This document shows positions 1 to 64,000 of a stretch of DNA of 64,000 nt, in pieces. Position 1 is the stretch's first letter. The number at the start of each line of letters is the position of its first letter. The position numbers and the translations under genes are program-made. Source of the stretch: Methanocaldococcus bathoardescens (GTDB lineage: Archaea > AGJL01 > Methanococci > Methanococcales > Methanocaldococcaceae); contig NZ_CP009149.1 of assembly GCF_000739065.1 (NCBI RefSeq), positions 1,435,311 through 1,499,310 of the forward strand, given 5' to 3'. Under the pieces are notes generated by a model. It saw only the letters and a program-made list of their open reading frames with translations, was not told the DNA's origin and ran no database searches.

Positions 1-2983
1 TGTATCTTATTAAAATTAAGTCCCCTCCACACTTTGGACATTTTCCAACAATTTTTCCTTTTTTATTTGTAGCATCTAAGTTTTTGATAAGATAGATTCC
101 AATATCTTCTTCTTTCTTTTTAAACTCTTCTAATATTTTTCTCAATCTTTTTTCTGCCTCTTCTAAAACATCATCTTTTTTAATTTTTCTAAACTGTATT
201 TTTTCTAACTTTTCTTCTAAATCTCTTGTCATCTTTTCATCAATAATTTCTGGGCAGAATCTTTTTAATGTTTCAATTACTGAAATCCCTAAATCAGTTA
301 CTTTTAAAGACCCATCATCAATAACATAACCTCTTTTTATTAGTTTATCTACAATCTCTGCTCTTGTTGAGTTATGAACAACAATATTATTTGCAATAAA
401 GTTTGAATATTCTGAATTTATGATATCATAAACATATCCATTATACTTGATTTTTCTAATACTTGAGATGGTTTTTGTGATGAAATCTTTGTTAATTACT
501 TCTTCACCAATATACTTTATAGATGATACTACCTTCATACCTTTTTTCAAATCTTTGGCTTTAACATATCTAAAATCTCCATTATCGTATATCAAAATTG
601 GATGCTTTTCTGTAACTTCAATAAAACTGCCATCCTCAAATCTAATCCTATAGACACTCTCATCTCTTTCCAATTTTCTTCTACTGATAAATTCAAAACT
701 ACTTTCAACTTCATCTTTATAATTAAATGAGAAACATTTTATGCCTTTGTTATTTACTGCTAATTCAATGTCTTTTTCTTTATATTTGTCATTTAGCAAC
801 TCAAATAGTTCTTCAATTTTTATATGCTTAATTTCACTACCAATTTTAACTTTAATTAATGTATTTGAAGTTAAACATTTTGTTCCTAACCCTTTCTTTT
901 CTAATTCTTTTATAATACTTGCAACGGTATATCTTTTTGGTGGCTGTGTTTCTTTTCTTGTTATTGTTATCTTTTCAACTTTGATTATATCGTTTTTCTT
1001 TAATGCTGGCAACTCAATCTCATCAAATTTTGGGAAGTGATATATCTCATGCCAACCTTCTTTTACAGTTCTTGAACCAGATAGCTTAAATTTCTCTCCT
1101 TTAATATCAACTTTTATATTTAGATATTCTCTCTCTGCATTATCCCAAAAAGCGGCTAAAGTTCTTCTTGCTATTAAATCATAAATTTTCTTTTCTTTCT
1201 CTGAAAGTTCTTCTTTTGGAATATCTACAATATGTATTGCAGGATGTGCAGGGTCTTCTTTCTTTCCTTCAACTGGTTTTAAATTCTCTTTTAAAATTCT
1301 CTCAGCCCATTTTCCATAAACTGGATGATTTTTTATTATATTTAGAATATCTTCCAAATACTTTCTATCTTTTGGAAGTTTTTGGCTGGATGTTCTTGGA
1401 TATGAACAGTTATGCACAACTATACCATTTGCTATAAAGTTGTGATAATTTTCAACTGTTAAATCATAAACCTCTCCTTCATATTCAAGTTCTTCAATTT
1501 TTTTGATTTTTTGAATATAAACATCCCCGTTAGCAATTCTTTTTAAATCTCTGTCTATGATATAATTAGATAACTTTCTTAATCTATCTAAACTTAGACC
1601 TTTATTTTTTGATAATTGGTTAGATAGGTCAAATTTCTTTGCAATTCCAGATTTAAACTTATTTTTCCAATCTGAAGCATAGATAATACTATAATGATGA
1701 GAATATTTTTTATTTTCTAATATATAATCAACAAATCCAGTTTTTTTAATTTTAAATGTCTTTTCTGAATTATTTATAAACATCACTACTTGCTCATTTT
1801 CTTTTAATTTTTCAGCTGGTATAAATATTAGCTCATCCCTATAAACTAAAATTGGATGCTCCTTTGTAGTAATAAGTTTGGTTCCATCATTTAAAGTAAT
1901 TTTTATCAGTTTTTCTTTTATAGTTCTTTTTAAAAGTTTATATTTTGATTTCGTTAATTTTAAGTCTTTATTTAGACATAAAATCTCTCCCTCATCATCT
2001 AAGTCTTTAATCTTTTTAATTCCATCTGGCAATAATATCAATGTATCTGGATGTAAGCAAAGCCCTTTCTCATAAAGCTTTTGGGCAATTTCTTGCGTTT
2101 CCTTTGGTGATATTTTAAAATAACTGTAAGCTTCTCTCTGTAAAGTTCCTAAGTCAAAAGGTGGAAGTGGTTTTATCTTTCTTTTAGTTTTCTTTATTTC
2201 AACAACCTTACCAAATTTTTCATCTTTTATTTTTTCATAAACACTTTTTGCCTCTTTTTCATCCCAAAATTTCTCTTTCTCATGTATAGCTTTTAAATTA
2301 CCTTTAAATAGAGCTTCAATAACCCAATATGGTTTAGGAACGAATTTTTTAATTTCTAACTCTCTTTCAGTTAAAAAAGCTAATGCAGGACCTTGAACTC
2401 TACCAATACTCATTGTTTTCCATCTATTCACTGCCCTTATGGCGTTCATTAAAGCCCTTGATAAATTTATTCCAAAATACCAATCTACAATATGCCTACT
2501 CTCTCCAGCATCAACTAAGCCATAATCAATTTCATCAGGATTTTCAAAAGCTTTAACTATCTCTTTTTTTGTTAAGGATGAGAATCTCATTCTCTTTGCT
2601 TTTTCTCTACCACAACAATATTTTAATGCATGATAACCAATTAACTCCCCTTCAATATCCCAATCTGTGGCAATATAGAACTCATCTGCCTCTTTTGAGA
2701 GTTTTTTTAATGCTTTTATGTATTTATCTACATACTCTTTTCCTTTTTCAACACTCGCAGGCACCCATTTTATATCAAAAACAGGATAGGAACCAAATTC
2801 CTTATTTTCCTTTTCAACTAAAGTAAAGAGATGCCCAACAGCACTTGCAACAATAATTTTTTTTCCATTTCTTTCTAATTCATAATATGGAACTCCATCA
2901 ATGCTTTTTTTCTTAGCCTTTCCTAAAGCGTTTGCTATCTTTTTAGCAACACTCGGCTTTTCACAGATTATTAATGCAGTCAT
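1..2983 (-). CDS. topA: DNA topoisomerase I (type IA) precursor with two inteins, 3' end beyond window
   Basis: Type IA topoisomerase, which passes DNA strands through a transient 5'-phosphotyrosine break. The frame opens at ATG 2983 (MTALIICEKPSVAKKIANAL, a TOPRIM start) after a GTGAAATT stretch and runs open to the window edge, 994 codons. The TOPRIM acidic motif is ATDWDIEGE. The spliced active-site segment reads GLCSYPRTSS, placing the catalytic Tyr at about residue 311 after splicing. A zinc ribbon (CPKCGG) begins at the left edge. The reading frame is interrupted by two in-frame inteins, residues 309-525 and 703-871, so the visible mature protein is about 608 aa. The true C-terminus is not in the window. 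Confidence 0.95.
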   Translation of the reverse strand, partial: MTALIICEKPSVAKKIANALGKAKKKSIDGVPYYELERNGKKIIVASAVGHLFTLVEKENKEFGSYPVFDIKWVPASVEKGKEYVDKYIKALKKLSKEADEFYIATDWDIEGELIGYHALKYCCGREKAKRMRFSSLTKKEIVKAFENPDEIDYGLVDAGESRHIVDWYFGINLSRALMNAIRAVNRWKTMSIGRVQGPALAFLTERELEIKKFVPKPYWVIEALFKGNLKAIHEKEKFWDEKEAKSVYEKIKDEKFGKVVEIKKTKRKIKPLPPFDLGTLQREAYSYFKISPKETQEIAQKLYEKGLCLHPDTLILLPDGIKKIKDLDDEGEILCLNKDLKLTKSKYKLLKRTIKEKLIKITLNDGTKLITTKEHPILVYRDELIFIPAEKLKENEQVVMFINNSEKTFKIKKTGFVDYILENKKYSHHYSIIYASDWKNKFKSGIAKKFDLSNQLSKNKGLSLDRLRKLSNYIIDRDLKRIANGDVYIQKIKKIEELEYEGEVYDLTVENYHNFIANGIVVHNCSYPRTSSQKLPKDRKYLEDILNIIKNHPVYGKWAERILKENLKPVEGKKEDPAHPAIHIVDIPKEELSEKEKKIYDLIARRTLAAFWDNAEREYLNIKVDIKGEKFKLSGSRTVKEGWHEIYHFPKFDEIELPALKKNDIIKVEKITITRKETQPPKRYTVASIIKELEKKGLGTKCLTSNTLIKVKIGSEIKHIKIEELFELLNDKYKEKDIELAVNNKGIKCFSFNYKDEVESSFEFISRRKLERDESVYRIRFEDGSFIEVTEKHPILIYDNGDFRYVKAKDLKKGMKVVSSIKYIGEEVINKDFITKTISSIRKIKYNGYVYDIINSEYSNFIANNIVVHNSTRAEIVDKLIKRGYVIDDGSLKVTDLGISVIETLKRFCPEIIDEKMTRDLEEKLEKIQFRKIKKDDVLEEAEKRLRKILEEFKKKEEDIGIYLIKNLDATNKKGKIVGKCPKCGGDLILIRY
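371..877 (-). other. Mini-intein 2 in TopA, 169 aa
   Basis: Precursor residues 703-871. It starts CLTSNTLIKVKIG, has block B around GSFIEVTEKHPILIYD (T-E-K-H), and ends YVYDIINSEYSNFIANN then IVVHN, followed by extein Ser (STRAEIVDKL). There is no room for a homing endonuclease. Removal joins GLGTK to STRAEIV, the conserved type IA topoisomerase segment. Its C-terminal block resembles that of intein 1 (FIAN-N/G-IVVHN), so the two may be related. Confidence 0.92.
1409..2059 (-). other. Mini-intein 1 in TopA, 217 aa, at the active-site tyrosine
   Basis: Precursor residues 309-525. It starts with Cys (CLHPDTLILLPDG, block A), has a block B motif GTKLITTKEHPILV with the T-x-x-H pattern, and ends EVYDLTVENYHNFIANG followed by IVVHN, then extein Cys. 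These are the protein-splicing blocks. No LAGLIDADG endonuclease motif is visible in the roughly 90-residue middle section. Insertion lies two residues before the catalytic Tyr (CSYPRT), a typical highly conserved intein target. Removal restores a normal TopA active-site sequence. Confidence 0.92.
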
Positions 2984-3072
2984 AATTTCACGAGCAACAT
3001 TTTAGTAAAAGTTAGTAAAAATTAATTTAAGATTTTTATGTTAAATTAGGTTTTAAAAAAGAAAAAGGAATT

Positions 3073-3636
3073 TTATTTATTTTTTACACAGTTCTCAACA
3101 AAATACTTATAAACTTTATATCCATCTTCTGAAAGCTCTGGGTGGAATGACAAAGCCATATATTTCCCTTGCTTAACACCAACTATCTTGTCATCATCTC
3201 TTGCTATAACTTCCACATCATTACTCAAAATCTTATCAACTACTGGGGCTCTTATAAATACACCATAAACCTTTCCTAAATCTTTAAATTCAATCTCTTT
3301 TTCAAAGCTATCTACCTGCCTTCCATAAGCATTTCTTTTAACTGTAATATCCATCAATTCTAATAAAATTTGATTGATTCCAGTTCCTTTTGATAATAAA
3401 ACCATTCCAGCACAGGTTCCTAAGATTGGTAAATCAGAATTTTTTATTTTTTCTAATAATCCGTATTTTTTCATTAATTTTCCTATAGCTGTGCTCTCCC
3501 CTCCTGGAATTATTAGAGCGTCAATTCCTTCTAAATCTTCAACTCTTTTAACTTTCTTTGCTTTATAACCAGCTTTTTTAACAGCTTCTTCATGCTCTTC
3601 AACATCTCCTTGAATTGCTAAGACACCAATAATCAT
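3073..3636 (-). CDS. pdxT: Pyridoxal 5'-phosphate synthase glutaminase subunit PdxT
   Basis: Glutamine amidotransferase that supplies ammonia to PdxS for de novo pyridoxal phosphate synthesis. The class I glutaminase features are PGGEST near residue 47, the nucleophile Cys in LGTCAGM, and the His/Glu pair in FHPEL near the C-terminus. At 187 aa it has the usual family length. I chose ATG 3636 ([11 protein letters not shown]) because the GGTGA ribosome site lies just upstream; a GTG two codons earlier overlaps that site. No pdxS is in the window. Confidence 0.95.
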
Positions 3637-3726
3637 ACTCACCCTCGTTTTAATTTATTAATGTTATAGTGTTTATTTCAATCATTCATAATATATCTCT
3701 AATTCTTATTCTTTGTTTTTTGTTGT

Positions 3727-4111
3727 ATTTAAATATTCAAATGACATTTATCACGTGGAATGTCCCTTATTTCCAATTTAAAGCTTTTTAAGAGCTTATT
3801 TTTTGATTTTAAGAATTTTTATCAAATTTCAGAGGGTAGTCTATTTTAATAATTTTAAGTATTTAGATTTATTAAATTATAGAGATTTTTAAAAGATTTT
3901 AAATAATTACTTTCAAATCAAAATTTCCCCAATAAATATTAAAGATTAAAAAATTTTAAAACTTTTTAAAATAGAAAATTAGAAAATAAAACCTAATTAA
4001 AAACTTCGAGGGTTTATAAATAAAAGGGGTTATTAACCCTTCGAAAATTATAGTATGAAAAAGCTTAAATATTAAGAGAGATAACATATAAAATAAGCAA
4101 AATAATGCCCT
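3727..4111 (+). promoter_or_regulatory. CRISPR leader of array 1
   Basis: 385 bp of very AT-rich sequence directly before the first repeat. It is homologous along its length to the leader of array 2 (29019-29403, also 385 bp); long blocks such as CAAATGACATTTATC and TTTCCCCAATAAATAT are shared. The last 50 bp hold an AAAAGCTTAAATATTA element that could be a TATA box about 25-30 nt before the array, and end ATAATGCCCT. It includes an imperfect inverted repeat around TTCGAGGG and CCCTTCGAA. Confidence 0.85.
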
Positions 4112-5272
4112 GTTAAAATCAGACCGTTTCGGTATGGAAACCTAAATATATAATTTTACTTCTTGGTGATATTTCTTGTTAAAGTTAAAATCAGACCGTT
4201 TCGGTATGGAAACACTTCATATATGACATCTTTATCTATACAACCGCATAAAAGTTAAAATCAGACCGTTTCGGTATGGAAACTCTTTTACTCCCTTCAA
4301 AACATCCTCTAAAGTTATCTCTACCATAGTTAAAATCAGACCGTTTCGGTATGGAAACTTTGGGATTGTGGCAACACATTAAACATTGTTGGTGTTAAAA
4401 TCAGACCGTTTCGGTATGGAAACCATTATCTACATACCATAAATTTTTAACCACAGCCTCACCGTTAAAATCAGACCGTTTCGGTATGGAAACTTAACAA
4501 AGTTCCATCCTTTCATACCAACTTCTGGGTTAAAATCAGACCGTTTCGGTATGGAAACAATAAATATAAAAGGAGCTCCAAACCCTTCCCCTAATCTATG
4601 AAACCTTGTTAAAATCAGACCGTTTCGGTATGGAAACTTCTCAATGAATTCTTTTTCCATAAATTCTTTTAATTGTTAAAATCAGACCGTTTCGGTATGG
4701 AAACATCAAACATGTTCTTAACAATTTTCTTTGCTTTGTCTGTTAAAATCAGACCGTTTCGGTATGGAAACTCTATTGTTCCTCCAGTAATTATCTGGGG
4801 AAAGTCTGGGTATGGTTAAAATCAGACCGTTTCGGTATGGAAACACTTATTGGGTTAGGGAGAGCCCGTGACTTTCCAAAACCTAACGTTAAAATCAGAC
4901 CGTTTCGGTATGGAAACTCTTCTTCTGCTACTTAGCCATGCCCTATATGCTCTCATACTTCTAAAGTGGTTAAAATCAGACCGTTTCGGTATGGAAACTT
5001 TTTATCTAAGAATTGACAAAACTTTTCATAAAGCTCGTTGTTAAAATCAGACCGTTTCGGTATGGAAACACTAATAACGTTGATACACTAAATTTAATAG
5101 TAGGAGTTAAAATCAGACCGTTTCGGTATGGAAACGCCAATAGAAGAGTGGAATTACATCGTTAGATTTATCAAAGTTAAAATCAGACCGTTTCGGTATG
5201 GAAACGAGAAAAGAGAATGTGTTTGATGTTAAAATAATATTCGTTAAAATCAGACCGTTACGGTATGGAAAC
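4112..5272 (+). CRISPR. CRISPR array 1, 17 repeats and 16 spacers
   Basis: A 30-bp repeat (begins GTTAAAATCAGACCG, ends GGTATGGAAAC) recurs at 4112, 4184, 4254, 4329, 4394, 4464, 4529, 4608, 4675, 4742, 4815, 4888, 4969, 5040, 5106, 5176 and 5243. Spacers are about 35-49 bp. The final repeat carries a T to A change (CCGTTACGG), as expected at the leader-distal end. The leader is on the left, so transcription is rightward. The 3' part ATGGAAAC resembles the 8-nt handle left by Cas6. The three arrays of the window share this repeat. Confidence 0.99.
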
Positions 5273-5372
5273 ATCTACTTGTTTTTTATCATTTTTGAAA
5301 AAAGCTTAGTATATCCTCAAAACTGAAATTCTTTTTTAGTATTATTATAAAAAAAGATAAAATATAATATAT

Positions 5373-7040
5373 TTAATTTTTGCATCCTAATTCTTCCCTC
5401 ATAAATCTCGCATTACTTCTCCTTATAAACTCTTCACAAACTTCATCTGGATTACCTTCCATAATTAATTTGTTCTCATCTAATAATATTGCCCTATCGC
5501 TAATCTCTTTAATAAACTCTACACAGTGTGAAACTAAAACTATTGTAGTTCCAAATCTTTCATTTATTATTTTTAGGTAGTTGGCAACATCTCTCAAAGT
5601 TATTGGGTCTAAATCACCAAACGGCTCATCCAAAAACAAAATTTTTGGCTTTGTTATCAACTGCAGTGCCATAGCTACTCTAACCTTTTGCCCTCCACTT
5701 AACTCAATAACTTTCTTCTTTAAAATGTCTTTTCCTAAATCTAAAGCCTCTAAAATCTCTTCTGGTTCAAAGGTTTCAACTACAGGTGGGAAGAGTTGAT
5801 AAATTATATCTTCTGTCAATCCCATCTTTTGCAGTTTTGAAGTCCTTTCAGATTCTGGAACGTCTATTAATTGGTAAATGGCATCAACAATCTTTGGTGA
5901 TAAGCCAAGTTCTTCTGCCTTTAACTTTGCGTGAGCAATAGCTTTCTCTCCTTTAAGCCCTAACCTATATTTTAATAGATTTTCAACTGTTTGATAATAT
6001 GGCAAAGAGAATTCCTGATGCATAATTCCAATTCTTTTTCTAAGTTCTACTCTCTCCCATCCATAGTTGGTTATATCAACACCATCAACAATTATTTTTC
6101 CTTCATTTGGCAACTCTAAACCAGCCATTAATCTCATAATTACAGTTTTTCCAACCCCACTCGGTCCAATAATTGATAAAATCTCTCCCTCTTTAACATC
6201 AAATGAGACATTTCTTAAGTTTAATGTTTCCCCTCCTCTAACAACATAATATCTCTTAGCAACATTTCTAACCTTTATTATTGCATTGTCTTTTATATTT
6301 GGTGTTCTCTTATATGGTGGCTTCATCTCTTTTAAGAATTCATTTAAAACTTCTTCAACATCCCCATCCATCTTTACTTTTCCATTTTCTAATAAAATTA
6401 ATCTATCACAAAGATATCTGTGAATTTCTGGTAAATGAGATGTGATTATTACAGTTATGCCTAATTTATCTCTAATGTTTTTAATAACATCCAATAACTT
6501 CTGCTTTGATGCTGGACATGCCATTGTTGCTGGCTCATCTAATAATAAAACTCCCTCTCCCTTTTCATAAATTTTGGCTATCTGCCTACCTAAAATTAAT
6601 CTCTGCTTCTCCCCACCACTTAATATATTTGCAAAGGCATCTTTTTTATGCTCTAAACCAACTAATTTTAATATCTCTATTGCTGTTTTCTCATATTCTT
6701 CCCATTCTTCTTCCATTGGTAGCAACTCATCAGATTTGTTTCTTATTGCATAAAGCTTTCTTATTATGTTGTTTATAACTGGCTCTGCCCATAGTGCAAA
6801 GTTTCTTTGTAAATGTATAGCTGTTATCTCTTTAAAGTTATCCTTTCTACCTAAAATCTCAACTTCCCCTTCATCGTAATCTAAGCTTCCTCTTAAAATC
6901 CTTATTAGTGTAGATTTCCCAGCTCCACTCTTTCCTACAATTCCTAAAATCTCTCCTTTCTTTGCTTCAAATGAAACATTATCCAATGCTTTAAAATCTC
7001 CGTATTTTTTAGTTAAGTTTTTTACTTTAACGGTAATCAT
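5373..7040 (-). CDS. atwA: AtwA-like duplicated ABC ATPase (methyl-CoM reductase activation component A2 family)
   Basis: Soluble protein of 555 aa with two ABC ATPase modules. Module 1 has Walker A GKSGAGKST, signature LSGGEKQR and Walker B GVLLLDEPA; module 2 has GPSGVGKTV, LSGGQKVRVAM and ILFLDEPFGDLD. No membrane segments are present. The family includes component A2, which helps ATP-dependent reductive activation of methyl-coenzyme M reductase in methanogens; paralogues exist, so the exact role is inferred. ATG 7040 is chosen because GGTGATAATC precedes it; an upstream GTG lies within the ribosome site. It stands alone, downstream of the OLD-type gene on the same strand. Confidence 0.8.
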   Translation of the reverse strand: MITVKVKNLTKKYGDFKALDNVSFEAKKGEILGIVGKSGAGKSTLIRILRGSLDYDEGEVEILGRKDNFKEITAIHLQRNFALWAEPVINNIIRKLYAIRNKSDELLPMEEEWEEYEKTAIEILKLVGLEHKKDAFANILSGGEKQRLILGRQIAKIYEKGEGVLLLDEPATMACPASKQKLLDVIKNIRDKLGITVIITSHLPEIHRYLCDRLILLENGKVKMDGDVEEVLNEFLKEMKPPYKRTPNIKDNAIIKVRNVAKRYYVVRGGETLNLRNVSFDVKEGEILSIIGPSGVGKTVIMRLMAGLELPNEGKIIVDGVDITNYGWERVELRKRIGIMHQEFSLPYYQTVENLLKYRLGLKGEKAIAHAKLKAEELGLSPKIVDAIYQLIDVPESERTSKLQKMGLTEDIIYQLFPPVVETFEPEEILEALDLGKDILKKKVIELSGGQKVRVAMALQLITKPKILFLDEPFGDLDPITLRDVANYLKIINERFGTTIVLVSHCVEFIKEISDRAILLDENKLIMEGNPDEVCEEFIRRSNARFMREELGCKN

Positions 7041-7065
7041 GATTATCACCGTCTTTAAATGTGTT

Positions 7066-10000
7066 TTAGATGTTTGTGCATTCTTTTATAAAGTTTTTAA
7101 TGAATTGCTTCAATTTTGCTAATTTATCATTTTCATTTTTAATTATATTATCAATATACTCTTTTGGAACATTTTTTGCAATGAAATATGCAATTCCAGC
7201 TTTATCTCTTCTCTTTTTTGGTTTATATTCTTCTTCAATAAGTTCGTATTTTCCTTGAGAATTTTCTAAATATTTTTTAAAATCGTCTATTATGTTTTTT
7301 GGTATATTATCTATGCCCCATAATCCAATTTTATACTCTTTTCCATCATTTGACTTAATTCTAACTTTATATCTTTTCTTTACATTAGTATTATCGTCTA
7401 TTTCAATACTAACACCATAATCTTCTTCAATAATTTCTTTTAATTTTTTTCCATTAATCTCTACATCTTTAAATTTATTTATTAAGAAATCAGTCCAATC
7501 ATGTTCTTTGCATGCATATATGAACAATTTAGTTCTTAATAATTTATCAATTTCTTCATAATCTTCTGAATTACTTAAATTATTAAGAATCTCATCTATT
7601 TCTGAAATCCAAAATGGTTTTATCTCTTTATATACTTTTAAGACATTTCCATTGTAGTTTAATGTTAATTTTCCGTTATTATTTTTAAATACTGTATCTC
7701 CATCACAAACTACAGCACAGGGTATTCTTAGAGAATCCATCAATTTAATGTATTTCTCAAACCCCGTTTTACTCCCAACATTTAAGATTTCTATATTGTA
7801 ATCATCTAAAGCACAATCTAATTTTTTAAGTAATATCGGAATACTCAAATATTCAGAATCTCCTTCTGCTAAAATAACTCCATTAGCAAATAATGAACGG
7901 ATTAAACCATCATTTTGCAGAAATTCTTCTTCTATTTCATTTTCTAAAGTCTCTATGTTTTCTAATTCTAACATTTTGTTATTAACGTAATTAATAATGT
8001 AATTAAAATAACATATGGACAGATGATATTCAGTACTCACTTCAGAAATATATAACAAGCATTTTAAGAAATAATTTATATATTCATTCACTTCAAAGGA
8101 AATTTTTTCCATATTATAAAATTTTCTCATAAGATTGCCTATAGAAAGCCCATTTTTTTCCAAATTATTTTTAACTTTAAAATTTAATGGCTCATACATT
8201 TCTTTTATTTTCTTAATTTTTAAAAGTTGTAATGCCAGAATTTTAAGTTCATTACTTTTTAATTTATGTAATTCATTTAAAATTTTTGATTGCCCATTAG
8301 ACATCTGTTGTATTTCTTTACGTAATACTTCTCTTAATAATTCAGTGTAAATATTTACTACTTTTGTTTTGCCATTTTTATCTTTATAGAATCTAAATGT
8401 ATTGGGCAATAATTCGCTATTTACAAAATAAGGAGAGTGTGTAATTATTATGACTTGGTTCTTTTCTAAACGTTTTTTAATATTTTCTAAAAGTTTCTTT
8501 GTTTCTTTATTATTTTCTTCTAAACTAAACCCTCCTTTTAAAACATTTAATAATTTTTTCTGATATTTTGGATGCAAATGTAGTGCTGGCTCATCTAATA
8601 ATATAACCTTTTCCTCTGCACCGATAACAACTGCTAAGATATTCAAAACTTCAAAAATTCCAGAACCAACGTTTTCTATTGGGAAGATTTTAATATCCAT
8701 TTCGATGTCTTCATCTTTATCTTTTTTATTTTCATTTCTTATTTCTTTAAACATTATTCTAATTTCTGGGAATTTATTTTCATTTATAAAGATGTCTAAG
8801 TCATAAATGTTTTCTTGCTTAAATATTAGTTTTAATGTTTCTTTTATTTCATAAAATCTTTTCCAGTGGTAATTTTTTAAATAGAACAAATATTTTGCTA
8901 AATCTTTGCCATTACCAACGTATTCTGAAATTGTTGAAATATTTTTAACTTCGAAGGATACTTCATAATTTTCAGTATATTCAATATTGTGAGTTAATCC
9001 TTCAATCTTCTCTAAATATTCTTCAATTTTAGGTATGCTAATTTCCTTATCATCTTTTAATTTATCGGAGTTATTGCCATATAAACTAAAAATTTCTCTA
9101 TAGTATTTATCTTTAGGTTCTTCTTTAACTTTATGTTTTAGTTTAGAGTCTCCACGAATTTCATATTTTTTAGATACATTATATTCAACATAATCGGGAA
9201 TTTCAAACTGTTTTTCGGGATAAGGTACTGTATCCATTAAGGAAATTATCCCATTATAATAAACTGAGATAATGACATCATATAATGAAATATCATCAGA
9301 TTTTGGTTTTTTGACATAATTTTTGAGTTCATGAGCAATTCCAATTAAACTTTTATTTCTAATGTTATCAAGTTTAATTTCTGGATTTTCATAACTTCCT
9401 AAAGTATCATCTTTTTCCCACCAATCTTCAAAGATAAAATCTAAACTTTCTGTTGGATAAGAACCCCAGTGATCATCGTATAACAAATATTCTCTAATAT
9501 TATTTTTGCTTCCAATAAGTTCTAAATTTATAAATCCAAAAATATGTTTATGTAATTTGATTAGATACTCTTTTGAAAGTTTATTTTTAGAAATTTCAAG
9601 ATTTTTTATAATGCCTTTAATGATTTCAACAATACCTTTATATTTATGTCTTAACTCTTCTTCAATTTTCTTAATTTCATCAATTTTCTTTGAAATTTTT
9701 TCATCTATTATGCTAAACTCTTCTGTTTCTCCATAATATATAGGAAAATACAAACTTCGACTTTTTACATTATATTTCCATACCAGTTTGCCTTTAGATA
9801 AAGATTTTAGTAGATATAAAGAGACTACCAATTGATTTAATAACAATCTATAACGTTCTAATCGGCTATACAACAGATCATACCCTATTAAAGAAGATTT
9901 AACACTTTTTATATGATTTAATAACTCTAATATCTTATCTAACAATTTAGATAAATCCTCATTGCTATTTACGTCTAATTTATACTCAAAGTCTAATCCA

Positions 10001-10341
10001 AAATGACATCTTAAAAAATCCTCTATTAATTTTTTCTCTTTTTCAGTTAATTCAAAATCTACAATAATATAGCTATCTACGTCTGGATTATTCTGGTAAA
10101 ACTGAATATTCTTTAAGACAGTAGAATGAATCTTATCAAGTTCAATTACCATTTCATCATGTTTCTTAGATTCCTCAATAACTTCTCTTAAAAATTTCAA
10201 AACCCTAAATAAATTTGTCTTTCCAGCATTATTTGGCCCCACAATAACGGCAATATTGCCTTCATTAAATTCAATCTTAAACTTATCCTCATTATAACCA
10301 TAGGAAAATAGGTTCTCAATTTCAATAGCCTTAATCTTCAT
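7066..10341 (-). CDS. Large OLD-family ATPase with C-terminal TOPRIM nuclease domain
   Basis: About 1091 aa. The N-terminus has an SMC/ABC-like ATPase: MKIKAIEIENLFSYG, Walker A GPNNAGKTN, then a long charged insertion, Walker B VILLDEPALHLHPKY and the switch motif IIITHSPYF in the middle. The C-terminal third has a TOPRIM pattern: VILAEGDSEYLSIPIL (catalytic Glu) and VVCDGDTVF (D-x-D). This ATPase-TOPRIM order defines OLD nucleases, several of which act in phage defence (P2 Old, GajA of Gabija). No gajB-like helicase is adjacent. I chose ATG 10341 over an upstream in-frame start because the family begins M-x-I-x-x-I. It lies head-to-head with mobA. The defence role is inference. Confidence 0.82.
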   Translation of the reverse strand: MKIKAIEIENLFSYGYNEDKFKIEFNEGNIAVIVGPNNAGKTNLFRVLKFLREVIEESKKHDEMVIELDKIHSTVLKNIQFYQNNPDVDSYIIVDFELTEKEKKLIEDFLRCHFGLDFEYKLDVNSNEDLSKLLDKILELLNHIKSVKSSLIGYDLLYSRLERYRLLLNQLVVSLYLLKSLSKGKLVWKYNVKSRSLYFPIYYGETEEFSIIDEKISKKIDEIKKIEEELRHKYKGIVEIIKGIIKNLEISKNKLSKEYLIKLHKHIFGFINLELIGSKNNIREYLLYDDHWGSYPTESLDFIFEDWWEKDDTLGSYENPEIKLDNIRNKSLIGIAHELKNYVKKPKSDDISLYDVIISVYYNGIISLMDTVPYPEKQFEIPDYVEYNVSKKYEIRGDSKLKHKVKEEPKDKYYREIFSLYGNNSDKLKDDKEISIPKIEEYLEKIEGLTHNIEYTENYEVSFEVKNISTISEYVGNGKDLAKYLFYLKNYHWKRFYEIKETLKLIFKQENIYDLDIFINENKFPEIRIMFKEIRNENKKDKDEDIEMDIKIFPIENVGSGIFEVLNILAVVIGAEEKVILLDEPALHLHPKYQKKLLNVLKGGFSLEENNKETKKLLENIKKRLEKNQVIIITHSPYFVNSELLPNTFRFYKDKNGKTKVVNIYTELLREVLRKEIQQMSNGQSKILNELHKLKSNELKILALQLLKIKKIKEMYEPLNFKVKNNLEKNGLSIGNLMRKFYNMEKISFEVNEYINYFLKCLLYISEVSTEYHLSICYFNYIINYVNNKMLELENIETLENEIEEEFLQNDGLIRSLFANGVILAEGDSEYLSIPILLKKLDCALDDYNIEILNVGSKTGFEKYIKLMDSLRIPCAVVCDGDTVFKNNNGKLTLNYNGNVLKVYKEIKPFWISEIDEILNNLSNSEDYEEIDKLLRTKLFIYACKEHDWTDFLINKFKDVEINGKKLKEIIEEDYGVSIEIDDNTNVKKRYKVRIKSNDGKEYKIGLWGIDNIPKNIIDDFKKYLENSQGKYELIEEEYKPKKRRDKAGIAYFIAKNVPKEYIDNIIKNENDKLAKLKQFIKNFIKECTNI

Positions 10342-10440
10342 AAATACCCCCACAATACTACTGATGTAACTAATTCTTATTATCATTAATTATAAATAAT
10401 TTTAATACCTTATAAGCCTACGAGAGTTTTAAGCTTTAAG

Positions 10441-11055
10441 GTGGTAACCATCATTGCTGGCATAATTTTATCTGGTGGTAAGGGGGAAAGAATTGGTGGA
10501 AAGAAACCATTTAGGGTTTTTAATGGTAAATACCTCATAAACTATCCATCAGATGTTTTAAAAAGTTTAAAAATACCTTATGTTACTGTCTTTGCAAAAA
10601 ATTCTATTGATTTAGAGATGGAAAGGAAATATTTAATTAAATATAAATGCTTAATATCCTTTGATTTGATTGAAGGTAAAGGTCCTTTAATGGGCATCTT
10701 ATGTGGTATGAGAGCTTTAAATGCTAAGTGGTTTATTGTTTTGCCTTGTGATTGCCCTTATGTAACCAAAGAAGCTTTAGAAAAGTTGATAGCCAATATT
10801 GAGATAGCTGAAAAAAACAACAATCTATGTATAATTCCAAAACATGAAAATGGGTATATAGAGCCACTATTTGCTTTATATAAGAGAGATTCTCTACATA
10901 TTTTAAATAAAATTATTATGGAAGATAAAAACTTATCGATTAGGTATTTTATTTCCCATCTAAACCCCTTATATATAAAAGCTGAAGAATTGGATGAAAG
11001 TAAGAGAATTTTTAAAAATATAAATACGATAGAGGAGTTGAAAAATGTTGAGTAA
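10441..11055 (+). CDS. mobA: MobA-like molybdenum/tungsten cofactor guanylyltransferase
   Basis: Transfers GMP from GTP to molybdopterin to make the guanine dinucleotide cofactor of Mo/W enzymes such as formylmethanofuran and formate dehydrogenases. The N-terminus has the nucleotide-binding signature ILSGGKGERIGGKKPF, and LPCDCPY holds the metal-binding Asp. Length, 204 aa, is normal. The start is uncertain: only GTG 10441 is available before the glycine-rich loop, and the GGTGGT that could serve as ribosome site overlaps that codon, so the message may be leaderless or use a nonstandard start. Its end overlaps the next gene by 11 bp. Confidence 0.88.
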   Translation: MVTIIAGIILSGGKGERIGGKKPFRVFNGKYLINYPSDVLKSLKIPYVTVFAKNSIDLEMERKYLIKYKCLISFDLIEGKGPLMGILCGMRALNAKWFIVLPCDCPYVTKEALEKLIANIEIAEKNNNLCIIPKHENGYIEPLFALYKRDSLHILNKIIMEDKNLSIRYFISHLNPLYIKAEELDESKRIFKNINTIEELKNVE

Positions 11056-11728
11056 TTTAAAGCTAAAAAATGAGAGGGAATTTAAAATTAAAATAGATGA
11101 TTATGTTTTGAGAGGATTTATTTATACAGATGATGAAGATAATATTTATAAACTCTTTAATATGGCTTTATCAAAGATAAGATATAGAAAGGCAGTCTTT
11201 AACAACTTTAATCTACCAAAAATTAGAGAAAGATATAGAAATAGAGAAATAACTGAGAAGATTAAAGAAAATGATAACTACTTTTTAGAACTCATTGATA
11301 GGATAATGAAAGATTTTGGTTACTTTTGTTATTTAAGCTCAGGTACTTTATTTGAGCTTTGGGTTTATTATACAGTAATAGAGTTTTTTAAAGAGCATAA
11401 GGAAAATGCTAAAATTGTTAGAAACTTAGATGTTAGCTATAAAGGAAATAGTTTTACAGAAATAGATTTATTTGTTGAAATTAACAATAAAAGAGTTATA
11501 TTTGAATGTAAAAATAGATACATTAGCTCAAATGCCATTTTAAAACTCTACGGAATTATGAAAATTTTAAATGTGGATTATGGAATTTTAGCTTCAACAA
11601 AAGAATTTACAGGGAATTTAAAAAAGGAAGATATCTTTAAAGAATACAACATTTATATACTTGATAAACTGATTGAAAAAGAGAAAAATAAGATTTTTAA
11701 AGAGTTAAGAGAAGTGTTAATTAGTTAA
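11045..11728 (+). CDS. PD-(D/E)XK nuclease-like protein, next to the Csm operon
   Basis: 227 aa, not a family I can name with certainty. The C-terminal half has a restriction-endonuclease-like core: [17 protein letters not shown] helix, then [20 protein letters not shown], which gives the E-x-D...E-x-K catalytic pattern, then a helix and [18 protein letters not shown]. This resembles the nuclease domain of Card1/Can2-type (DUF1887) CRISPR ancillary proteins. The N-terminal 90 residues show no clear CARF motif. The GAGGAG ribosome site lies in the end of mobA, so the two genes are translationally coupled. Its 3' end overlaps the UPF0210 gene by 12 bp, tail to tail. Confidence 0.75.
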
Positions 11729-13093
11729 TGCCTGTAATGGGGCTGGAATTCTTCCTCCTCTTTTAATAAACTTTTCAGATGAGTATTTACTAACTTCCAT
11801 AATTGGGGCTCTTCCCAACAAACCCCCATAATCAACATACTCTCCAGCTTTTTTACCTGGGACTGGAATGATTCTTACAGCAGTTGTCTTGTTGTTTATA
11901 ACTCCAATAGCCATTTCATCAGCTATTATTGCTGATATGGTTGATGCAGGTGTATCTCCTGGAATGGCAACCATATCTATACCTACAGAACAAACACAAG
12001 TCATTGCCTCTAATTTTTCTAAACTTAATGCTCCAGCTTCAACAGCCTCAACCATTCCGCTATCTTCACTAACTGGGATAAAAGCTCCACTCAATCCCCC
12101 AACATAAGATGTAGCCATTGCTCCTCCTTTTTTAACAGCATCGTTTAATAAAGCCAATGCAGCAGTTGAGCCATGTGTTCCACACTTCTCTAAACCCATA
12201 GCCTCTAAGATATTTGCTATACTATCTCCTCTTGCAGGAGTTGGGGCTAAGGATAAATCTACGACTCCAAATTTAACTCCCAACTCCTTAGAAACCTCTC
12301 TTCCAATTAACTCCCCAACTCTTGTAATTTTAAAAGCTACCTTTTTAATTTCATTTGCTAAAGTTCCAAAATCAGCGTCTGGCAGTTTTTCAATAACTGC
12401 CCTAACAACACCCGGCCCTGAAACACCAACATTTATAACTTTATCTCCCTCACCAACTCCATGAAACGCCCCAGCCATGAATGGGTTGTCTTCAGGTGCA
12501 TTAGCAAAAACCACCAATTTAGCACATCCAATAGCTTTTTCTGTTCTAAATGCTGTTTCTTTAATAATCTCTCCCATTCTTTTAACCGCATCCATATTAA
12601 TTCCTGTCTTTGTTGAAGCTACATTTACTGATGAACAAACTCTCTCTGTCTTTTCCATCATAAATGGGATAGAATCAATTAAAGCCATATCTTCTTTTGT
12701 TGCATCTTTATGAACCAATGCAGAGTAACCTCCTAAAAAATCTACCTTAACTTTCTTAGCAGCTTTATCTAAAACCTCCCCAACTTCAATACATGCTTTT
12801 ATTTTCTCCTCTTTATCTAAATCTTTTATAGCTCCACCAATGACTAATGATATTGGTGTTACTGCAATTCTCTTATTTACTATTGGAATTCCATACTTTT
12901 CTGACACTCTATTAGCAACATCAACCAAATTTTCAGCTGAAGTAGTTATTTTATTGTATATATTCTCTTTTAATTCATCTAAATCTTTTGAAACACAGTC
13001 CCTTAAGCTTATTCCTAAGGTAACTGTTCTTAAATCTAAGTTTTCCATCTTAATCATTTTAATGGTTTCAATAATTTCTTCTGGTCTGAACAT
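11717..13093 (-). CDS. UPF0210 (DUF711) family protein
   Basis: 458 aa, cytosolic, highly conserved in methanogens and some bacteria, without an established activity that I know. Visible features are a glycine-rich central part ([29 protein letters not shown]) and a C-terminal segment with [20 protein letters not shown], which suggest a radical or nucleotide-using enzyme fold but prove nothing. ATG 13093 ([12 protein letters not shown]) is chosen because GTGATAATC lies immediately upstream; an upstream TTG is less likely. It is a single gene separated from the Csm operon by a 120-bp AT-rich gap. Confidence 0.9.
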
Positions 13094-13212
13094 GATTATC
13101 ACTTTCAAATATTTTAGTCATATTTAAAATTGTTATTTTGTATTTAAACTTAGTTATATCCATCTAATTAAAAGTTTCCAAGTAAAATAGATTTATTTAG
13201 TAAAGGAGATTT

Positions 13213-14592
13213 TTATTTATTTAGCAATATTTCCTCGATTTTCTCTAAGATATTTATTTCCTCTATTTTTCCATTTTTGTTCTTATATTTAAATATAAAC
13301 CTTTTAATTCCATTTTTCTCTTCTATATGCTCTTTATTATATCTAAGAGAAGTTTTTTCATTGAGTTCAATTTTTCCATTTTTATTTTCTGCGGAAATAT
13401 AAATTTCAGTCACACTTTTTTCAAATCCAGCGTGTGCTAAAAAGTTTCTTATATTGAATTTATCAACATCTTCTCTTCTAAATTTATATACTGGAATCCA
13501 ATTTTCTACTATTTCACTAAGCTCATTTGTTTTATACTTGGTATTGACTATGTTATAAATGGATGCAATTTCGTTCTTTATAAATTGAGCATTAGGATTT
13601 TCTTTAAACAATGTATTTTTCAATTCTTCAATTTCTTTTAAAGACAGTTCGTTTTTTATTAGTTCTGGAATTTTACAAACTTTTGAGGTAAAGTATGCTT
13701 TAACTAACGCATTAAATCCATCTTCGAATTTTAGATACCTTTTTAATTCTTTATTTTCAGCATCTACCTTAATATTTGAAATAAATAAATTGATTATTTC
13801 CTTTATTTTATCATTAATCTTTTCTTCATCAACAAAAAATGTAGAATAAACTAACGGTAAGGCATAAACTAAAGATGCTAAAAATGCATTTATATTTTGT
13901 TTCATTAACTTTAACTCTCTTATCTTTTTATTTTGATTGATTTCCCTCATTATTTTGCCAATATGTTTTTTATCAATAAATTTAGTAGTATTTAAAAAGT
14001 TTGTAGTTACGCCATCAAAGCTTAGAGATGGAACAATAATTTTATCCTCTACAATATGAATATTTAATGTTTCTTTTTCTCTTCCAACATAAGGGTCTGA
14101 GTTATAAACAACTAATCTAACCTTGTTTTTAATAGATTGAATCTCTAAGAGGTCTTTAACTACCTTGTATGTTAAGACAGGCATGTAATTTAAACCATGT
14201 GTTAAGTCCAAATGAACCTCTAAATCTCCATCAAATCTTTTAGACAATTCATAAAGAGCAAAAGAATAATAATCAACTAAATTTCCATAAAATTTCCCAT
14301 TTGGAAATGTTCCAACACCCGGACATACAATTATTTCGTAGTTATCAATGTTTAAATTTTCTTTTATAAAACTTTCTGTCTTTTCTTTAACTTCTTTTAC
14401 AATATCTTCATAATTTTCTGACCCTAAATGAGATAAAGTATCTAAAACCAATATATAAATTTTATCTGGTTTAATTTTTTCACAAATTGCAGATATTGAA
14501 CTTTTTGACTCTTTTTCAACTCCATCAAATGAGTATATAACTTCTTTCCAAGTTACAAAATTTCCCCATGGAGCAATTAATATTTTTTGCAT
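13213..14592 (-). CDS. csx1: Csx1-like CARF-HEPN protein (MJ1666 family)
   Basis: 459 aa. The N-terminal Rossmann-like CARF domain starts MQKILIAPWGNF and has the LDLTHGLNYMP motif (D-x-T-H-G), the presumed cyclic-oligoadenylate sensor. The C-terminal HEPN ribonuclease motif is RNFLAH (R-x4-H), followed by a lysine-rich beta tail. In type III systems such proteins are activated by cyclic oligoadenylates from Cas10 and cut RNA nonspecifically. It is the last gene of the Csm operon; its ATG overlaps the csm5 stop by one base (TAATG). Confidence 0.9.
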   Translation of the reverse strand: MQKILIAPWGNFVTWKEVIYSFDGVEKESKSSISAICEKIKPDKIYILVLDTLSHLGSENYEDIVKEVKEKTESFIKENLNIDNYEIIVCPGVGTFPNGKFYGNLVDYYSFALYELSKRFDGDLEVHLDLTHGLNYMPVLTYKVVKDLLEIQSIKNKVRLVVYNSDPYVGREKETLNIHIVEDKIIVPSLSFDGVTTNFLNTTKFIDKKHIGKIMREINQNKKIRELKLMKQNINAFLASLVYALPLVYSTFFVDEEKINDKIKEIINLFISNIKVDAENKELKRYLKFEDGFNALVKAYFTSKVCKIPELIKNELSLKEIEELKNTLFKENPNAQFIKNEIASIYNIVNTKYKTNELSEIVENWIPVYKFRREDVDKFNIRNFLAHAGFEKSVTEIYISAENKNGKIELNEKTSLRYNKEHIEEKNGIKRFIFKYKNKNGKIEEINILEKIEEILLNK

Positions 14593-15731
14593 TATTCCAC
14601 CAACTCCATCTTAATCCATCCCATTGGGAGTTTAGGTATAAATCTTCTGTCCTGTTTTGAGTATATTGCATAAACTGTTTTTGTTGTAGGGAAATCTAAA
14701 TAGCTGTTTGCTCTTAACCATGCATTTTTTAAGTTTTTATTTCCCCCACTTAAGGCGACAAATAAACTCTTTATTTTTTTGAAATGAATGAGGTTTTCAT
14801 CGTTTTTCCATAACAATGGATATATTGTTTTATTCAAAAAGCCCCCTCCAAATCCTAAGTTTAAATAGATAGCTCCATCTTTATTTATATCAGATAATAA
14901 CTTTTCATAAATTCTTTCAATGTAATATGAATTATTTTTCTTTAATTCAAACTCAACAACTGTTTTTGAAAAATTATTGCAGAGATTTTTTAATATGTTA
15001 AACATCTCTCCTTCATCTTTTGGATTGTAATTAGTTTTTAGTTTTTTGTTTATATTTTTAAAAAATCCATCCTCAATTTTTATATTTATTGAAAATGTTC
15101 CTTTTATCATCCCTTCCATATTTATTGGTATATTCAGTTTCCTTTTTCTATAATTCCATCTTCTTGTGTGTATAAATTTAAACTCCCCTTTCAAATTTAA
15201 GCTATCAGAGATTTTTAAATATTTAAAGAAATCTTCTGGGATGTTTTTTGATATGGCATTTTTTTCCAGTTCTTTTCCTTTTTCATGCAATTTTATATCT
15301 CTATTATCCAATATTTTTAACAGTTCAGAAAGGTTTTTATCATAGTAGTTAAAGAGATAAGCAGTTCTTATTGCTCCTTTTATAGAACTTCCCGGAATAT
15401 AATATTTGTTATTTTGAGATATAAATTTTTTAACTCTTGTCTTACTATCACTCTTTATTTCACATTTTATTTTTCTAATTACATAATCATAAGGATTTAA
15501 ACCAACACTCTTTAAAATGTCCTTTGCGTTGAGGTTTAATCTATTGTTTGTAGTGTTGGAGATAATTAATCTGCTAATCTCATTTACTTTTTCTAAATCA
15601 TCCAAATCAGCGATTGCTTTTTCTAAATCAATTATATGAGCAAATCCATCTTCTATAAAATAATCTAATTGGCTATATTCTTCACCACAACCAATAAAAA
15701 TTGGAGTTATCAACTCACATTTAACCTCCAT
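14592..15731 (-). CDS. csm5: Type III-A CRISPR RAMP protein Csm5
   Basis: 379 aa Cas7-like subunit capping the 3' end of the crRNA in the Csm effector. The RAMP fold is shown by VKCELITPIFIGCGEEYSQLDYF at the start, YYIPGSSIKGAIRTAYL near residue 105 and LGFGGGFLNKT near residue 295. It ends with a PMGW segment (LPMGWIKMEL) common in Csm5. The start has a GAGGGATAA ribosome site overlapping the csm4 end; only two bases separate the genes. Assignment to Csm5 rather than Csm3 rests on length, gene position and the N-terminal T-P-x-F-I-G motif. Confidence 0.92.
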   Translation of the reverse strand: MEVKCELITPIFIGCGEEYSQLDYFIEDGFAHIIDLEKAIADLDDLEKVNEISRLIISNTTNNRLNLNAKDILKSVGLNPYDYVIRKIKCEIKSDSKTRVKKFISQNNKYYIPGSSIKGAIRTAYLFNYYDKNLSELLKILDNRDIKLHEKGKELEKNAISKNIPEDFFKYLKISDSLNLKGEFKFIHTRRWNYRKRKLNIPINMEGMIKGTFSINIKIEDGFFKNINKKLKTNYNPKDEGEMFNILKNLCNNFSKTVVEFELKKNNSYYIERIYEKLLSDINKDGAIYLNLGFGGGFLNKTIYPLLWKNDENLIHFKKIKSLFVALSGGNKNLKNAWLRANSYLDFPTTKTVYAIYSKQDRRFIPKLPMGWIKMELVE

Positions 15732-15733
15732 AA

Positions 15734-16855
15734 TTATCCCTCAAAAGGTATTAATATTGGCTTTCCATGAGCATAAACTTTATGATTCAGTTTATCAGGA
15801 GTTGTTGGAGATAAATCTTCAACCCATCCAATAAAGTTATTTTTTACAATTGAACCCTCAGTTAAAGCTAAAATATTTCGTTTTGGTTTTGTTAGATATT
15901 CTAATGAATATATGTAGCCCCCAATTTCAATTAATTTGTAATATTCAATATTTTTTATATCCTCTTTGTTAGGAATTCCAACGCCTAAAAGCATTTTATA
16001 CTCTAAATTGTTATATTTTGAGTCATCCTTTAATATTTCAGCAAAATCTTTGGGTAAATCAACAATCTCAACTTTTTCAAAGAATCCTGCTCCTATACTT
16101 CTCTTTCCTCCTAAACCCTCATCCTCTATTAATTTTATTGATGCTTCCAATCTTTTGATAAATTTTTTATCCTCATCACTCAACTCTTTTTCATCTTTTA
16201 CTTTTTTTCCATCTTTTGTAATATTATAATCAATTAAGAAATAGAACTCAACATTTTCATTTAATTTCATGAATTCGACGTTGTATAATTGCCCCCTATC
16301 ATCTTTTTCTAATGTAATATCTTTCAACCTATCCATTGCTATTTTCTGCTCTATCTGCCTTGATATTAAACTAATTTTTGCATTTTTAAGTTTATTTACT
16401 TTTATATTGAAGATTTTCTTTATTTTTTTAATTTCCTTTTTGGAAATAACAATTTTCTTATTTATTGTTCGATAATCAATGATATGCTTTATACCCTCCT
16501 CCCACTTTAATTCACCATCCAATAACTCTCTATATGCTTTTATTGAGAAAAATTGGATTTTTTTAATGTCTTTTGGTTTAATTCCTGAATTTTCTTTTAA
16601 TTTATAAAATTTTGGATGCTCTGGTTTTGGGATTAGATAAATGTCATCTATTTTATACAATAGAGATGACAACCTAATGTTTTTTATTTTTTCTATATCC
16701 CTTTCTAAGTTTTCTTTTCCATATAGTTTGACATAATTATTTACTATTGCAGAGAATAAACTATTTGAATGGAAGATTTGGCTATTTCTTTCTAAACTCC
16801 CTTCCCCAAAATGAAATTTGCTGTTTATTTTTGGTTTTAATACTACCATCTTCAT
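15734..16855 (-). CDS. csm4: Type III-A CRISPR RAMP protein Csm4
   Basis: 373 aa Cas5-like subunit that binds the 5' handle of the crRNA and contacts Cas10. Visible are VVLKPKINSKFHFGEGSL at the N-terminus, HSNSLFSAIVNNY (typical Csm4 'S-D-T-L-F-S-A' segment) and a glycine-rich loop EDEGLGGKRSIGAGFF near residue 235. It ends at a short beta strand (VYAHGKPILIPF). ATG 16855 (MKMVVLKPK) follows GGTGAGAATT, so an ORF start four codons earlier was rejected. A 57-bp gap separates it from csm3. Confidence 0.92.
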   Translation of the reverse strand: MKMVVLKPKINSKFHFGEGSLERNSQIFHSNSLFSAIVNNYVKLYGKENLERDIEKIKNIRLSSLLYKIDDIYLIPKPEHPKFYKLKENSGIKPKDIKKIQFFSIKAYRELLDGELKWEEGIKHIIDYRTINKKIVISKKEIKKIKKIFNIKVNKLKNAKISLISRQIEQKIAMDRLKDITLEKDDRGQLYNVEFMKLNENVEFYFLIDYNITKDGKKVKDEKELSDEDKKFIKRLEASIKLIEDEGLGGKRSIGAGFFEKVEIVDLPKDFAEILKDDSKYNNLEYKMLLGVGIPNKEDIKNIEYYKLIEIGGYIYSLEYLTKPKRNILALTEGSIVKNNFIGWVEDLSPTTPDKLNHKVYAHGKPILIPFEG

Positions 16856-16912
16856 AATTCTCACCAAAAGTCAAAAAATACTTAAAAAACAATAATAGAC
16901 AAAAGATAAAAA

Positions 16913-17665
16913 TTACTGGTTGAAATTAATTGCTTTCCAAACATTTTCTAATTCAGATATTATTTTAGAATCATCCAATCCATCAATAATGTTTGATTCT
17001 TTTTTCTTCTCTGCATTTCCTTCATAGTATTCCTTTGGCTTACAAATAAGCTTTAAATTCTTAAATTTTATCTTTCCATATCCTCTACTTCCAGAACCAC
17101 CTAAATAATCATCTTCTAATAACTTCATCCCTTCAATGAATTTTTTGATTAAGTTAATATCACTTTCTTTGTAAATGTTGAATACAACTTCAAATTTGAA
17201 TTCACTTCCAGCTACAACTCTTTCAATAAATCTTGGATGTTGGGCAGTTCCTTTTATCCTATCTATAATATTTTCAGGTTTTATTTCTAAGTAATCATGA
17301 GGTTTCTTTTCATCTTTTAGCTGTAAATATGCATCTCTAACCATAATCCTAACTGGCTCTTTAATATTTTGAGAGTCGTGAGGTCCAAATAACAAGCAAA
17401 TTTCACAATCTATATTTCCACAATTACACGGTAGATATCCTCCTTTATCTTTCACATATTTTCCATCTTTTTTTTCTAACAAAGCCCTAATTTTTCCTTT
17501 TAAAGAACTTCCCGGAATTAATATATTTCCAAATGCATCTCTAATAACAGGGTTATCAGTTCCTCCAATTTTTAATGTCTCTTTTGTCCCCCCAATATGC
17601 ATCCCAGTTTTTAATTCAATAACTCCTTCTAAGATAACTTTTCCTTTTAGAGTTAAGTTTTCCAT
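16913..17665 (-). CDS. csm3: Type III-A CRISPR RAMP protein Csm3 (target RNA-cleaving backbone)
   Basis: 250 aa Cas7 subunit that repeats along the crRNA and cuts target RNA every 6 nt in characterised systems. The GMHIGGTKETLKIGG segment leads into DNPVIRD, the region carrying the catalytic Asp, then LIPGSSLKGKIRALLE. A cysteine cluster CNCGNIDCEICLLFG probably binds zinc. The glycine-rich loop is YLGGSGSRGYGKI near residue 195. The key Asp residues look intact, so target RNA cleavage is likely retained. GGGGGAT precedes ATG 17665. Confidence 0.94.
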   Translation of the reverse strand: MENLTLKGKVILEGVIELKTGMHIGGTKETLKIGGTDNPVIRDAFGNILIPGSSLKGKIRALLEKKDGKYVKDKGGYLPCNCGNIDCEICLLFGPHDSQNIKEPVRIMVRDAYLQLKDEKKPHDYLEIKPENIIDRIKGTAQHPRFIERVVAGSEFKFEVVFNIYKESDINLIKKFIEGMKLLEDDYLGGSGSRGYGKIKFKNLKLICKPKEYYEGNAEKKKESNIIDGLDDSKIISELENVWKAINFNQ

Positions 17666-17695
17666 AATTTATCCCCCCAAAGTTTTATTATATTG

Positions 17696-18118
17696 TTATT
17701 CCGCATGGATTTTATGATAAGCAACTAATGCTTCAAAGAATGTCTTGAAATTTTTAAATTTGTCTTTATCATTATTTATTTCGTCTATTATTTTACTAAA
17801 TGTCCCTGTTAATATTCCCAGAGCTACTTTTTTCTTATTTTTTTCTTCTCCAGTTCTTCTATCAATTTTGCTTGGTTCTTTACCAAAATTATAAGCTAAT
17901 TTTGGTTTTAATAAAACGAGTTCTTTATACCAATCCCCAGTTTCGTCAATTCTTAAAACATAGTCGTAAAAGTCCCTCATTTTTGATGATGGTATCTCTT
18001 TCAATTTTTTAGCTAAATCCTCAGCAATCTCAATAACTTCATTTGCATTTTCGCTGTTGATATTTAATATTGTGTCAATTTCTTCATCTGTTAAGATGCA
18101 TTTCCCAATATTGCTCAT
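17696..18118 (-). CDS. csm2: Type III-A CRISPR small subunit Csm2
   Basis: 140 aa, entirely helical in appearance, lysine-rich; the small subunit (Cas11-like) lining the target strand in the Csm complex. Recognised by size, composition and its position between cas10 and csm3; the C-terminal [15 protein letters not shown] resembles other Csm2 tails. GGTGATATT precedes ATG 18118, four bases after the cas10 stop, so translation is coupled. Confidence 0.88.
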
Positions 18119-18122
18119 AATA

Positions 18123-20777
18123 TCACCTATTTCTTTTTTTCAATTCAACAATTTTAGAAGAAACTTTTAAATCATTGAAATTTAGCTTAATTTTTGAAGA
18201 AAACAGTTTCTTAACCTTTTCTTTAACATAATCCTCTAAGAACTCAACGTATTCTCTTTCATCATCTTTGTAATTTCTATGTAAGTAATAAATTACTCTC
18301 CAATAGTATGGGAGGTTTATAATTATCTCACCCTCTTTTTTAATTACATTCTCCAACCTCCCTCCAGTTATTTGAGCTATATGTAAGATTCTTTTCTTTT
18401 TAGTTCCTTCAATAGCTTCTTCAAATTTTTTCTCTAATTTATCCTCGTTAAATTCTTTTACCAACTCCTTTAATTTTAAAATCTCCTCATTAACCTCACC
18501 AAAGTCAATATATCCGTTGTTCATATATGTCATTAACTTATTCCAAAAGTCCTCATTATATTTAATTTCAAAATCCCAATTCATTGAGCAACTAAAGACG
18601 GTTAAAGCATTTTTATCTATCTTTTTCTCATTTTCTTCATCCTCATATATTGTATAGTTTTTACCACTCTCCAATTCCTCCTCAGCCATATTTACTGCCT
18701 TTTTAAACTCAAACTTTGGATTAACAAAAACTATTCCAGCACTTACTGTTATGTATGGATTGTAGCAAACAAATCTTTTAAAGTCATCTCTAATTCTCTT
18801 AGCCAACTCCCAAATAGCATCCCATGCTCCAACAATTAAAGTATCATCCCCTCCTGCATATACTAAATAAATGTTGTCCTTAAACCTGTATTTTTTCCCA
18901 TTAACTTCAAACTCCTCATTTTTAATCAAATGAGGAATGTAGCCAGTGAAGAAGAGCGTTAGCATAGAACTTAATGTGCTCATTCTTGATATTGTTGCAA
19001 AGCTCCCCAAACCATTGGTAAATATCTCCCCTAAGTTATCAACATCCATCTTTAATATTCCGATTTTTCTTGTTCCAGTCCTTTCTTCAGCTTTTTCTGC
19101 CAGTTCATCAAAGTCTAATATTCTCTTTTCATTTTCATCTTCATTTATAGGAAATGCAATTCCCCAGATTTTATATGGTATTATTAGCTCTCCAGATTCT
19201 TCATGTGGAAGATTATACCTTTCTAAGAAATAATTTTCATCAGAAAAAACACTAAATTTTTCTTCTAATTCCTTTATTGCAGGATTGGTTAAGAAACTAA
19301 ACTTTTCGTCTATGGATGGGATAGGATATATATCATTAAACTTAATTTCATTATTTATTTGGAAATGCTTTAATATATCAGTTAAAGCTACAAATGAAGC
19401 ACAGTATTTACAAATTTTGTTTGTTTTATCGATAAAATACTCATCTTCAACAATGTCGATTTCCTTCCTACAAATTACACACCTATCTTCACTCCCCCTA
19501 TTATATGGCTCAAATAACTCCTCTAATTTAAATTTAAATCTTTTAAGTTTCTTTTCCACTGTCTTTTCAGAGACCTCTTTCCATTTTTTAGTAAAACTGT
19601 CTTTTTCTTTCTTTTTAAAGCTATTAGGGGAAATATCAACCTTTGCAATTGTAATATATATCTTAGTTCTAAACATTTCAAACAATTTTTCGTTAATCTC
19701 CCTCTCTACCTCTTCCACAAAATTATCATCAACTTTATAGCTCAAAATGTAGAAATGTCCTCCTCCATAGAACAAAATATTTGTAATTGGGAGATTTAAT
19801 CTTTTACATATATATTTTGCAAAGTATTCGGTTAAAAAGTCCAAATAAAAGCTTCTTCCTTTCAATGACTTTGTTGCATATTTTGTTGTTATTGTAAATA
19901 CAAAGTCCTGAATTCCAGACAAATCTCCATGAATTAATGAGAATATTGGTTTCTTCCACTCATCTTCTTTATTGTTTAGGAGTTTTTTCAATGCCTCATC
20001 ATCAATTTGCTCCTTAGCATGTTCATTTTTAATATACATATGGTATAGACAGCAGGCAATTGCACATGTTGTTTTTGAGTGGTCAAATAGTGAAACATCT
20101 GGTAGGCCACCTTTTAAACTCCCAGATTTTTTCCATATAGTTACAGAAGGGACACACCAGGTATATTTTTGTATTAGTTGGTAGAGTTCTTCAAATGAGA
20201 CATTTTCTTTGAACTCATCAATTTTATCCTCAAATTCATTAAATAAATCCTCATATTTTTCGTTTGGATAACGTTTGTCTGTAAATATTGCATCAGACAC
20301 ATTTAGTGGTTTTAGAGAATATTTAAATCCCATATCATAAATTTTGTTTAAAATCTTTTCTTTCTCTTCTTCGCTAATCTCTCCCATCTTAACTTTATCA
20401 TCTAAGTTCTTAACCACATAAACAGTCTCAAATATTGAAAGTAATTTTTGTTCTTTAGTTATTAAAATCTCATCAAAATCTCCTTTTGGTTCTTTTCTTT
20501 CCCCACTACTTAACCAGTCAGCCAATCTAACAATCCCAACCAAATCGGTTTTTATACTGCTGTTATGGTGTTCTTTAACAATTTCCAATATTTTATTTTT
20601 TGTCTTTTTATCTAAGTCACTTAAAAATCCTTCTTCAAACTTCCTTTTTAAAAATTCATAACTAAATTCTTCATGTTTTTTAGATTTTGGCTTATCACTG
20701 GATCTTTGAACAAATTTTCCAATGTCATGCAGTAATGCTCCTATTTTCAAAGCTTCATACTCCTTATTATTACTCAT
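18123..20777 (-). CDS. cas10: Type III-A CRISPR large subunit Cas10 (Csm1), HD nuclease and cyclase
   Basis: About 884 aa signature protein of type III systems. The N-terminal HD domain is intact ([12 protein letters not shown] near residue 15, then H-x-x-S helices). A first Palm domain follows ([16 protein letters not shown]), then a zinc finger CVIC...CKYC near residue 455, and the second Palm domain with [12 protein letters not shown] (GGDD cyclase motif) near residue 650. Both DNase and cyclic-oligoadenylate synthase activities should therefore be present, matching the CARF effectors in the operon. ATG 20777 is chosen over 20783 because the GGGG ribosome site abuts the latter. Confidence 0.96.
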
Positions 20778-20831
20778 TAACATCCCCTTGTAGTTTATAT
20801 TATTAAACTAATTTATTAAGTGTAATTTTAT

Positions 20832-21203
20832 TTAATACTTTCTAAATCTACAATGTTCGAATTCTCTAATGGTAATTATTTTCCTACCTTCATTTATATC
20901 CTTTACTATTCGTTTTGTAGTTGAGTAAATTGGGATTAGGTTGTTATCAATAGCCCACTTAACCATAATAAAGGTAGCCCCAAAATCCCCCTGAATTAAA
21001 ACATAATCATTAGGTTTTGCATTTTCTTTCAAAAAGTCTTTTATTGGTTTTAAATAATCACTAAGATTTTCAAGTTCTGGAGAGATGTTAGACCATAATT
21101 CTTGAAGTTCTTTAGGTAAGTAAATAAATTCATCTACTTTCAAATTTTTCCTTGCGTCTTCAATCTGCTTATCTGTGAGCTTATGGGAGAATAATAAAAA
21201 CAT
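20832..21203 (-). CDS. csx20: CRISPR-associated protein Csx20
   Basis: About 123 aa. It begins MFLLFSHKLTDKQIEDARKN and contains YLPKELQELWSNI and PNDYVLIQGDFGATF, the conserved Csx20 segments I remember (a small CARF-related family). Csx20 has been predicted to be a ring nuclease that degrades cyclic oligoadenylates and so switches off CARF effectors; I treat that role as prediction. A GTG at 21221 overlaps the stop of the upstream gene (GTGA) and may be the true start, adding six residues (MRLCLI); the ATG at 21203 fits the family start better. A 54-bp gap follows to cas10. Confidence 0.82.
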   Translation of the reverse strand: MFLLFSHKLTDKQIEDARKNLKVDEFIYLPKELQELWSNISPELENLSDYLKPIKDFLKENAKPNDYVLIQGDFGATFIMVKWAIDNNLIPIYSTTKRIVKDINEGRKIITIREFEHCRFRKY

Positions 21204-21217
21204 TATTAGACATAATC

Positions 21218-23116
21218 TCACCAGTTATTACTATAATATCTCTTATATTCTATTTTTATTATATTTAGAGGAATTTCTTCAACGATTTTTAATAAATCTT
21301 TATTTAGCTCTTCTATTATATTTTTTGAAGCACTTAAAACGTCATCTGAAACTTGATTGAACCTATTTGAATATATTTTAAAGTAATTTTTGTTTATTTC
21401 TTGCAATATGAGATTTTTTGAACATAGTTTTCTATTTAGTAGAATCCATCTGAATATGTCAGCATTTTCTCTATTTTCAATTCCATATAACTTTGAAAGT
21501 TTAAATTTTGCATAATGTGAAACTGCATTTTGTAGTGCTAAACCATCTAACAATTCCTCATCCTTTACATTCTTTAACAAATTAAAAGATTCTTCCAATT
21601 CTTCAATATTGTTTATTCTTTTATGGAAAATATCAATGATTTCTTTTAATTTTTCACTATTGCATTTATTATTCCTATTTAGAAGATATTTACTGATGAA
21701 ATTCCAATATATTTCATTATTTTCAAAATTATACGCTTTAATAATCTTATTAATTATTTGAATATTCAATATATCTTTTAGCAATTTAATGAGTTTTTCA
21801 CTATTTTCAGGATTATTTTTGATTTCAGATTTCAATTCTTCAATAATTTCATCAAAATTTGGTAATTCTATGTTTCTCAACAGATTTGTAACCATTTTTA
21901 AATCTTCTTTAGGATTGAATTCACTACCTTTTTTGCTAACATCTGCATGGGCTATCTTATTTCTAATATCCCTTAACTTTTGATGAATATCTTTAATATT
22001 TTTGTAAGAAGAATCTTTTAAGCAATAAATCATTCCTTTCATAACTTCTCTGTTTTTGTAAATAGGAGGGAGGTTGTAAAACTCACATAATCTCCAAAAT
22101 ATTGAATCCGTTAAGCAGAGATATCCAGAGCTGTATTTCTTATTATCAAAATTCCATTTTGCCATTGATATCAGAAACTCGAAATCGGATTTTGAATCAC
22201 TAAATTTATTAACGAATTTATGAAGCTCTGAAATAAAGTATTTTAAAAATCTTCCATTATCTGGACAACCGTTTAATAGAGATTTCAATTCTTCTATTTC
22301 TTCTCTCAATTCTTTTAGGTAATTTGCATCAATATACTTAGAGATTTTCTGAAGTTTTTCAGAAATTTCTTTATTTTCTTTCTCTAAAAGTTTTGAAATT
22401 AAATAACCGTTTCCATAGGTTGTAAATTCATACATCCCTTTAATCCACTCCGATATTTCAAATATTGGGCTCAAATCAACTACGGGAGCATATCCCAATT
22501 CTCCAATTACGGTATCCACCATTCCATAATAAATGCCTTTGAGTTTTACATTCTTAAAGTATTTTATAAATTCTAACATAATATACATGAAAAGGGGGAT
22601 AGACCTAAATGAGTGGGTGATGTCTAAATAAATTTCATCTCCATTATTAATTTCTTCAATTATTCCCATAAAGATGTCAAAATTCTCCCAAATCTCATCT
22701 TTATTAATCCCATACTTGATAATTTTGCATTTTGAACCGCCTGTGGCATTAGGATTAATCTTTTTCAAATACTTGTCAATAACTTCCTCAACCTTCTTTA
22801 ATTCTTCCTCAGATAGTTCATGGTTTTTACAATTTGACTTATCTATTTTCTCTTTAATCTTAATTTTGTAGTCTTCATCAAACTCATCAACTTCTTTGGC
22901 ATAGTATTCATACAACTCCTCCCACATTGATTTAGAAGTCCCAACAACGATAACTTTATCAACCTTTAATTTTTTAGTTAAAACAGAGATAATAAATGGG
23001 CTACTAATAGGTTCTTTATCTCCTTCAAATTTATAATTTGCCTGCCTATACTCTCTTTTTGGGGAATTTTTGTCTATAACTCCAACACCTAATGGAGCTA
23101 TTAGCACCTTTGCCAT
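21218..23116 (-). CDS. CARF-HEPN protein, Csx1/Csm6-like (MJ1674-type)
   Basis: 632 aa, first gene of the Csm operon. The CARF domain begins MAKVLIAPLGVG, includes VVGTSKSMWEE and ends with LDITHSFRSIPLFMY (D-x-T-H-S/G motif) near residue 180. The HEPN motif is RNKIAH (R-x4-H) near residue 390. A helical domain of some 200 residues follows that is longer than in ordinary Csx1. It is predicted to be a cyclic-oligoadenylate-activated ribonuclease. ATG 23116 follows GGTGGGAGCG. It differs clearly from the 459-aa Csx1 at the other end of the operon, so the system has two effectors. Confidence 0.9.
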   Translation of the reverse strand: MAKVLIAPLGVGVIDKNSPKREYRQANYKFEGDKEPISSPFIISVLTKKLKVDKVIVVGTSKSMWEELYEYYAKEVDEFDEDYKIKIKEKIDKSNCKNHELSEEELKKVEEVIDKYLKKINPNATGGSKCKIIKYGINKDEIWENFDIFMGIIEEINNGDEIYLDITHSFRSIPLFMYIMLEFIKYFKNVKLKGIYYGMVDTVIGELGYAPVVDLSPIFEISEWIKGMYEFTTYGNGYLISKLLEKENKEISEKLQKISKYIDANYLKELREEIEELKSLLNGCPDNGRFLKYFISELHKFVNKFSDSKSDFEFLISMAKWNFDNKKYSSGYLCLTDSIFWRLCEFYNLPPIYKNREVMKGMIYCLKDSSYKNIKDIHQKLRDIRNKIAHADVSKKGSEFNPKEDLKMVTNLLRNIELPNFDEIIEELKSEIKNNPENSEKLIKLLKDILNIQIINKIIKAYNFENNEIYWNFISKYLLNRNNKCNSEKLKEIIDIFHKRINNIEELEESFNLLKNVKDEELLDGLALQNAVSHYAKFKLSKLYGIENRENADIFRWILLNRKLCSKNLILQEINKNYFKIYSNRFNQVSDDVLSASKNIIEELNKDLLKIVEEIPLNIIKIEYKRYYSNNW

Positions 23117-23229
23117 CGCTCCCACCTAATCATCTAAAAGTAAGTAGAACCTTAAACATAGCAATAAAGTAATATATAAACTTTTTGTTACTTTATAAAA
23201 ATAAACTAAGGTAAAAATGGTGATAATTT
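23117..23229. promoter_or_regulatory. Divergent promoter region of the Csm operon and truA
   Basis: Leftward, GTTTATATATTA (plus 23171-23182) is a good TATA box about 25 nt before a likely start near 23150. Rightward, CTTTATAAAAATA (23189-23201) is a TATA box that fits a start near the GGTGAT at 23219. The two boxes lie between the arms ATAAAGTAA and TTACTTTAT, a 9-bp inverted repeat that could be a shared operator. The rightward promoter faces the truncated truA start, not the complete gene. Confidence 0.55.
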
Positions 23230-23286
23230 ATGTATATCCTAAAAGTAGCCTATGATGGAAGATATTCCTTCCAACGAAACTTTTAG
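23230..23286 (+). pseudogene. Duplicate, truncated start of truA
   Basis: After a GGTGATAATTT ribosome site an 18-codon frame (MYILKVAYDGRYSFQRNF, stop) repeats the first 16 codons of truA (MHILKIAYDGRYSFQQ) found 175 bp downstream. The DNA of the two copies differs at about 10 of 48 positions, mostly at third codon positions, so this is a diverged homologous copy, not a recent tandem duplication. Homology stops abruptly after codon 15-16. Confidence 0.85.
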
Positions 23287-23404
23287 TAAAAGTTTCATCA
23301 AAACGGATGCATCACCTCGCTTCGCTCGGTGATTAGATGAAATCCTTCGGATTTCATTACTCGCCTTCGCTTCGCTCGGCGATGCCTCTTAGAGAGGTGG
23401 GATT
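23276..23404 (+). repeat. Hairpin-rich insert between the two truA starts
   Basis: Five stem-loops follow one another: GAAACTTTT/AAAAGTTTC (23276-23296), ATCACC/GGTGAT (23311-23333), ATGAAATCC/GGATTTCAT (23337-23357), CGCC/GGCG (23362-23381) and CCTCT/AGAGG (23385-23397). The second and fourth share the loop TCGCTTCGCTCGG. GC content is well above the surrounding intergenic DNA. It may be the remnant of an integrated element or a structured leader for truA. Confidence 0.7.
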
Positions 23405-24184
23405 ATGCACATATTAAAAATCGCATATGATGGAAGATACTCTTTCCAACAACAACCACATAAAGAGACAGTTTGTGATATTTTGTTAGATACCTTAGAA
23501 GAAATTGGGATTTTAGCTAAAAAGAAGATAATTTACAGTGGAGGGAGAACAGATAAAGGAGTCTCTGCCTTAGGAAACTTTATTGTTGTAGAGCTAAAAA
23601 AAGAACCAATACTCTCATACATAAATGCAAAGTTAAAAGATAAAGGCATCTGGGTTTTAGGATATAAAGAAATTGATGAGATCCCAAAAGTAAAATACAG
23701 ACATTATAGGTATATACTTCCAAATATCAACTATAACACAGAGGCAATAAAAGAAGGAGCAAAAAAGATGATTGGAACTCATTCCTTCCACAATCTATCA
23801 AAAAGAGATAGGTCAAAAGAAAAAAGTCCAATAAGAACAATTTATGATATAAAAATATCTGAGAATGATTTTTATTTGACAATAGATATTATTGGAGAGA
23901 GTTTCTTATGGAATATGGTTAGAAAAATAGTTGGAGCTTTAGATTTAGTAGGAAGAGGAAAAAAGCCAGTTGAATGGATTGATAAATTGTTAGATGAAAA
24001 TTATAGAGAAGGAGTTCCTACATTTCCACCGGATGGATTGATATTGGTTGAGGCAAAGGTTGATATTGATTATATATATGATAGCTACTCAATAAGAAAA
24101 TTTAGAGAGTATTGGGAAGAGTTCTTTAAATTGCATGTTATGAAATTGGGTATTGCCAAAACAGTTTTAGATTATACAAAATAG
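23405..24184 (+). CDS. truA: tRNA pseudouridine synthase TruA
   Basis: 259 aa, converts U38-40 of tRNA anticodon arms to pseudouridine. The catalytic Asp lies in GGRTDKGVSALGN near residue 50; GTHSFHNLSKRD and ESFLWNMVRKIVGAL are conserved family motifs. It is complete, with a GAGGTGGGATT ribosome site before ATG 23405. Its 5' region is unusual: the natural promoter and a second, diverged start lie 175 bp upstream, separated by a hairpin-rich insert, so transcription must cross that insert or begin within it. Confidence 0.96.
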   Translation: MHILKIAYDGRYSFQQQPHKETVCDILLDTLEEIGILAKKKIIYSGGRTDKGVSALGNFIVVELKKEPILSYINAKLKDKGIWVLGYKEIDEIPKVKYRHYRYILPNINYNTEAIKEGAKKMIGTHSFHNLSKRDRSKEKSPIRTIYDIKISENDFYLTIDIIGESFLWNMVRKIVGALDLVGRGKKPVEWIDKLLDENYREGVPTFPPDGLILVEAKVDIDYIYDSYSIRKFREYWEEFFKLHVMKLGIAKTVLDYTK

Positions 24185-24203
24185 ATATATAATTTAACTT
24201 TAA

Positions 24204-24277
24204 GTGTACCCCGGGGGAGCAAAGGGGACTCACAGCTTGCCGGGCTGTTGCTCATCCCCCGCGGTTTCCCGGGGCAT
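24204..24277 (-). ncRNA. Candidate box H/ACA guide RNA
   Basis: A 70-nt GC-rich island in AT-rich DNA, read on the minus strand. An 8-bp basal stem GCCCCGGG/CCCGGGGU is followed directly by ACA. Inside are an 8+8-nt internal loop (AAACCGCG and UUUGCUCC), an upper stem GGGGA/UCCCC, an internal loop with UGAG on both strands (kink-turn-like), and a CAGC/GCUG hairpin. The ACA lies 16 nt from the pocket top, within the known 14-16 nt spacing. A TATA-like TTCTATAAG lies about 25 nt upstream of its 5' end on that strand. The plus strand could fold too but lacks ACA and the UGA pair. Confidence 0.62.
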
Positions 24278-24366
24278 ATTTTTATATTTTATAAAAGCTT
24301 ATAGAATAAAATATTCATTAACTCAAATTTAAATTTTTTGCTGAATAGCTATTATAGGATGAGAGA

Positions 24367-25083
24367 ATGAAAAAATATATTGTGAGTATTGGAGTAGATA
24401 TCTCAGATAATGATGTAAAAACTAATCCTAAAGTTAATGAATTGGTTAATAAAGAAGTTAAGGAAAGATTATCCAAATTAGGAATAAAAGCATGTATCTC
24501 AAATATAACCGGTGATGATATAGTTATAACATCCTTTGTTACGGAAGATTTGATTGAGGAAAATAATAAAATAATTTTTGAGATTTTAAATAAATATGCT
24601 GAGGGTTTTGATGATTTAAAAGGCATTTCTAAAGAAAAAGATAAAGCTGGAGAAGGTTTATCATATGCAATTGCTGAAGCGGCATCAGAATATGGTGATG
24701 CTATAATAGTAGCTTTCGACACCTACGGTGGAGAGAGTTTTGTAGATGAAATAGCTTTATTTGTAAAGGAAATTGGGGAAAAGTTTGGATACGATGTTGG
24801 ATGTTCTGTTTCTAATGAAGCTGTTAAAATTCCTGGAGTTGGATATACTGGAGCTGAAAGTGATGACCCAGTAGTTATTATAACAGTTGAGGAGCTTGAA
24901 GATATCCAAAAATTAGCTGGACTTATTTATGGTGGTTTGCTGAGTTTTGATAAATTGTATTTTGTTAAAAATGGTGAAGGGGCTAATATAATCCCACCTG
25001 GAGTGATATATACAATGTCGGCATTTTTAAATGGGAATGTGATTGATTTATATGAGGGAATTAGAAGGAGAATAAAATTTTAA
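24367..25083 (+). CDS. Conserved archaeal protein of unknown function
   Basis: 238 aa, cytosolic, no signal or membrane segment. I recognise it only as a protein conserved in methanogens. Segments that look conserved are VSIGVDISDNDVKTNP at the N-terminus, EYGDAIIVAFDTYGGESFVDEI near residue 115 and GYTGAESDDPVVIITVEEL near residue 165; the alternating glycine-rich loops and strands suggest an alpha/beta enzyme. It has its own AT-rich promoter region and a GGATGAGAG before ATG 24367. The MarC gene begins 9 bp after its stop, so the two are probably cotranscribed. Confidence 0.85.
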   Translation: MKKYIVSIGVDISDNDVKTNPKVNELVNKEVKERLSKLGIKACISNITGDDIVITSFVTEDLIEENNKIIFEILNKYAEGFDDLKGISKEKDKAGEGLSYAIAEAASEYGDAIIVAFDTYGGESFVDEIALFVKEIGEKFGYDVGCSVSNEAVKIPGVGYTGAESDDPVVIITVEELEDIQKLAGLIYGGLLSFDKLYFVKNGEGANIIPPGVIYTMSAFLNGNVIDLYEGIRRRIKF

Positions 25084-25092
25084 TGTGAGAGT

Positions 25093-25710
25093 ATGGACTT
25101 CCAATATTTTATATTGGCATTTACATCAATATTCTCAATTCTGAACCCATTTGGTGCTGTTCCTGTATTTATAACATTAACTGAATCGTATCCAAGAAAA
25201 GAGAGAGATTTAGTAGCAAGGAAAACAGTTATTTATACATTGGCTATACTATTAGTTTTTGCACTTTTTGGAGAGTGGATATTGAAATTTTTTGGAATAT
25301 CATTAGATGCCTTTAAGATTGCTGGGGGGATTCTACTATTATTAATTTCCTTAGACATGGTTAGGGGTAAGCAAGAAGCTAAAATTCATAGAAAAGAGAT
25401 TGAGGCAGCTTATGAAATTGATGAGATTGCTTTAATGCCATTAGCAACACCTTTATTAGCTGGGCCGGGTTCAATAACTGCCTGTATGGTGGCAATGGCT
25501 GAAGCTCCAACTTTTGGCGATAAGTTTTTGGTAGTATTGGCAATATTAGCGTCTCTTGGGATAACCTATTTAACACTGCTTTCAGCTGAAAGTGTTCTAG
25601 ATAGAATTGGAAAATTGGGGATTAGAATATTAACAAGAATGATGGGTCTTATACTTACAGCCATTGCCGTTCAGATGGTAGTTAATGGAATTAAAGGAGC
25701 TTTACTTTAA
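25093..25710 (+). CDS. MarC family (UPF0056) integral membrane protein
   Basis: 205 aa with six predicted membrane helices: residues about 5-25, 42-62, 68-88, 115-135, 140-160 and 180-200. The family signature NPFGAVPVFITLT at residues 18-30 and the internal repeat-like MPLATPLLAGPGSIT near residue 117 are typical of MarC proteins. The function is unknown; the early link to multiple antibiotic resistance in E. coli was not upheld. The start ATG 25093 follows GTGAGAGT, 9 bp after the preceding gene. Confidence 0.93.
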   Translation: MDFQYFILAFTSIFSILNPFGAVPVFITLTESYPRKERDLVARKTVIYTLAILLVFALFGEWILKFFGISLDAFKIAGGILLLLISLDMVRGKQEAKIHRKEIEAAYEIDEIALMPLATPLLAGPGSITACMVAMAEAPTFGDKFLVVLAILASLGITYLTLLSAESVLDRIGKLGIRILTRMMGLILTAIAVQMVVNGIKGALL

Positions 25711-25745
25711 ATTAAATTCAAATCGAATTTTTTGAGGTGGTTGGT

Positions 25746-26897
25746 TTGGATATAAACTTAGACAAATATAAAAATTTAAGGAGAAGCTTAGAGAGGGAGT
25801 TAATTAACTTAAACCCAATACAAAGAGGAGGAATACTACCAAAAGAGGCTAAAAAGGTAGTTTATGAGTATTGGGATGGCTATAGCGTTTGTGATTACTG
25901 CCATGGTAGGTTGGATGAGATAACTTGCCCACCAATAAAGGAGTTTTTGAATGACATAGCTAAATTTTTAAATATGGACCTTGCAAGACCTACCCACGGA
26001 GCAAGGGAAGGGAAATTTATTGTCATGCATTCAATATGTAATGAAGGAGATTATGTAGTTTTAGATAAAAATGCACATTATTCAAGTTATGTTTCTGCTG
26101 AAAGAGCCAAGTTAAATATAGCTGAGGTTGGATATGAAGAAGAGTATCCTACATACAAAATAAACTTAGAGGGTTATAAAGAAGTTATAGACAATTTAGA
26201 AGATAAGGGGAAAAATGTTGGATTAATATTATTAACTCACGTTGATGGAGAATATGGAAACTTAAATGATGCCAAAAAAGTTGGAAAAATTGCTAAAGAG
26301 AAGGGGATTCCATTCTTGCTAAATTGTGCATATACCGTTGGAAGAATGCCGGTTGATGGAAAAGAAGTTAAAGCTGATTTTATTGTTGCGTCAGGGCATA
26401 AAAGTATGGCGGCCTCAGCTCCTTGTGGCATTTTAGCATTTAGTGAAGAATTTGCTGATAAAATAACAAGAACATCAGAAAAATTCCCAGTTAAAGAAAT
26501 CGAGATGCTTGGCTGTACAAGTAGAGGATTGCCTATAGTAACTTTAATGGCAAGCTTTCCTTACGTTGTTGAGAGAGTTAAGAGATGGGATGAGGAGCTT
26601 AAAAAAACAAGATATGTAGTTGATGAACTTGAAAAAATAGGTTTCAAGCAGTTAGGAATTAAACCAAAAGAACATGATTTAACTAAATTTGAGACACCAA
26701 TATTGGATGAGATAGCTAAGAAAGATAAGAGGAGAGGGTTTTTCTTCTATGATGAGTTGAAGAAGAGAGGTATTGGAGGGATAAGAGCAGGAGTTACAAA
26801 GGAAGTGAAGATGAGTGTTTATGGCTTAGAATGGGAACAGGTTGAGTATGTTGTTAATGCAATAAAAGAGATTGTTGAGAAATATGGAGAACAATAA
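25746..26897 (+). CDS. pscS: O-phospho-L-seryl-tRNA:Cys-tRNA synthase (SepCysS)
   Basis: 383 aa PLP enzyme that converts Sep-tRNA(Cys), made by SepRS, to Cys-tRNA(Cys); this is how methanogens lacking CysRS make cysteine. The cysteine pair YSVCDYCHGR near residue 40 and the third Cys in SAPCG are the catalytic cysteines described for the family; the PLP lysine is in ASGHKSMAA near residue 215; NPIQRGG opens the protein. The start is TTG 25746 (MDINLDKYK) placed 4 nt after GAGGTGGT; an upstream GTG lies inside the ribosome site. SepRS is not in the window. Confidence 0.96.
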   Translation: MDINLDKYKNLRRSLERELINLNPIQRGGILPKEAKKVVYEYWDGYSVCDYCHGRLDEITCPPIKEFLNDIAKFLNMDLARPTHGAREGKFIVMHSICNEGDYVVLDKNAHYSSYVSAERAKLNIAEVGYEEEYPTYKINLEGYKEVIDNLEDKGKNVGLILLTHVDGEYGNLNDAKKVGKIAKEKGIPFLLNCAYTVGRMPVDGKEVKADFIVASGHKSMAASAPCGILAFSEEFADKITRTSEKFPVKEIEMLGCTSRGLPIVTLMASFPYVVERVKRWDEELKKTRYVVDELEKIGFKQLGIKPKEHDLTKFETPILDEIAKKDKRRGFFFYDELKKRGIGGIRAGVTKEVKMSVYGLEWEQVEYVVNAIKEIVEKYGEQ

Positions 26898-26908
26898 AAA
26901 AATAAATT

Positions 26909-28051
26909 TTATATTCTAAACTCTCCACTTTCTATTTTCTTCTTTAACTCTTTAGCTAATTTTAAAGCCCTCTTTCTATCTGATTGCCTACATGTTATTG
27001 GAATTCCACATATAGAGCCAAGTTTTGTTTTAAATACTCCATAAGGACAGATATTACAAACTCCACATCCAAAACAATCTTCAGTTATCTTTATTTTTCC
27101 TCCCTCTTTTTTTATTGCAAAAGTTGGGCAATATTCTTCAGCTAAGCATCTATCACAGTTTTTACACTTATCTGGGTAGATTTTTGGCCTTAAATCCACA
27201 TTTTCCCAAACTTCTGCATAGTTTCCAACATCTATAATCTCTCTACCAAATATATTAGCTAATGGTAATGCAATATCTTTATCAAGCTTTTTTAATGCCT
27301 CTTTATGCTCATCAACTTTAATTGGAATGGCTATTGTATTATATATCTCTATTCCATGTGAAGTTATAAATCCTCCTAAATAATAGGCATCCATGTCCTT
27401 CATATCTGCAGACATCATTAAATTTGGCTTTTTTATTGATGACCTTGTTCCAAAACCTAATATGATGGCTTCAGCTCCATTTAATAGAGCTTTTTTTCCA
27501 ACAACGTCTTTTTCATCGTTAATAATCATATTTTCTAATGGGTTGTACATTCCACAGCCAGAGAAAGATGCTTCACCTTTCTTTAAAGGTAATCTATGGA
27601 ATATGGTATTAACTTCTTTATCAGACAAATTTGTTATAGCAGAGTAGTTTTTAAACGCTACCCTTGTCCCAATCATCTTGGCTGTTGGTAAATCTTCTAT
27701 AGTAACTTCATTTCTATAGGTTTTACCTTCACTTACAGCTTTTGCCTCTACAATTTTACCTTTAACTAAATCTTTAAATAAAAATCCTACTTCTCCATAA
27801 AATATTGCATCAACTTTTCCTAAATATTCGTTTGGACAGACACCAACAACTCCTTTAATGTCATCTAAATATATTTCCTCTGCTTTTTTAAAAATCTCGT
27901 TAAATGGAATATGGAAAATTCCAGCAGTTCCAGACATTATTCCGCAAGTTGCAGAGGTTACAATATCAACCTCATCTATTTTATCTTCTTCATTATTCCT
28001 GATGTATTTTTTTAGTTCATCTATTGTTATTACTTTTAATTCTTTTTCCAC
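26909..28051 (-). CDS. Methanogenesis marker 16 type protein (DUF39 plus ferredoxin)
   Basis: 380 aa. A DUF39/HcyS-type domain fills the first 290 residues (TSATCGIMSGTAGIFHIPF with a conserved Cys, FSGCGMYNPLEN) and a two-cluster ferredoxin domain closes the protein: CKNCDRCLAEEYCP and CFGCGVCNICP. Related DUF39 proteins take part in sulfide incorporation into homocysteine from aspartate semialdehyde; this paralogue is a methanogen marker with unproven role. The start is GTG 28051 (MEKELKV) after GGTGGCACT. Its 3' neighbour SepCysS converges on it; its start region is overlapped by nothing but lies 14 bp past the htpX stop. Confidence 0.88.
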   Translation of the reverse strand: MEKELKVITIDELKKYIRNNEEDKIDEVDIVTSATCGIMSGTAGIFHIPFNEIFKKAEEIYLDDIKGVVGVCPNEYLGKVDAIFYGEVGFLFKDLVKGKIVEAKAVSEGKTYRNEVTIEDLPTAKMIGTRVAFKNYSAITNLSDKEVNTIFHRLPLKKGEASFSGCGMYNPLENMIINDEKDVVGKKALLNGAEAIILGFGTRSSIKKPNLMMSADMKDMDAYYLGGFITSHGIEIYNTIAIPIKVDEHKEALKKLDKDIALPLANIFGREIIDVGNYAEVWENVDLRPKIYPDKCKNCDRCLAEEYCPTFAIKKEGGKIKITEDCFGCGVCNICPYGVFKTKLGSICGIPITCRQSDRKRALKLAKELKKKIESGEFRI

Positions 28052-28065
28052 AGTGCCACCTTTTT

Positions 28066-28914
28066 TTATCTTCTTATGCCTTTGCACATTTCTAACAATC
28101 TTTCTATTCTCTCTTCAGTTGGTGGGTGAGTTGAGAAGAGTTTCATAACGAAATCTTCTTTAAATGGATTTATTATAAATAGATGGGATGTTGCAGGATT
28201 CCCTCTCTCTAATGGATAAATACTAACTCCTTTTTCTAACTTAGCCAATGCATTAGCCAACCACAATGGATGAGTTAACTTAGCTCCCTCTTCATCTGCA
28301 TAAAACTCTCTCTGCCTTGAAATTGCAAATTGAATTAATGTAGCTGCAATTGGGGCTAATATTAACAGCAAAATTGTTCCAATTAACTCTAATGGGTTGT
28401 CTTCTTCATCCCCATATCCAAAAAATAAACCCCATTTTAACCATTCAGCAATATATATTACAGCTCCAGCTAAAGTAGCAACAATAGTGCTTATTAAAAT
28501 ATCTCTATGCTTTATATGGGATATTTCGTGTCCAATAACCCCTTCTAACTCTTCTGGTGATAATAATTGCAATATCCCTTCAGTTACAGCTACAACAGCA
28601 TTTTCTGGATTTCTACCTGTGGCAAATGCATTTGGTGTCATTGTAGGGACTATAGCTACTTTTGGTTTTGGTAACCCTGCTTTTCTTGCAACCCTCTCAA
28701 CCATTTGATGTAGCCAAGGCATTTCATGCTCTTCTAAAATTCTTGCGTTATAACTCATTAATACAAATTTATCGCTGTAATAGTAAGCTATAATATTTGG
28801 AATTAAAGCGAGAATTATTGCTATTAATGGATGAATATGTAGCATTATACAAAATACATAAATCAATCCTACAAGAAGAGCCATTAACAAGTAGGTTTTT
28901 ATTTGATTCATCAT
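28066..28914 (-). CDS. htpX: Membrane metalloprotease HtpX
   Basis: 282 aa M48 family zinc protease in the cytoplasmic membrane, degrading misfolded membrane proteins. Two N-terminal membrane helices (residues about 8-28 and 30-46) precede the HEISH zinc motif ([14 protein letters not shown], near residue 125). Two further helices follow (residues about 140-160 and 180-200), then [12 protein letters not shown] with the third zinc-ligand Glu. The C-terminus [13 protein letters not shown] is typical. ATG 28914 is chosen for spacing from GGTGTG; in-frame ATG at 28920 is equally possible. Confidence 0.95.
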
Positions 28915-29018
28915 AATCATCACACCAAATTTCATTATTAGATATTGTTGTTTAAAAATATTGTAAATATAAAAAGCTTAAATAATTTATGTTATTAATA
29001 ATATTTTTAATAGCTTAT

Positions 29019-29403
29019 ATTTAAATATTCAAATGACATTTATCTCGTGGAATGTCCCTTATTTTCAATTTAAAGCTTTTTAATTTTTTATTTTTCAATT
29101 TTAAGAATTTTTATCAAATTTCGAAGGGTAGTTTATTTTGATAATTTTAAGTATTTAAATTAATTAAATTATAGAGATTCTTAAAAGATTTTAAATAATT
29201 ACTTTCAAATCAAAATTTCCCCAATAAATATTTGTATTTATAAAATTTTAAAGATTTTTAAATTAAAAAACTAAAAAATAATCTCAAATTAAAAACTTCG
29301 GGGGTTTATAAATAAAAGGGGTTATTAACCCTTCGAAAATTATAGTATGAAAAAGCTTAAATATTAGAAGAGATAACATACGAAATGAGAAAAATAATGC
29401 CCT
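29019..29403 (+). promoter_or_regulatory. CRISPR leader of array 2
   Basis: 385 bp, the same length as leader 1 and aligning with it from ATTTAAATATTCAAATG to ATAATGCCCT, with the best conservation in the first 200 bp and in the last 110 bp. The middle third is more diverged. Contains the same AAAAGCTTAAATATTA TATA-like element and the TTCGGGGG/CCCTTCGAA inverted repeat close to the array. Confidence 0.85.
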
Positions 29404-30164
29404 GTTAAAATCAGACCGTTTCGGTATGGAAACTTTAGTTGATTTGTTTGATTTTGGCTTTGCTGTTTTGTTAAAATCAGACCGTTTCGGTATGGAAACA
29501 AATAGATGTCCTAACGATGTGGAAAGGTGTCAATTTTGTTAAAATCAGACCGTTTCGGTATGGAAACAATCTACGTATCTTCTTATATATATACACAACC
29601 AACGTTAAAATCAGACCGTTTCGGTATGGAAACCCCCCACAAGCCCTTTGAAATTATCATTTAATTTGGTTAAAATCAGACCGTTTCGGTATGGAAACCT
29701 TGTCCTTGTCCCGTAGTAGTGTCTTTTATGTGTGTTAAAATCAGACCGTTTCGGTATGGAAACTCTTTTTAATCTTCTCTAAGTCAATCATAAAAACCGT
29801 TAAAATCAGACCGTTTCGGTATGGAAACTCTTTTTAATCTTCTCTAAGTCAATCATAAAAACCGTTAAAATCAGACCGTTTCGGTATGGAAACAGCTACT
29901 GATTATTTTCACTGCTGTTGTTATCATCCCCATCATTGTTAAAATCAGACCGTTTCGGTATGGAAACGCTTTTACCCTCCCCCGACGGCCCCGTGATTGC
30001 GAGGTTAAAATCAGACCGTTTCGGTATGGAAACAATTTTAGCTATTTGATTAACTGAATCCCATTCTTGTTAAAATCAGACCGTTTCGGTATGGAAACAT
30101 AACAATCTTTATCCACGAACAAAAATAATTTATCTGTTAAAATCAGACCGTTTCGGTTTTAAAC
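29404..30164 (+). CRISPR. CRISPR array 2, 12 repeats and 11 spacers
   Basis: Same 30-bp repeat as array 1, starting at 29404, 29470, 29538, 29604, 29669, 29734, 29799, 29864, 29938, 30004, 30069 and 30136. The last copy is degenerate after CGGT (TTTAAAC replaces ATGGAAAC). Spacers are 35-44 bp. Spacers 6 and 7 (29764-29798 and 29829-29863) are identical. Spacer 9 (29968-30003) is 67 percent GC, far above the rest. Confidence 0.99.
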
Positions 30165-30170
30165 TCATCC

Positions 30171-30190
30171 AAAAATAGCTATTTTTTTTT
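30171..30190 (+). terminator. Possible terminator after array 2
   Basis: The palindrome AAAAATAGCTATTTTT begins six bases after the last, degenerate repeat and runs into a nine-T tract. Archaeal termination relies mainly on T-runs; the hairpin is incidental support. Confidence 0.4.
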
Positions 30191-30517
30191 CAAACTGAAC
30201 TTAAATTCCAAAGTTAAGGATAAGTTAGGAATTTTCGAAGTGCATGCCACTGTTTTATAGAGGGTATATTGCCGATTTATAAAAAATAGGCAGTCATTTT
30301 GTATAATAACTAATTAAGGGAACATGTTAAAGAAAGATAAAATGGAAATGAAAAATTATATCCAATAGTTGAAATGTTATCCAAAATAAAAGAGCATATA
30401 CTCTGAACAAAAATATACTTGCATAAGTGTATATTCTGCCACCTTTCCAGTGAAGATAACAAAAGTTATATTCTATAGTTGCCATAACTATGAGTAGAAA
30501 AATAGAGGATGATAGTT
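30191..30517. other. AT-rich region after array 2, no gene recognised
   Basis: No open frame with a ribosome site and no repeat units. Short inverted repeats such as ATAGTT/AACTAT (around 30477-30493) lie just before the small membrane protein gene and may belong to its promoter. Otherwise I see nothing. Confidence 0.5.
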
Positions 30518-30637
30518 ATGGAGTTATCTAACAATGATGTGTTTTTTATTGCCATGGGGATTTATTTGTTCCTATTGTTTGCTATTGCATTTATGACTTA
30601 TAGGTGGGCTAAGAGTGTAAAATTGTCTAAAACATAA
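30518..30637 (+). CDS. Small single-span membrane protein, 39 aa
   Basis: Starts MELSNNDVFFIAMGIYLFLL and continues FAIAFMTYRWAKSVKLSKT. One clear membrane helix (residues about 8-28), acidic outside and basic inside by the positive-inside rule. A GAGGATGAT ribosome-like site lies 5 nt before ATG 30518. It ends two bases before the stop of the oppositely oriented four-helix membrane protein. No function recognised; the clean hydrophobic helix and ribosome site support a real gene. Confidence 0.5.
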   Translation: MELSNNDVFFIAMGIYLFLLFAIAFMTYRWAKSVKLSKT

Positions 30638-30639
30638 TT

Positions 30640-31059
30640 TTAACTATTTTTTATTAGCTTATTTCCTAAAATCCAAAATGTAATTATTCCTATTACTGCT
30701 ATACAACATAATCCAATGGCAATAGCTTTTTTATACACAAATAGGTTGTATGTGCTTAGCAATAGTCCGTAATAGCTATGTTCAATTAGCATATTAAATA
30801 TTTTCCTAACAACATAGTTGTAGAATTCTATTCTATCTTCTATGCTTAGTTGTTTGTAAATGTCAAAGCCATAGCCCAATATAAATTGGAAAGCAAATAA
30901 TAAGCCAATTCCCATAATTACCATGAATATAATGCTTATGTTAGTTGGATACTGCAAGGGCTGGAACATTATACCAATAGCTATAACTAAGTAAGTCATA
31001 AGAGTTAATTTTATTATGGAAATTGTGTTATCTATAAAATAGGTTATTTTATCGTTCAT
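30640..31059 (-). CDS. Small integral membrane protein of unknown function
   Basis: 139 aa with four predicted membrane helices (residues about 17-34, 42-64, 88-108, 112-134) linked by a charged loop GFDIYKQLSIEDRIEFYNYV. I do not recognise the family. GGTGTTGCT precedes ATG 31059. The start lies in one arm of an inverted repeat, ATAGCAACACCA (31057-31068) and TGGTGTTGCTAT (about 31120-31131), which may regulate it. It sits between CRISPR arrays 2 and 3, a place where accessory genes accumulate. Confidence 0.7.
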   Translation of the reverse strand: MNDKITYFIDNTISIIKLTLMTYLVIAIGIMFQPLQYPTNISIIFMVIMGIGLLFAFQFILGYGFDIYKQLSIEDRIEFYNYVVRKIFNMLIEHSYYGLLLSTYNLFVYKKAIAIGLCCIAVIGIITFWILGNKLIKNS

Positions 31060-31200
31060 AGCAACACCATTAGGGGCTTTACCTTTCTATTTTTCTAAGG
31101 GTTTATTTAAAACATAGCATCTGGTGTGGTGTTGCTATTTTCCATTGTTAATGTAATACTTTTATTTTTGCTTAAGTAAACTAAATTGTATGTTATCATA

Positions 31201-31308
31201 CTTAAGAGCTTATTTTTCAATTTTAGGATTTTTAGGAAATTTCATTACGGTGTAGAAAAGCTTAAATATTAAATGAGATAACGTATAAAATAAGCAAAAT
31301 AATGCCCT
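31201..31308 (+). promoter_or_regulatory. Shortened CRISPR leader of array 3
   Basis: About 108 bp that match two separate parts of the long leaders: AAGAGCTTATTTTT...ATTTCA, then directly the array-proximal AAAAGCTTAAATATTA...AATAAGCAAAATAATGCCCT. It looks like a long leader with a large internal deletion that kept the array-proximal 50 bp and its TATA-like element. Confidence 0.75.
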
Positions 31309-31548
31309 GTTAAAATCAGACCGTTACGGTATGGAAACTACGCCCAGTTAAGTGCTATAATTTATGGACTATTAATAGTTGTTAAAATCAGACCGTTACG
31401 GTATGGAAACCCTAATTTTTTTATTATGTATCTTAATTCATTATGAGTTAAAATCAGACCGTTTCGGTATGGAAACGTGTTTTATGAGTTCTTCTGGTGT
31501 GAATGCTGGTGGTTTGTTGTTAAAATCAGACCGTTTCGGTATGGAAAC
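31309..31548 (+). CRISPR. CRISPR array 3, 4 repeats and 3 spacers
   Basis: Repeats at 31309, 31381, 31447 and 31519. The first two carry CCGTTACGG, the last two CCGTTTCGG. The variant is thus on the leader side. After the last repeat comes about 40 bp of spacer-like unique sequence without a closing repeat, then the end of trkH on the other strand. Confidence 0.98.
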
Positions 31549-31604
31549 ATTTTACCATTCAAAGACCATTATAGAGTGTATGGATTAAAATAAAGCGAAA
31601 AAAA

Positions 31605-33035
31605 TCATAAATTCTTACTTTTAACAATTTTTTTAATCTTTAAATATAAAGTGGCAAACAAAACAAGCACTGGGATAATTTCTAATCTACCAATCCACAT
31701 AGCTATAATTCCCGCTATTTTTCCAATTATTGGGGTTTTTAGAGTAACTATGCCTAAAGACATACCTATATTTGAAGTAAAAGAAATAGCATCAAATATT
31801 GCCTCATAAGGGCTGTATCCCAAAGATATAAATGTTAAAGCCATTAAAAATGAAGAAAAGCTGTATAAAAAGAATACAACAAATGCTTCTCTAATTATTC
31901 TATAATCTAAATCAATATTATCAAGATGTTCATGAATTACTGCTGATTTTGGGTAGATAATTTCTTTTATCTCATACCAAAGGGCTTTTAACATAACTAA
32001 AAACCTAATTATCTTAACCCCTCCAGTTGTTGTTCCAGCCCCTCCACCAATCAGCATTAAAAAGATGATTAAGAATAAAGAGAGATTTGAGAGATTGCTA
32101 ATATTTATCGTTGTAAATCCAGTTGATGTCATTGCTGAAACTACTGTAAAGAGAGAATCAATTATTGGGACTTTATCTTTTATTGAAATAATTATTGAAG
32201 TTATTGCTATCACAACTAATGCATACTTTGTTTGAATATCATTGAAATATTTTCCAGTTAATATTCTATGGTGAATAGAGAAAGATATAATCCCTCCAAT
32301 CATCATTATACCAATCATAATAATTTTAGCAAAATCATTGTATGGAAAGCTATAATTGCTTATACTCATTCCTCCAGTGCAAATACCAGTCATTGTTAAA
32401 TTTAAAGCTTCCCAAAAATTCAACCCAGCCAAATACAACAAAAGAATCCCCAAAATAGTATATAAAACATAAATCCACACAATTGTCTTTATTGTTCCTA
32501 TAGCACTTGGCATTATCCTTTCCTGTCTTGCCTCAGATGTATATAATAAATAGGCAACAGTTCCAGACCTTGCTAAAACAAGGGCTGATAAAACCAATAT
32601 CCCAACTCCACCAATCCACTGCTGAAAACTTCTCCAAAATAAAATTGATTTTGGTAGAGATTCAACATCTGGGATTAATGTCATTCCTGTTGTTGTCCAG
32701 GCAGACATGCTTTCATAAACTGCATCAACGTAAGAAAAATAAGGTATTGATAGATATAGTGGGATAGCCCCTATAAATGAAGCAATTAGCCAAGCTAATG
32801 CAGAAGCAATCATAGTGTGATGCAATTTTAAATTCCCTGGTTTGGTAATTTTCTTTAAAATAAACCCAAAAATAGTAAAAAATATCCCAGGAATTAAGAA
32901 ATTAAAAAGAGTATTTTCATTGTAATATATAGAAACTATACAAGGAACTAATGTAAATAGTCCGATAATTTGTATAATTCCCCCCAAAATTTGTAAAATT
33001 CCTTCAACATTTTTTTTCTTAACTACTTTCAACAT
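31605..33035 (-). CDS. trkH: Trk/Ktr-type potassium uptake membrane subunit TrkH
   Basis: 476 aa with 10 or more hydrophobic helices and the four-fold repeated pore loops of the TrkH/KtrB family; SAWTTTGMTL, MTGICTGGMS, SAMTSTGFTT and SFTSNIGMSL are the filter-loop segments, one per repeat. The basic loop GGVKIIRFLVMLKALWYEIKE is typical. It imports K+ together with a TrkA regulator, which is not in the window. AAGGTGAA precedes ATG 33035. Confidence 0.95.
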   Translation of the reverse strand: MLKVVKKKNVEGILQILGGIIQIIGLFTLVPCIVSIYYNENTLFNFLIPGIFFTIFGFILKKITKPGNLKLHHTMIASALAWLIASFIGAIPLYLSIPYFSYVDAVYESMSAWTTTGMTLIPDVESLPKSILFWRSFQQWIGGVGILVLSALVLARSGTVAYLLYTSEARQERIMPSAIGTIKTIVWIYVLYTILGILLLYLAGLNFWEALNLTMTGICTGGMSISNYSFPYNDFAKIIMIGIMMIGGIISFSIHHRILTGKYFNDIQTKYALVVIAITSIIISIKDKVPIIDSLFTVVSAMTSTGFTTINISNLSNLSLFLIIFLMLIGGGAGTTTGGVKIIRFLVMLKALWYEIKEIIYPKSAVIHEHLDNIDLDYRIIREAFVVFFLYSFSSFLMALTFISLGYSPYEAIFDAISFTSNIGMSLGIVTLKTPIIGKIAGIIAMWIGRLEIIPVLVLFATLYLKIKKIVKSKNL

Positions 33036-33062
33036 TTCACCTTAAAAAATAATAAAAGAAAG

Positions 33063-33995
33063 TTATATTCCCTCTTCTAACATATCTTCTTCACTCAATC
33101 CCTCCAATTCAATCATTGTTTTCAATCTTTCAGTGATTATATTTAAACATTTATCAACTGTTTCACTAATCTTTATATTCTCAACTACAGGAATTCCCTT
33201 CTTTTTTGCTGTTTCAACCATATAATCGTTTATCATTCTAATAATTTTGAAGTGTTTTAAATACCTCTCAGTAGGTCTGCTTGAAACTCTCCCCCTTGCA
33301 TAGAATCTCATTTTATGTAACTCCTCATTATAAATTGTTAGCATAATAAAGACAACATGAGAGTTCTCCAAATATTTATCCTTTAAAAGTGTTGGAATTA
33401 GGTGAGTTCCTTCAATAATTACACTCTGCCCCTCAACTAAACATCTATCTATAACTCCCTCTACCCCAGTTAATACAGCTTCAGAATGTCTCTCAAACCC
33501 TTTAATGTATTTGTTGCCTTCATCGTCTCTCAATACTTTCCAAGCTGTATAACTTGATTCGTAAAGTGTAGGGATTAATTCCCTTGAAATAACTTTCCTC
33601 ATAACTTCCCTTATGGAATCAGTTCCAATAACACTCGGAATTCCTAATCTCGATGCAATCTCAAAGGCAATTGTTGAAGTTCCAACCCCACTCGCTCCCC
33701 CAATTAAAATAACTATCGGTCTTCTTCCTAAAACCATTCTCCATAATAGATATTTCTTAGCAACTTCATCATAATTTTTTGAAATTAAATAGTAATAAAC
33801 CCTCCTCCTAAGGTCTGCCTTATCTATAACTCTAATATTTTCTTTTTTTAGCATCTCATATATATCCCAAGCTATTCTATAGGCAATACTTGGTTTTAAT
33901 CCAGCAGCAGTTAGAGACCTCGCTAAAATACCCTTTGAAAATGGCATCTCATAGGATTTTCCCCTCACAATAATATCATTCTGCAAATTCATCAT
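33063..33995 (-). CDS. 2-phosphoglycerate kinase
   Basis: 310 aa P-loop kinase that phosphorylates 2-phosphoglycerate to 2,3-bisphosphoglycerate, the first step to cyclic 2,3-diphosphoglycerate, an osmolyte and thermoprotectant of hyperthermophilic methanogens. An ATP-cone-like N-terminal domain (residues about 1-85, [20 protein letters not shown]) precedes Walker [13 protein letters not shown] near residue 100, then [10 protein letters not shown] and [16 protein letters not shown] lies before two adjacent ATGs (33995, 33992). It forms a leftward run with the DUF2100 and TIGR00300 genes. Confidence 0.93.
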
Positions 33996-34004
33996 TCCAC
34001 CAAA

Positions 34005-34646
34005 CTAATCCAAAATTTCATCAGCATTCAACTTTTCAGCGTTATAGAGTTGTTTAGCTCTCAAATATAAAAGCTCATCCTTATCATCCTCAACAACAAC
34101 AAAAATTTTTTTTAGCTTATATTTTTCTATAAATCTCTCAACATTCTTTCTTGCTATTTCAACCTTTTTCTTCAATCCCTCTAAAGCTTTTTCTGGAATG
34201 CCTATAGCTCTCATATCCTCAATATCTAACATCCCCTCAGTGCATACAACTTTTAAATTAGGATTTTTATTTTTAAGCTTTTTAAATAACTTTTTATTTG
34301 AGACAATGTATAAGGCATCTTCACTAATCTCTTTTTCTTCAAATTCAAATCCAAAGTTTGCTAAAACCTTATTTAAATGTTCTTGGCATTTTATAATCAA
34401 TTTACAGAATTCTTTTGCCTCTTCTTCATTCAACTCATGTTTTGGGGCTTTCTTATATAGGAAATCATCAGCTTCAATCAACAAATAAACTGCCTTTTTA
34501 AATTCCTCAACATTTATCTTTCCAGGTTTTGCATCTTTGTAGGATATTTTTTTATCAACTTTTTCTGTCTTTATCTTAGCTTTTTTTAGCTGAGATATTG
34601 TTGAAATCCCTTTTCTTATCAAATCCTTTGAATATTCAACTCTCAT
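34005..34646 (-). CDS. DUF2100 family archaeal protein
   Basis: 213 aa, lysine- and glutamate-rich, no membrane segment. It matches my memory of the methanogen-specific DUF2100 family, which has no assigned function. Visible segments: [20 protein letters not shown] at the start, [19 protein letters not shown] near residue 135 and [20 protein letters not shown] near the end. Starts ATG 34646, 12 bp after the upstream gene; gap to 2-phosphoglycerate kinase is 9 bp, so the three genes form an operon. Confidence 0.85.
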
Positions 34647-34658
34647 CTTCCCCCTCTA

Positions 34659-35924
34659 TTATTCTCTCTTTTCAGATTCCTTTTCCTTTTCTAATTTTTC
34701 TAATTCTTCAATTAACATTGGTAAGAAAACACCAACATCAGTAACTATTCCTAATGCTTGTGAAGTTCCCCTATCCATCAATTTTGTAACCACTGCTGGG
34801 TTTATATCAACGCAGATTGTCTTAACCCAAGAAGGTAGTAAATTTCCAGTAGCTATTGAGTGTAGCATAGTAGAGAGCATTAAAACCATATCTTTTCCTT
34901 TTAAAAGTTCTCTCATTTTCTCTTGAGCTTTAACAACATCTGTAATAACATCTGGTAATGGGCCGTCATCTCTTATACTTCCAGCTAAGACATAAGGGAC
35001 ATTATTTTTTATACATTCATACATAACTCCTCTATTTAAAATTCCCTGCTCAACCGCATCTTTAATACTCCCTGCTCTCATTATTGTATTTATAGCCCTT
35101 AAATGATGGCTATGTCCTCCTGGAACACTCTTTCCAGTCTTTAAATCAACCCCCAAAGATGTGCCATATAAAACGCTCTCTATGTCATGTGTTGCTAATG
35201 CATTTCCAGCAAATAGTGCTTGGACATAACCCATCCTAATAAGTTTAGCTAAAGCCCATCCAGCTCCGGTGTGGATTATAGCAGGCCCTGCAACAACTAC
35301 TATTCCTCCTTTCCCAGTCTTTCTATATTTTTCTCTAATTTCATACATCTCTTTGGCTATCTTTCTAATAATTGTTTCTTTTGGCTTTTCTGATGAAGCA
35401 TCTGATTTCATAAACTCAAATAATCCTCCAGCTTCCCTTGGTTTTTCTGGTGGGATAACTCTAACTCCTTTATGTCCAACAACAACCAAATCTCCTTTTT
35501 TAATATTTCTAATAGTTTTTACTTCAGCTCTCATTTCATCTGGATAAACAACAATAGCCCCATCCATTTTTTGATTCTCTACCTCTATCCACTTTCCTTT
35601 AAATCTAATGAACGTCTTATGATTAGTTGTTGAATAAAAGCCTTCTGGTAAAACCATATCCTTCTCAGCTGGCTGTAATTCAACTTCTTCAATCTCTGGA
35701 ATCTCAGCCCCTAAATCTTTTAATTCGCTTAATATCTCATCTACATGCCTCTCATCCTTTCCAATAACTAATATCTTTGCATAACTTGGGTCTGTCTTTC
35801 TCTTACCAATTTCAAACTCTAAAACTTTATAATCTCCACCCATATCTAAGATTTTGTCAAAAACCTTAGGTAGGATTAAGCTGTCTATAATATGTCCTCT
35901 CAATTCAATTTCTCTCATAAACAT
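34659..35924 (-). CDS. TIGR00300 (LOR/SDH domain) protein, probable archaeal ornithine cyclodeaminase
   Basis: 421 aa. The N-terminal part ([26 protein letters not shown]) is the LOR/SDH domain found fused to lysine-ketoglutarate reductase/saccharopine dehydrogenase; the C-terminal part has a Rossmann-like segment [17 protein letters not shown] and [12 protein letters not shown]-type residues ([16 protein letters not shown]). A Methanococcus member has been reported to be an ornithine cyclodeaminase giving proline; I rely on memory for that. GAGGGATT precedes ATG 35924; ATG 35918 (MREIELRG) is an alternative. First gene of a three-gene operon. Confidence 0.85.
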
Positions 35925-35970
35925 GAATAATCCCTCAATAAGTTATTTAGAATATTTAATTAGGAGAAGT

Positions 35971-36072
35971 TATAGTCAATCATCAAATTTTTGATATAAA
36001 TAAGGCAGGTTTAAAACTCTACGGGTTTTTATATATTCATTATAGATAACTTTATTTTGATGATTGACTATA
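35971..36072. mobile_element. 102-bp element with 17-bp perfect terminal inverted repeats
   Basis: TATAGTCAATCATCAAA at 35971-35987 is exactly inverted at 36056-36072. The interior is AT-rich with no coding potential. It lies between divergently transcribed genes. Size and ends fit a MITE; no clear target duplication is visible. It could instead be a large operator, but 68 bp between the arms is long for that. Confidence 0.5.
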
Positions 36073-36165
36073 TTTAACAATTGTGCATCCATCAAAAACC
36101 TTTATATATCATTTTGACAGTTTATCTTAAACCAATTTTTATCAATAATTTAAAGAGGGATAACT

Positions 36166-36480
36166 TTGAATACATTAAGATTTAAAAAAGATAGAGCAAT
36201 AAAAATAAGTGAAGAGCTGTTTCCAGATGAAATATGCGAGAGATGTGGTAGATGTTGTATATTGCATGCTTACAAAACTGAAGAAGGAATTAAAACAATA
36301 TATTGTGAGCATTTAGACCCAGAAACAAAGCTGTGTAAAGTTTATAAAGATAGATTTAAACATGGATGTTTAACAGTGATGGAAGGTATTTTAGCTGGTG
36401 TTTTTCCAAAAGACTGCCCTTACGTTAAAAATTTAAAGAATTATGAAGAACCATGGTTTTATAGGCATTTGAGAGATTAA
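36166..36480 (+). CDS. YkgJ-like CxxCxxxCC cluster-binding protein
   Basis: 104 aa of the zinc/iron-chelating UPF0153/YkgJ type. Cysteine pattern CERCGRCCILH near residue 25, then YCEHLDPETKLCKVYKDRFKHGC and KDCPYV, eight cysteines in all, expected to bind an Fe-S or zinc cluster. The function of the family is unknown. Start is TTG 36166 (MNTLRFKK) after AAAGAGGGATAAC, since no ATG is available. Its stop TAA is the outermost triplet of the following inverted-repeat element. Confidence 0.85.
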   Translation: MNTLRFKKDRAIKISEELFPDEICERCGRCCILHAYKTEEGIKTIYCEHLDPETKLCKVYKDRFKHGCLTVMEGILAGVFPKDCPYVKNLKNYEEPWFYRHLRD

Positions 36481-36574
36481 TAGGACTTTCACAGAAATGA
36501 ATATTTTATTGCATATTGATGCCTAAAGGCATCTAAATGCCTTATTAAATATATAAACTGTGAAAGTCCTATTA
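36478..36574. mobile_element. 97-bp MITE-like element, copy 1
   Basis: Terminal inverted repeats TAATAGGACTTTCACAG (36478-36494) and CTGTGAAAGTCCTATTA (36558-36574), 17 of 17 paired. An inner hairpin GATGCC-TAAA-GGCATC lies at about 36518-36533. The two ends supply the TAA stop codons of both flanking convergent genes, so it sits exactly in the intergenic slot and could act as a two-way terminator. A second copy lies at 42514-42609. Confidence 0.7.
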
Positions 36575-37867
36575 GGATAAAAACTCTTCTATTTTTTCAG
36601 CTAATGTGTCAAATATCCATTCAAACTTTTCGTCATCTCTCTCTAATAAAGTTACTCTAAACCCATTAAGTTGAGAGCAGAATGAAGTTAGAGGAACAAC
36701 ACAAATTCCAGTTGAAGCTAATAAGTAATAGACAAACTTTTTATCAATATTTGCATCCTTTATTTGATTTTCTATAAATTCTCTCAATTTCTCATTTTCT
36801 ATTTTTATTGAATTGTTTCCATTTAAGTAGTTATCTTCAAATACAACAGACATGTAAAATGCTCCATTAGCTCTATTTGCTATAATTCCTTCCAAATCCT
36901 TTAATTTTTTGTAGGCAGTGTTTGACCTTCTTTCAAAGAACTTATTCCTCTCACTTAAATATTTTTTGTAATTTCTATGTCCCATTATTCTTGGAATAGC
37001 CATTTGTGGAAGAGTAGTTGAGCAAACCTCTATCAATTTGGCTTTATAAATGCTATCAACATATCTTTTAAATTCCTCATCTTTATCAGCGTTGTAAATT
37101 TCAATCCATCCACATCTTGCCCCAGGCCATGGAATTTCTTTAGATATTCCTTTTAATGATAAACCACAAACATCATCTATAACTTCACACAATAAATGCT
37201 GTTTCTTTCCATTATAAACTAAATTGCAGTATATCTCATCACAAATAATAAATAAATCATATTCATTGGCTAAATCAACAATCTCATCCAATATTTTTTT
37301 TGGATAGACAGCTCCTGTTGGGTTGTCAGGGTTTATAACTAAAATTCCACTAACTGCTGGATTATATTTAATTCTCTTCTCTAAATCATCAATATCAGGA
37401 TACCAATAATTGTAAGGGTCTAAAAAATAAGTTACCGGTGGTGAGCCAGCGTGAGACGCTTCTGCAGAAGAGTGGGTTGAATATGATGGGGATGGGTTTA
37501 TAACCCTAACTTGCCTCTTCAATAAACCATAAATCTTTGCTATGGCATCCCCTAATCCATTAAAAAATATAATATCTTCAGCAGTTATCTGAACTCCTCC
37601 TTTTTTGTTTGTTTGCTCGGCTAAAAATTCTCGTGTTTCTAATAAACCCTTAGTAGGGCAGTAAGCATAAGAGATATCATCTTTAACAATCTCTGCTATA
37701 ATATCTTTAATCCAATCCGGGATTTTTTCCCCCTTAGCTACTGGGTCTCCTATATTTTCCCAAATTATATTTACTCCAAACTCCTCTATTTTCTTAGCTA
37801 CATCAACAATCTCCCTAATTTCATAACTTAATTCCTTAGCTCCTACATCTATTATAGGGTTCCTCAT
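36572..37867 (-). CDS. Class I/II aminotransferase (aspartate aminotransferase-like)
   Basis: 431 aa PLP enzyme of fold type I. Recognisable are the substrate loop NIGDPVAKGEKIPDW, VINPSPSYSTHSSA, INPDNPTGAVYPK, the Asp/Tyr pair ICDEIYCNLVY and the PLP lysine in SLKGISKEIPWPGARCGW. The substrate cannot be fixed from sequence; the protein looks like what I remember as MJ0001. It reaches its stop in the end of the MITE-like element. Upstream are a TATA box (GTTTATATACTAC on the minus strand) and two 18-bp palindromes on either side of it. Confidence 0.92.
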   Translation of the reverse strand: MRNPIIDVGAKELSYEIREIVDVAKKIEEFGVNIIWENIGDPVAKGEKIPDWIKDIIAEIVKDDISYAYCPTKGLLETREFLAEQTNKKGGVQITAEDIIFFNGLGDAIAKIYGLLKRQVRVINPSPSYSTHSSAEASHAGSPPVTYFLDPYNYWYPDIDDLEKRIKYNPAVSGILVINPDNPTGAVYPKKILDEIVDLANEYDLFIICDEIYCNLVYNGKKQHLLCEVIDDVCGLSLKGISKEIPWPGARCGWIEIYNADKDEEFKRYVDSIYKAKLIEVCSTTLPQMAIPRIMGHRNYKKYLSERNKFFERRSNTAYKKLKDLEGIIANRANGAFYMSVVFEDNYLNGNNSIKIENEKLREFIENQIKDANIDKKFVYYLLASTGICVVPLTSFCSQLNGFRVTLLERDDEKFEWIFDTLAEKIEEFLS

Positions 37868-37878
37868 GTTTTCATCTC

Positions 37879-37896
37879 AAAATAGAACTCTATTTT
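37879..37896. promoter_or_regulatory. Operator-like palindrome 1 upstream of the aminotransferase
   Basis: AAAATAGAACTCTATTTT, an 18-bp palindrome with the two central bases free, lying in the predicted leader of the aminotransferase mRNA, 12 bp before its start codon. Nearly identical to the site at 37954. Confidence 0.55.
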
Positions 37897-37953
37897 TTGT
37901 AAAATTTCAAGTGTAATTTACCATTATTTTAGTAGTATATAAACTTTACTCTT

Positions 37954-37971
37954 AAAATAGAGTTCTATTTT
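37954..37971. promoter_or_regulatory. Operator-like palindrome 2 between aminotransferase and ttuA-like gene
   Basis: AAAATAGAGTTCTATTTT, the reverse complement of the 37879 site. It lies just upstream of the aminotransferase TATA box (about 37936-37945), 75 bp from the first site, and about 78 bp before the start of the thiolase gene on the other strand, so one regulator could act on both. Confidence 0.55.
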
Positions 37972-38048
37972 TTTATATTGTTGAAGTAATATATAGCCTA
38001 AAAACTAAAGTTGCTATATGATAAAAATAACAAATTAACGGTGAAAAC

Positions 38049-38960
38049 ATGGCTAAATGCAAATTTTGTGATAAAGAAAGTTATGTTAAATTAAAATCAC
38101 CAAAGATGTATTTATGTAAAGAACATTTCGTTGAATATTTTGAAAACAGAGTTAAAAAATCTATAGAGAAATATAAAATGCTAAATAAAGATGAAAAGAT
38201 TTTAGTTGCTATCTCTGGTGGAAAAGATGGGCATGCAGCAGCTTGGGTTTTGAAAAAGTTGGGTTATAATATTGAGCTATTCCATATAAATTTAGGAATT
38301 AAAGGCTTTTCTGAAGTTTCTTTAGAAACTGTTAAAAAATTAGCTGAAAAATTGAAAGTTCCTTTACATATAATTAATTTAAAGGATGTTACTGGAAAGA
38401 CAATGGAAGAAGTTAGGGGAAAGAAGTGTTCAATATGTGGGACAACTAAAAGATATCTAATGAATAGATTTGGTTATGAAAATGGATTTGATGCTATAGT
38501 TACAGGGCATAATTTGGATGATGAAGTTTCTTTCATTCTAAATAATATTTTGAATTGGAATATTAGATATTTGGCTAAACATGAGCCTGTTCTTCCAGCT
38601 CATGATAAATTTTTAAAGAAGGTTAAGATATTCTTTGAGATTGAAGAAGAGCTGATTTTAAAGTATGCTGAGGCAGAAGAAATTCCATTTACAACTGCTA
38701 AGTGTAGATTTGCTGAGAAAGCAATAACTTTGAAGCATAGGGCTTACTTTAATGAGTTGGAAAAAGAGAGGCCTAACATTAAATATCAGTTCCTATCTGG
38801 CTATATGAAAAATAGGCATCTGTTTAAAGTTGAGGAAGAGGATTTCCAATTTAGAGAGTGTGAAGTTTGTGGGATGACATCTGCTGGAAGAATCTGCTCA
38901 TTCTGTAGAGTTTGGAAGCTTTATAAGAAAAATAAGAAATCTAAGGATGAAAAAGAATAA
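38049..38960 (+). CDS. TtuA/Ncs6-type tRNA 2-thiolation enzyme
   Basis: 303 aa. An N-terminal zinc finger CKFC...YLCKEH is followed by the PP-loop [10 protein letters not shown] near residue 56, which adenylates the target uridine. The cysteines of CSICGTTKR and AKCRF are those that bind the catalytic Fe-S cluster in TtuA-type proteins. A second zinc ribbon [17 protein letters not shown] closes the protein. It thiolates tRNA (U54 in TtuA, U34 in Ncs6); which position applies cannot be read from the sequence. GGTGAAAAC precedes ATG 38049. Confidence 0.9.
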
Positions 38961-38989
38961 AAAATAAAAAATAACTATTTAAAATTTAA

Positions 38990-39673
38990 TTATTTAAATG
39001 CACTCATTAAGGTCCATGCCTCTTTTCCACTTATAAAAGCCCTATTAACCAATCTCTTAAAAATAACCTTGCAGAGTTCTTTTTTATGCTCAGGGATTTT
39101 TTCATTTTTATCTATAAATTCATTAAACTTTCTTATTAATAACTCTTTATCTTTTTTTGATGCCTCCCTCATTCTTATATCTAAAAATCTATTTTCAACT
39201 TTTTTTGTGTAAATCTCATATAAAATAACTGCAACTGCATGAGATAAGTTCATAATTGGATACTTCTCAGATGTTGGTATAGAAACTAATAAATCACATT
39301 TATCTATCTCTTCATTTCTCAATCCATCATCTTCCCTACCAAAAACAATTCCTATATTTCCTTTAACTTCTAAAATTTTATCTGCTAATTCTTTTGGTGT
39401 TATTGGAACTCTCTTTAAATTTCTATCTCCCCCTCTTGCCCCTGAAGTGGCTATAATAAAATCCAAATCATTTATAGCTTCATCAAAGTTTTCGTAGAAT
39501 TTGGCATTATCCAAAATTTCTTTTGCATGGACTGCCATCATATAAGCTTCATCATTAATTATGCTTTTATCTCCAACTATTCTAAGCTCATCAAATCCAA
39601 AATTCATCATAACTCTTGCTATACTGCCAACATTTCCACTGTATTTTGGATTAACTAAGATAACGGAAATCAT
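38990..39673 (-). CDS. TrmJ/SpoU-type tRNA 2'-O-methyltransferase
   Basis: 227 aa SPOUT methyltransferase. Motif 1 is NPKYSGNVGSIARVMMNFG, motif 2 IGIVFGREDDGLRNEEIDKCD and motif 3 IPTSEKYPIMNLSHAVAVILYE, which together form the knotted SAM site. It transfers a methyl group to a ribose 2'-OH, in the TrmJ group at tRNA position 32. The C-terminal helical extension of 80 residues is typical. It ends 30 bp from the oppositely oriented thiolase gene, both tRNA modification genes. Confidence 0.9.
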   Translation of the reverse strand: MISVILVNPKYSGNVGSIARVMMNFGFDELRIVGDKSIINDEAYMMAVHAKEILDNAKFYENFDEAINDLDFIIATSGARGGDRNLKRVPITPKELADKILEVKGNIGIVFGREDDGLRNEEIDKCDLLVSIPTSEKYPIMNLSHAVAVILYEIYTKKVENRFLDIRMREASKKDKELLIRKFNEFIDKNEKIPEHKKELCKVIFKRLVNRAFISGKEAWTLMSAFK

Positions 39674-39685
39674 GCTACCCCTATT

Positions 39686-40219
39686 TTAATTATTTAAAGC
39701 ATTTATAAAATCATTGAAGGATTTTATTCCTTTTAATTTATTAAAATCTAATTTATCAACGTAGTTTGAAAGATGCTGTTTTTTATATTTAAATTTGGAT
39801 TTTAAGGCATCTGACGGTTTTGAACTCCACTTGATATTTAAACTTATACAAATCCATTCTTCAACTTCATAATCAAAAACAACAATGCTATAAGGTGTTT
39901 TTATGTTTTTTGGAATGTGTTTCTTTGCTTTGTCTATGTTTTGTTGGTATTTTCCTTGATTTTTGTCCCCATCTAAGATTATTATGATTTTATCTGGTTT
40001 TACTAAATCATCAACTGCTTTTATCTGTTTTTCCATTTTCTTATTACATATATAAGGCATGTGGATTGGGTTTCTTTGTCCTCTTACTTTAGAAAATACA
40101 ATTTTGTAATTTAAAAACTCTGATTTATTTAATTCATTAACCAATCTTTTAAAGAACTCTCCTCCATATTTATCTTCAACCATTAAAACAACCTCTCTTA
40201 TGGGTTTATTCTTCTTCAT
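39686..40219 (-). CDS. TOPRIM-like (DUF4276/DUF4435-type) protein, partner of upstream ATPase
   Basis: About 177 aa. It has an acidic pattern like TOPRIM nucleases: VVLMVEDKYGGEFFKRLV (Glu), IIIILDGDKNQGK (D-x-D) and VFDYEVEEWIC. Such small TOPRIM genes next to an ABC-type ATPase recall two-gene defence pairs such as PARIS (AriA/AriB) or split OLD systems. ATG 40219 is chosen because a GAGG-rich site precedes it and it overlaps the ATPase end by 14 bp; an in-frame upstream ATG would overlap by 59 bp. Role inferred from pairing only. Confidence 0.75.
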   Translation of the reverse strand: MKKNKPIREVVLMVEDKYGGEFFKRLVNELNKSEFLNYKIVFSKVRGQRNPIHMPYICNKKMEKQIKAVDDLVKPDKIIIILDGDKNQGKYQQNIDKAKKHIPKNIKTPYSIVVFDYEVEEWICISLNIKWSSKPSDALKSKFKYKKQHLSNYVDKLDFNKLKGIKSFNDFINALNN

Positions 40220-41483
40220 CTCCCTCATCCTCATCAAAAATATTTCCATAAAGCCATCCTTCACTAAAACTTAGCCCTAACTCATTTAATTTCTCTTTTA
40301 ATTTCTCTGGATTTTTAATTCTGATAAACCTTGATTCTCCAAACTTTTTATCAACAAATATAACATCTTTTGGCTCTGTTAAATCAACAACAATTGGTGA
40401 ATGGGTAGTTATAATAATTTGGCTTTCTGAATCCTTTAAAGTATCAAATATCAACTCCAATGCCTCTGGATAGAGAGAATTTTCAATTTCATCGATTATT
40501 AAGATTGATGGCTTTAGATAGATTGCAGTTAAAATTAACAGTGTCTTATAAAAACCATCAGAAATTGATGGAGGAGATAGTTCAACCCCTTCCTCAAAAA
40601 CTTTCATTAAAACTCTTCCATCGTCTGTTAATTGAAAAGATATTCTTGTGTTTGGAAAAATCATTGATAATGGATTTAAAATATCTTCTGGGATTCTTCC
40701 TTCTTTTAAAAATATGTTGTATAGGACAGTTATTAAATTGCTTCCGTCTTCATTTAGTGTTATTTCTTTTTTTGCTGGTTTTGGTGTTTTTAGTTCTTTT
40801 ATATGGATGGGTTTGAATAACATCAAAGTTTCAATCAATCTTAATATATGCCATTGTAGTTCTCTTATATCCTCTGGTGAAAATATCTTAACTGTAAAAA
40901 TATTTTTATTTTCATCAATTAAACCATAAACATACGAATTTTTGGAAAATTTATTACAGAGTATTATTAGAGAAAAAATATTATCCATTTTCAAATTCAT
41001 TTCCATTTTTTGGTATAAAACATCTTCTTTATTTGGATGCCCACAATTTGCATAAGCATCATAATATATATTTGAAAATGCCTTATCTATCCAATTTTTA
41101 TTATGCTCAACAATAATGGTATTTTCTTCTTTTATTAGTTTAAAATAGCCTTTCATCTCTAAAACTTCTCTTAGTATTTTAAAACCTCCACCAACACCAG
41201 TAAAGGTTGTTTCAAAATAAACCTCATAGCCCTCAATATCAAACACCAAACCAATAGTTATTGGTAGTTCCTCCATTCCTTGCCAAACTATGTTGTTGTA
41301 TCCCCACCACTCTAAAAATGGAAATGGGTCTCTTTCAACATAAATTTTTCTTAATAATTTAAAAACTTCAACTAAGTTGGACTTTCCAGAGGCATTTCTT
41401 CCAATAACTACGTTAAATTTTCCAAATTCAATTTCACAATCATGTAGGCTTTTAAAATTCTTTACTATGAGTTTTTTGAGCAT
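40206..41483 (-). CDS. AAA ATPase (AAA_21/AAA_15 type, ABC-like)
   Basis: 425 aa. MLKKLIVKNFKSLHDCEIEF opens an SMC/RecF-like ATPase; Walker A is IGRNASGKSN near residue 30, Walker B SILIIDEIENSLYPEA near residue 335, switch ITTHSPIVVDL near residue 365, and the ABC-like signature SPPSISDGFYKTL before Walker B. No membrane segments. It overlaps the TOPRIM-like gene, so both products should act together. GGTGATAGA precedes ATG 41483. Members of this family serve in defence or DNA repair, hence a defence assignment is plausible but unproven. Confidence 0.85.
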   Translation of the reverse strand: MLKKLIVKNFKSLHDCEIEFGKFNVVIGRNASGKSNLVEVFKLLRKIYVERDPFPFLEWWGYNNIVWQGMEELPITIGLVFDIEGYEVYFETTFTGVGGGFKILREVLEMKGYFKLIKEENTIIVEHNKNWIDKAFSNIYYDAYANCGHPNKEDVLYQKMEMNLKMDNIFSLIILCNKFSKNSYVYGLIDENKNIFTVKIFSPEDIRELQWHILRLIETLMLFKPIHIKELKTPKPAKKEITLNEDGSNLITVLYNIFLKEGRIPEDILNPLSMIFPNTRISFQLTDDGRVLMKVFEEGVELSPPSISDGFYKTLLILTAIYLKPSILIIDEIENSLYPEALELIFDTLKDSESQIIITTHSPIVVDLTEPKDVIFVDKKFGESRFIRIKNPEKLKEKLNELGLSFSEGWLYGNIFDEDEGDEEE

Positions 41484-41521
41484 TCTATCACCATTGGCAA
41501 TAAGTTACATCTAATTTCTAT

Positions 41522-41899
41522 TTAAGATTTTTCCTTCTTTTTCAGCTTATAATAATGATATTCAACCGTCTTTAAGTTTATGCCTGTTATTTCAGCTATT
41601 TCTTTAGGTTTTTTGTCCAGATATTTTTTAATAATTTTATCTACGTTTGTAGGTCTTCCTGTCTTTGCCTTTATTGGAATAACTTCAACATCAACTCCTT
41701 CTAATGCCTTTATAATCTTTTTTGAAGACCTTTTATATTTTGATTTTGGCAAATATATTTTCTTTGGCTCACAGTTCTCTAATAGGGCAATAGCAATATC
41801 CCTATCTAATTCTAAGTTTATATAAACCTCATCTTCACTATCACAACTTTTAATTTTCTCAATTAATTCTTCTTTTGTCTTAGCTCTTAACTTTTTCAT
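41522..41899 (-). CDS. DUF1699 family protein with C-terminal helix-turn-helix
   Basis: 125 aa. The N-terminal 70 residues form an alpha/beta unit (MKKLRAKTKEELIEKIKSCD, VDVEVIPIKAKTGRPTNVD); the tail KKPKEIAEITGINLKTVEYHYYKLKKK is a helix-turn-helix of the LuxR/sigma type. This matches the archaeal DUF1699 family; a DNA-binding regulator is likely. Its ATG overlaps the stop of nob1 by four bases (ATGA), so they are translationally coupled. Confidence 0.85.
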   Translation of the reverse strand: MKKLRAKTKEELIEKIKSCDSEDEVYINLELDRDIAIALLENCEPKKIYLPKSKYKRSSKKIIKALEGVDVEVIPIKAKTGRPTNVDKIIKKYLDKKPKEIAEITGINLKTVEYHYYKLKKKEKS

Positions 41900-42399
41900 T
41901 TTCTCTTCCTTTTCTTTTTTAACCTTGATTTTACCATTTTTCTTTTTAGTGGGCTACCACAAATCTCACAGACATCTTCTCTATAATCTACTGGATAAAG
42001 TTTTTTACAACCTTCACAAACCTTTCTCCAAACAAAATCTTTATCTGTTGGTTCAAAAGCTACTCCTTTAACTTCAATATTTAATTTTTTAGCCACATTT
42101 TGAATACCATAATCATCTGTATATAGAATAGCATTTAAATTTAAAGCTAATGCCAAAACGCCAATATCTTGCTGAGATAAATTATCACCTGTTTTTTTAA
42201 CAACCTCTTCAACCTTTTTTATATACTCTTTATCTGGACTCATTATTTTCAATTTTCCAAAATCTAATGCCTGCTCAACAATAATTTTTTTTGATTCAAT
42301 CTCTTCCAGAACTTCTGGGGTTGTGTAATGCTCCCCCTCTTCTATAATTGGATTGTATCCATGTATAATAGCTGAGGCATCTAACACCTTAACTTTCAT
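41896..42399 (-). CDS. Nob1-like rRNA endonuclease (PIN domain plus zinc ribbon)
   Basis: 167 aa. The PIN domain begins VKVLDASAIIHGY with the first catalytic Asp, has VLEEIES and SQQDIGVLALAL and ILYTDDYGI with the other acids. A zinc ribbon follows: CEGCKKLYP...CEICGSPLKRK, then a basic tail SRLKKKRKRK. This order defines Nob1, which cleaves the 3' end of pre-16S rRNA in archaea. Starts ATG 42399; a 340-bp gap with a MITE and a gene remnant lies upstream. Confidence 0.93.
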   Translation of the reverse strand: MKVKVLDASAIIHGYNPIIEEGEHYTTPEVLEEIESKKIIVEQALDFGKLKIMSPDKEYIKKVEEVVKKTGDNLSQQDIGVLALALNLNAILYTDDYGIQNVAKKLNIEVKGVAFEPTDKDFVWRKVCEGCKKLYPVDYREDVCEICGSPLKRKMVKSRLKKKRKRK

Positions 42400-42513
42400 A
42401 ATTTCACATCCTAATTGTTAATAATTAGTTAAGGTTTATAGAAGTTTTCGTATTTGAAACTAAATGATTTCTGTTGATGATGAGGATGTTAAAGATGTTT
42501 AAATATTGCATTA

Positions 42514-42609
42514 AAATAGGGCTTTCGCAGTTTATATGTTAAATTTGGAACTTTGACGCCAAAGGCGTCATTGCGTCAATAAAAAATTTATTCCTGCGAA
42601 AGTCCTATT
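42514..42609. mobile_element. 96-bp MITE-like element, copy 2
   Basis: Terminal inverted repeats AATAGGGCTTTCGCAG (42514-42529) and CTGCGAAAGTCCTATT (42594-42609), one G-T mismatch. Inner hairpin GACGCC-AAA-GGCGTC at about 42555-42569. Same size and plan as the 36478 copy, but with paired base changes in both stems (A-T to G-C). Confidence 0.7.
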
Positions 42610-42610
42610 A

Positions 42611-42732
42611 AAAAGATATCCTGAAGTAATATCTGAAAAAAATAAAAAAAGCTATTAACAATTGGCAATAAAGAATATATTGATGAAGAAACAATGAAAG
42701 AATCGATAAAAAACTTCCCATACAAATTTTAA
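42611..42732 (+). pseudogene. Possible decayed gene remnant
   Basis: Downstream of the MITE, KRYPEVISEKNKKSY in one frame and LLTIGNKEYIDEETMKESI with NFPYKF and a stop in the next frame join into one protein-like tail after a single frameshift. No ribosome site or start is present. The family is not recognised; it could be the end of a gene interrupted by the MITE, but the left part before the element does not read through. Confidence 0.3.
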
Positions 42733-42742
42733 TTATATTGGG

Positions 42743-43495
42743 TTAATTTTCTTCCTGTTCCTTAGAAAATTTAGTAGATAATTGAATTAGAAGTTCACTT
42801 AAATCTTTGTTAAATTTTTCCTGCATTTCACTGAGAGCTTCTAATGCTATTGATATTCCACTTAGACCTTTTATGTCATGAACTACATGTTCTTGTTCTT
42901 TTGAAATTTTGTCTAATATATTGCTTATTTCAATAATTTCATTTATATCTTTACCCAAAATTTCTGTACCCTCTTTTATTTTGTCTATAACATCTAAAAC
43001 TTCTTTTAAAGTTTCTAATTCATCCATTACTTCAGAGTTAAATTTCTTAATTTCTTTTGTAAGATTCATCGTTTGAACAGCCATTCTTCTTATCTCATCA
43101 GCAACAACTGCAAAACCTTTTCCGAATTCTTTAGCTCTTTCGGCTTCAATTGATGCGTTTAATGCTACTAAATTAGTTTGTTTTGCTACTTTACTTATTG
43201 AATTGCTTATTTCAGATATGTACTCCAAATTTTTAACAAGTTTGTTAAATTCATTTGCAAAAGTTTCAAGCTTTTGGAAAAATGGTAAAAAATCATTTCT
43301 AAATTTTTCAAGTTCATTTACAATATTTGAGAGTTTTTCAATGTTTTTGATAATGGCAATATTATTTTCCAAGAATTTTCCACTAATCTCCTCTGCTAAT
43401 TCATTTATTATTTTTGATGTCTCTTTATTACCTGCCTCCAATCTTACAGCATTTGAAAGAACTTCTGATGTTTTTATTATATCATCTATGTCCAT
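42743..43495 (-). CDS. Soluble methyl-accepting chemotaxis-like signalling protein
   Basis: 250 aa, no membrane helix, almost wholly coiled coil. The centre carries the MCP hairpin tip [20 protein letters not shown] then [20 protein letters not shown], the CheA/CheW contact region, flanked by about 12 heptads on each side. There is no ligand-binding domain, so the sensor is probably the diiron protein encoded directly upstream. ATG 43495 ([10 protein letters not shown]) follows GGTGACTTTT; the gap to the ODP gene is 5 bp. No che genes are present in the window. Confidence 0.9.
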
Positions 43496-43500
43496 AAAAG

Positions 43501-44286
43501 TCACCTCAATAAATCAACACCACATTTCAAATTATCAAGGAAACTAAAGAATCTATTGATATGTTTCTTTGGAATTATTCCCCCATGTTGTGGTAAAATT
43601 GCTTCAATATCCAAACCACGAACTTTTCTAAGCCAACATTTTATTGCAGCATTACCTGCCATTAAACGTTCATGAAGTGGTTTCATTGCCTGAATATGTT
43701 TTTCCATATCCTCAACCACTAATATGGGCTCTTCCAACATTGCTATTCCAATATCGCCAGTAAATAAGAATTTACTCCTTCTATCATATATTGTAAAATG
43801 CCCTGGACTGTGAAGGTAGTGTGCAGGTATGAACTCCAAAGTTGTCGAGCCAAATTTTAAAGTTTCTCCTTCATCAGGTAGCGGATATGCTACACTTTCT
43901 ACATCTTCAAATCCAAAGTGTGGTAAAAACCTTATCCAAAGCCAACTGGTTACAAGTTTGGCATTAGTTAATGTCCTCCAAAGGGGAATACTTCCTGCCA
44001 CGTCTGGGTCTTGGTGGCACATATAAACATATTCAACATTTTTTGGGTTTATGTATTTGGAAATATTTGAAAGGACTTTTGGAAATATTCTATATCCTCC
44101 TGGGTCTAATAAGAATCCTTTGCCCTTATTTACTATCAGATAACTATTAACATCAACATCACTATAGCTGCCAGTGGTGCTCCCTCCTGAAGAAGTTCCT
44201 AAATAAATTACCATGTGTTCATTATCTTTATAAAGTACATGATCTTTTCTTGGATCTAAATCTGGGCTAATATTGTATGTTCCCAT
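43501..44286 (-). CDS. ODP-like metallo-beta-lactamase fold diiron sensor protein
   Basis: 261 aa MBL-fold protein. [17 protein letters not shown] and [13 protein letters not shown] (H-x-D-P-D replaces the usual HxHxDH), [22 protein letters not shown] and LPQHGGII supply the metal ligands. This ligand pattern is that of FprA-type diiron domains and of ODP, a diiron oxygen sensor linked to chemotaxis in Treponema. There is no flavodoxin domain, so it is unlikely to be an oxygen reductase by itself. It precedes a soluble MCP gene by five bases, which supports a sensor role. Confidence 0.82.
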
Positions 44287-44842
44287 TTTTTCCCACCGAT
44301 AAATAAAGAATTTTGGAATATATAATATTAAATATCAAATTACCTATATAAATTTAATTATTTTAGAAGTTTTGTATTATGAAAACTAATATTTATATCA
44401 TCTCGTTAGTTTTAATAGTTATTAGACCCATAATTTTAGATAAGGATATATATGTTCTCTAAGGTTATTAATTAAATTTCTTTTTTCTAATGAGGAATTT
44501 TCTTCATCTTTTTAAATCTTTGAAAATCAATATATTTATAATGTAATAAGTTATCTTCCATTTTTGGAGAGTTTTACTACCTATTCAGATGTATCTGATG
44601 TTTAACACTTTCTTTGCTAAAGAATATATTATTCCCCTCATAAAAACTAGTTTTTTCCATTTTATTGTTTTTTACATAATAGATGCTAAAATTAGATAGA
44701 ATAGCAATAATTTTTTAGTAGTGACAATAGATTTATCTTTACGTGTATTGTTACTCTTGTAAGTCCCTATAATTAAAAATATAATGTATCGTTATATATA
44801 AATACTTAATACGAGAGTTCTATTTATAAAAAAGTTGGTGAG
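44287..44842. other. 556-bp AT-rich gap, no gene recognised
   Basis: All frames are broken by stops at short intervals. A minus-strand stretch (about 44560-44650) reads FMRGIIYSLAKKVLNIRYI before a stop, too short to name. A TATA box ATATATAAATACTT at about 44795-44810 serves the MetE-like gene. No repeats or stable RNA structure seen. Confidence 0.6.
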
Positions 44843-45778
44843 ATGATGATAACAACAGTTGTTGGTAGTTATCCAGTAGTTAAAAAGGAAGAAACATTTT
44901 TAGATAAGGTAAAAAAAGCATTTGGGCTGTATGATGAATATAAATATGCTATTGAGAAAGCTGTTGAAGACCAAGTTAAAGCAGGAATTGGTATTATAAG
45001 TGATGGACAAGTTAGAGGAGATATGGTTGAGATTTTCACAAACAACATGTATGGTTTTGATGGAAAAAGAGTTGTTGGTAGAGTAGAGTTCATAAAACCA
45101 ATAACACTAAAAGATATTTTATATGCTAAGAGTATAGCTAAAAAACTTAATCCTAATGTTGAAGTTAAGGGAATTATTACAGGGCCTTGCACAATAGCTT
45201 CATCTGTTAGGGTTGAGAGCTATTATTCAGACAATAGAGATGAGAATTTAATTTATGATATTGCTAAAGCCCTTAGGAAGGAGGTTGAAGCATTAAAAAA
45301 GCATGTCCCAATAATACAAATTGATGAACCGATATTATCAACTGGTTTGTATGATTTTGATGTTGCAAGGAAAGCTATAGATATTATAGTTAATGGTTTA
45401 GATATAACATTTGCTATGCATGTGTGTGGGGATGTATATAATATTATTGACGAACTAAATAAATTTAATGTAGATATTTTAGACCATGAATTTGCATCTA
45501 ATAGAAAAAACTTGGATATTTTAGAAAGTATAGAAAAGAATGTTGGCTTTGGTTGTATAAATACAAAAATTAAGAAAGTTGAAAGTGTTGAAGAGATAAA
45601 AAGCTTAATAGAAGAAGGAATGGAAATATTAAAAAATAATGAAAAATTGAATAAAAATTTATCTGAAAATATTTTAATAGACCCTGACTGCGGAATGAGG
45701 TTATTACCGATAGATATTGCCTTTAATAAATTAAAAAATATGGTTGAAGCATCTAAGCTTGTAAAAAGTGAATTTTAA
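44843..45778 (+). CDS. Archaeal short MetE-type methionine synthase
   Basis: 311 aa, equals only the C-terminal catalytic barrel of cobalamin-independent methionine synthase. The start TTVVGSYPVV and the zinc ligands are visible: MHVCGDV (His and Cys near residue 198), a Glu in DHEFASN and DPDCGMR (Cys near residue 288). In methanogens this short form takes the methyl group from a methylcobamide, not from folate, to make methionine from homocysteine. GTTGGTGAG precedes ATG ATG at 44843/44846. It stands alone with its own promoter. Confidence 0.9.
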   Translation: MMITTVVGSYPVVKKEETFLDKVKKAFGLYDEYKYAIEKAVEDQVKAGIGIISDGQVRGDMVEIFTNNMYGFDGKRVVGRVEFIKPITLKDILYAKSIAKKLNPNVEVKGIITGPCTIASSVRVESYYSDNRDENLIYDIAKALRKEVEALKKHVPIIQIDEPILSTGLYDFDVARKAIDIIVNGLDITFAMHVCGDVYNIIDELNKFNVDILDHEFASNRKNLDILESIEKNVGFGCINTKIKKVESVEEIKSLIEEGMEILKNNEKLNKNLSENILIDPDCGMRLLPIDIAFNKLKNMVEASKLVKSEF

Positions 45779-45787
45779 GATTTTTAA

Positions 45788-47386
45788 TTATTCTTCTATA
45801 AGTGGTTTATACCCTACTGAACCCCAACTATCTGTTTTATTTGTATATAGGCCAATTATAGAATAAGAGCCGTTATTAACTAATATGTATTGAGTAGGGT
45901 CTCCATAGTATATAGTTCCAGTGAAAGTTTTTGGTTTTTCTTCTTTATAGTCAGGGTTTGTATATTCTTCATTACTAACAGTGGTTGTGATATCATTTAT
46001 ATCTTTTAAAAATATCCAATCTATTGAAACTTTTGCATCACTACTACTTAAAGTATTGATTGAGATTGGGTATGATGAAGTGTCTGATGAAACATGGTAA
46101 TCTCCGCTTGTAGGGTCAAATATTTTAATTGGGGTTAAATTATCGTACATTATGTATCCATACATACTACCATCATTGTTTCTCAACATTCGATATATGT
46201 AATAATTACCTATCGATTCGTTACCTGCATTATAATAACCATCTCCAGAACCATTGTAGAAATACAAAACATTTCCTGCCCATTCATTTTTGTATACCCA
46301 TCCTACTCCAATCCAGTCACTTAAAGGTGTAAAAAACCCAACGGATTGAGCATGTATTGGTGTGAAATTACCTTTAAATACTAATTCAAATCCAGTCCCA
46401 TACATTTTATTGGAATACACACTTGAACCAAGCCCTTGAACTGTTAAAATACTATTATTTATATAATACCCTCCAACAACTGTCCATTTTTCATAATTCA
46501 TATAATTAAAATTATCAAATAATATAAATGTTTCATCAGGATTTTGTCTATCTACTTTTGTTGTTGAGTTATAGAGTAAAAGTATTTGCCCATTATTAAT
46601 ATTGCTTCTACTACACCTTACCCAAATTACAGATGTTTCATAGTTTCCTTCTTTCCAAGTTTGCACCCAATAAGGTAAAAGAACATTCCATTTATTGCTT
46701 GTTGAATTCCATCCTATTATTCTTATTTCTCTTGGTGATGAAGAATTATACATGTGGTTATAATTAAAGTTAGTATTGTTTAGTATTATGCAAAATGTAT
46801 GGTTTTTATTATCATTTGGGAAATTATTCACATTTATAACTTTATAGTAACCCCATTCATAGTAAAATTTATTTAAGTAAACATATGGGTCGGGAATTCT
46901 TGATAATTTCACATCTTTATCTATAATTAATGGCTTTGAAGCGATTAATTCTCCATTGTTTAATTTCTTTTTATATTCAATATTTACTGTAAATTTAACA
47001 TTAACAACATCAGGGTTTTCTGTTGGGTTTATTTCAGGGGTGGTAATATTATATGTTATATTGACGTAATTTTCCTTTACACAGTAAAGTGTCTTATTAA
47101 TTTCATTTTTAATACATTCTGCTATATAATTTACAGCATCTTCCGAACTTTCAAAAAACTGTCGTTTTTTCATTATTTTATAGCTTGTATTTATAAAAGC
47201 GTCTTCTACAATTTTATCGATATTCCTTTCCAAAGTGTTTATTATGTTGTCTTCATATAAACTTACTTTTTTTATCGATATTTCGTCCTCTATTGCTTTT
47301 GTTTTGTATTCAAGAGTGGTATATAGTACTGTTGAGGTTACAAATACCAACATGACTAAGATTATTGCATTTTGTGAAAAATACAT
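45788..47386 (-). CDS. DUF2341 cell-surface protein with N-terminal membrane anchor
   Basis: 532 aa. One N-terminal helix (residues 5-24, NAIILVMLVFVTSTVLY) anchors it; then a coiled segment, and a DUF2341 domain about residues 170-300 (NHTFCIILNNTNF, LLPYWVQTWKEGN, LLLYNSTT). The rest is Asn/Tyr/Ser-rich beta structure of a lectin-like kind (FDNFNYMNYEKWTVVGG). Many N-x-S/T sequons indicate glycosylation outside the cell. It is the last gene of a leftward surface operon that begins with the PKD adhesin. Confidence 0.8.
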   Translation of the reverse strand: MYFSQNAIILVMLVFVTSTVLYTTLEYKTKAIEDEISIKKVSLYEDNIINTLERNIDKIVEDAFINTSYKIMKKRQFFESSEDAVNYIAECIKNEINKTLYCVKENYVNITYNITTPEINPTENPDVVNVKFTVNIEYKKKLNNGELIASKPLIIDKDVKLSRIPDPYVYLNKFYYEWGYYKVINVNNFPNDNKNHTFCIILNNTNFNYNHMYNSSSPREIRIIGWNSTSNKWNVLLPYWVQTWKEGNYETSVIWVRCSRSNINNGQILLLYNSTTKVDRQNPDETFILFDNFNYMNYEKWTVVGGYYINNSILTVQGLGSSVYSNKMYGTGFELVFKGNFTPIHAQSVGFFTPLSDWIGVGWVYKNEWAGNVLYFYNGSGDGYYNAGNESIGNYYIYRMLRNNDGSMYGYIMYDNLTPIKIFDPTSGDYHVSSDTSSYPISINTLSSSDAKVSIDWIFLKDINDITTTVSNEEYTNPDYKEEKPKTFTGTIYYGDPTQYILVNNGSYSIIGLYTNKTDSWGSVGYKPLIEE

Positions 47387-47398
47387 GAAACAACACCT

Positions 47399-47929
47399 TT
47401 AATTTCCTAATATATACAATTCAACTCTTGATGAAGTTATATTCTTTGATAAATAAACTGGCATATGAATTTCAAAATCCATATATGCAGCGTATGCCTC
47501 GTCATAGTCAAGAAACCTTTCATTTGAAATATTTATATTATTTTCATCACCATATATTACATACCATCCCTCACTTCTGTTTAAAGTTAAGATTGCTAAA
47601 ACATATACACTATTATTCTCATAAACTCCATTTGCATTATTAATTAGTAGATTTCCATCAATATATAATTTATAATATTTTAAAGGAATTCTATCTTCTA
47701 AAAGTTTTTTAGATTCATTAACTCTTCCAAAATAGTATAAAAGAACGGCATTTTCTAAGGTTCCATCTTCGGATAAATGTTCCATTATACTTATGCCCTT
47801 ATCGAATATATAGTCAGTTTTTACCATATCAACATAGTTATTATTGTGTTCTACAATAGATACTGTCCAATATGCCATTCCAATAAGTAGAATGACGGTA
47901 CCAATAGCTAAATCTATGCTATTAATCAT
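47399..47929 (-). CDS. Membrane-anchored pseudopilin-like protein
   Basis: 176 aa with one N-terminal hydrophobic helix ([20 protein letters not shown], residues 7-26) and a small extracytoplasmic domain. The short N-terminus before the helix and the location among pilin-like genes suggest a minor pilin, but the QxSxEF motif is absent. Its start overlaps the stop of the 612-aa gene by four bases (ATGA), so translation is coupled. No function recognised. Confidence 0.7.
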
Positions 47930-49764
47930 GGTTTCACCATAATGGTGATATTCCTTGGAGATAATGTTAAGTAGTAAAAATTAGTATTACTATCAGTTTC
48001 TATTCTAAATTCAACAGGTAAAGGGCTGTTTAAAATTTCAATCTTATTTATCCCTTTCTTAATGTTTGGAGTAATGTCAATATCCCTTAACATAGAAAAT
48101 AAGGGCTTTCTATATACATATCCATTAACAGTGAAAATTACATCAGATGAAAACCATTGAACTGTTGGTTCTGGTTCATAGTATGGTCTAATAAATACCC
48201 AGTCTATGCTTATATTTCCATTTCTTTCATCTTCTGGTGGAATATACCCATAATTTTGGCTATCATCAAACATTCTTGCGTAGAATGAAACAGGTAAATA
48301 GTAAGGATATATATAATTAGATATACTCCAAAATTCATTGTCATTAATTATTAGATTCACAGAATTTGACCCATTTCTTTGTATTTCATAGGTATGCCAA
48401 GTATTATATAAGCTATCAGGCAATATTCTATATTCTATTTCATTTTCATTATTTTTAGAAGATTCAAACCTTAAATACTCTCCTCCCCAATGATAGTTTG
48501 ATATAATTTGTCTATCGTATATGGTATTTCCATGATAAAACCCTCCCCACTCTTCATATCTTTTGTGGAAGTTTGCATGAAATCTTACTGATATATTACT
48601 ACTATATTCGTATGGGGTAGTTATATGAACATCTACATCAGTAGTTAAGCCTTTTATGTTATAATAGCTATAATCTAAGTTTAAATAGGTATAATTTATG
48701 CCGTTATTATAAACTGTATCGGTAAATAAAGGATTATTGAAATTATAATTCCACTTATCTAAGTTTTTTTCTGAAAAATCATCAAAAAATAAAAATGTAG
48801 CTTCTCCATTACTTTTTGACTGTGCATTAGGATTTCCGTAGAGCATATATATTATTTTGTGTTCTTTTGGAGCTAAATCTAATTTTACCCACGCTACTGT
48901 ATGTGGTGTATTTATAGTATTTGGTTCTATCCAATAAGGTAGTTCGTTTCCATTTTCGTCTATAAATCTAATATCACTGCAGTTTTTATTCATTTGATTC
49001 TCTGCTATATATGCTGCTGAGTCAAATACTACTTTTATACAATATCCTTCCAAATTCTGGTTCAAGTTATTTATTACCAATATAGGGGAGGCATATTTCC
49101 AGCCACTCCATTCACTAAACATATTTTCATTGTTTATAATAATCCTTGCAGATGCTCTTACAACATTAGCATCCAATTTAAAATATATATGGTCCCCATT
49201 ATATCCATATAGTTTTATTTCATTCGTATTTTTTGTAGTTCCTGTTATTTTTGGAATATAAGCGTTTTCTTTGAAGTATACTATTGTATCGCCACTCAAA
49301 ATCTTTGGTAGAGTGTAATTTGTTGTAACGTTTGAATATACTGTGAAATTATCTCCATTAAAAGTAAATGTTATTTTATTTAGGGAAAAGTTATTATCTT
49401 TAGCGGCGTCATCTAACATTTCATCATATTTATTCGAGTGGATTATAAAGTAAAACTTAGAAAAATCTTCTGTAAAATTGTTGCAAGGGTCAAACGTCTT
49501 TTCTTTTAAGTTTAATTTAGCTGTGAAGTTTTGGATGTAATCTTCAGTATATTCTCCAGGAAACTCATATTTTTTTAGATATAAGTCTTTTAATAACACT
49601 GCCTTATGAAATTTTTCAGTATCTTTTTTTTCTTCTATTGCAGTTAGCATGTTATGGCTATAAACCATATAACTTACATAAAAAATACTAAGGAAAATAA
49701 AAGCAACAATCACCGCTTCATATGTAAATATATAACCTTTGTTTGATTTAATTTTTTTGAACAT
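47926..49764 (-). CDS. Type IV pilin-like DUF2341 surface protein
   Basis: 612 aa. The N-terminus [20 protein letters not shown] has a basic stretch, a glycine and then a hydrophobic helix with Glu at +5, the plan of a prepilin signal. A DUF2341 domain occupies about residues 225-320 ([35 protein letters not shown]), followed by a lectin-like region [17 protein letters not shown]. It is the larger relative of the 532-aa protein two genes downstream. Transcribed from the archaeosortase side; a 63-bp gap separates them. Confidence 0.78.
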
Positions 49765-49827
49765 AGTCTCCCCGTTTAGATATTATTTCCTTATCTATGT
49801 TTATTAATTTTATTAATATTGTTGTTT

Positions 49828-50289
49828 TTACTCTTTTTTCACAACTCCAATTTTTAACAATATCTTTACCCAAATAACATTTAAAGTCAAAGCAATAGGG
49901 AAGATGATAAAGCTTATTATATCATGAATAAGAGTGTAATTTGCTAAGTGTGCATTTTTTAGAATAAAGATTATTCTCAATATGTTTGTAATATTTATTA
50001 CTAATATTCCAAAAATTGAATATATTAATTTGTATTTAATTGGTGTTTTTGGCGTTGCAAAAATATATGATAAAAATAGGGCAATTTCAAAGGAACATGT
50101 GCATGCCGGTATTATAGAAAATATCATACCATTGTAAATAAGTTTATTTTCAAAATAGTGGGTGTTTAATATACTTCCAATAATAATAGTTAGTAGTTTA
50201 GCAATTTCTATTTCAAAATTTTTCAAAAAAAGATATATTAAAATTAACAAAATAAAAAAATTTAATAAATATTTTTTTCTATCATCCAT
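49828..50289 (-). CDS. Small archaeosortase/exosortase family protein
   Basis: 153 aa with about five membrane helices. The three residues expected for an exosortase-type transpeptidase are in order and in the right spacing: Cys in PACTCSFEIALFLSY (Cys65), Arg in TNILRIIFIL (Arg105) and His in LIHDIISF (His122). It is shorter than usual archaeosortases (about 180-300 aa), keeping only the core. The target is probably the PKD adhesin two genes upstream, which ends in a motif, a helix and an Arg pair. It overlaps the preceding pilin gene by eight bases. Confidence 0.82.
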   Translation of the reverse strand: MDDRKKYLLNFFILLILIYLFLKNFEIEIAKLLTIIIGSILNTHYFENKLIYNGMIFSIIPACTCSFEIALFLSYIFATPKTPIKYKLIYSIFGILVINITNILRIIFILKNAHLANYTLIHDIISFIIFPIALTLNVIWVKILLKIGVVKKE

Positions 50290-50503
50290 TTGTGGTAACC
50301 TCTTTTACTTTGTCTATTTGATTCATAGCTTTATTGTTTATTGCTAAATTTGATTCTAAATTTGATTCCTTGGCAGATGCTGATGCACTTTTTGTAGTTT
50401 TTAAGTAATAAAATCCAACAATTGTAGCTGTAGCAACAATTCCAGCTAATAAAAGGGCAAATTCTAATGACAATTGCCCTTTATTCGAAAATATTTTTTT
50501 CAT
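50282..50503 (-). CDS. Class III signal peptide (type IV pilin-like) protein
   Basis: About 73 aa, MKKIFSNKGQLSLEFALLLA then a helix and a charged, Ala/Ser/Asn-rich tail. NKG before QLSLEF is the EppA-type prepilin peptidase site of methanococcal pilins, giving a mature pilin of about 64 aa. ATG 50503 overlaps the adhesin stop by one base (TAATG) and lies 6 nt after GAGGAG; the ATG two codons upstream abuts that site. Probably a structural or minor pilin of this locus. Confidence 0.9.
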   Translation of the reverse strand: MKKIFSNKGQLSLEFALLLAGIVATATIVGFYYLKTTKSASASAKESNLESNLAINNKAMNQIDKVKEVTTNG

Positions 50504-53500
50504 TACCATCTCCTCGTTATGTAATTTATAGTTAGTAATGTAGTAATTAAAATAAGAATTTCAATTGAGAGCGGAATTGGAATACTTTTTTCTTCTATCC
50601 CAACTGAAACGAATCTTACTGTCGAATCTATATTCCCACTATCATCTATAACTGTTAATTTAACTGTATATGTTCCACTTTTATCATATTTATAGGAAAT
50701 TGTTGGAGTTGTTGTATTTATTTTGTATCCATCCCCAAAATCCCAGATGTATTTCACAATATTCCCATCAATATCATAAGAGCTTGAAGCGTCAAAGGTT
50801 ACATTTAAGCCGTTTATTGTGAAATTGAATTTTGCAATTGGAGGATAGTTTGTTTCTCCTCTAATTAGTATTGTTTTTGATATCTTATCACTCACTCCTA
50901 CATCATTCCAAACAGTTAACGTTACAGTATAAACTCCCTCTCTTGAATATTTATGTGAAGGATTTTTTTCGTTGGATGTAGTTCCATCTCCAAAATCCCA
51001 GAACCATTTTACAATACTTCCAGGGTTAGATACTGATTTATCTGCAAAGTTTATAATTGTGTTAACCTTAGCTGTTGAAGGGCTTTCAAAATCTGCCTTA
51101 ACATAATATACAGTTATTGTCTTTGATATCGTGTTAGATGAATTTAATTCATCGTAAACTGTAAGTTTTACTAAGTACGTTCCACTTCTATTATATTCAT
51201 GTGAAATCGTTGGAGTTGTTGTATTTATTTTGTATCCATCCCCAAAATCCCACTTATATAATTTAATAGCTCCTTCTGTATCATAAGATAATAATGCGTC
51301 AAAGGTTACAGTTTCATTAACTTCTGGATATTTTGGACTATAAGTGAACTGTGCAATAGGAGGATTATTTATAACTTCAAATTTAACTTCAGTGGAGCTC
51401 TTTCCACCAAATCCATCCCAAACAGTTAATATTGCAGTGTAATTTCCAACATTAAACTTATGAGATATTATTTTTAACTCATTTGATGAATAATTCCAAA
51501 CTATGTCTCCAGAGGAATTGTATACAGTTAAATTAAATCCGTATATTTCTGCCATTGATGAATCAGGAGGGATAGTATAGTATCCCCCATAAACGTAATC
51601 AGGAATATTTCTATTTGCGTCTGGGTCGTAACTATTTGCTGGGTTAAAGAATATTGTATCTTTATAGCTTGCCGGATTTGGATAAACATAAAGTTTTGCT
51701 ACTGGGTTTTGGTTGTCTACAACTGTTATTATAGTTGAACGATATGCTATAAAATCATCTTCTATTTTTTCATCATATGTTCTTAATTCTTTATAAACTG
51801 TTAAACTAATCCTATATCTTCCTTCATTAGGATAACTATGTATTAAATTGAAGGATTTTGTGGGGTATTTTGAAACAAAGTTGCCGTCACCATAGTTAAT
51901 GTCATATCTATAACAATAATAATACCAAGTGCCTTTCTTGTAAAATTTATTATAGTAATATATATCATCTTTTAAATAGTAAATATTCTTTAAACTATCT
52001 GGAACTTCAACGGATATACTAACAGGTTCATAAGTTCCGACAATTGTAGGATATACATAAAATCCCGGACTGCCTGAATATGAAGGTCCAACACCAATAA
52101 TTGGTGAAACTCCAATAATTGCATTTCCATCTTTGTCTATTATAAATACATAAGCGTTATAGTACCCTTCTTTTGAATATGCATGTTTTGGATTATTTTC
52201 AAATGAATAACTACCATCCCCAAAACTCCACATTACGAATATTGGGGTTCCATTATAATCATAAGAAAACGATACTATCTCCCCTACATTAGGGTCTAAA
52301 TTGCTTACATGGACAGGAATTTCTTCATGTGTACCGTCTCTAATTTTTAGATTATAAGTAGGGTTTGGATTATCCGAATAGTATGAAATATTTACAATAT
52401 GATTTACTTTGTCATAATAAATATTAAATGTTGTTTTATCATGGGTTGATGATGGCAAAAAGTTGTATCTTGTATTTCCTATATCGTCTACTATCAAAAA
52501 ATTGTAATTTAGAACGTAATATATTTTTCCACCAATATTGACCCATCCTGACCAAACTACTGGAAACATGAATGGGAATTTATATATGTGAGTTACCGAA
52601 TCTGAATATGTAGAAACGAATGAAGTATCTCCAAAATCAAATCTAATTTCACCTACGGGAATTCCAGAAGTTTCTGTAAATGTTATTGTATCATTTACTT
52701 TATATGCCAAAATATCTGGGTTTTCATTATTCACATATCCTGAACTGTTTTCGACATCTAAATGATTATACACTACGTATAGATATCCACCGTGAGGTTT
52801 ATTTACTTTAATTCCTTCATCTAAATAACCAACCATCACTCTTCCAAAATCATCAATAACCAATACTCTTGGATAGTAAAATCCAGGCTTTGTATATATG
52901 TGCTCTGGAGATTTTTCAAAAGAAAAAGTCCCATCTCCAAAACACCAAACATTTAATATGATATTTCTATTTACAGAATAACTAAATTTAACAACATCAC
53001 CCATTACAATTTCGTTTTTACTAGCGTTTATACTTACTGTAGTTGTGTCTACACTTAAACCATTAAATTCAGTATTTACTGTGTTTTCTGAGTAGTATTT
53101 TATTATAACTATATTATTTACACTGTCATATAAAACATCCCAACTTGTTTTTGAATTTAATGGACTACCATTGAGTATATATTTAGTATTTGCTACATCT
53201 CCAACAACAAGCCAATTGTATGTCAATGCCTTTGAATACCCAGTGTTATTTAGATAACCACACCATGCAACTGGATATGGAAACGGAAAGCTGTATTTAT
53301 GTGTAACTACCTTATTGGAGCCATAATCAGTTTCAGTTAAATCACCAAAATCCCATTTAACAACTCCACTATCTAATATATCTTGAGCTACAGAATTTGG
53401 GGCTAAAGCTTCAAATGTTAAAGTGTCATTCACTTTATATGCAATAATATAAGGATTGTAGTTATTTGTATAACCAGAACTATTTGTTATGTTCATAGTA

Positions 53501-53595
53501 GAATCGTGAATTTTTATAATGTATCCATTTGATAACGATAAAATTCCTAATAAACTAATTAAAACAATTATTGGTGTTAAAACCCTTAAATTCAT
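50503..53595 (-). CDS. PKD-repeat surface adhesin with C-terminal sorting signal
   Basis: About 1030 aa exported protein. A signal peptide (LRVLTPIIVLISLLGILSLS) is followed by eight or nine PKD-type units, each with a W-x-F-G-D-G motif (for example WCFGDGTFSFEKSPEHIYT, WSFGDGSYSFENNPKHAYS, WDFGDGTTSNEKNPSHKYS). Two C-terminal units are almost identical (DFGDGYKINTTTPTIS). The C-terminus EKSIPIPLSIEILILITTLL ends in YITRRW: a PIP motif, a hydrophobic helix and an Arg pair, the plan of an archaeosortase substrate. ATG 53595 follows GGTGAAAATT. First gene of the leftward surface operon. Confidence 0.88.
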   Translation of the reverse strand: MNLRVLTPIIVLISLLGILSLSNGYIIKIHDSTMNITNSSGYTNNYNPYIIAYKVNDTLTFEALAPNSVAQDILDSGVVKWDFGDLTETDYGSNKVVTHKYSFPFPYPVAWCGYLNNTGYSKALTYNWLVVGDVANTKYILNGSPLNSKTSWDVLYDSVNNIVIIKYYSENTVNTEFNGLSVDTTTVSINASKNEIVMGDVVKFSYSVNRNIILNVWCFGDGTFSFEKSPEHIYTKPGFYYPRVLVIDDFGRVMVGYLDEGIKVNKPHGGYLYVVYNHLDVENSSGYVNNENPDILAYKVNDTITFTETSGIPVGEIRFDFGDTSFVSTYSDSVTHIYKFPFMFPVVWSGWVNIGGKIYYVLNYNFLIVDDIGNTRYNFLPSSTHDKTTFNIYYDKVNHIVNISYYSDNPNPTYNLKIRDGTHEEIPVHVSNLDPNVGEIVSFSYDYNGTPIFVMWSFGDGSYSFENNPKHAYSKEGYYNAYVFIIDKDGNAIIGVSPIIGVGPSYSGSPGFYVYPTIVGTYEPVSISVEVPDSLKNIYYLKDDIYYYNKFYKKGTWYYYCYRYDINYGDGNFVSKYPTKSFNLIHSYPNEGRYRISLTVYKELRTYDEKIEDDFIAYRSTIITVVDNQNPVAKLYVYPNPASYKDTIFFNPANSYDPDANRNIPDYVYGGYYTIPPDSSMAEIYGFNLTVYNSSGDIVWNYSSNELKIISHKFNVGNYTAILTVWDGFGGKSSTEVKFEVINNPPIAQFTYSPKYPEVNETVTFDALLSYDTEGAIKLYKWDFGDGYKINTTTPTISHEYNRSGTYLVKLTVYDELNSSNTISKTITVYYVKADFESPSTAKVNTIINFADKSVSNPGSIVKWFWDFGDGTTSNEKNPSHKYSREGVYTVTLTVWNDVGVSDKISKTILIRGETNYPPIAKFNFTINGLNVTFDASSSYDIDGNIVKYIWDFGDGYKINTTTPTISYKYDKSGTYTVKLTVIDDSGNIDSTVRFVSVGIEEKSIPIPLSIEILILITTLLTINYITRRW

Positions 53596-53712
53596 AATTT
53601 TCACCATAAGTTCTTATAAAGTTTGAAATTGTTATAGATGCAATACTAAATAATCAAAAATTTATGAACATAATAAACACAATAACGACAAAATAATGCA
53701 TATTTTCCTTAT

Positions 53713-54156
53713 TTAAATAAAACTGACATTTATTTCTAATTTTTTGGAAATATTGATTATGTTTCCATAAACATTTGCAGTTATAACTATATTGTTGCCT
53801 ACATTTTTTGGAGAGTTTAAAAATCCAGTGATGATGACACCGTTTTCTTTTGGGATGAACATTATGCTTGTGTCACCATATACGCTAATAGTCTTATTTA
53901 AGATGGTTATATTGTATCCAATAGTTCCCATAGGCTTTAATTTAAAAGTTATAGTTTTATTTTTTGTATAAGCAAGAATTGCATAGTTTTCAAATGTATC
54001 TGCTATGCTATACATTTTATCTACAATTAAAGCGTCTGTAGTACCATCTGTAAATGAAAAGATGTTATAGTAAATGAGTATTGAAACTAGTGTGAGAAAT
54101 AATACTGCAATTATAAAATCAATAGAAATTTGTCCTCTTTTCTTTCGTTTAATCAT
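53713..54156 (-). CDS. Class III signal peptide pilin-like protein (QxSxDF)
   Basis: 147 aa. MIKRKKRGQISIDFIIAVLF is a lysine-rich leader, a glycine and QISIDF, an Asp variant of the pilin cleavage site, then one helix. The remaining domain is beta-rich (TITFKLKPMGTIGYNITILN, NIVITANVYGNIINIS), with several N-x-T sequons. Probably a pilin or pseudopilin of this locus; separated by 117 bp from the PKD adhesin, so it may have its own promoter. Confidence 0.85.
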   Translation of the reverse strand: MIKRKKRGQISIDFIIAVLFLTLVSILIYYNIFSFTDGTTDALIVDKMYSIADTFENYAILAYTKNKTITFKLKPMGTIGYNITILNKTISVYGDTSIMFIPKENGVIITGFLNSPKNVGNNIVITANVYGNIINISKKLEINVSFI

Positions 54157-54282
54157 ATCAAATCTCCTTCATCATGGGTTTAATTTATATATTAGCCATT
54201 AGTAAAATTAATATATAAAAATATCCATTAATTAAACATTAAATCTTTAAATTTGTATATATAAATTAATTTAGGTGAAAGT

Positions 54283-55155
54283 ATGAAAAAAGCTCAAATG
54301 TCTCTTGAATTTATAATTTTAATTTTTGGAATTATATTGGTTGGAGCTCTTGTATCATATCATGTAGCCAATACTGCAGATATTACAAAATCACTCGGAA
54401 ATTCAACATACAAAACTAAAAAAGTAACATATAAAGGGTTTGAAGTTATAAATGGGATAGACAATACTTCAATATCAGGAGAAAGCTTAACTACATCAAA
54501 TAACGAAAGTCCAGTATTGAATAACGAATCTACCAGCACTTCAGAATTTTCAAGAATTTTATTTGTTGGAGATAATCCACCTTCCAATTTGAATTATAAT
54601 TCTTATGACGATATTCGATATACAGACAATTTGAATATTATAACTCAAGGAAGAAATACTTTGGTAATCAAGCCTAAAGGCAGTCCTGATGAAAAGTATG
54701 TAGTTTATTTTGTAGATGGTATAGTAGATTACCCCAATATAGAATTTTTGGCTCAGGGAAAACATACTTTGTATGTATATAATGTTAAAAAAATTCCCGA
54801 AGGAGTGTATGTGAAATTTGTTATAGATGGGATTCCTTTACCTCAGATAATTACAATTAGGGATGTTGAATATATTGGAAGTGTTAATGGAGTGATATTT
54901 GAGATTTATGGAGGGGGAACAAAAACAAATGCTGAGATTTACATATATAATGCGACTATAGTTACGTTTGATATTAATAACTTAGAAAGAACTTCTGGAG
55001 AGATATTCCTCACAATTGAAGACAGTAAAATTGATAATCTTGTAGGATATCCAAACTTTGACAACTATTTAGGAAAAAACTCAATAACTATAACTATAAA
55101 AAATAGCTGGATTAATGGGAAGTATGTAGCTTATTACACCAAAAAAATCGAATGA
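54283..55155 (+). CDS. Class III signal peptide protein with beta-helix-like domain
   Basis: 290 aa. KKAQMSLEFIILIFGIILVG is the prepilin signal (QMSLEF). A low-complexity Ser/Thr/Asn segment (residues about 60-85) leads to a beta domain (NIITQGRNTLVIKP, GGTKTNAEIYIYNATIVTF, LTIEDSKIDNLVG) with regular 20-22-residue repeats, like a right-handed beta helix. GGTGAAAGT precedes ATG 54283. It is divergent from the 147-aa pilin gene and precedes a larger relative. Confidence 0.85.
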   Translation: MKKAQMSLEFIILIFGIILVGALVSYHVANTADITKSLGNSTYKTKKVTYKGFEVINGIDNTSISGESLTTSNNESPVLNNESTSTSEFSRILFVGDNPPSNLNYNSYDDIRYTDNLNIITQGRNTLVIKPKGSPDEKYVVYFVDGIVDYPNIEFLAQGKHTLYVYNVKKIPEGVYVKFVIDGIPLPQIITIRDVEYIGSVNGVIFEIYGGGTKTNAEIYIYNATIVTFDINNLERTSGEIFLTIEDSKIDNLVGYPNFDNYLGKNSITITIKNSWINGKYVAYYTKKIE

Positions 55156-55223
55156 GGAAAAAAAGCATATAAAAGTTAAAAAATAAAAATGTAGTAATGT
55201 AGGTTGATAATTAGGTGGTTTAT

Positions 55224-56942
55224 ATGATACTCACTAAAAGAAAAGGACAACTCTCTTTAGAGTTTATTTTGTTAATTTTAGGAGTAATGGTTGCTGGAAC
55301 ATTTGTTACTTTGAAATTAGTTGAAAAAAGTCCAAAATTTCTTGGAAATGAATCTTCTGAGATTAAAAAAGAAGTTCTTGGAGTTTTTGTAACAGAGGCA
55401 AAATTTGAACCAGAAACTGGAATAACAACATCAGAAAATATCAGCGAACAAGATAATTCTACAGAAAATAGTGACTCTCAAACAAATGAATCTGAAGAGA
55501 AACTACCGGATTTGGTTCCTATAAGTTTAAATGTCGTAGATAGTAACGACACTAATAAAACAATTGCCTACTGCTATAGGAAACAAATTCAAAATAATGG
55601 AAATGAAAAGGGATTAAAAAATCAGTTTAGACATCAAAATGGAAAATGTAAAAACAACACTAAAGTGAAAATATATGCAGTTATAAAAAATGAAGGTAAT
55701 GCACCAGCAGGACAGTTTGTAGTGGTAGTATATGACAATGATGAATTAATATATAGCAAAACTATAGATTCTTTAAATGTAAATGAAACTGCAGACATTG
55801 CATTTGATTATATAATATCAACATCAAAAGGTTGTAAAAATCAGTATCAATACCAAAATCAAGGGGCAAACTCTCAGCAACGACATCAGCATCAGGGCTG
55901 TGGTGGAGGAATATATGAGCATACAATTAAAATCGTAGTGGATGAATATAACTCAGTAAATGAGTCAAATGAAAATAACAATGAGAAAAGTGTGGAAATT
56001 AATATAACTAAAGGGCATGGACATGGAAATGCAAATAAAGAAATAAACAGTGGAATTGCCAGTAACTTAAAAATATACATAGGCGGATATGCATTTGGAG
56101 AAATTACGAAAGATGTCATCTCTGGCGGAAGATATATTTCTGGAAATATTGATGAGAAAATAAATGGTGGTGGAATAGTCGGTAAATATAATGTAAATGG
56201 AACAATTAGCGGAAAAATAAAAGTTAATGGGAATTCAAAATTATATCTTGGTAATCTTTATTCAATAAATGCTTTAACTTTAACACCAGAAGGAAATGCT
56301 GAAGTACATATTAAAATCCCCGAAATAGGAACATTAGAAATTAAGGCTATCAAAGGGTATGATTGGTTAGAATTAAAGGGTTCTAAAGTAAGTACTATAA
56401 AAGTTACACAGAATATCGAAGGTTATGGGTACTTTATGTGTCAAGAAGATATAATTGGTGATATGAGTATCAGTTCAATAAAAGGAAACGCCATTCTGGA
56501 TATTATCAAAAATAAAATTGATAATCTTTATATAAATAGAGTCGAAGGAAACGCATATATGTATATAACTTCTTCAGATATCAATAAGTTAGAGATATCC
56601 GATAGTTTAAAAGGGTATTCAAAACTAAATATTTGGGACGGATGCAAAATTTCAGAGATTTATATAAAAGGTATGCAATCAGATTCAACATTGAGTATAG
56701 GAGCTTCAGAAATTGAGACAGTAACAATTGATGGAGACATGGGCAATAATGCAGTTATTTACATAAATAATGCAAATATTACAACTTTACATGTGAAAAG
56801 AATGAATTGGGGATCAAGAATAGAAATAGCTAACTCAAATGTTGAAAATATAATCATAGATGAGAAAAACAAAAATGGAGCAAAAATTATCATAGACGAA
56901 GATAGTAAAGTAGAAAATATTGAAATTAAAAAAGAAATATAA
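55224..56942 (+). CDS. Class III signal peptide protein: CARDB domain plus beta-helix repeats
   Basis: 572 aa. RKGQLSLEFILLILGVMVAG is the prepilin signal. A Glu/Ser/Asn linker leads to a CARDB-like domain (LPDLVPISLNVV, KVKIYAVIKNEGNAPAG, VVDEYNSVNESNENNN) that holds two Cys-bounded Gln/Asn/His-rich loops (CYRKQIQNNG to CK, and CKNQYQYQNQ to CGGG). The last 250 residues repeat strand-turn units such as NAEVHIKIPEIGTLEI and AYMYITSSDINKLEI, a probable beta helix. ATG 55224 follows GGTGGTTTAT; an upstream GTG is within the ribosome site. Probably a tip or adhesive pilin. Confidence 0.83.
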   Translation: MILTKRKGQLSLEFILLILGVMVAGTFVTLKLVEKSPKFLGNESSEIKKEVLGVFVTEAKFEPETGITTSENISEQDNSTENSDSQTNESEEKLPDLVPISLNVVDSNDTNKTIAYCYRKQIQNNGNEKGLKNQFRHQNGKCKNNTKVKIYAVIKNEGNAPAGQFVVVVYDNDELIYSKTIDSLNVNETADIAFDYIISTSKGCKNQYQYQNQGANSQQRHQHQGCGGGIYEHTIKIVVDEYNSVNESNENNNEKSVEINITKGHGHGNANKEINSGIASNLKIYIGGYAFGEITKDVISGGRYISGNIDEKINGGGIVGKYNVNGTISGKIKVNGNSKLYLGNLYSINALTLTPEGNAEVHIKIPEIGTLEIKAIKGYDWLELKGSKVSTIKVTQNIEGYGYFMCQEDIIGDMSISSIKGNAILDIIKNKIDNLYINRVEGNAYMYITSSDINKLEISDSLKGYSKLNIWDGCKISEIYIKGMQSDSTLSIGASEIETVTIDGDMGNNAVIYINNANITTLHVKRMNWGSRIEIANSNVENIIIDEKNKNGAKIIIDEDSKVENIEIKKEI

Positions 56943-56993
56943 ATTTTAACCTAAAATCTTAATTTTACTATTTTTAAAATGAAATTTAAAGTA

Positions 56994-58889
56994 TTAAATA
57001 AACTCCTTTAACTTTTCTCTCAATATATCATTAACTAATTTCCCATCTGCTTTTCCTCTTAATTTTGCCATACATCTACCCATTAAAAATCCATAAGCTT
57101 TTTCTCCTTTTTCTTTAACTACATTTAAGTGCTCTTTTATAATTCCCCCAACTATCTTCTCAACTTCTTCCTTAGATAACCCTTTCAATCCTTTAATTTC
57201 CAAAATCTCATCTATACTTTTATCTGGATACTCGCAGAAACCTTTTAATACTTCAACAATCCCCTCTTTAGCTATTTTTCCTTCAGATAAAGCTCTAAAG
57301 GTATCTTCTAAGTGTCTATCTTCTAATTTGTCTATATCATACCCTTCTCTTTTAATCTCTTTCAATGTATTCTCCAATGTTGTAGCAATTAAAACCGGCT
57401 TAACATTCTTAAATTTTTTACATAGCTCTTCAAATAAATCAACATAATAGCTTAAAACCATCTTTCTTGCCAATTCATCATTTAGCTTATACTCTTTCTT
57501 AAACCTCTCAAACTTCTCTTCTGGAAGTTCTGGCAAATTGGCTTTAATCTCTTCAATAAATTCCTTCTTTATAATTATTGGTGGTATATCAGTTTCTGGA
57601 TACATCCTTGCAGCTCCAGGGAGAGGTCTTAAATAGGCAGTATTTCCATCCTCTAAAGCCCTTCTTGTTTCTTCAGGAACTCCAATCAATGCCTCTTTAG
57701 CCCTTTCTATTACTGCCTCTAATGCCTTATCTACTTTACTCTCTTCGTCTGCAACGATAATTACAGCATCTAACTCATCTGCATTAACGAACTCTCTAAG
57801 TTTTTTAACTTCTTCCTCTGTAATACCATATTTTGGCAATTCATCAGTGTGAAACAATCCACCAACTCCAGCTATAACTTTGGCTCTATCAGAGAATTCA
57901 GTTCCTAATCTTCTTCCTGGTTGGATCTCTTTTCCAACTAAACCCGCAAATCCTTTTAATAAAACTGCCTTAACCTTTCCATTCTTTTTCTTTAAAGCGT
58001 TTTGTATAATTTTTGATTTACAATCTTTAAATATTTCTGTAACATCAAATATTTTTTCAACAACTTTTGCATTTCTTTCTCTTAGTTCATCTCTAATCTT
58101 TAAGAGATTCAACTGCCTTATGACTTCATTCTCTACAACCTTTTCAATTAAATCCAAATCTTGAACTCCTTTAACCTCTATTCTTGCTCCATCTTTAATT
58201 GATATATTAATATCTTGCCTTATTGTTCCTAAACCTCTTTTAACCTTTCCTGTAGCTCTTAATATCTCTCCAATTCTTCTTGCTGCCTCTTTAGCCATCT
58301 TTGGAGTTTTTATATCTGGAGCTGTTGAAATCTCAACCAATGGAATTCCTAACCTGTCTAAGTTATAAACTATAGCGTCTCCTCTATCTTCTATCTTTCT
58401 TGCCGCATCTTCTTCTAAACATAAGCTTGTTATCCCCACTTTTCCTTCAGATGTTTCTATATATCCATCTCTTGCTAAAAATATAGTCCTCTGGAATCCA
58501 GAAGTGTTTGAACCATCAATAACTATCTTCCTCATTGTGTATGCAACATCAACTATATTCATATTCATCAATAATGCAACCTCTAACGCTATCTTTAAAG
58601 CCTCTTCACTTGGTGGATGTGGAGGTTCTTCATCTAACTCAACCAAACATGTTGTGTCGTTGTAGTATTGATAAATGAATTTTTTCCTTTTCCTTGCCTC
58701 TATTAAAGCAGCTCTATCAACTTCTCCCATTTCACTTAATGAAGGTCTTAAAACTCTAACGATTTCTCCATCTGGCTCATCATCCCTTAAAATTGTAGGA
58801 CAGTGACAGAATAACTTTCTCTTTGTATTCAACTGTTGATGAATCTCTAAACCAACCTTTAATCCTATTTTTTCATAGTCAATTTCCAT
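56994..58889 (-). CDS. gatE: Archaeal Glu-tRNA(Gln) amidotransferase subunit E
   Basis: 631 aa kinase/transamidase subunit that phosphorylates and amidates Glu on tRNA(Gln) using ammonia from GatD. The N-terminal cradle has GLKVGLEIHQQLNTKRKLFCHCP with the zinc cysteines, VDGSNTSGFQRT and GTIRQDINISI; a GAD-type insert follows in the middle (ILRATGKVKRG to FSDRAKVIAGVGGLFHTDELPK), and the C-terminal 130 residues are the YqeY-like tRNA-binding tail ending RGKADGKLVNDILREKL. It is separated from gatD by a VapBC pair. Confidence 0.97.
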   Translation of the reverse strand: MEIDYEKIGLKVGLEIHQQLNTKRKLFCHCPTILRDDEPDGEIVRVLRPSLSEMGEVDRAALIEARKRKKFIYQYYNDTTCLVELDEEPPHPPSEEALKIALEVALLMNMNIVDVAYTMRKIVIDGSNTSGFQRTIFLARDGYIETSEGKVGITSLCLEEDAARKIEDRGDAIVYNLDRLGIPLVEISTAPDIKTPKMAKEAARRIGEILRATGKVKRGLGTIRQDINISIKDGARIEVKGVQDLDLIEKVVENEVIRQLNLLKIRDELRERNAKVVEKIFDVTEIFKDCKSKIIQNALKKKNGKVKAVLLKGFAGLVGKEIQPGRRLGTEFSDRAKVIAGVGGLFHTDELPKYGITEEEVKKLREFVNADELDAVIIVADEESKVDKALEAVIERAKEALIGVPEETRRALEDGNTAYLRPLPGAARMYPETDIPPIIIKKEFIEEIKANLPELPEEKFERFKKEYKLNDELARKMVLSYYVDLFEELCKKFKNVKPVLIATTLENTLKEIKREGYDIDKLEDRHLEDTFRALSEGKIAKEGIVEVLKGFCEYPDKSIDEILEIKGLKGLSKEEVEKIVGGIIKEHLNVVKEKGEKAYGFLMGRCMAKLRGKADGKLVNDILREKLKEFI

Positions 58890-58901
58890 TTTATCACCAA
58901 A

Positions 58902-59339
58902 TTATTTTGGATTTATAATTTTTATACTTTCTTTATCTGCAATTTTTTTAAAATCGGTATCTAAAGTTATTAAATTTTTAATTTTGTGATACTTGCATGT
59001 TGCAAGTATTAAAGCATCGTTTGGCAATAAACCATAACATATAATTAAATTGTAAGCAATTTCTTGAATATCTTCGTTTATAGGTAATGTTTTTAATAAA
59101 GAGAACAAATCATCCAATAATTTCAATTCTTCTTTTTTATTTAAAATTAATTCTGGCTTATGTTTTAATGTATAGGATTTTTCGTTTGTTATTAATTTTA
59201 AATAAACCATTAAAACCTCACTAAATACTATTGGATTTATATAAAGCTCATATTTTTCCAATAACTCTAAAATATTAACGTTTCCACTAAAATGATTAAT
59301 TATTACATTGGAATTAACAAATGCTTTTATAGTCCCCAT
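58902..59339 (-). CDS. vapC: PIN domain toxin VapC
   Basis: 145 aa PIN ribonuclease, probably cutting tRNA or rRNA. The first acid position reads AFVNSNVIINHF, where Asn stands where Asp is expected; the others are FSEVLMVYL (Glu), LLPNDALILATC (Asp) and LITLDTDF (Asp). The Asn could lower metal binding, or the alignment by eye could be off by two. It overlaps vapB by 13 bp and its stop lies 12 bp from gatE. Typical length for the family. Confidence 0.85.
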   Translation of the reverse strand: MGTIKAFVNSNVIINHFSGNVNILELLEKYELYINPIVFSEVLMVYLKLITNEKSYTLKHKPELILNKKEELKLLDDLFSLLKTLPINEDIQEIAYNLIICYGLLPNDALILATCKYHKIKNLITLDTDFKKIADKESIKIINPK

Positions 59340-59512
59340 TCTTCTTCAACCTCTTCCATAGCTTTTTCAACATCCTCTTTTTTAAATCTTCCATATAACT
59401 TCATAACACTTATTTTTCTTTCAATTTCTTTCTTTATTTTTTTAGTAATTTCCTCTATATCAATATATTTTAAATCCTCGTCAGGAATCTCAATTTTTAT
59501 AGTAATTTCCAT
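59327..59512 (-). CDS. vapB: VapB-type antitoxin
   Basis: 61 aa. A beta strand MEITIKIEIPDEDLKYIDIE is followed by a helix ITKKIKKEIERKISVMKLY and an acidic tail EDVEKAMEEVEEEWGL, the Thermococcales/Methanocaldococcus VapB plan without a clear DNA-binding motif; the tail should wrap the toxin active site. ATG 59512 follows GGTGATAAA; a longer ORF start 57 bp upstream would overlap gatD and lacks a ribosome site. Overlap with vapC fits a toxin-antitoxin operon. Confidence 0.85.
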   Translation of the reverse strand: MEITIKIEIPDEDLKYIDIEEITKKIKKEIERKISVMKLYGRFKKEDVEKAMEEVEEEWGL

Positions 59513-59528
59513 TTTATCACCATTAAAC

Positions 59529-60782
59529 CTAATAAGCATCAAACCTACTTCTATATTCAATTTCCCCAACTAAATTCTTATTAATTAATTTTTTAACTTC
59601 CTCTGGATCATGATTTCCTAAGAGATACATTAATTTAACTAATGCAACTTCTGGAGGCATATCTTCACAACCAATAACTCCTAATTTTTGTAATTCTCTT
59701 CCATTTGAATAAACGTTCATATTTACTCTTCCATTGATTGTCTGAGTTGTCATTACAACAACAACGCCATTATCAATTGCATACTTTATATCTTCAAATA
59801 TATACTCTGGAGCATGACCTAAACCAGTCCCTTCTAAAACAATTCCTTTATATCCTTTATCAACATAGAATCTAATAATTTCTCCATCCATTCCAGGATA
59901 AATTTTTATTAAAGCCACTTTTTCTTCTAAATTAGTGTTTATCTCTACTTTTTTGCTATTATCTGATTTTTCAACTTCCTGCAAATAGATAATTTCCTTT
60001 GTAAATGGATTTATCTTAGCTACTGGTACTGTATTTATTGATTTAAATGCATCTCTTCTTGATGAATGGCACTTTCTAACCTTAACTCCATTATGTAGAT
60101 AGCAGAATGTATCTCCACTCTCCCCATGCATTACTACATAAACTCCTTTAATTGGCTCTCTTGCAGCTAAAACAGCACTTATTAAATTGAGGGCGGCATC
60201 TGATGAAGGCCTGTCACTACTTCTCTGAGCTCCAACTAAAATTATTGGGACATCAGCTTTAACCATAAATGAGAGAGCTGAAGCTGTATAGCTCATAGTA
60301 TCTGTTCCATGAGCTATAACAATCCCATCTGCTCCTTCCTCTATCTCTTTTTTTATCTCTTCAGCAATCTTTTTCCAATACTCTGGTTTCATATTTTCGC
60401 TTAATATGTTCATAACTGCCCTTCCTTTTATATTTGCGATGTCTAAAAGCTCTGGAACAGCTCTAATTAAATCATCAGCTGTAAAAGAAGGATGAACCGC
60501 TCCAGTTTTATAATCAACCTTTGAAGCAACAGTTCCTCCAGTGGATAAAATAGAGATTGTTTTTAATTTTTCATTCTTTTCAATGTTTAATGGGGGCAAT
60601 TCATACTTTGGCTTCTCTCCTTTAGCAATAATCTCTATATTTTTTACATTTTCTTTTAATATTCCAACATTATATCCATTTTTCATTTTTATTGTAATGA
60701 CATTTTCGTCAGTTGAGGGTAGTAAAATACCTTCAAAAATCCCTTTATCTGTTTCTACTCTTATAATATCTCCAACATCCAT
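59529..60782 (-). CDS. gatD: Glu-tRNA(Gln) amidotransferase subunit D
   Basis: 417 aa asparaginase-like subunit that releases ammonia from glutamine and passes it to GatE. A short beta-barrel N-domain ([20 protein letters not shown]) precedes [17 protein letters not shown] with the first catalytic Thr and [16 protein letters not shown] with the Thr-Asp-Lys group. Length fits the family. GGTGGAATA precedes ATG 60782. It ends 16 bp before vapB begins on the same strand, so vapBC lies inside what is probably a single gatD-vapBC-gatE transcript. Confidence 0.97.
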
Positions 60783-60910
60783 TATTCCACCTTAAGTGAT
60801 TTTTAAGATTCATAGAAATTAAAATAAGCAAAAAAATATAAAAATCTTTATTATAAAAATTAAAATAGGTTTAAATATATTGATTAATATGTTTAAAATA
60901 AAAATAAAAA

Positions 60911-60972
60911 GTGGCGTCAGTTCGCCCATCACTCATCATAGCTCAGCAGCTACTCCGTTCATCATCCGCCAT
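60911..60972 (-). ncRNA. Box C/D guide sRNA
   Basis: Read on the minus strand: GGCGG stem, box C AUGAUGA, 12-nt guide ACGGAGUAGCUG, box D' CUGA, spacer GCU, box C' AUGAUGA, 12-nt guide GUGAUGGGCGAA, box D CUGA, CGCC stem. All four boxes are perfect and both guides are 12 nt, the standard archaeal plan. By the N+5 rule the targets are Um in CAGCUACUCCGU (U5) and Cm in UUCGCCCAUCAC (C5). A TATA box (AGTATATATACTT) lies about 25 nt upstream on that strand. Confidence 0.9.
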
Positions 60973-61028
60973 ATATATATTAAGTAGCTTTAAGTATATA
61001 TACTTACCTCAATATTTATGGTGAAAAC

Positions 61029-62162
61029 ATGAACGTTGAAGAGATTGAAAAATATTTGGAAGAAAATTTTGATAAACTTCCAGAGGGATGTAAGCAGTGT
61101 GTTAAAGGGGAAAAATTGGTTTTATTCATTACAGGAATTTGCAACAACAATTGCTACTACTGCCCTTTATCTGAAAAAAGAAAGAATAAAGATGTAATAT
61201 ATGCAAATGAGAGGTTAATTACTACTGTTGAAGAGGCAATTGAAGAGGCAAAGCTATGTAGTAGCAAAGGGGTTGGAATAACTGGTGGCAATCCTTTATT
61301 AAAAATAAATAGAACTGTAAAATTCTTAAAGGCATTAAAGAATGAATTTGATGAATTTCATGCCCACTTATATACAACACCAGAAACAATAAATGAAGAG
61401 AATTTAAAACTTTTAAAAGAAGCGGGTTTAGATGAGATAAGGTTGCATCCAACAAAGATTTTTAACTATGGCTATGATGAGGAATATATAAAGCTTTTAT
61501 GTGAAAAATTGAGCTTATGCAACAAATACATTGAAGATGTTGGGGTTGAAATTCCAGCAATCCCAAATATGGAAGATGAAATTTTAAAATTGGCTGAGGC
61601 AATTGATGGAATTGCCAAATTTATGAACATAAATGAGCTTGAGTTTTCTGAGGAAAATTATTATGAGTTGGAAAAAAGAGGCTTTACGCCAAAGGATGAT
61701 GTGAGCAATGCAATTGCTGGTAGTGAAGAAACAGCTTTAAAAGTTATAAAAGAATTTAAAGGAGATTTATTTATTAACTACTGCCCATCAGTTTTAAAAG
61801 ATGCTATACAGATGAGAAATAGGTTAATAAATAGAGCTAAGAATGTAGCTAAGCCTTATGAGGTTATAACTGAAGATGGCTTGCTATTGAGGGGCATTAT
61901 GATTTTTGATAATGAGGATGATTTAAAGGAAATGGCTGAGATTTTGGAAGAGAATGAGATTGAGTTTGAAATTATTGATAAAAATATATACTTAAATCCA
62001 TTTATATTGGAGGATATTATTGAGGAGATGAAAAGGCAGAGATTTCCTATAACATTCTCAGCTTATATCTCAGAACTCTACCCTACAACTGATGCTTTAG
62101 AAGTAGAGAGAATCCCATTAATAACTAAAAAATTAAAGTTTAGGAGAAGAAGAAAAAGATAA
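61029..62162 (+). CDS. Radical SAM domain protein
   Basis: 377 aa. The CxxxCxxC cluster motif is FITGICNNNCYYCPLSEK near residue 42, the GGNPL loop is VGITGGNPLLK, and RLHPTKIF, EIPAIPN fit the later strands of the barrel. The last 80 residues are a separate small domain (EVITEDGLLLRGIMIFDNED) with a very basic end KLKFRRRRKR, perhaps for RNA binding. The substrate is unknown; a conserved methanogen protein. ATG 61029 follows GGTGAAAAC. cbiD starts nine bases after its stop, suggesting cotranscription. Confidence 0.88.
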   Translation: MNVEEIEKYLEENFDKLPEGCKQCVKGEKLVLFITGICNNNCYYCPLSEKRKNKDVIYANERLITTVEEAIEEAKLCSSKGVGITGGNPLLKINRTVKFLKALKNEFDEFHAHLYTTPETINEENLKLLKEAGLDEIRLHPTKIFNYGYDEEYIKLLCEKLSLCNKYIEDVGVEIPAIPNMEDEILKLAEAIDGIAKFMNINELEFSEENYYELEKRGFTPKDDVSNAIAGSEETALKVIKEFKGDLFINYCPSVLKDAIQMRNRLINRAKNVAKPYEVITEDGLLLRGIMIFDNEDDLKEMAEILEENEIEFEIIDKNIYLNPFILEDIIEEMKRQRFPITFSAYISELYPTTDALEVERIPLITKKLKFRRRRKR

Positions 62163-62171
62163 TGGGAGATT

Positions 62172-63248
62172 ATGATTTATGATTTCAGAAAGAAATCAAA
62201 ATTTGGCTACACTACTGGCTCATGTGCTGTTGCTGGGGCTTATTCAGCCCTTTATTATTTAAAATTTGGAAAAAAACTTAGTTATGTTGAGATTGAGAAT
62301 TTAAATGGCGATAAATTAATTATTCCAATAGAAAAAATTGAAAAATGTGGAAATAAAGCTAAGGCAGTGGTTATTAAAGATGCTGGAGAGGATATAGATA
62401 TAACAAACGGAATTGAAATCATTACTGAAGTAGAATTAAAAAAAGGAAAAAAAGATGTTGTTATTAAAGGTGGAGAAGGAGTTGGAATAGTTACAAAGGA
62501 TGGTTTGCAGGTAAAGAAAGGAGAGCCAGCTATAAATCCAAAACCTAAAGAGATGATTAGAAACAACCTTTTAAAGCTTTTAAATGATGATGAAGTTGCT
62601 GAAGTTACTATTTCAATACCAAAAGGTAAAGAACTGGCTAAAAAAACACTAAATCCAAAACTTGGAATCATCGGAGGTTTATCTATATTAGGAACTACTG
62701 GAATTGTTAGACCAATGTCAAATGAAGCATATATGAACTCTTTAGCTCCACAAATAGATGTTGCATTAGCAAATGATTATAAGAGGTTAATTTTTGTTCC
62801 TGGAAATATTGGAACTAAGTATGCTAAACAACTTTTAAATGCCAATGATGATGAGATAATTGAGGTTTCAAACTTTTGGGGATTTATGCTTGATAAAGCT
62901 AAAGAAAAAGGAGTTGAAGAGATTTTAATCTTTGGACATGCTGGAAAAATAATTAAGTTGGCTGGGGGAATATATAATACTCATTCAAAGGTAGCTGATT
63001 GTAGAAATGAGATATTAGCTGCTTATTCTTCCCTATTTATTGATGACAAAGAGGCGATAAAAAAAATATTGTTTTCTAGCACAACAGAGGAAGTTATTAA
63101 AATTTTAGAGGAAAAAGGAATTTTAAATGATGTTTTCAACCTTATAGCTAAAAGAGTTGTTGAAAGGTTAAGTGAAAGATGGGAAGGTATTAAATTCAGC
63201 TGTATAATTATAGATATGAAAGGAAATGTTTTAGGAAGTTATTTATAA
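62172..63248 (+). CDS. cbiD: Cobalt-precorrin-5B C1-methyltransferase CbiD
   Basis: 358 aa enzyme of the anaerobic cobalamin pathway, methylating C1 of the corrin ring using SAM. The family start KKSKFGYTTGSCAVAGAYSA is present, as are INPKPKEMIRNNL, GTTGIVRPMSNEAYMNSL and FGHAGKIIKLAGGIYNTHSKVADCR. Full length. GGGAGATT precedes ATG 62172. A hairpin TATAGC/GCTATA (63281-63300) lies between its stop and the convergent archease gene. Confidence 0.96.
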   Translation: MIYDFRKKSKFGYTTGSCAVAGAYSALYYLKFGKKLSYVEIENLNGDKLIIPIEKIEKCGNKAKAVVIKDAGEDIDITNGIEIITEVELKKGKKDVVIKGGEGVGIVTKDGLQVKKGEPAINPKPKEMIRNNLLKLLNDDEVAEVTISIPKGKELAKKTLNPKLGIIGGLSILGTTGIVRPMSNEAYMNSLAPQIDVALANDYKRLIFVPGNIGTKYAKQLLNANDDEIIEVSNFWGFMLDKAKEKGVEEILIFGHAGKIIKLAGGIYNTHSKVADCRNEILAAYSSLFIDDKEAIKKILFSSTTEEVIKILEEKGILNDVFNLIAKRVVERLSERWEGIKFSCIIIDMKGNVLGSYL

Positions 63249-63295
63249 CTATATGATGAAACCTTTATTAATATAGAGAGTATAGCTCCCTATGG

Positions 63296-63715
63296 CTATA
63301 AATCAACTATGTATCTAATCTTCCATCCATCTTCTTCTTGTTTAACTTCCATCATGTGATAGGTTACTGCTTTAACCTCCTCTTTTATATTATGCTTCTC
63401 TTTGTTTATCTTTTCTCCATAAGCAATGCATTTTAACTTATAGCCGTTATTATCTTTTTCAATTTTTACATCAAAGTCGCTAAAAACCAGATTTTCAACA
63501 TCAGTATAAAAAAGTAACTCATTTAGAAAATTGTATAAGAGCTCTTCCAAATCTTCCCCTTCTATTTCAAACTCTATTTTTTCCTTTTTATCAACTTTGT
63601 CAATATCAACCATAATATTGTAAAGTCCCTTAGCCCCCTCTTTAAACGCCTCTTCTAAACTTTTTCCTTTTGCTTCAACACCTAAATCAGCAGTAGTTTC
63701 AAAATAATTAAACAT
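63296..63715 (-). CDS. Archease
   Basis: 139 aa protein that helps guanylylation of the RNA ligase RtcB and thereby tRNA splicing and RNA repair. The start [20 protein letters not shown] holds the conserved Asp, and the end [17 protein letters not shown] with RYIVDL is typical. Its ATG 63715 directly follows the stop of rtcA; a GAGGTGG site lies within the rtcA end. Gene pairing of archease with rtcA fits a shared RNA end-repair role. Confidence 0.95.
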
Positions 63716-64000
63716 TTAAACCACCTCAATAGTAAATCCATTGCAATTATTTTCTTTATACTCTTTAATCTCAAAATCTACATCCAAAAAGTGTTTAACC
63801 ACCCACATATTTGTTTTTGTGTGATTAGTTATCTCTGAAACTCCCACTATTCCTTTACCAAAAGCTAAGAATGGAATTATATGGTCTCCCATATATTTAT
63901 CTAAAGCCATTCCACTTTCTCTCTCTTTTAATAACTCATTAACAGCCCTTTCAGCAACAATCTCCGCCCTTAATCCTTTCTCTCCTAAACAACTTCCTCC
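63716..64000 (-). CDS. rtcA: RNA 3'-terminal phosphate cyclase, C-terminal part (5' end beyond window)
   Basis: 95 codons of the C-terminus are visible: [20 protein letters not shown], then [19 protein letters not shown] and [19 protein letters not shown]. This is the RtcA/Rcl1 fold, which makes RNA 2',3'-cyclic phosphate ends. The nucleophilic His of RtcA is expected in an H-x-x-D-Q motif; by eye the position looks like Tyr (KYMGDH), which needs alignment. The start lies beyond 64000. Confidence 0.88.

Follow-up and report, generated by a model that had tools for sequence, protein, structure and literature searches.

The start of truA in Methanocaldococcus bathoardescens is present twice, on either side of a hairpin-rich element, and we found this layout to be general, occurring at dozens of genes in methane-making archaea. 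This generality is the new part of the result; the repeat family itself is probably known. The outer copy appears to have functioned as a gene end until recently. We consider it probable that recombination or templated break repair carries insertion alleles of the element from one lineage to another at the ends of orthologous genes, so that the gene has a wholly or partly imported end and the native end is left as a stub. The window, that is, the whole stretch of 64,000 nucleotides analysed here, covers positions 1,435,311 to 1,499,310 of the forward strand of NZ_CP009149.1 (GCF_000739065.1). Its genome is denoted G000, and other genomes and loci are given by G and L numbers where they must be told apart.

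A direct repeat of 48 nt with 39 identical positions and a spacing of 175 was found at the truA start (Table 1). An earlier account of this DNA, made from its letters without database searches (the sequence-only reading), had described a mostly synonymous duplication with about 10 differing bases, and this is accurate except that the number is 9. Seven codons differ; five of these differences are synonymous, and the other two give Tyr2/His2 and Val6/Ile6. When the 64-kb window was scanned without gaps for pairs of equal length and identity, with spacings of 60–300 bp, the truA pair was the sole match outside two tandem-spaced arrays; thus, the repeat is not a chance event. These two arrays have periods of about 65–73 nt and are CRISPR-array-like. 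A GGTG ribosome site precedes each start copy, as the same reading had it. The upstream copy forms an 18-codon frame, MYILKVAYDGRYSFQRNF, which is closed within the first hairpin. Judged from the scan, the TATATAAA box ahead of it is likely the native truA promoter. The insert between the two copies is 128 bp long and contains the five short stem-loops already noticed, two of which share a sequence (TCGCTTCGCTCGG, present twice). Folding of this region gave z = −3.4 on the plus strand and −4.8 on the minus strand. The upstream neighbour of truA in the window is a Csx1-type CARF gene on the opposite strand.

Table 1. Positions of the features at the truA locus and of the repeat arrays, counted from the first letter of the window.
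Feature	Position	Strand	Remarks
TATATAAA box	23173–23180	+	sequence scan; upstream of truncated truA start; putative promoter
truA remnant	23228–23275	+	first copy of the direct repeat; diverged codons 1–15 with own leader GGTGATAATTT (MYILKVAYDGRYSFQ); runs to in-frame TAG at 23284–23286
A-end hairpin of element	23276–23296		GAAACTTTTA/TAAAAGTTTC; adjoins remnant
Remaining hairpin element	23297–23392		with ATCAAAACGGATG linker
Element hairpins	23311–23333, 23337–23357, 23361–23382, 23385–23397
B end of element	23384–23392		GCCTCTTAG
Intact truA leader and ribosome site	23393–23404	+	AGAGGTGGGATT
Second copy of the direct repeat	23403–23450		start of intact truA
truA, intact	23405–24184	+	259 aa, tRNA pseudouridine synthase; Pfam PF01416, E 6e-28
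Pab160 H/ACA RNA	24205–24275	−	Rfam RF02796, E 9e-14; antisense-oriented
Tandem-spaced repeat arrays	4170–5150, 29525–30060

We used the truA insert as a DNA query and obtained 38 matches in its own genome (43 with a shorter query), and the element was present in 12 of 14 Methanocaldococcus genomes. An order-wide search of Methanococcales found it in 19 of 36 genomes and in all five of the five genera. The copies are modular, with an A-end hairpin that begins with GAAACTTTTAG or CCATAGGGC, linkers such as ATCAAAACGGATGCAT, and B ends in GCCTCTTAG, AATGTC or GTGTAAATTA. The hairpin arms differ in sequence and yet remain palindromic. The inserts are 65–300 bp long, consist of hairpins only and are non-coding; copies are numerous in G000, G001, G003 and G035 and absent from G008 and G012. 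Suyama, Lathe, and Bork described palindromic repetitive elements of Methanocaldococcus jannaschii in 2005 (FEBS Lett 579:5281, pmid 16182294, cited in PMC2229807). Our element is probably this family, a judgement made from its general description rather than from the published consensus groups. As far as the citing account goes, those repeats are dispersed palindromes in Methanocaldococcus, as are the copies found here, and some lie within genes or are fused to them. In the literature reached by our search, with most subscription papers outside it, there was no report of duplicated diverged gene ends, polarity or inter-species sharing for prokaryotic palindromic repeats.

To describe the layout in general, we aligned the 250 nt on each side of 121 element copies from 12 genomes and took as cut-off the 99th percentile of 2,996 cross-locus controls. 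Flanking duplicates above the cut-off were found at 47 copies, where 1.2 would be expected, and this count includes a few CRISPR repeats (e.g., at L125 and L126) that are to be discounted. The duplicated segments are about 16–77 nt long with 74–100% identity, and nearly all of them are the 5′ or 3′ end of the adjacent open reading frame or a tRNA 3′ end. The layout is also polar. The automatic call placed the A end beside the truncated copy, with the B end facing the boundary of the intact gene, at 18 loci and gave the opposite order at two; one of these two, L046, is an open reading frame read through the element and in fact belongs to the common type. Most of the remaining loci were left unclassified by the polarity pattern and by eye have the same arrangement. 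Among 26 loci with duplicates, 12 have the B end no more than 8 nt from the stop codon and 6 have it 13–30 nt ahead of the start codon; a B end this close (8 nt) to a gene end occurs in only 1 of 36 copies that lack duplicates.

We also set a replicate in another genus (G035), with at least 20% duplicates as the prediction fixed beforehand. Seven of 20 copies passed the score, for which the cross-locus control was spoiled by CRISPR arrays; three of the seven are CRISPR-array repeats and one is a hairpin. The genuine gene-end duplicates number 3 of 20 (15%; L278, L292 and L296), all with the predicted polarity, and the numerical prediction was therefore borne out in part.

Several further features of the copies were recorded. 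None of the 22 copies in G001 has a flanking duplicate, although the hairpin arrays there are long; in this, G001 differs from G000, G003, G006 and G011. In copies without duplicates (L048, L054, L065, L082, L110, L124), the A end often falls exactly at a gene 3′ end, and a TGA or TAG of the element seemingly supplies the stop codon of the gene. In several different tRNA genes (L028, L037, L038, L032, L041/L133), the T loop (GATTC/AAC) is where the stub starts each time, and this shared position is reminiscent of integrase attachment sites. Some elements (L125 and L126 in G011; L280, L290 and L291 in G035) lie in or beside CRISPR-like arrays, and their flanking repeats are the array repeats. 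The element also occurs repeatedly at the 3′ ends of a multi-copy gene family that ends in LKPQSFLVWNAIKKLL (L127 and L129 in G011, L080 and L087 in G003, L051 in G000); the L127 and L129 genes encode an MJ1010-like ATPase (Pfam PF21690/PF01637).

The association of stubs and elements was examined in orthologs of 16 loci in up to eight genomes, with one genome per species. Stubs were found in 16 of 25 element-bearing orthologs and in 0 of 53 element-free ones (P 1e-10), element presence being judged by motif. One alternative explanation would be that a plain insertion made a target-site duplication and that the useless copy then decayed neutrally, and the stubs at L045 and L026 of two species do differ chiefly by amino-acid changes. 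However, when polarised by the nearest element-free ortholog, 34 of the stub-lineage changes were synonymous and 17 were not, where decay would give about 25% synonymous (P 4e-10; loci were pooled, some codons are shared and a few columns are non-coding). The intact copies gave 51 to 17. The truA stubs of G000 and G010 are separated by six synonymous changes and no other, and stubs in general are no farther than intact copies from element-free orthologs. Decay of this kind is therefore very unlikely in our judgement. The synonymous excess indicates instead that the stub was long functional and that the two copies come from separate lineages. The L073 gene (F420 hydrogenase beta-subunit family) shows a similar picture: its stub and intact end differ at 13 positions, nearly all synonymous, while the stub has 6 and the intact end 8 differences from element-free G006. 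Element and stub are also found at this gene end in G035, where the gene was identified by eye from its ELGLPVPY end.

We compared the region near the start at 14 truA loci, two of them with wide flanks. The upstream comparison that the sequence-only reading had proposed gave, in part, the outcome named there as speaking against a scar: two truA starts are also found in one relative, G010, with a remnant and a shorter element. Most relatives have no element there: the start is plain in G006, G003, G001 and more distant species, and in G011, G004, G005 and G009 a B end or relic is kept ahead of the ribosome site. The G010 layout, the purely synonymous difference between the two remnants, and the in-frame course of the stub to the TAG of the first hairpin could suggest a regulatory leader, in which truA translation is governed by the short frame ahead of it and by the hairpins. 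This is very unlikely in our view, given that the same structure is seen at the 3′ ends of genes, tRNA genes included, that most relatives manage without it at truA, and that no Rfam family covers the insert. The sole Rfam match above the gathering score was the Pab160 H/ACA RNA, which lies directly downstream of this pseudouridine synthase gene.

The sequence-only reading had itself taken the locus for the scar of an SXT-like, integrase-borne element that integrated into truA and was later deleted. Such an event would indeed leave behind the old start and a second one equipped with its own ribosome site. However, hairpins of the same non-coding family are dispersed over dozens of other, unrelated genes; no integrase was seen beside the two truA loci with wide flanks, and the G004/G005 flanks are ordinary genes. 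We regard this origin as extremely improbable. The search for the hairpin element in other sites thus speaks against a scar, and equally it does not reduce the locus to a plain repeat insertion, as the same account had offered in its place, because each such site has its own gene end duplicated. In G004 and G005 (L006, L008, L015, L016), the upstream neighbour of truA is a P-type ATPase gene and not the Csx1-like gene, and about 600 bp of hairpin-rich debris lies at the synteny breakpoint upstream of truA. A large element at this place was considered and rejected, since there are only the breakpoint and the debris and no second truA start.

The truA leaders fit the general scheme. The intact-type leader (similar to AGRKAGGTGRRAATA) is, besides G000, limited to the element- or relic-bearing G010, G011, G004, G005 and G009, whereas the remnant leader GGTGATAA is similar to those of element-free G006 and G001. 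The codons are less telling. The intact start of G000 lies nearest to that of element-free G006, with 4 of 46 differences, and the remnant has 8 of 46 from the same start; the remnant differs from every truA of the genus at 6–13 positions. Its Val6 is common to the G010 remnant and to functional TruA of other Methanococcales genera and is therefore not a decay mutation. The truA of G035 differs from the remnant at only 3 of 36 bases (read by eye from the listed match). Based on Val6 and this match, the remnant appears to be a once-functional start from another or older lineage, and the codons point out neither copy as the immigrant.

At other loci, the moved copy could be recognised. The intact 32-nt tail of the L052 gene is identical in G000, G003 and G001 and has one difference in G011, although the gene bodies differ by 14–16%; its stub has one or two differences from element-free G004 and G006. 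The intact start of the L050 gene has 3 of 59 differences from G006, where the bodies differ by 16% and where an element relic and a stub are kept, and its stub is nearest to G003 and G001. For the L083 gene, G003 and G011 have a common leader and an MKKR start that are absent from element-free relatives, while the native MEKKK start is retained in the G011 stub. Hence, the part of the integration-scar idea that holds is an imported intact terminus with the native one truncated, as at the L052 and L050 genes; an integrase or large element as its agent does not. Only two or three of about 11 comparable loci clearly have intact ends that are more alike among species than their gene bodies. Element-free orthologs were nearer to the stub in 30 comparisons and to the intact end in 16 (P 0.054), and single-locus distances are noisy because gene ends are short. 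A uniform rule that the intact end is foreign was rejected, as it fails at truA and the L071 gene.

Young duplicates are informative about the mechanism. Three loci have identical copies (36/36, 40/40 and 30/30), which match as far as the gene boundary or close to it. Beyond that point, their flanks are unrelated: a leader fills the space between the intact copy and the B end, and the stub has no counterpart to it. A plain target-site duplication does not fit, because the duplicates stop near the gene boundary and the flank on the B side is not duplicated. The same ending therefore favours templated repair from an element-bearing donor, with homology ending there. A modified form may be proposed in which insertion makes a target-site duplication of 30–77 nt, later allelic recombination re-diversifies either copy, and deletion removes duplicates that are still identical. 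It accommodates the identical duplicates, requires no donor element for the first insertion, and accounts for the native-looking intact copy of truA. However, it meets the same difficulty at the gene boundary and gives no reason for the strictly fixed direction in which the element faces the gene, and we hold it to be unlikely.

Under the preferred explanation by recombination between lineages, the recipient gene would pair with a homologous element-bearing donor gene. The exchange would begin in the conserved gene end, and copying would pass outward through the donor gene terminus into the element, from the B end to the A-hairpin end. The copy would then be rejoined to the recipient within the terminus of its own gene, at a distance of 30–77 nt from the boundary, and the older stub beyond the A end of the donor would probably serve as the annealing partner. 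The product would be an intact gene with a wholly or partly donor-derived terminus, followed by the element and by the old terminus of the recipient as a truncated stub. Such outward copying would account for the polarity, the B end at the gene boundary, the functional-looking stubs, and the foreign or part-foreign intact ends; the truA locus presumably arose by the same route. Against it stand truA and the L071 gene, where the intact end does not look foreign, and the 74 of 121 copies that have no duplicate. In a more far-reaching form, which we put forward tentatively as a possibility, the elements may be a non-coding homing-like archaeal family. A nuclease acting in trans, of host or mobile origin, would cut the empty gene end, and break-induced copying that starts from a conserved gene end would carry the element across species and genus borders; in this way, recoded foreign versions may have taken the place of gene termini again and again throughout the order.

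If the scheme holds, gene ends in Methanococcales would be mosaics moved among species by selfish DNA, with a bearing on trees, on annotation (false starts or stops and stub open reading frames) and on homing without a self-encoded nuclease. An old and unexplained repeat family would gain a way to spread, also between species, without killing genes, because each landing at a gene end brings in a working substitute for that end. With empty and filled alleles, a polarity and the duplicated segments at hand, the scheme is directly testable.

Compared with known systems, the element shares traits with several. Transposons or MITEs with a target-site duplication would leave a continuous duplicate up to both element ends, which the three young loci do not have. 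Like REP/RAYT and IS200/IS605-derived small elements, it forms short dispersed hairpins in many copies. However, the Y1 transposase (PF01797) is absent from G000 and present in only 2 of the 14 genomes, so it is missing from most carriers, and an IS200/605 origin was rejected on this ground; our enzyme search, made with PF01797, identified no nuclease or other driver. To our knowledge, gene-end duplication is not a feature of REP/RAYT or IS200/IS605-derived elements. SXT/R391 ICEs at prfC likewise bring a replacement 5′ end of a gene, but the hairpin element has neither integrase nor cargo and occupies many unrelated sites. Mobile ORF elements of fungal mitochondria have been reported in Allomyces atp6 and in Glomus atp6, atp9, cox2 and nad3 (PMC3630166); they encode a homing endonuclease and affect C-termini, and the native end is 91–98% identical to relatives whereas the inserted end is 64–81% identical. 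In both systems, a gene end is replaced by a diverged, protein-conserving copy and the native end is left behind. A truncated native terminus with an inserted one diverged in DNA and not in protein was found at the L052, L050 and L083 genes and agrees with the pooled synonymous excess; at truA this was not clear. The hairpin element differs in that it is 65–300 bp long without an endonuclease gene, lies on the chromosome, and concerns the 5′ or the 3′ end of a gene, or the 3′ end of a tRNA. Because it is non-coding and is found at both gene ends and at tRNAs, it is not a member of the mobile ORFs.
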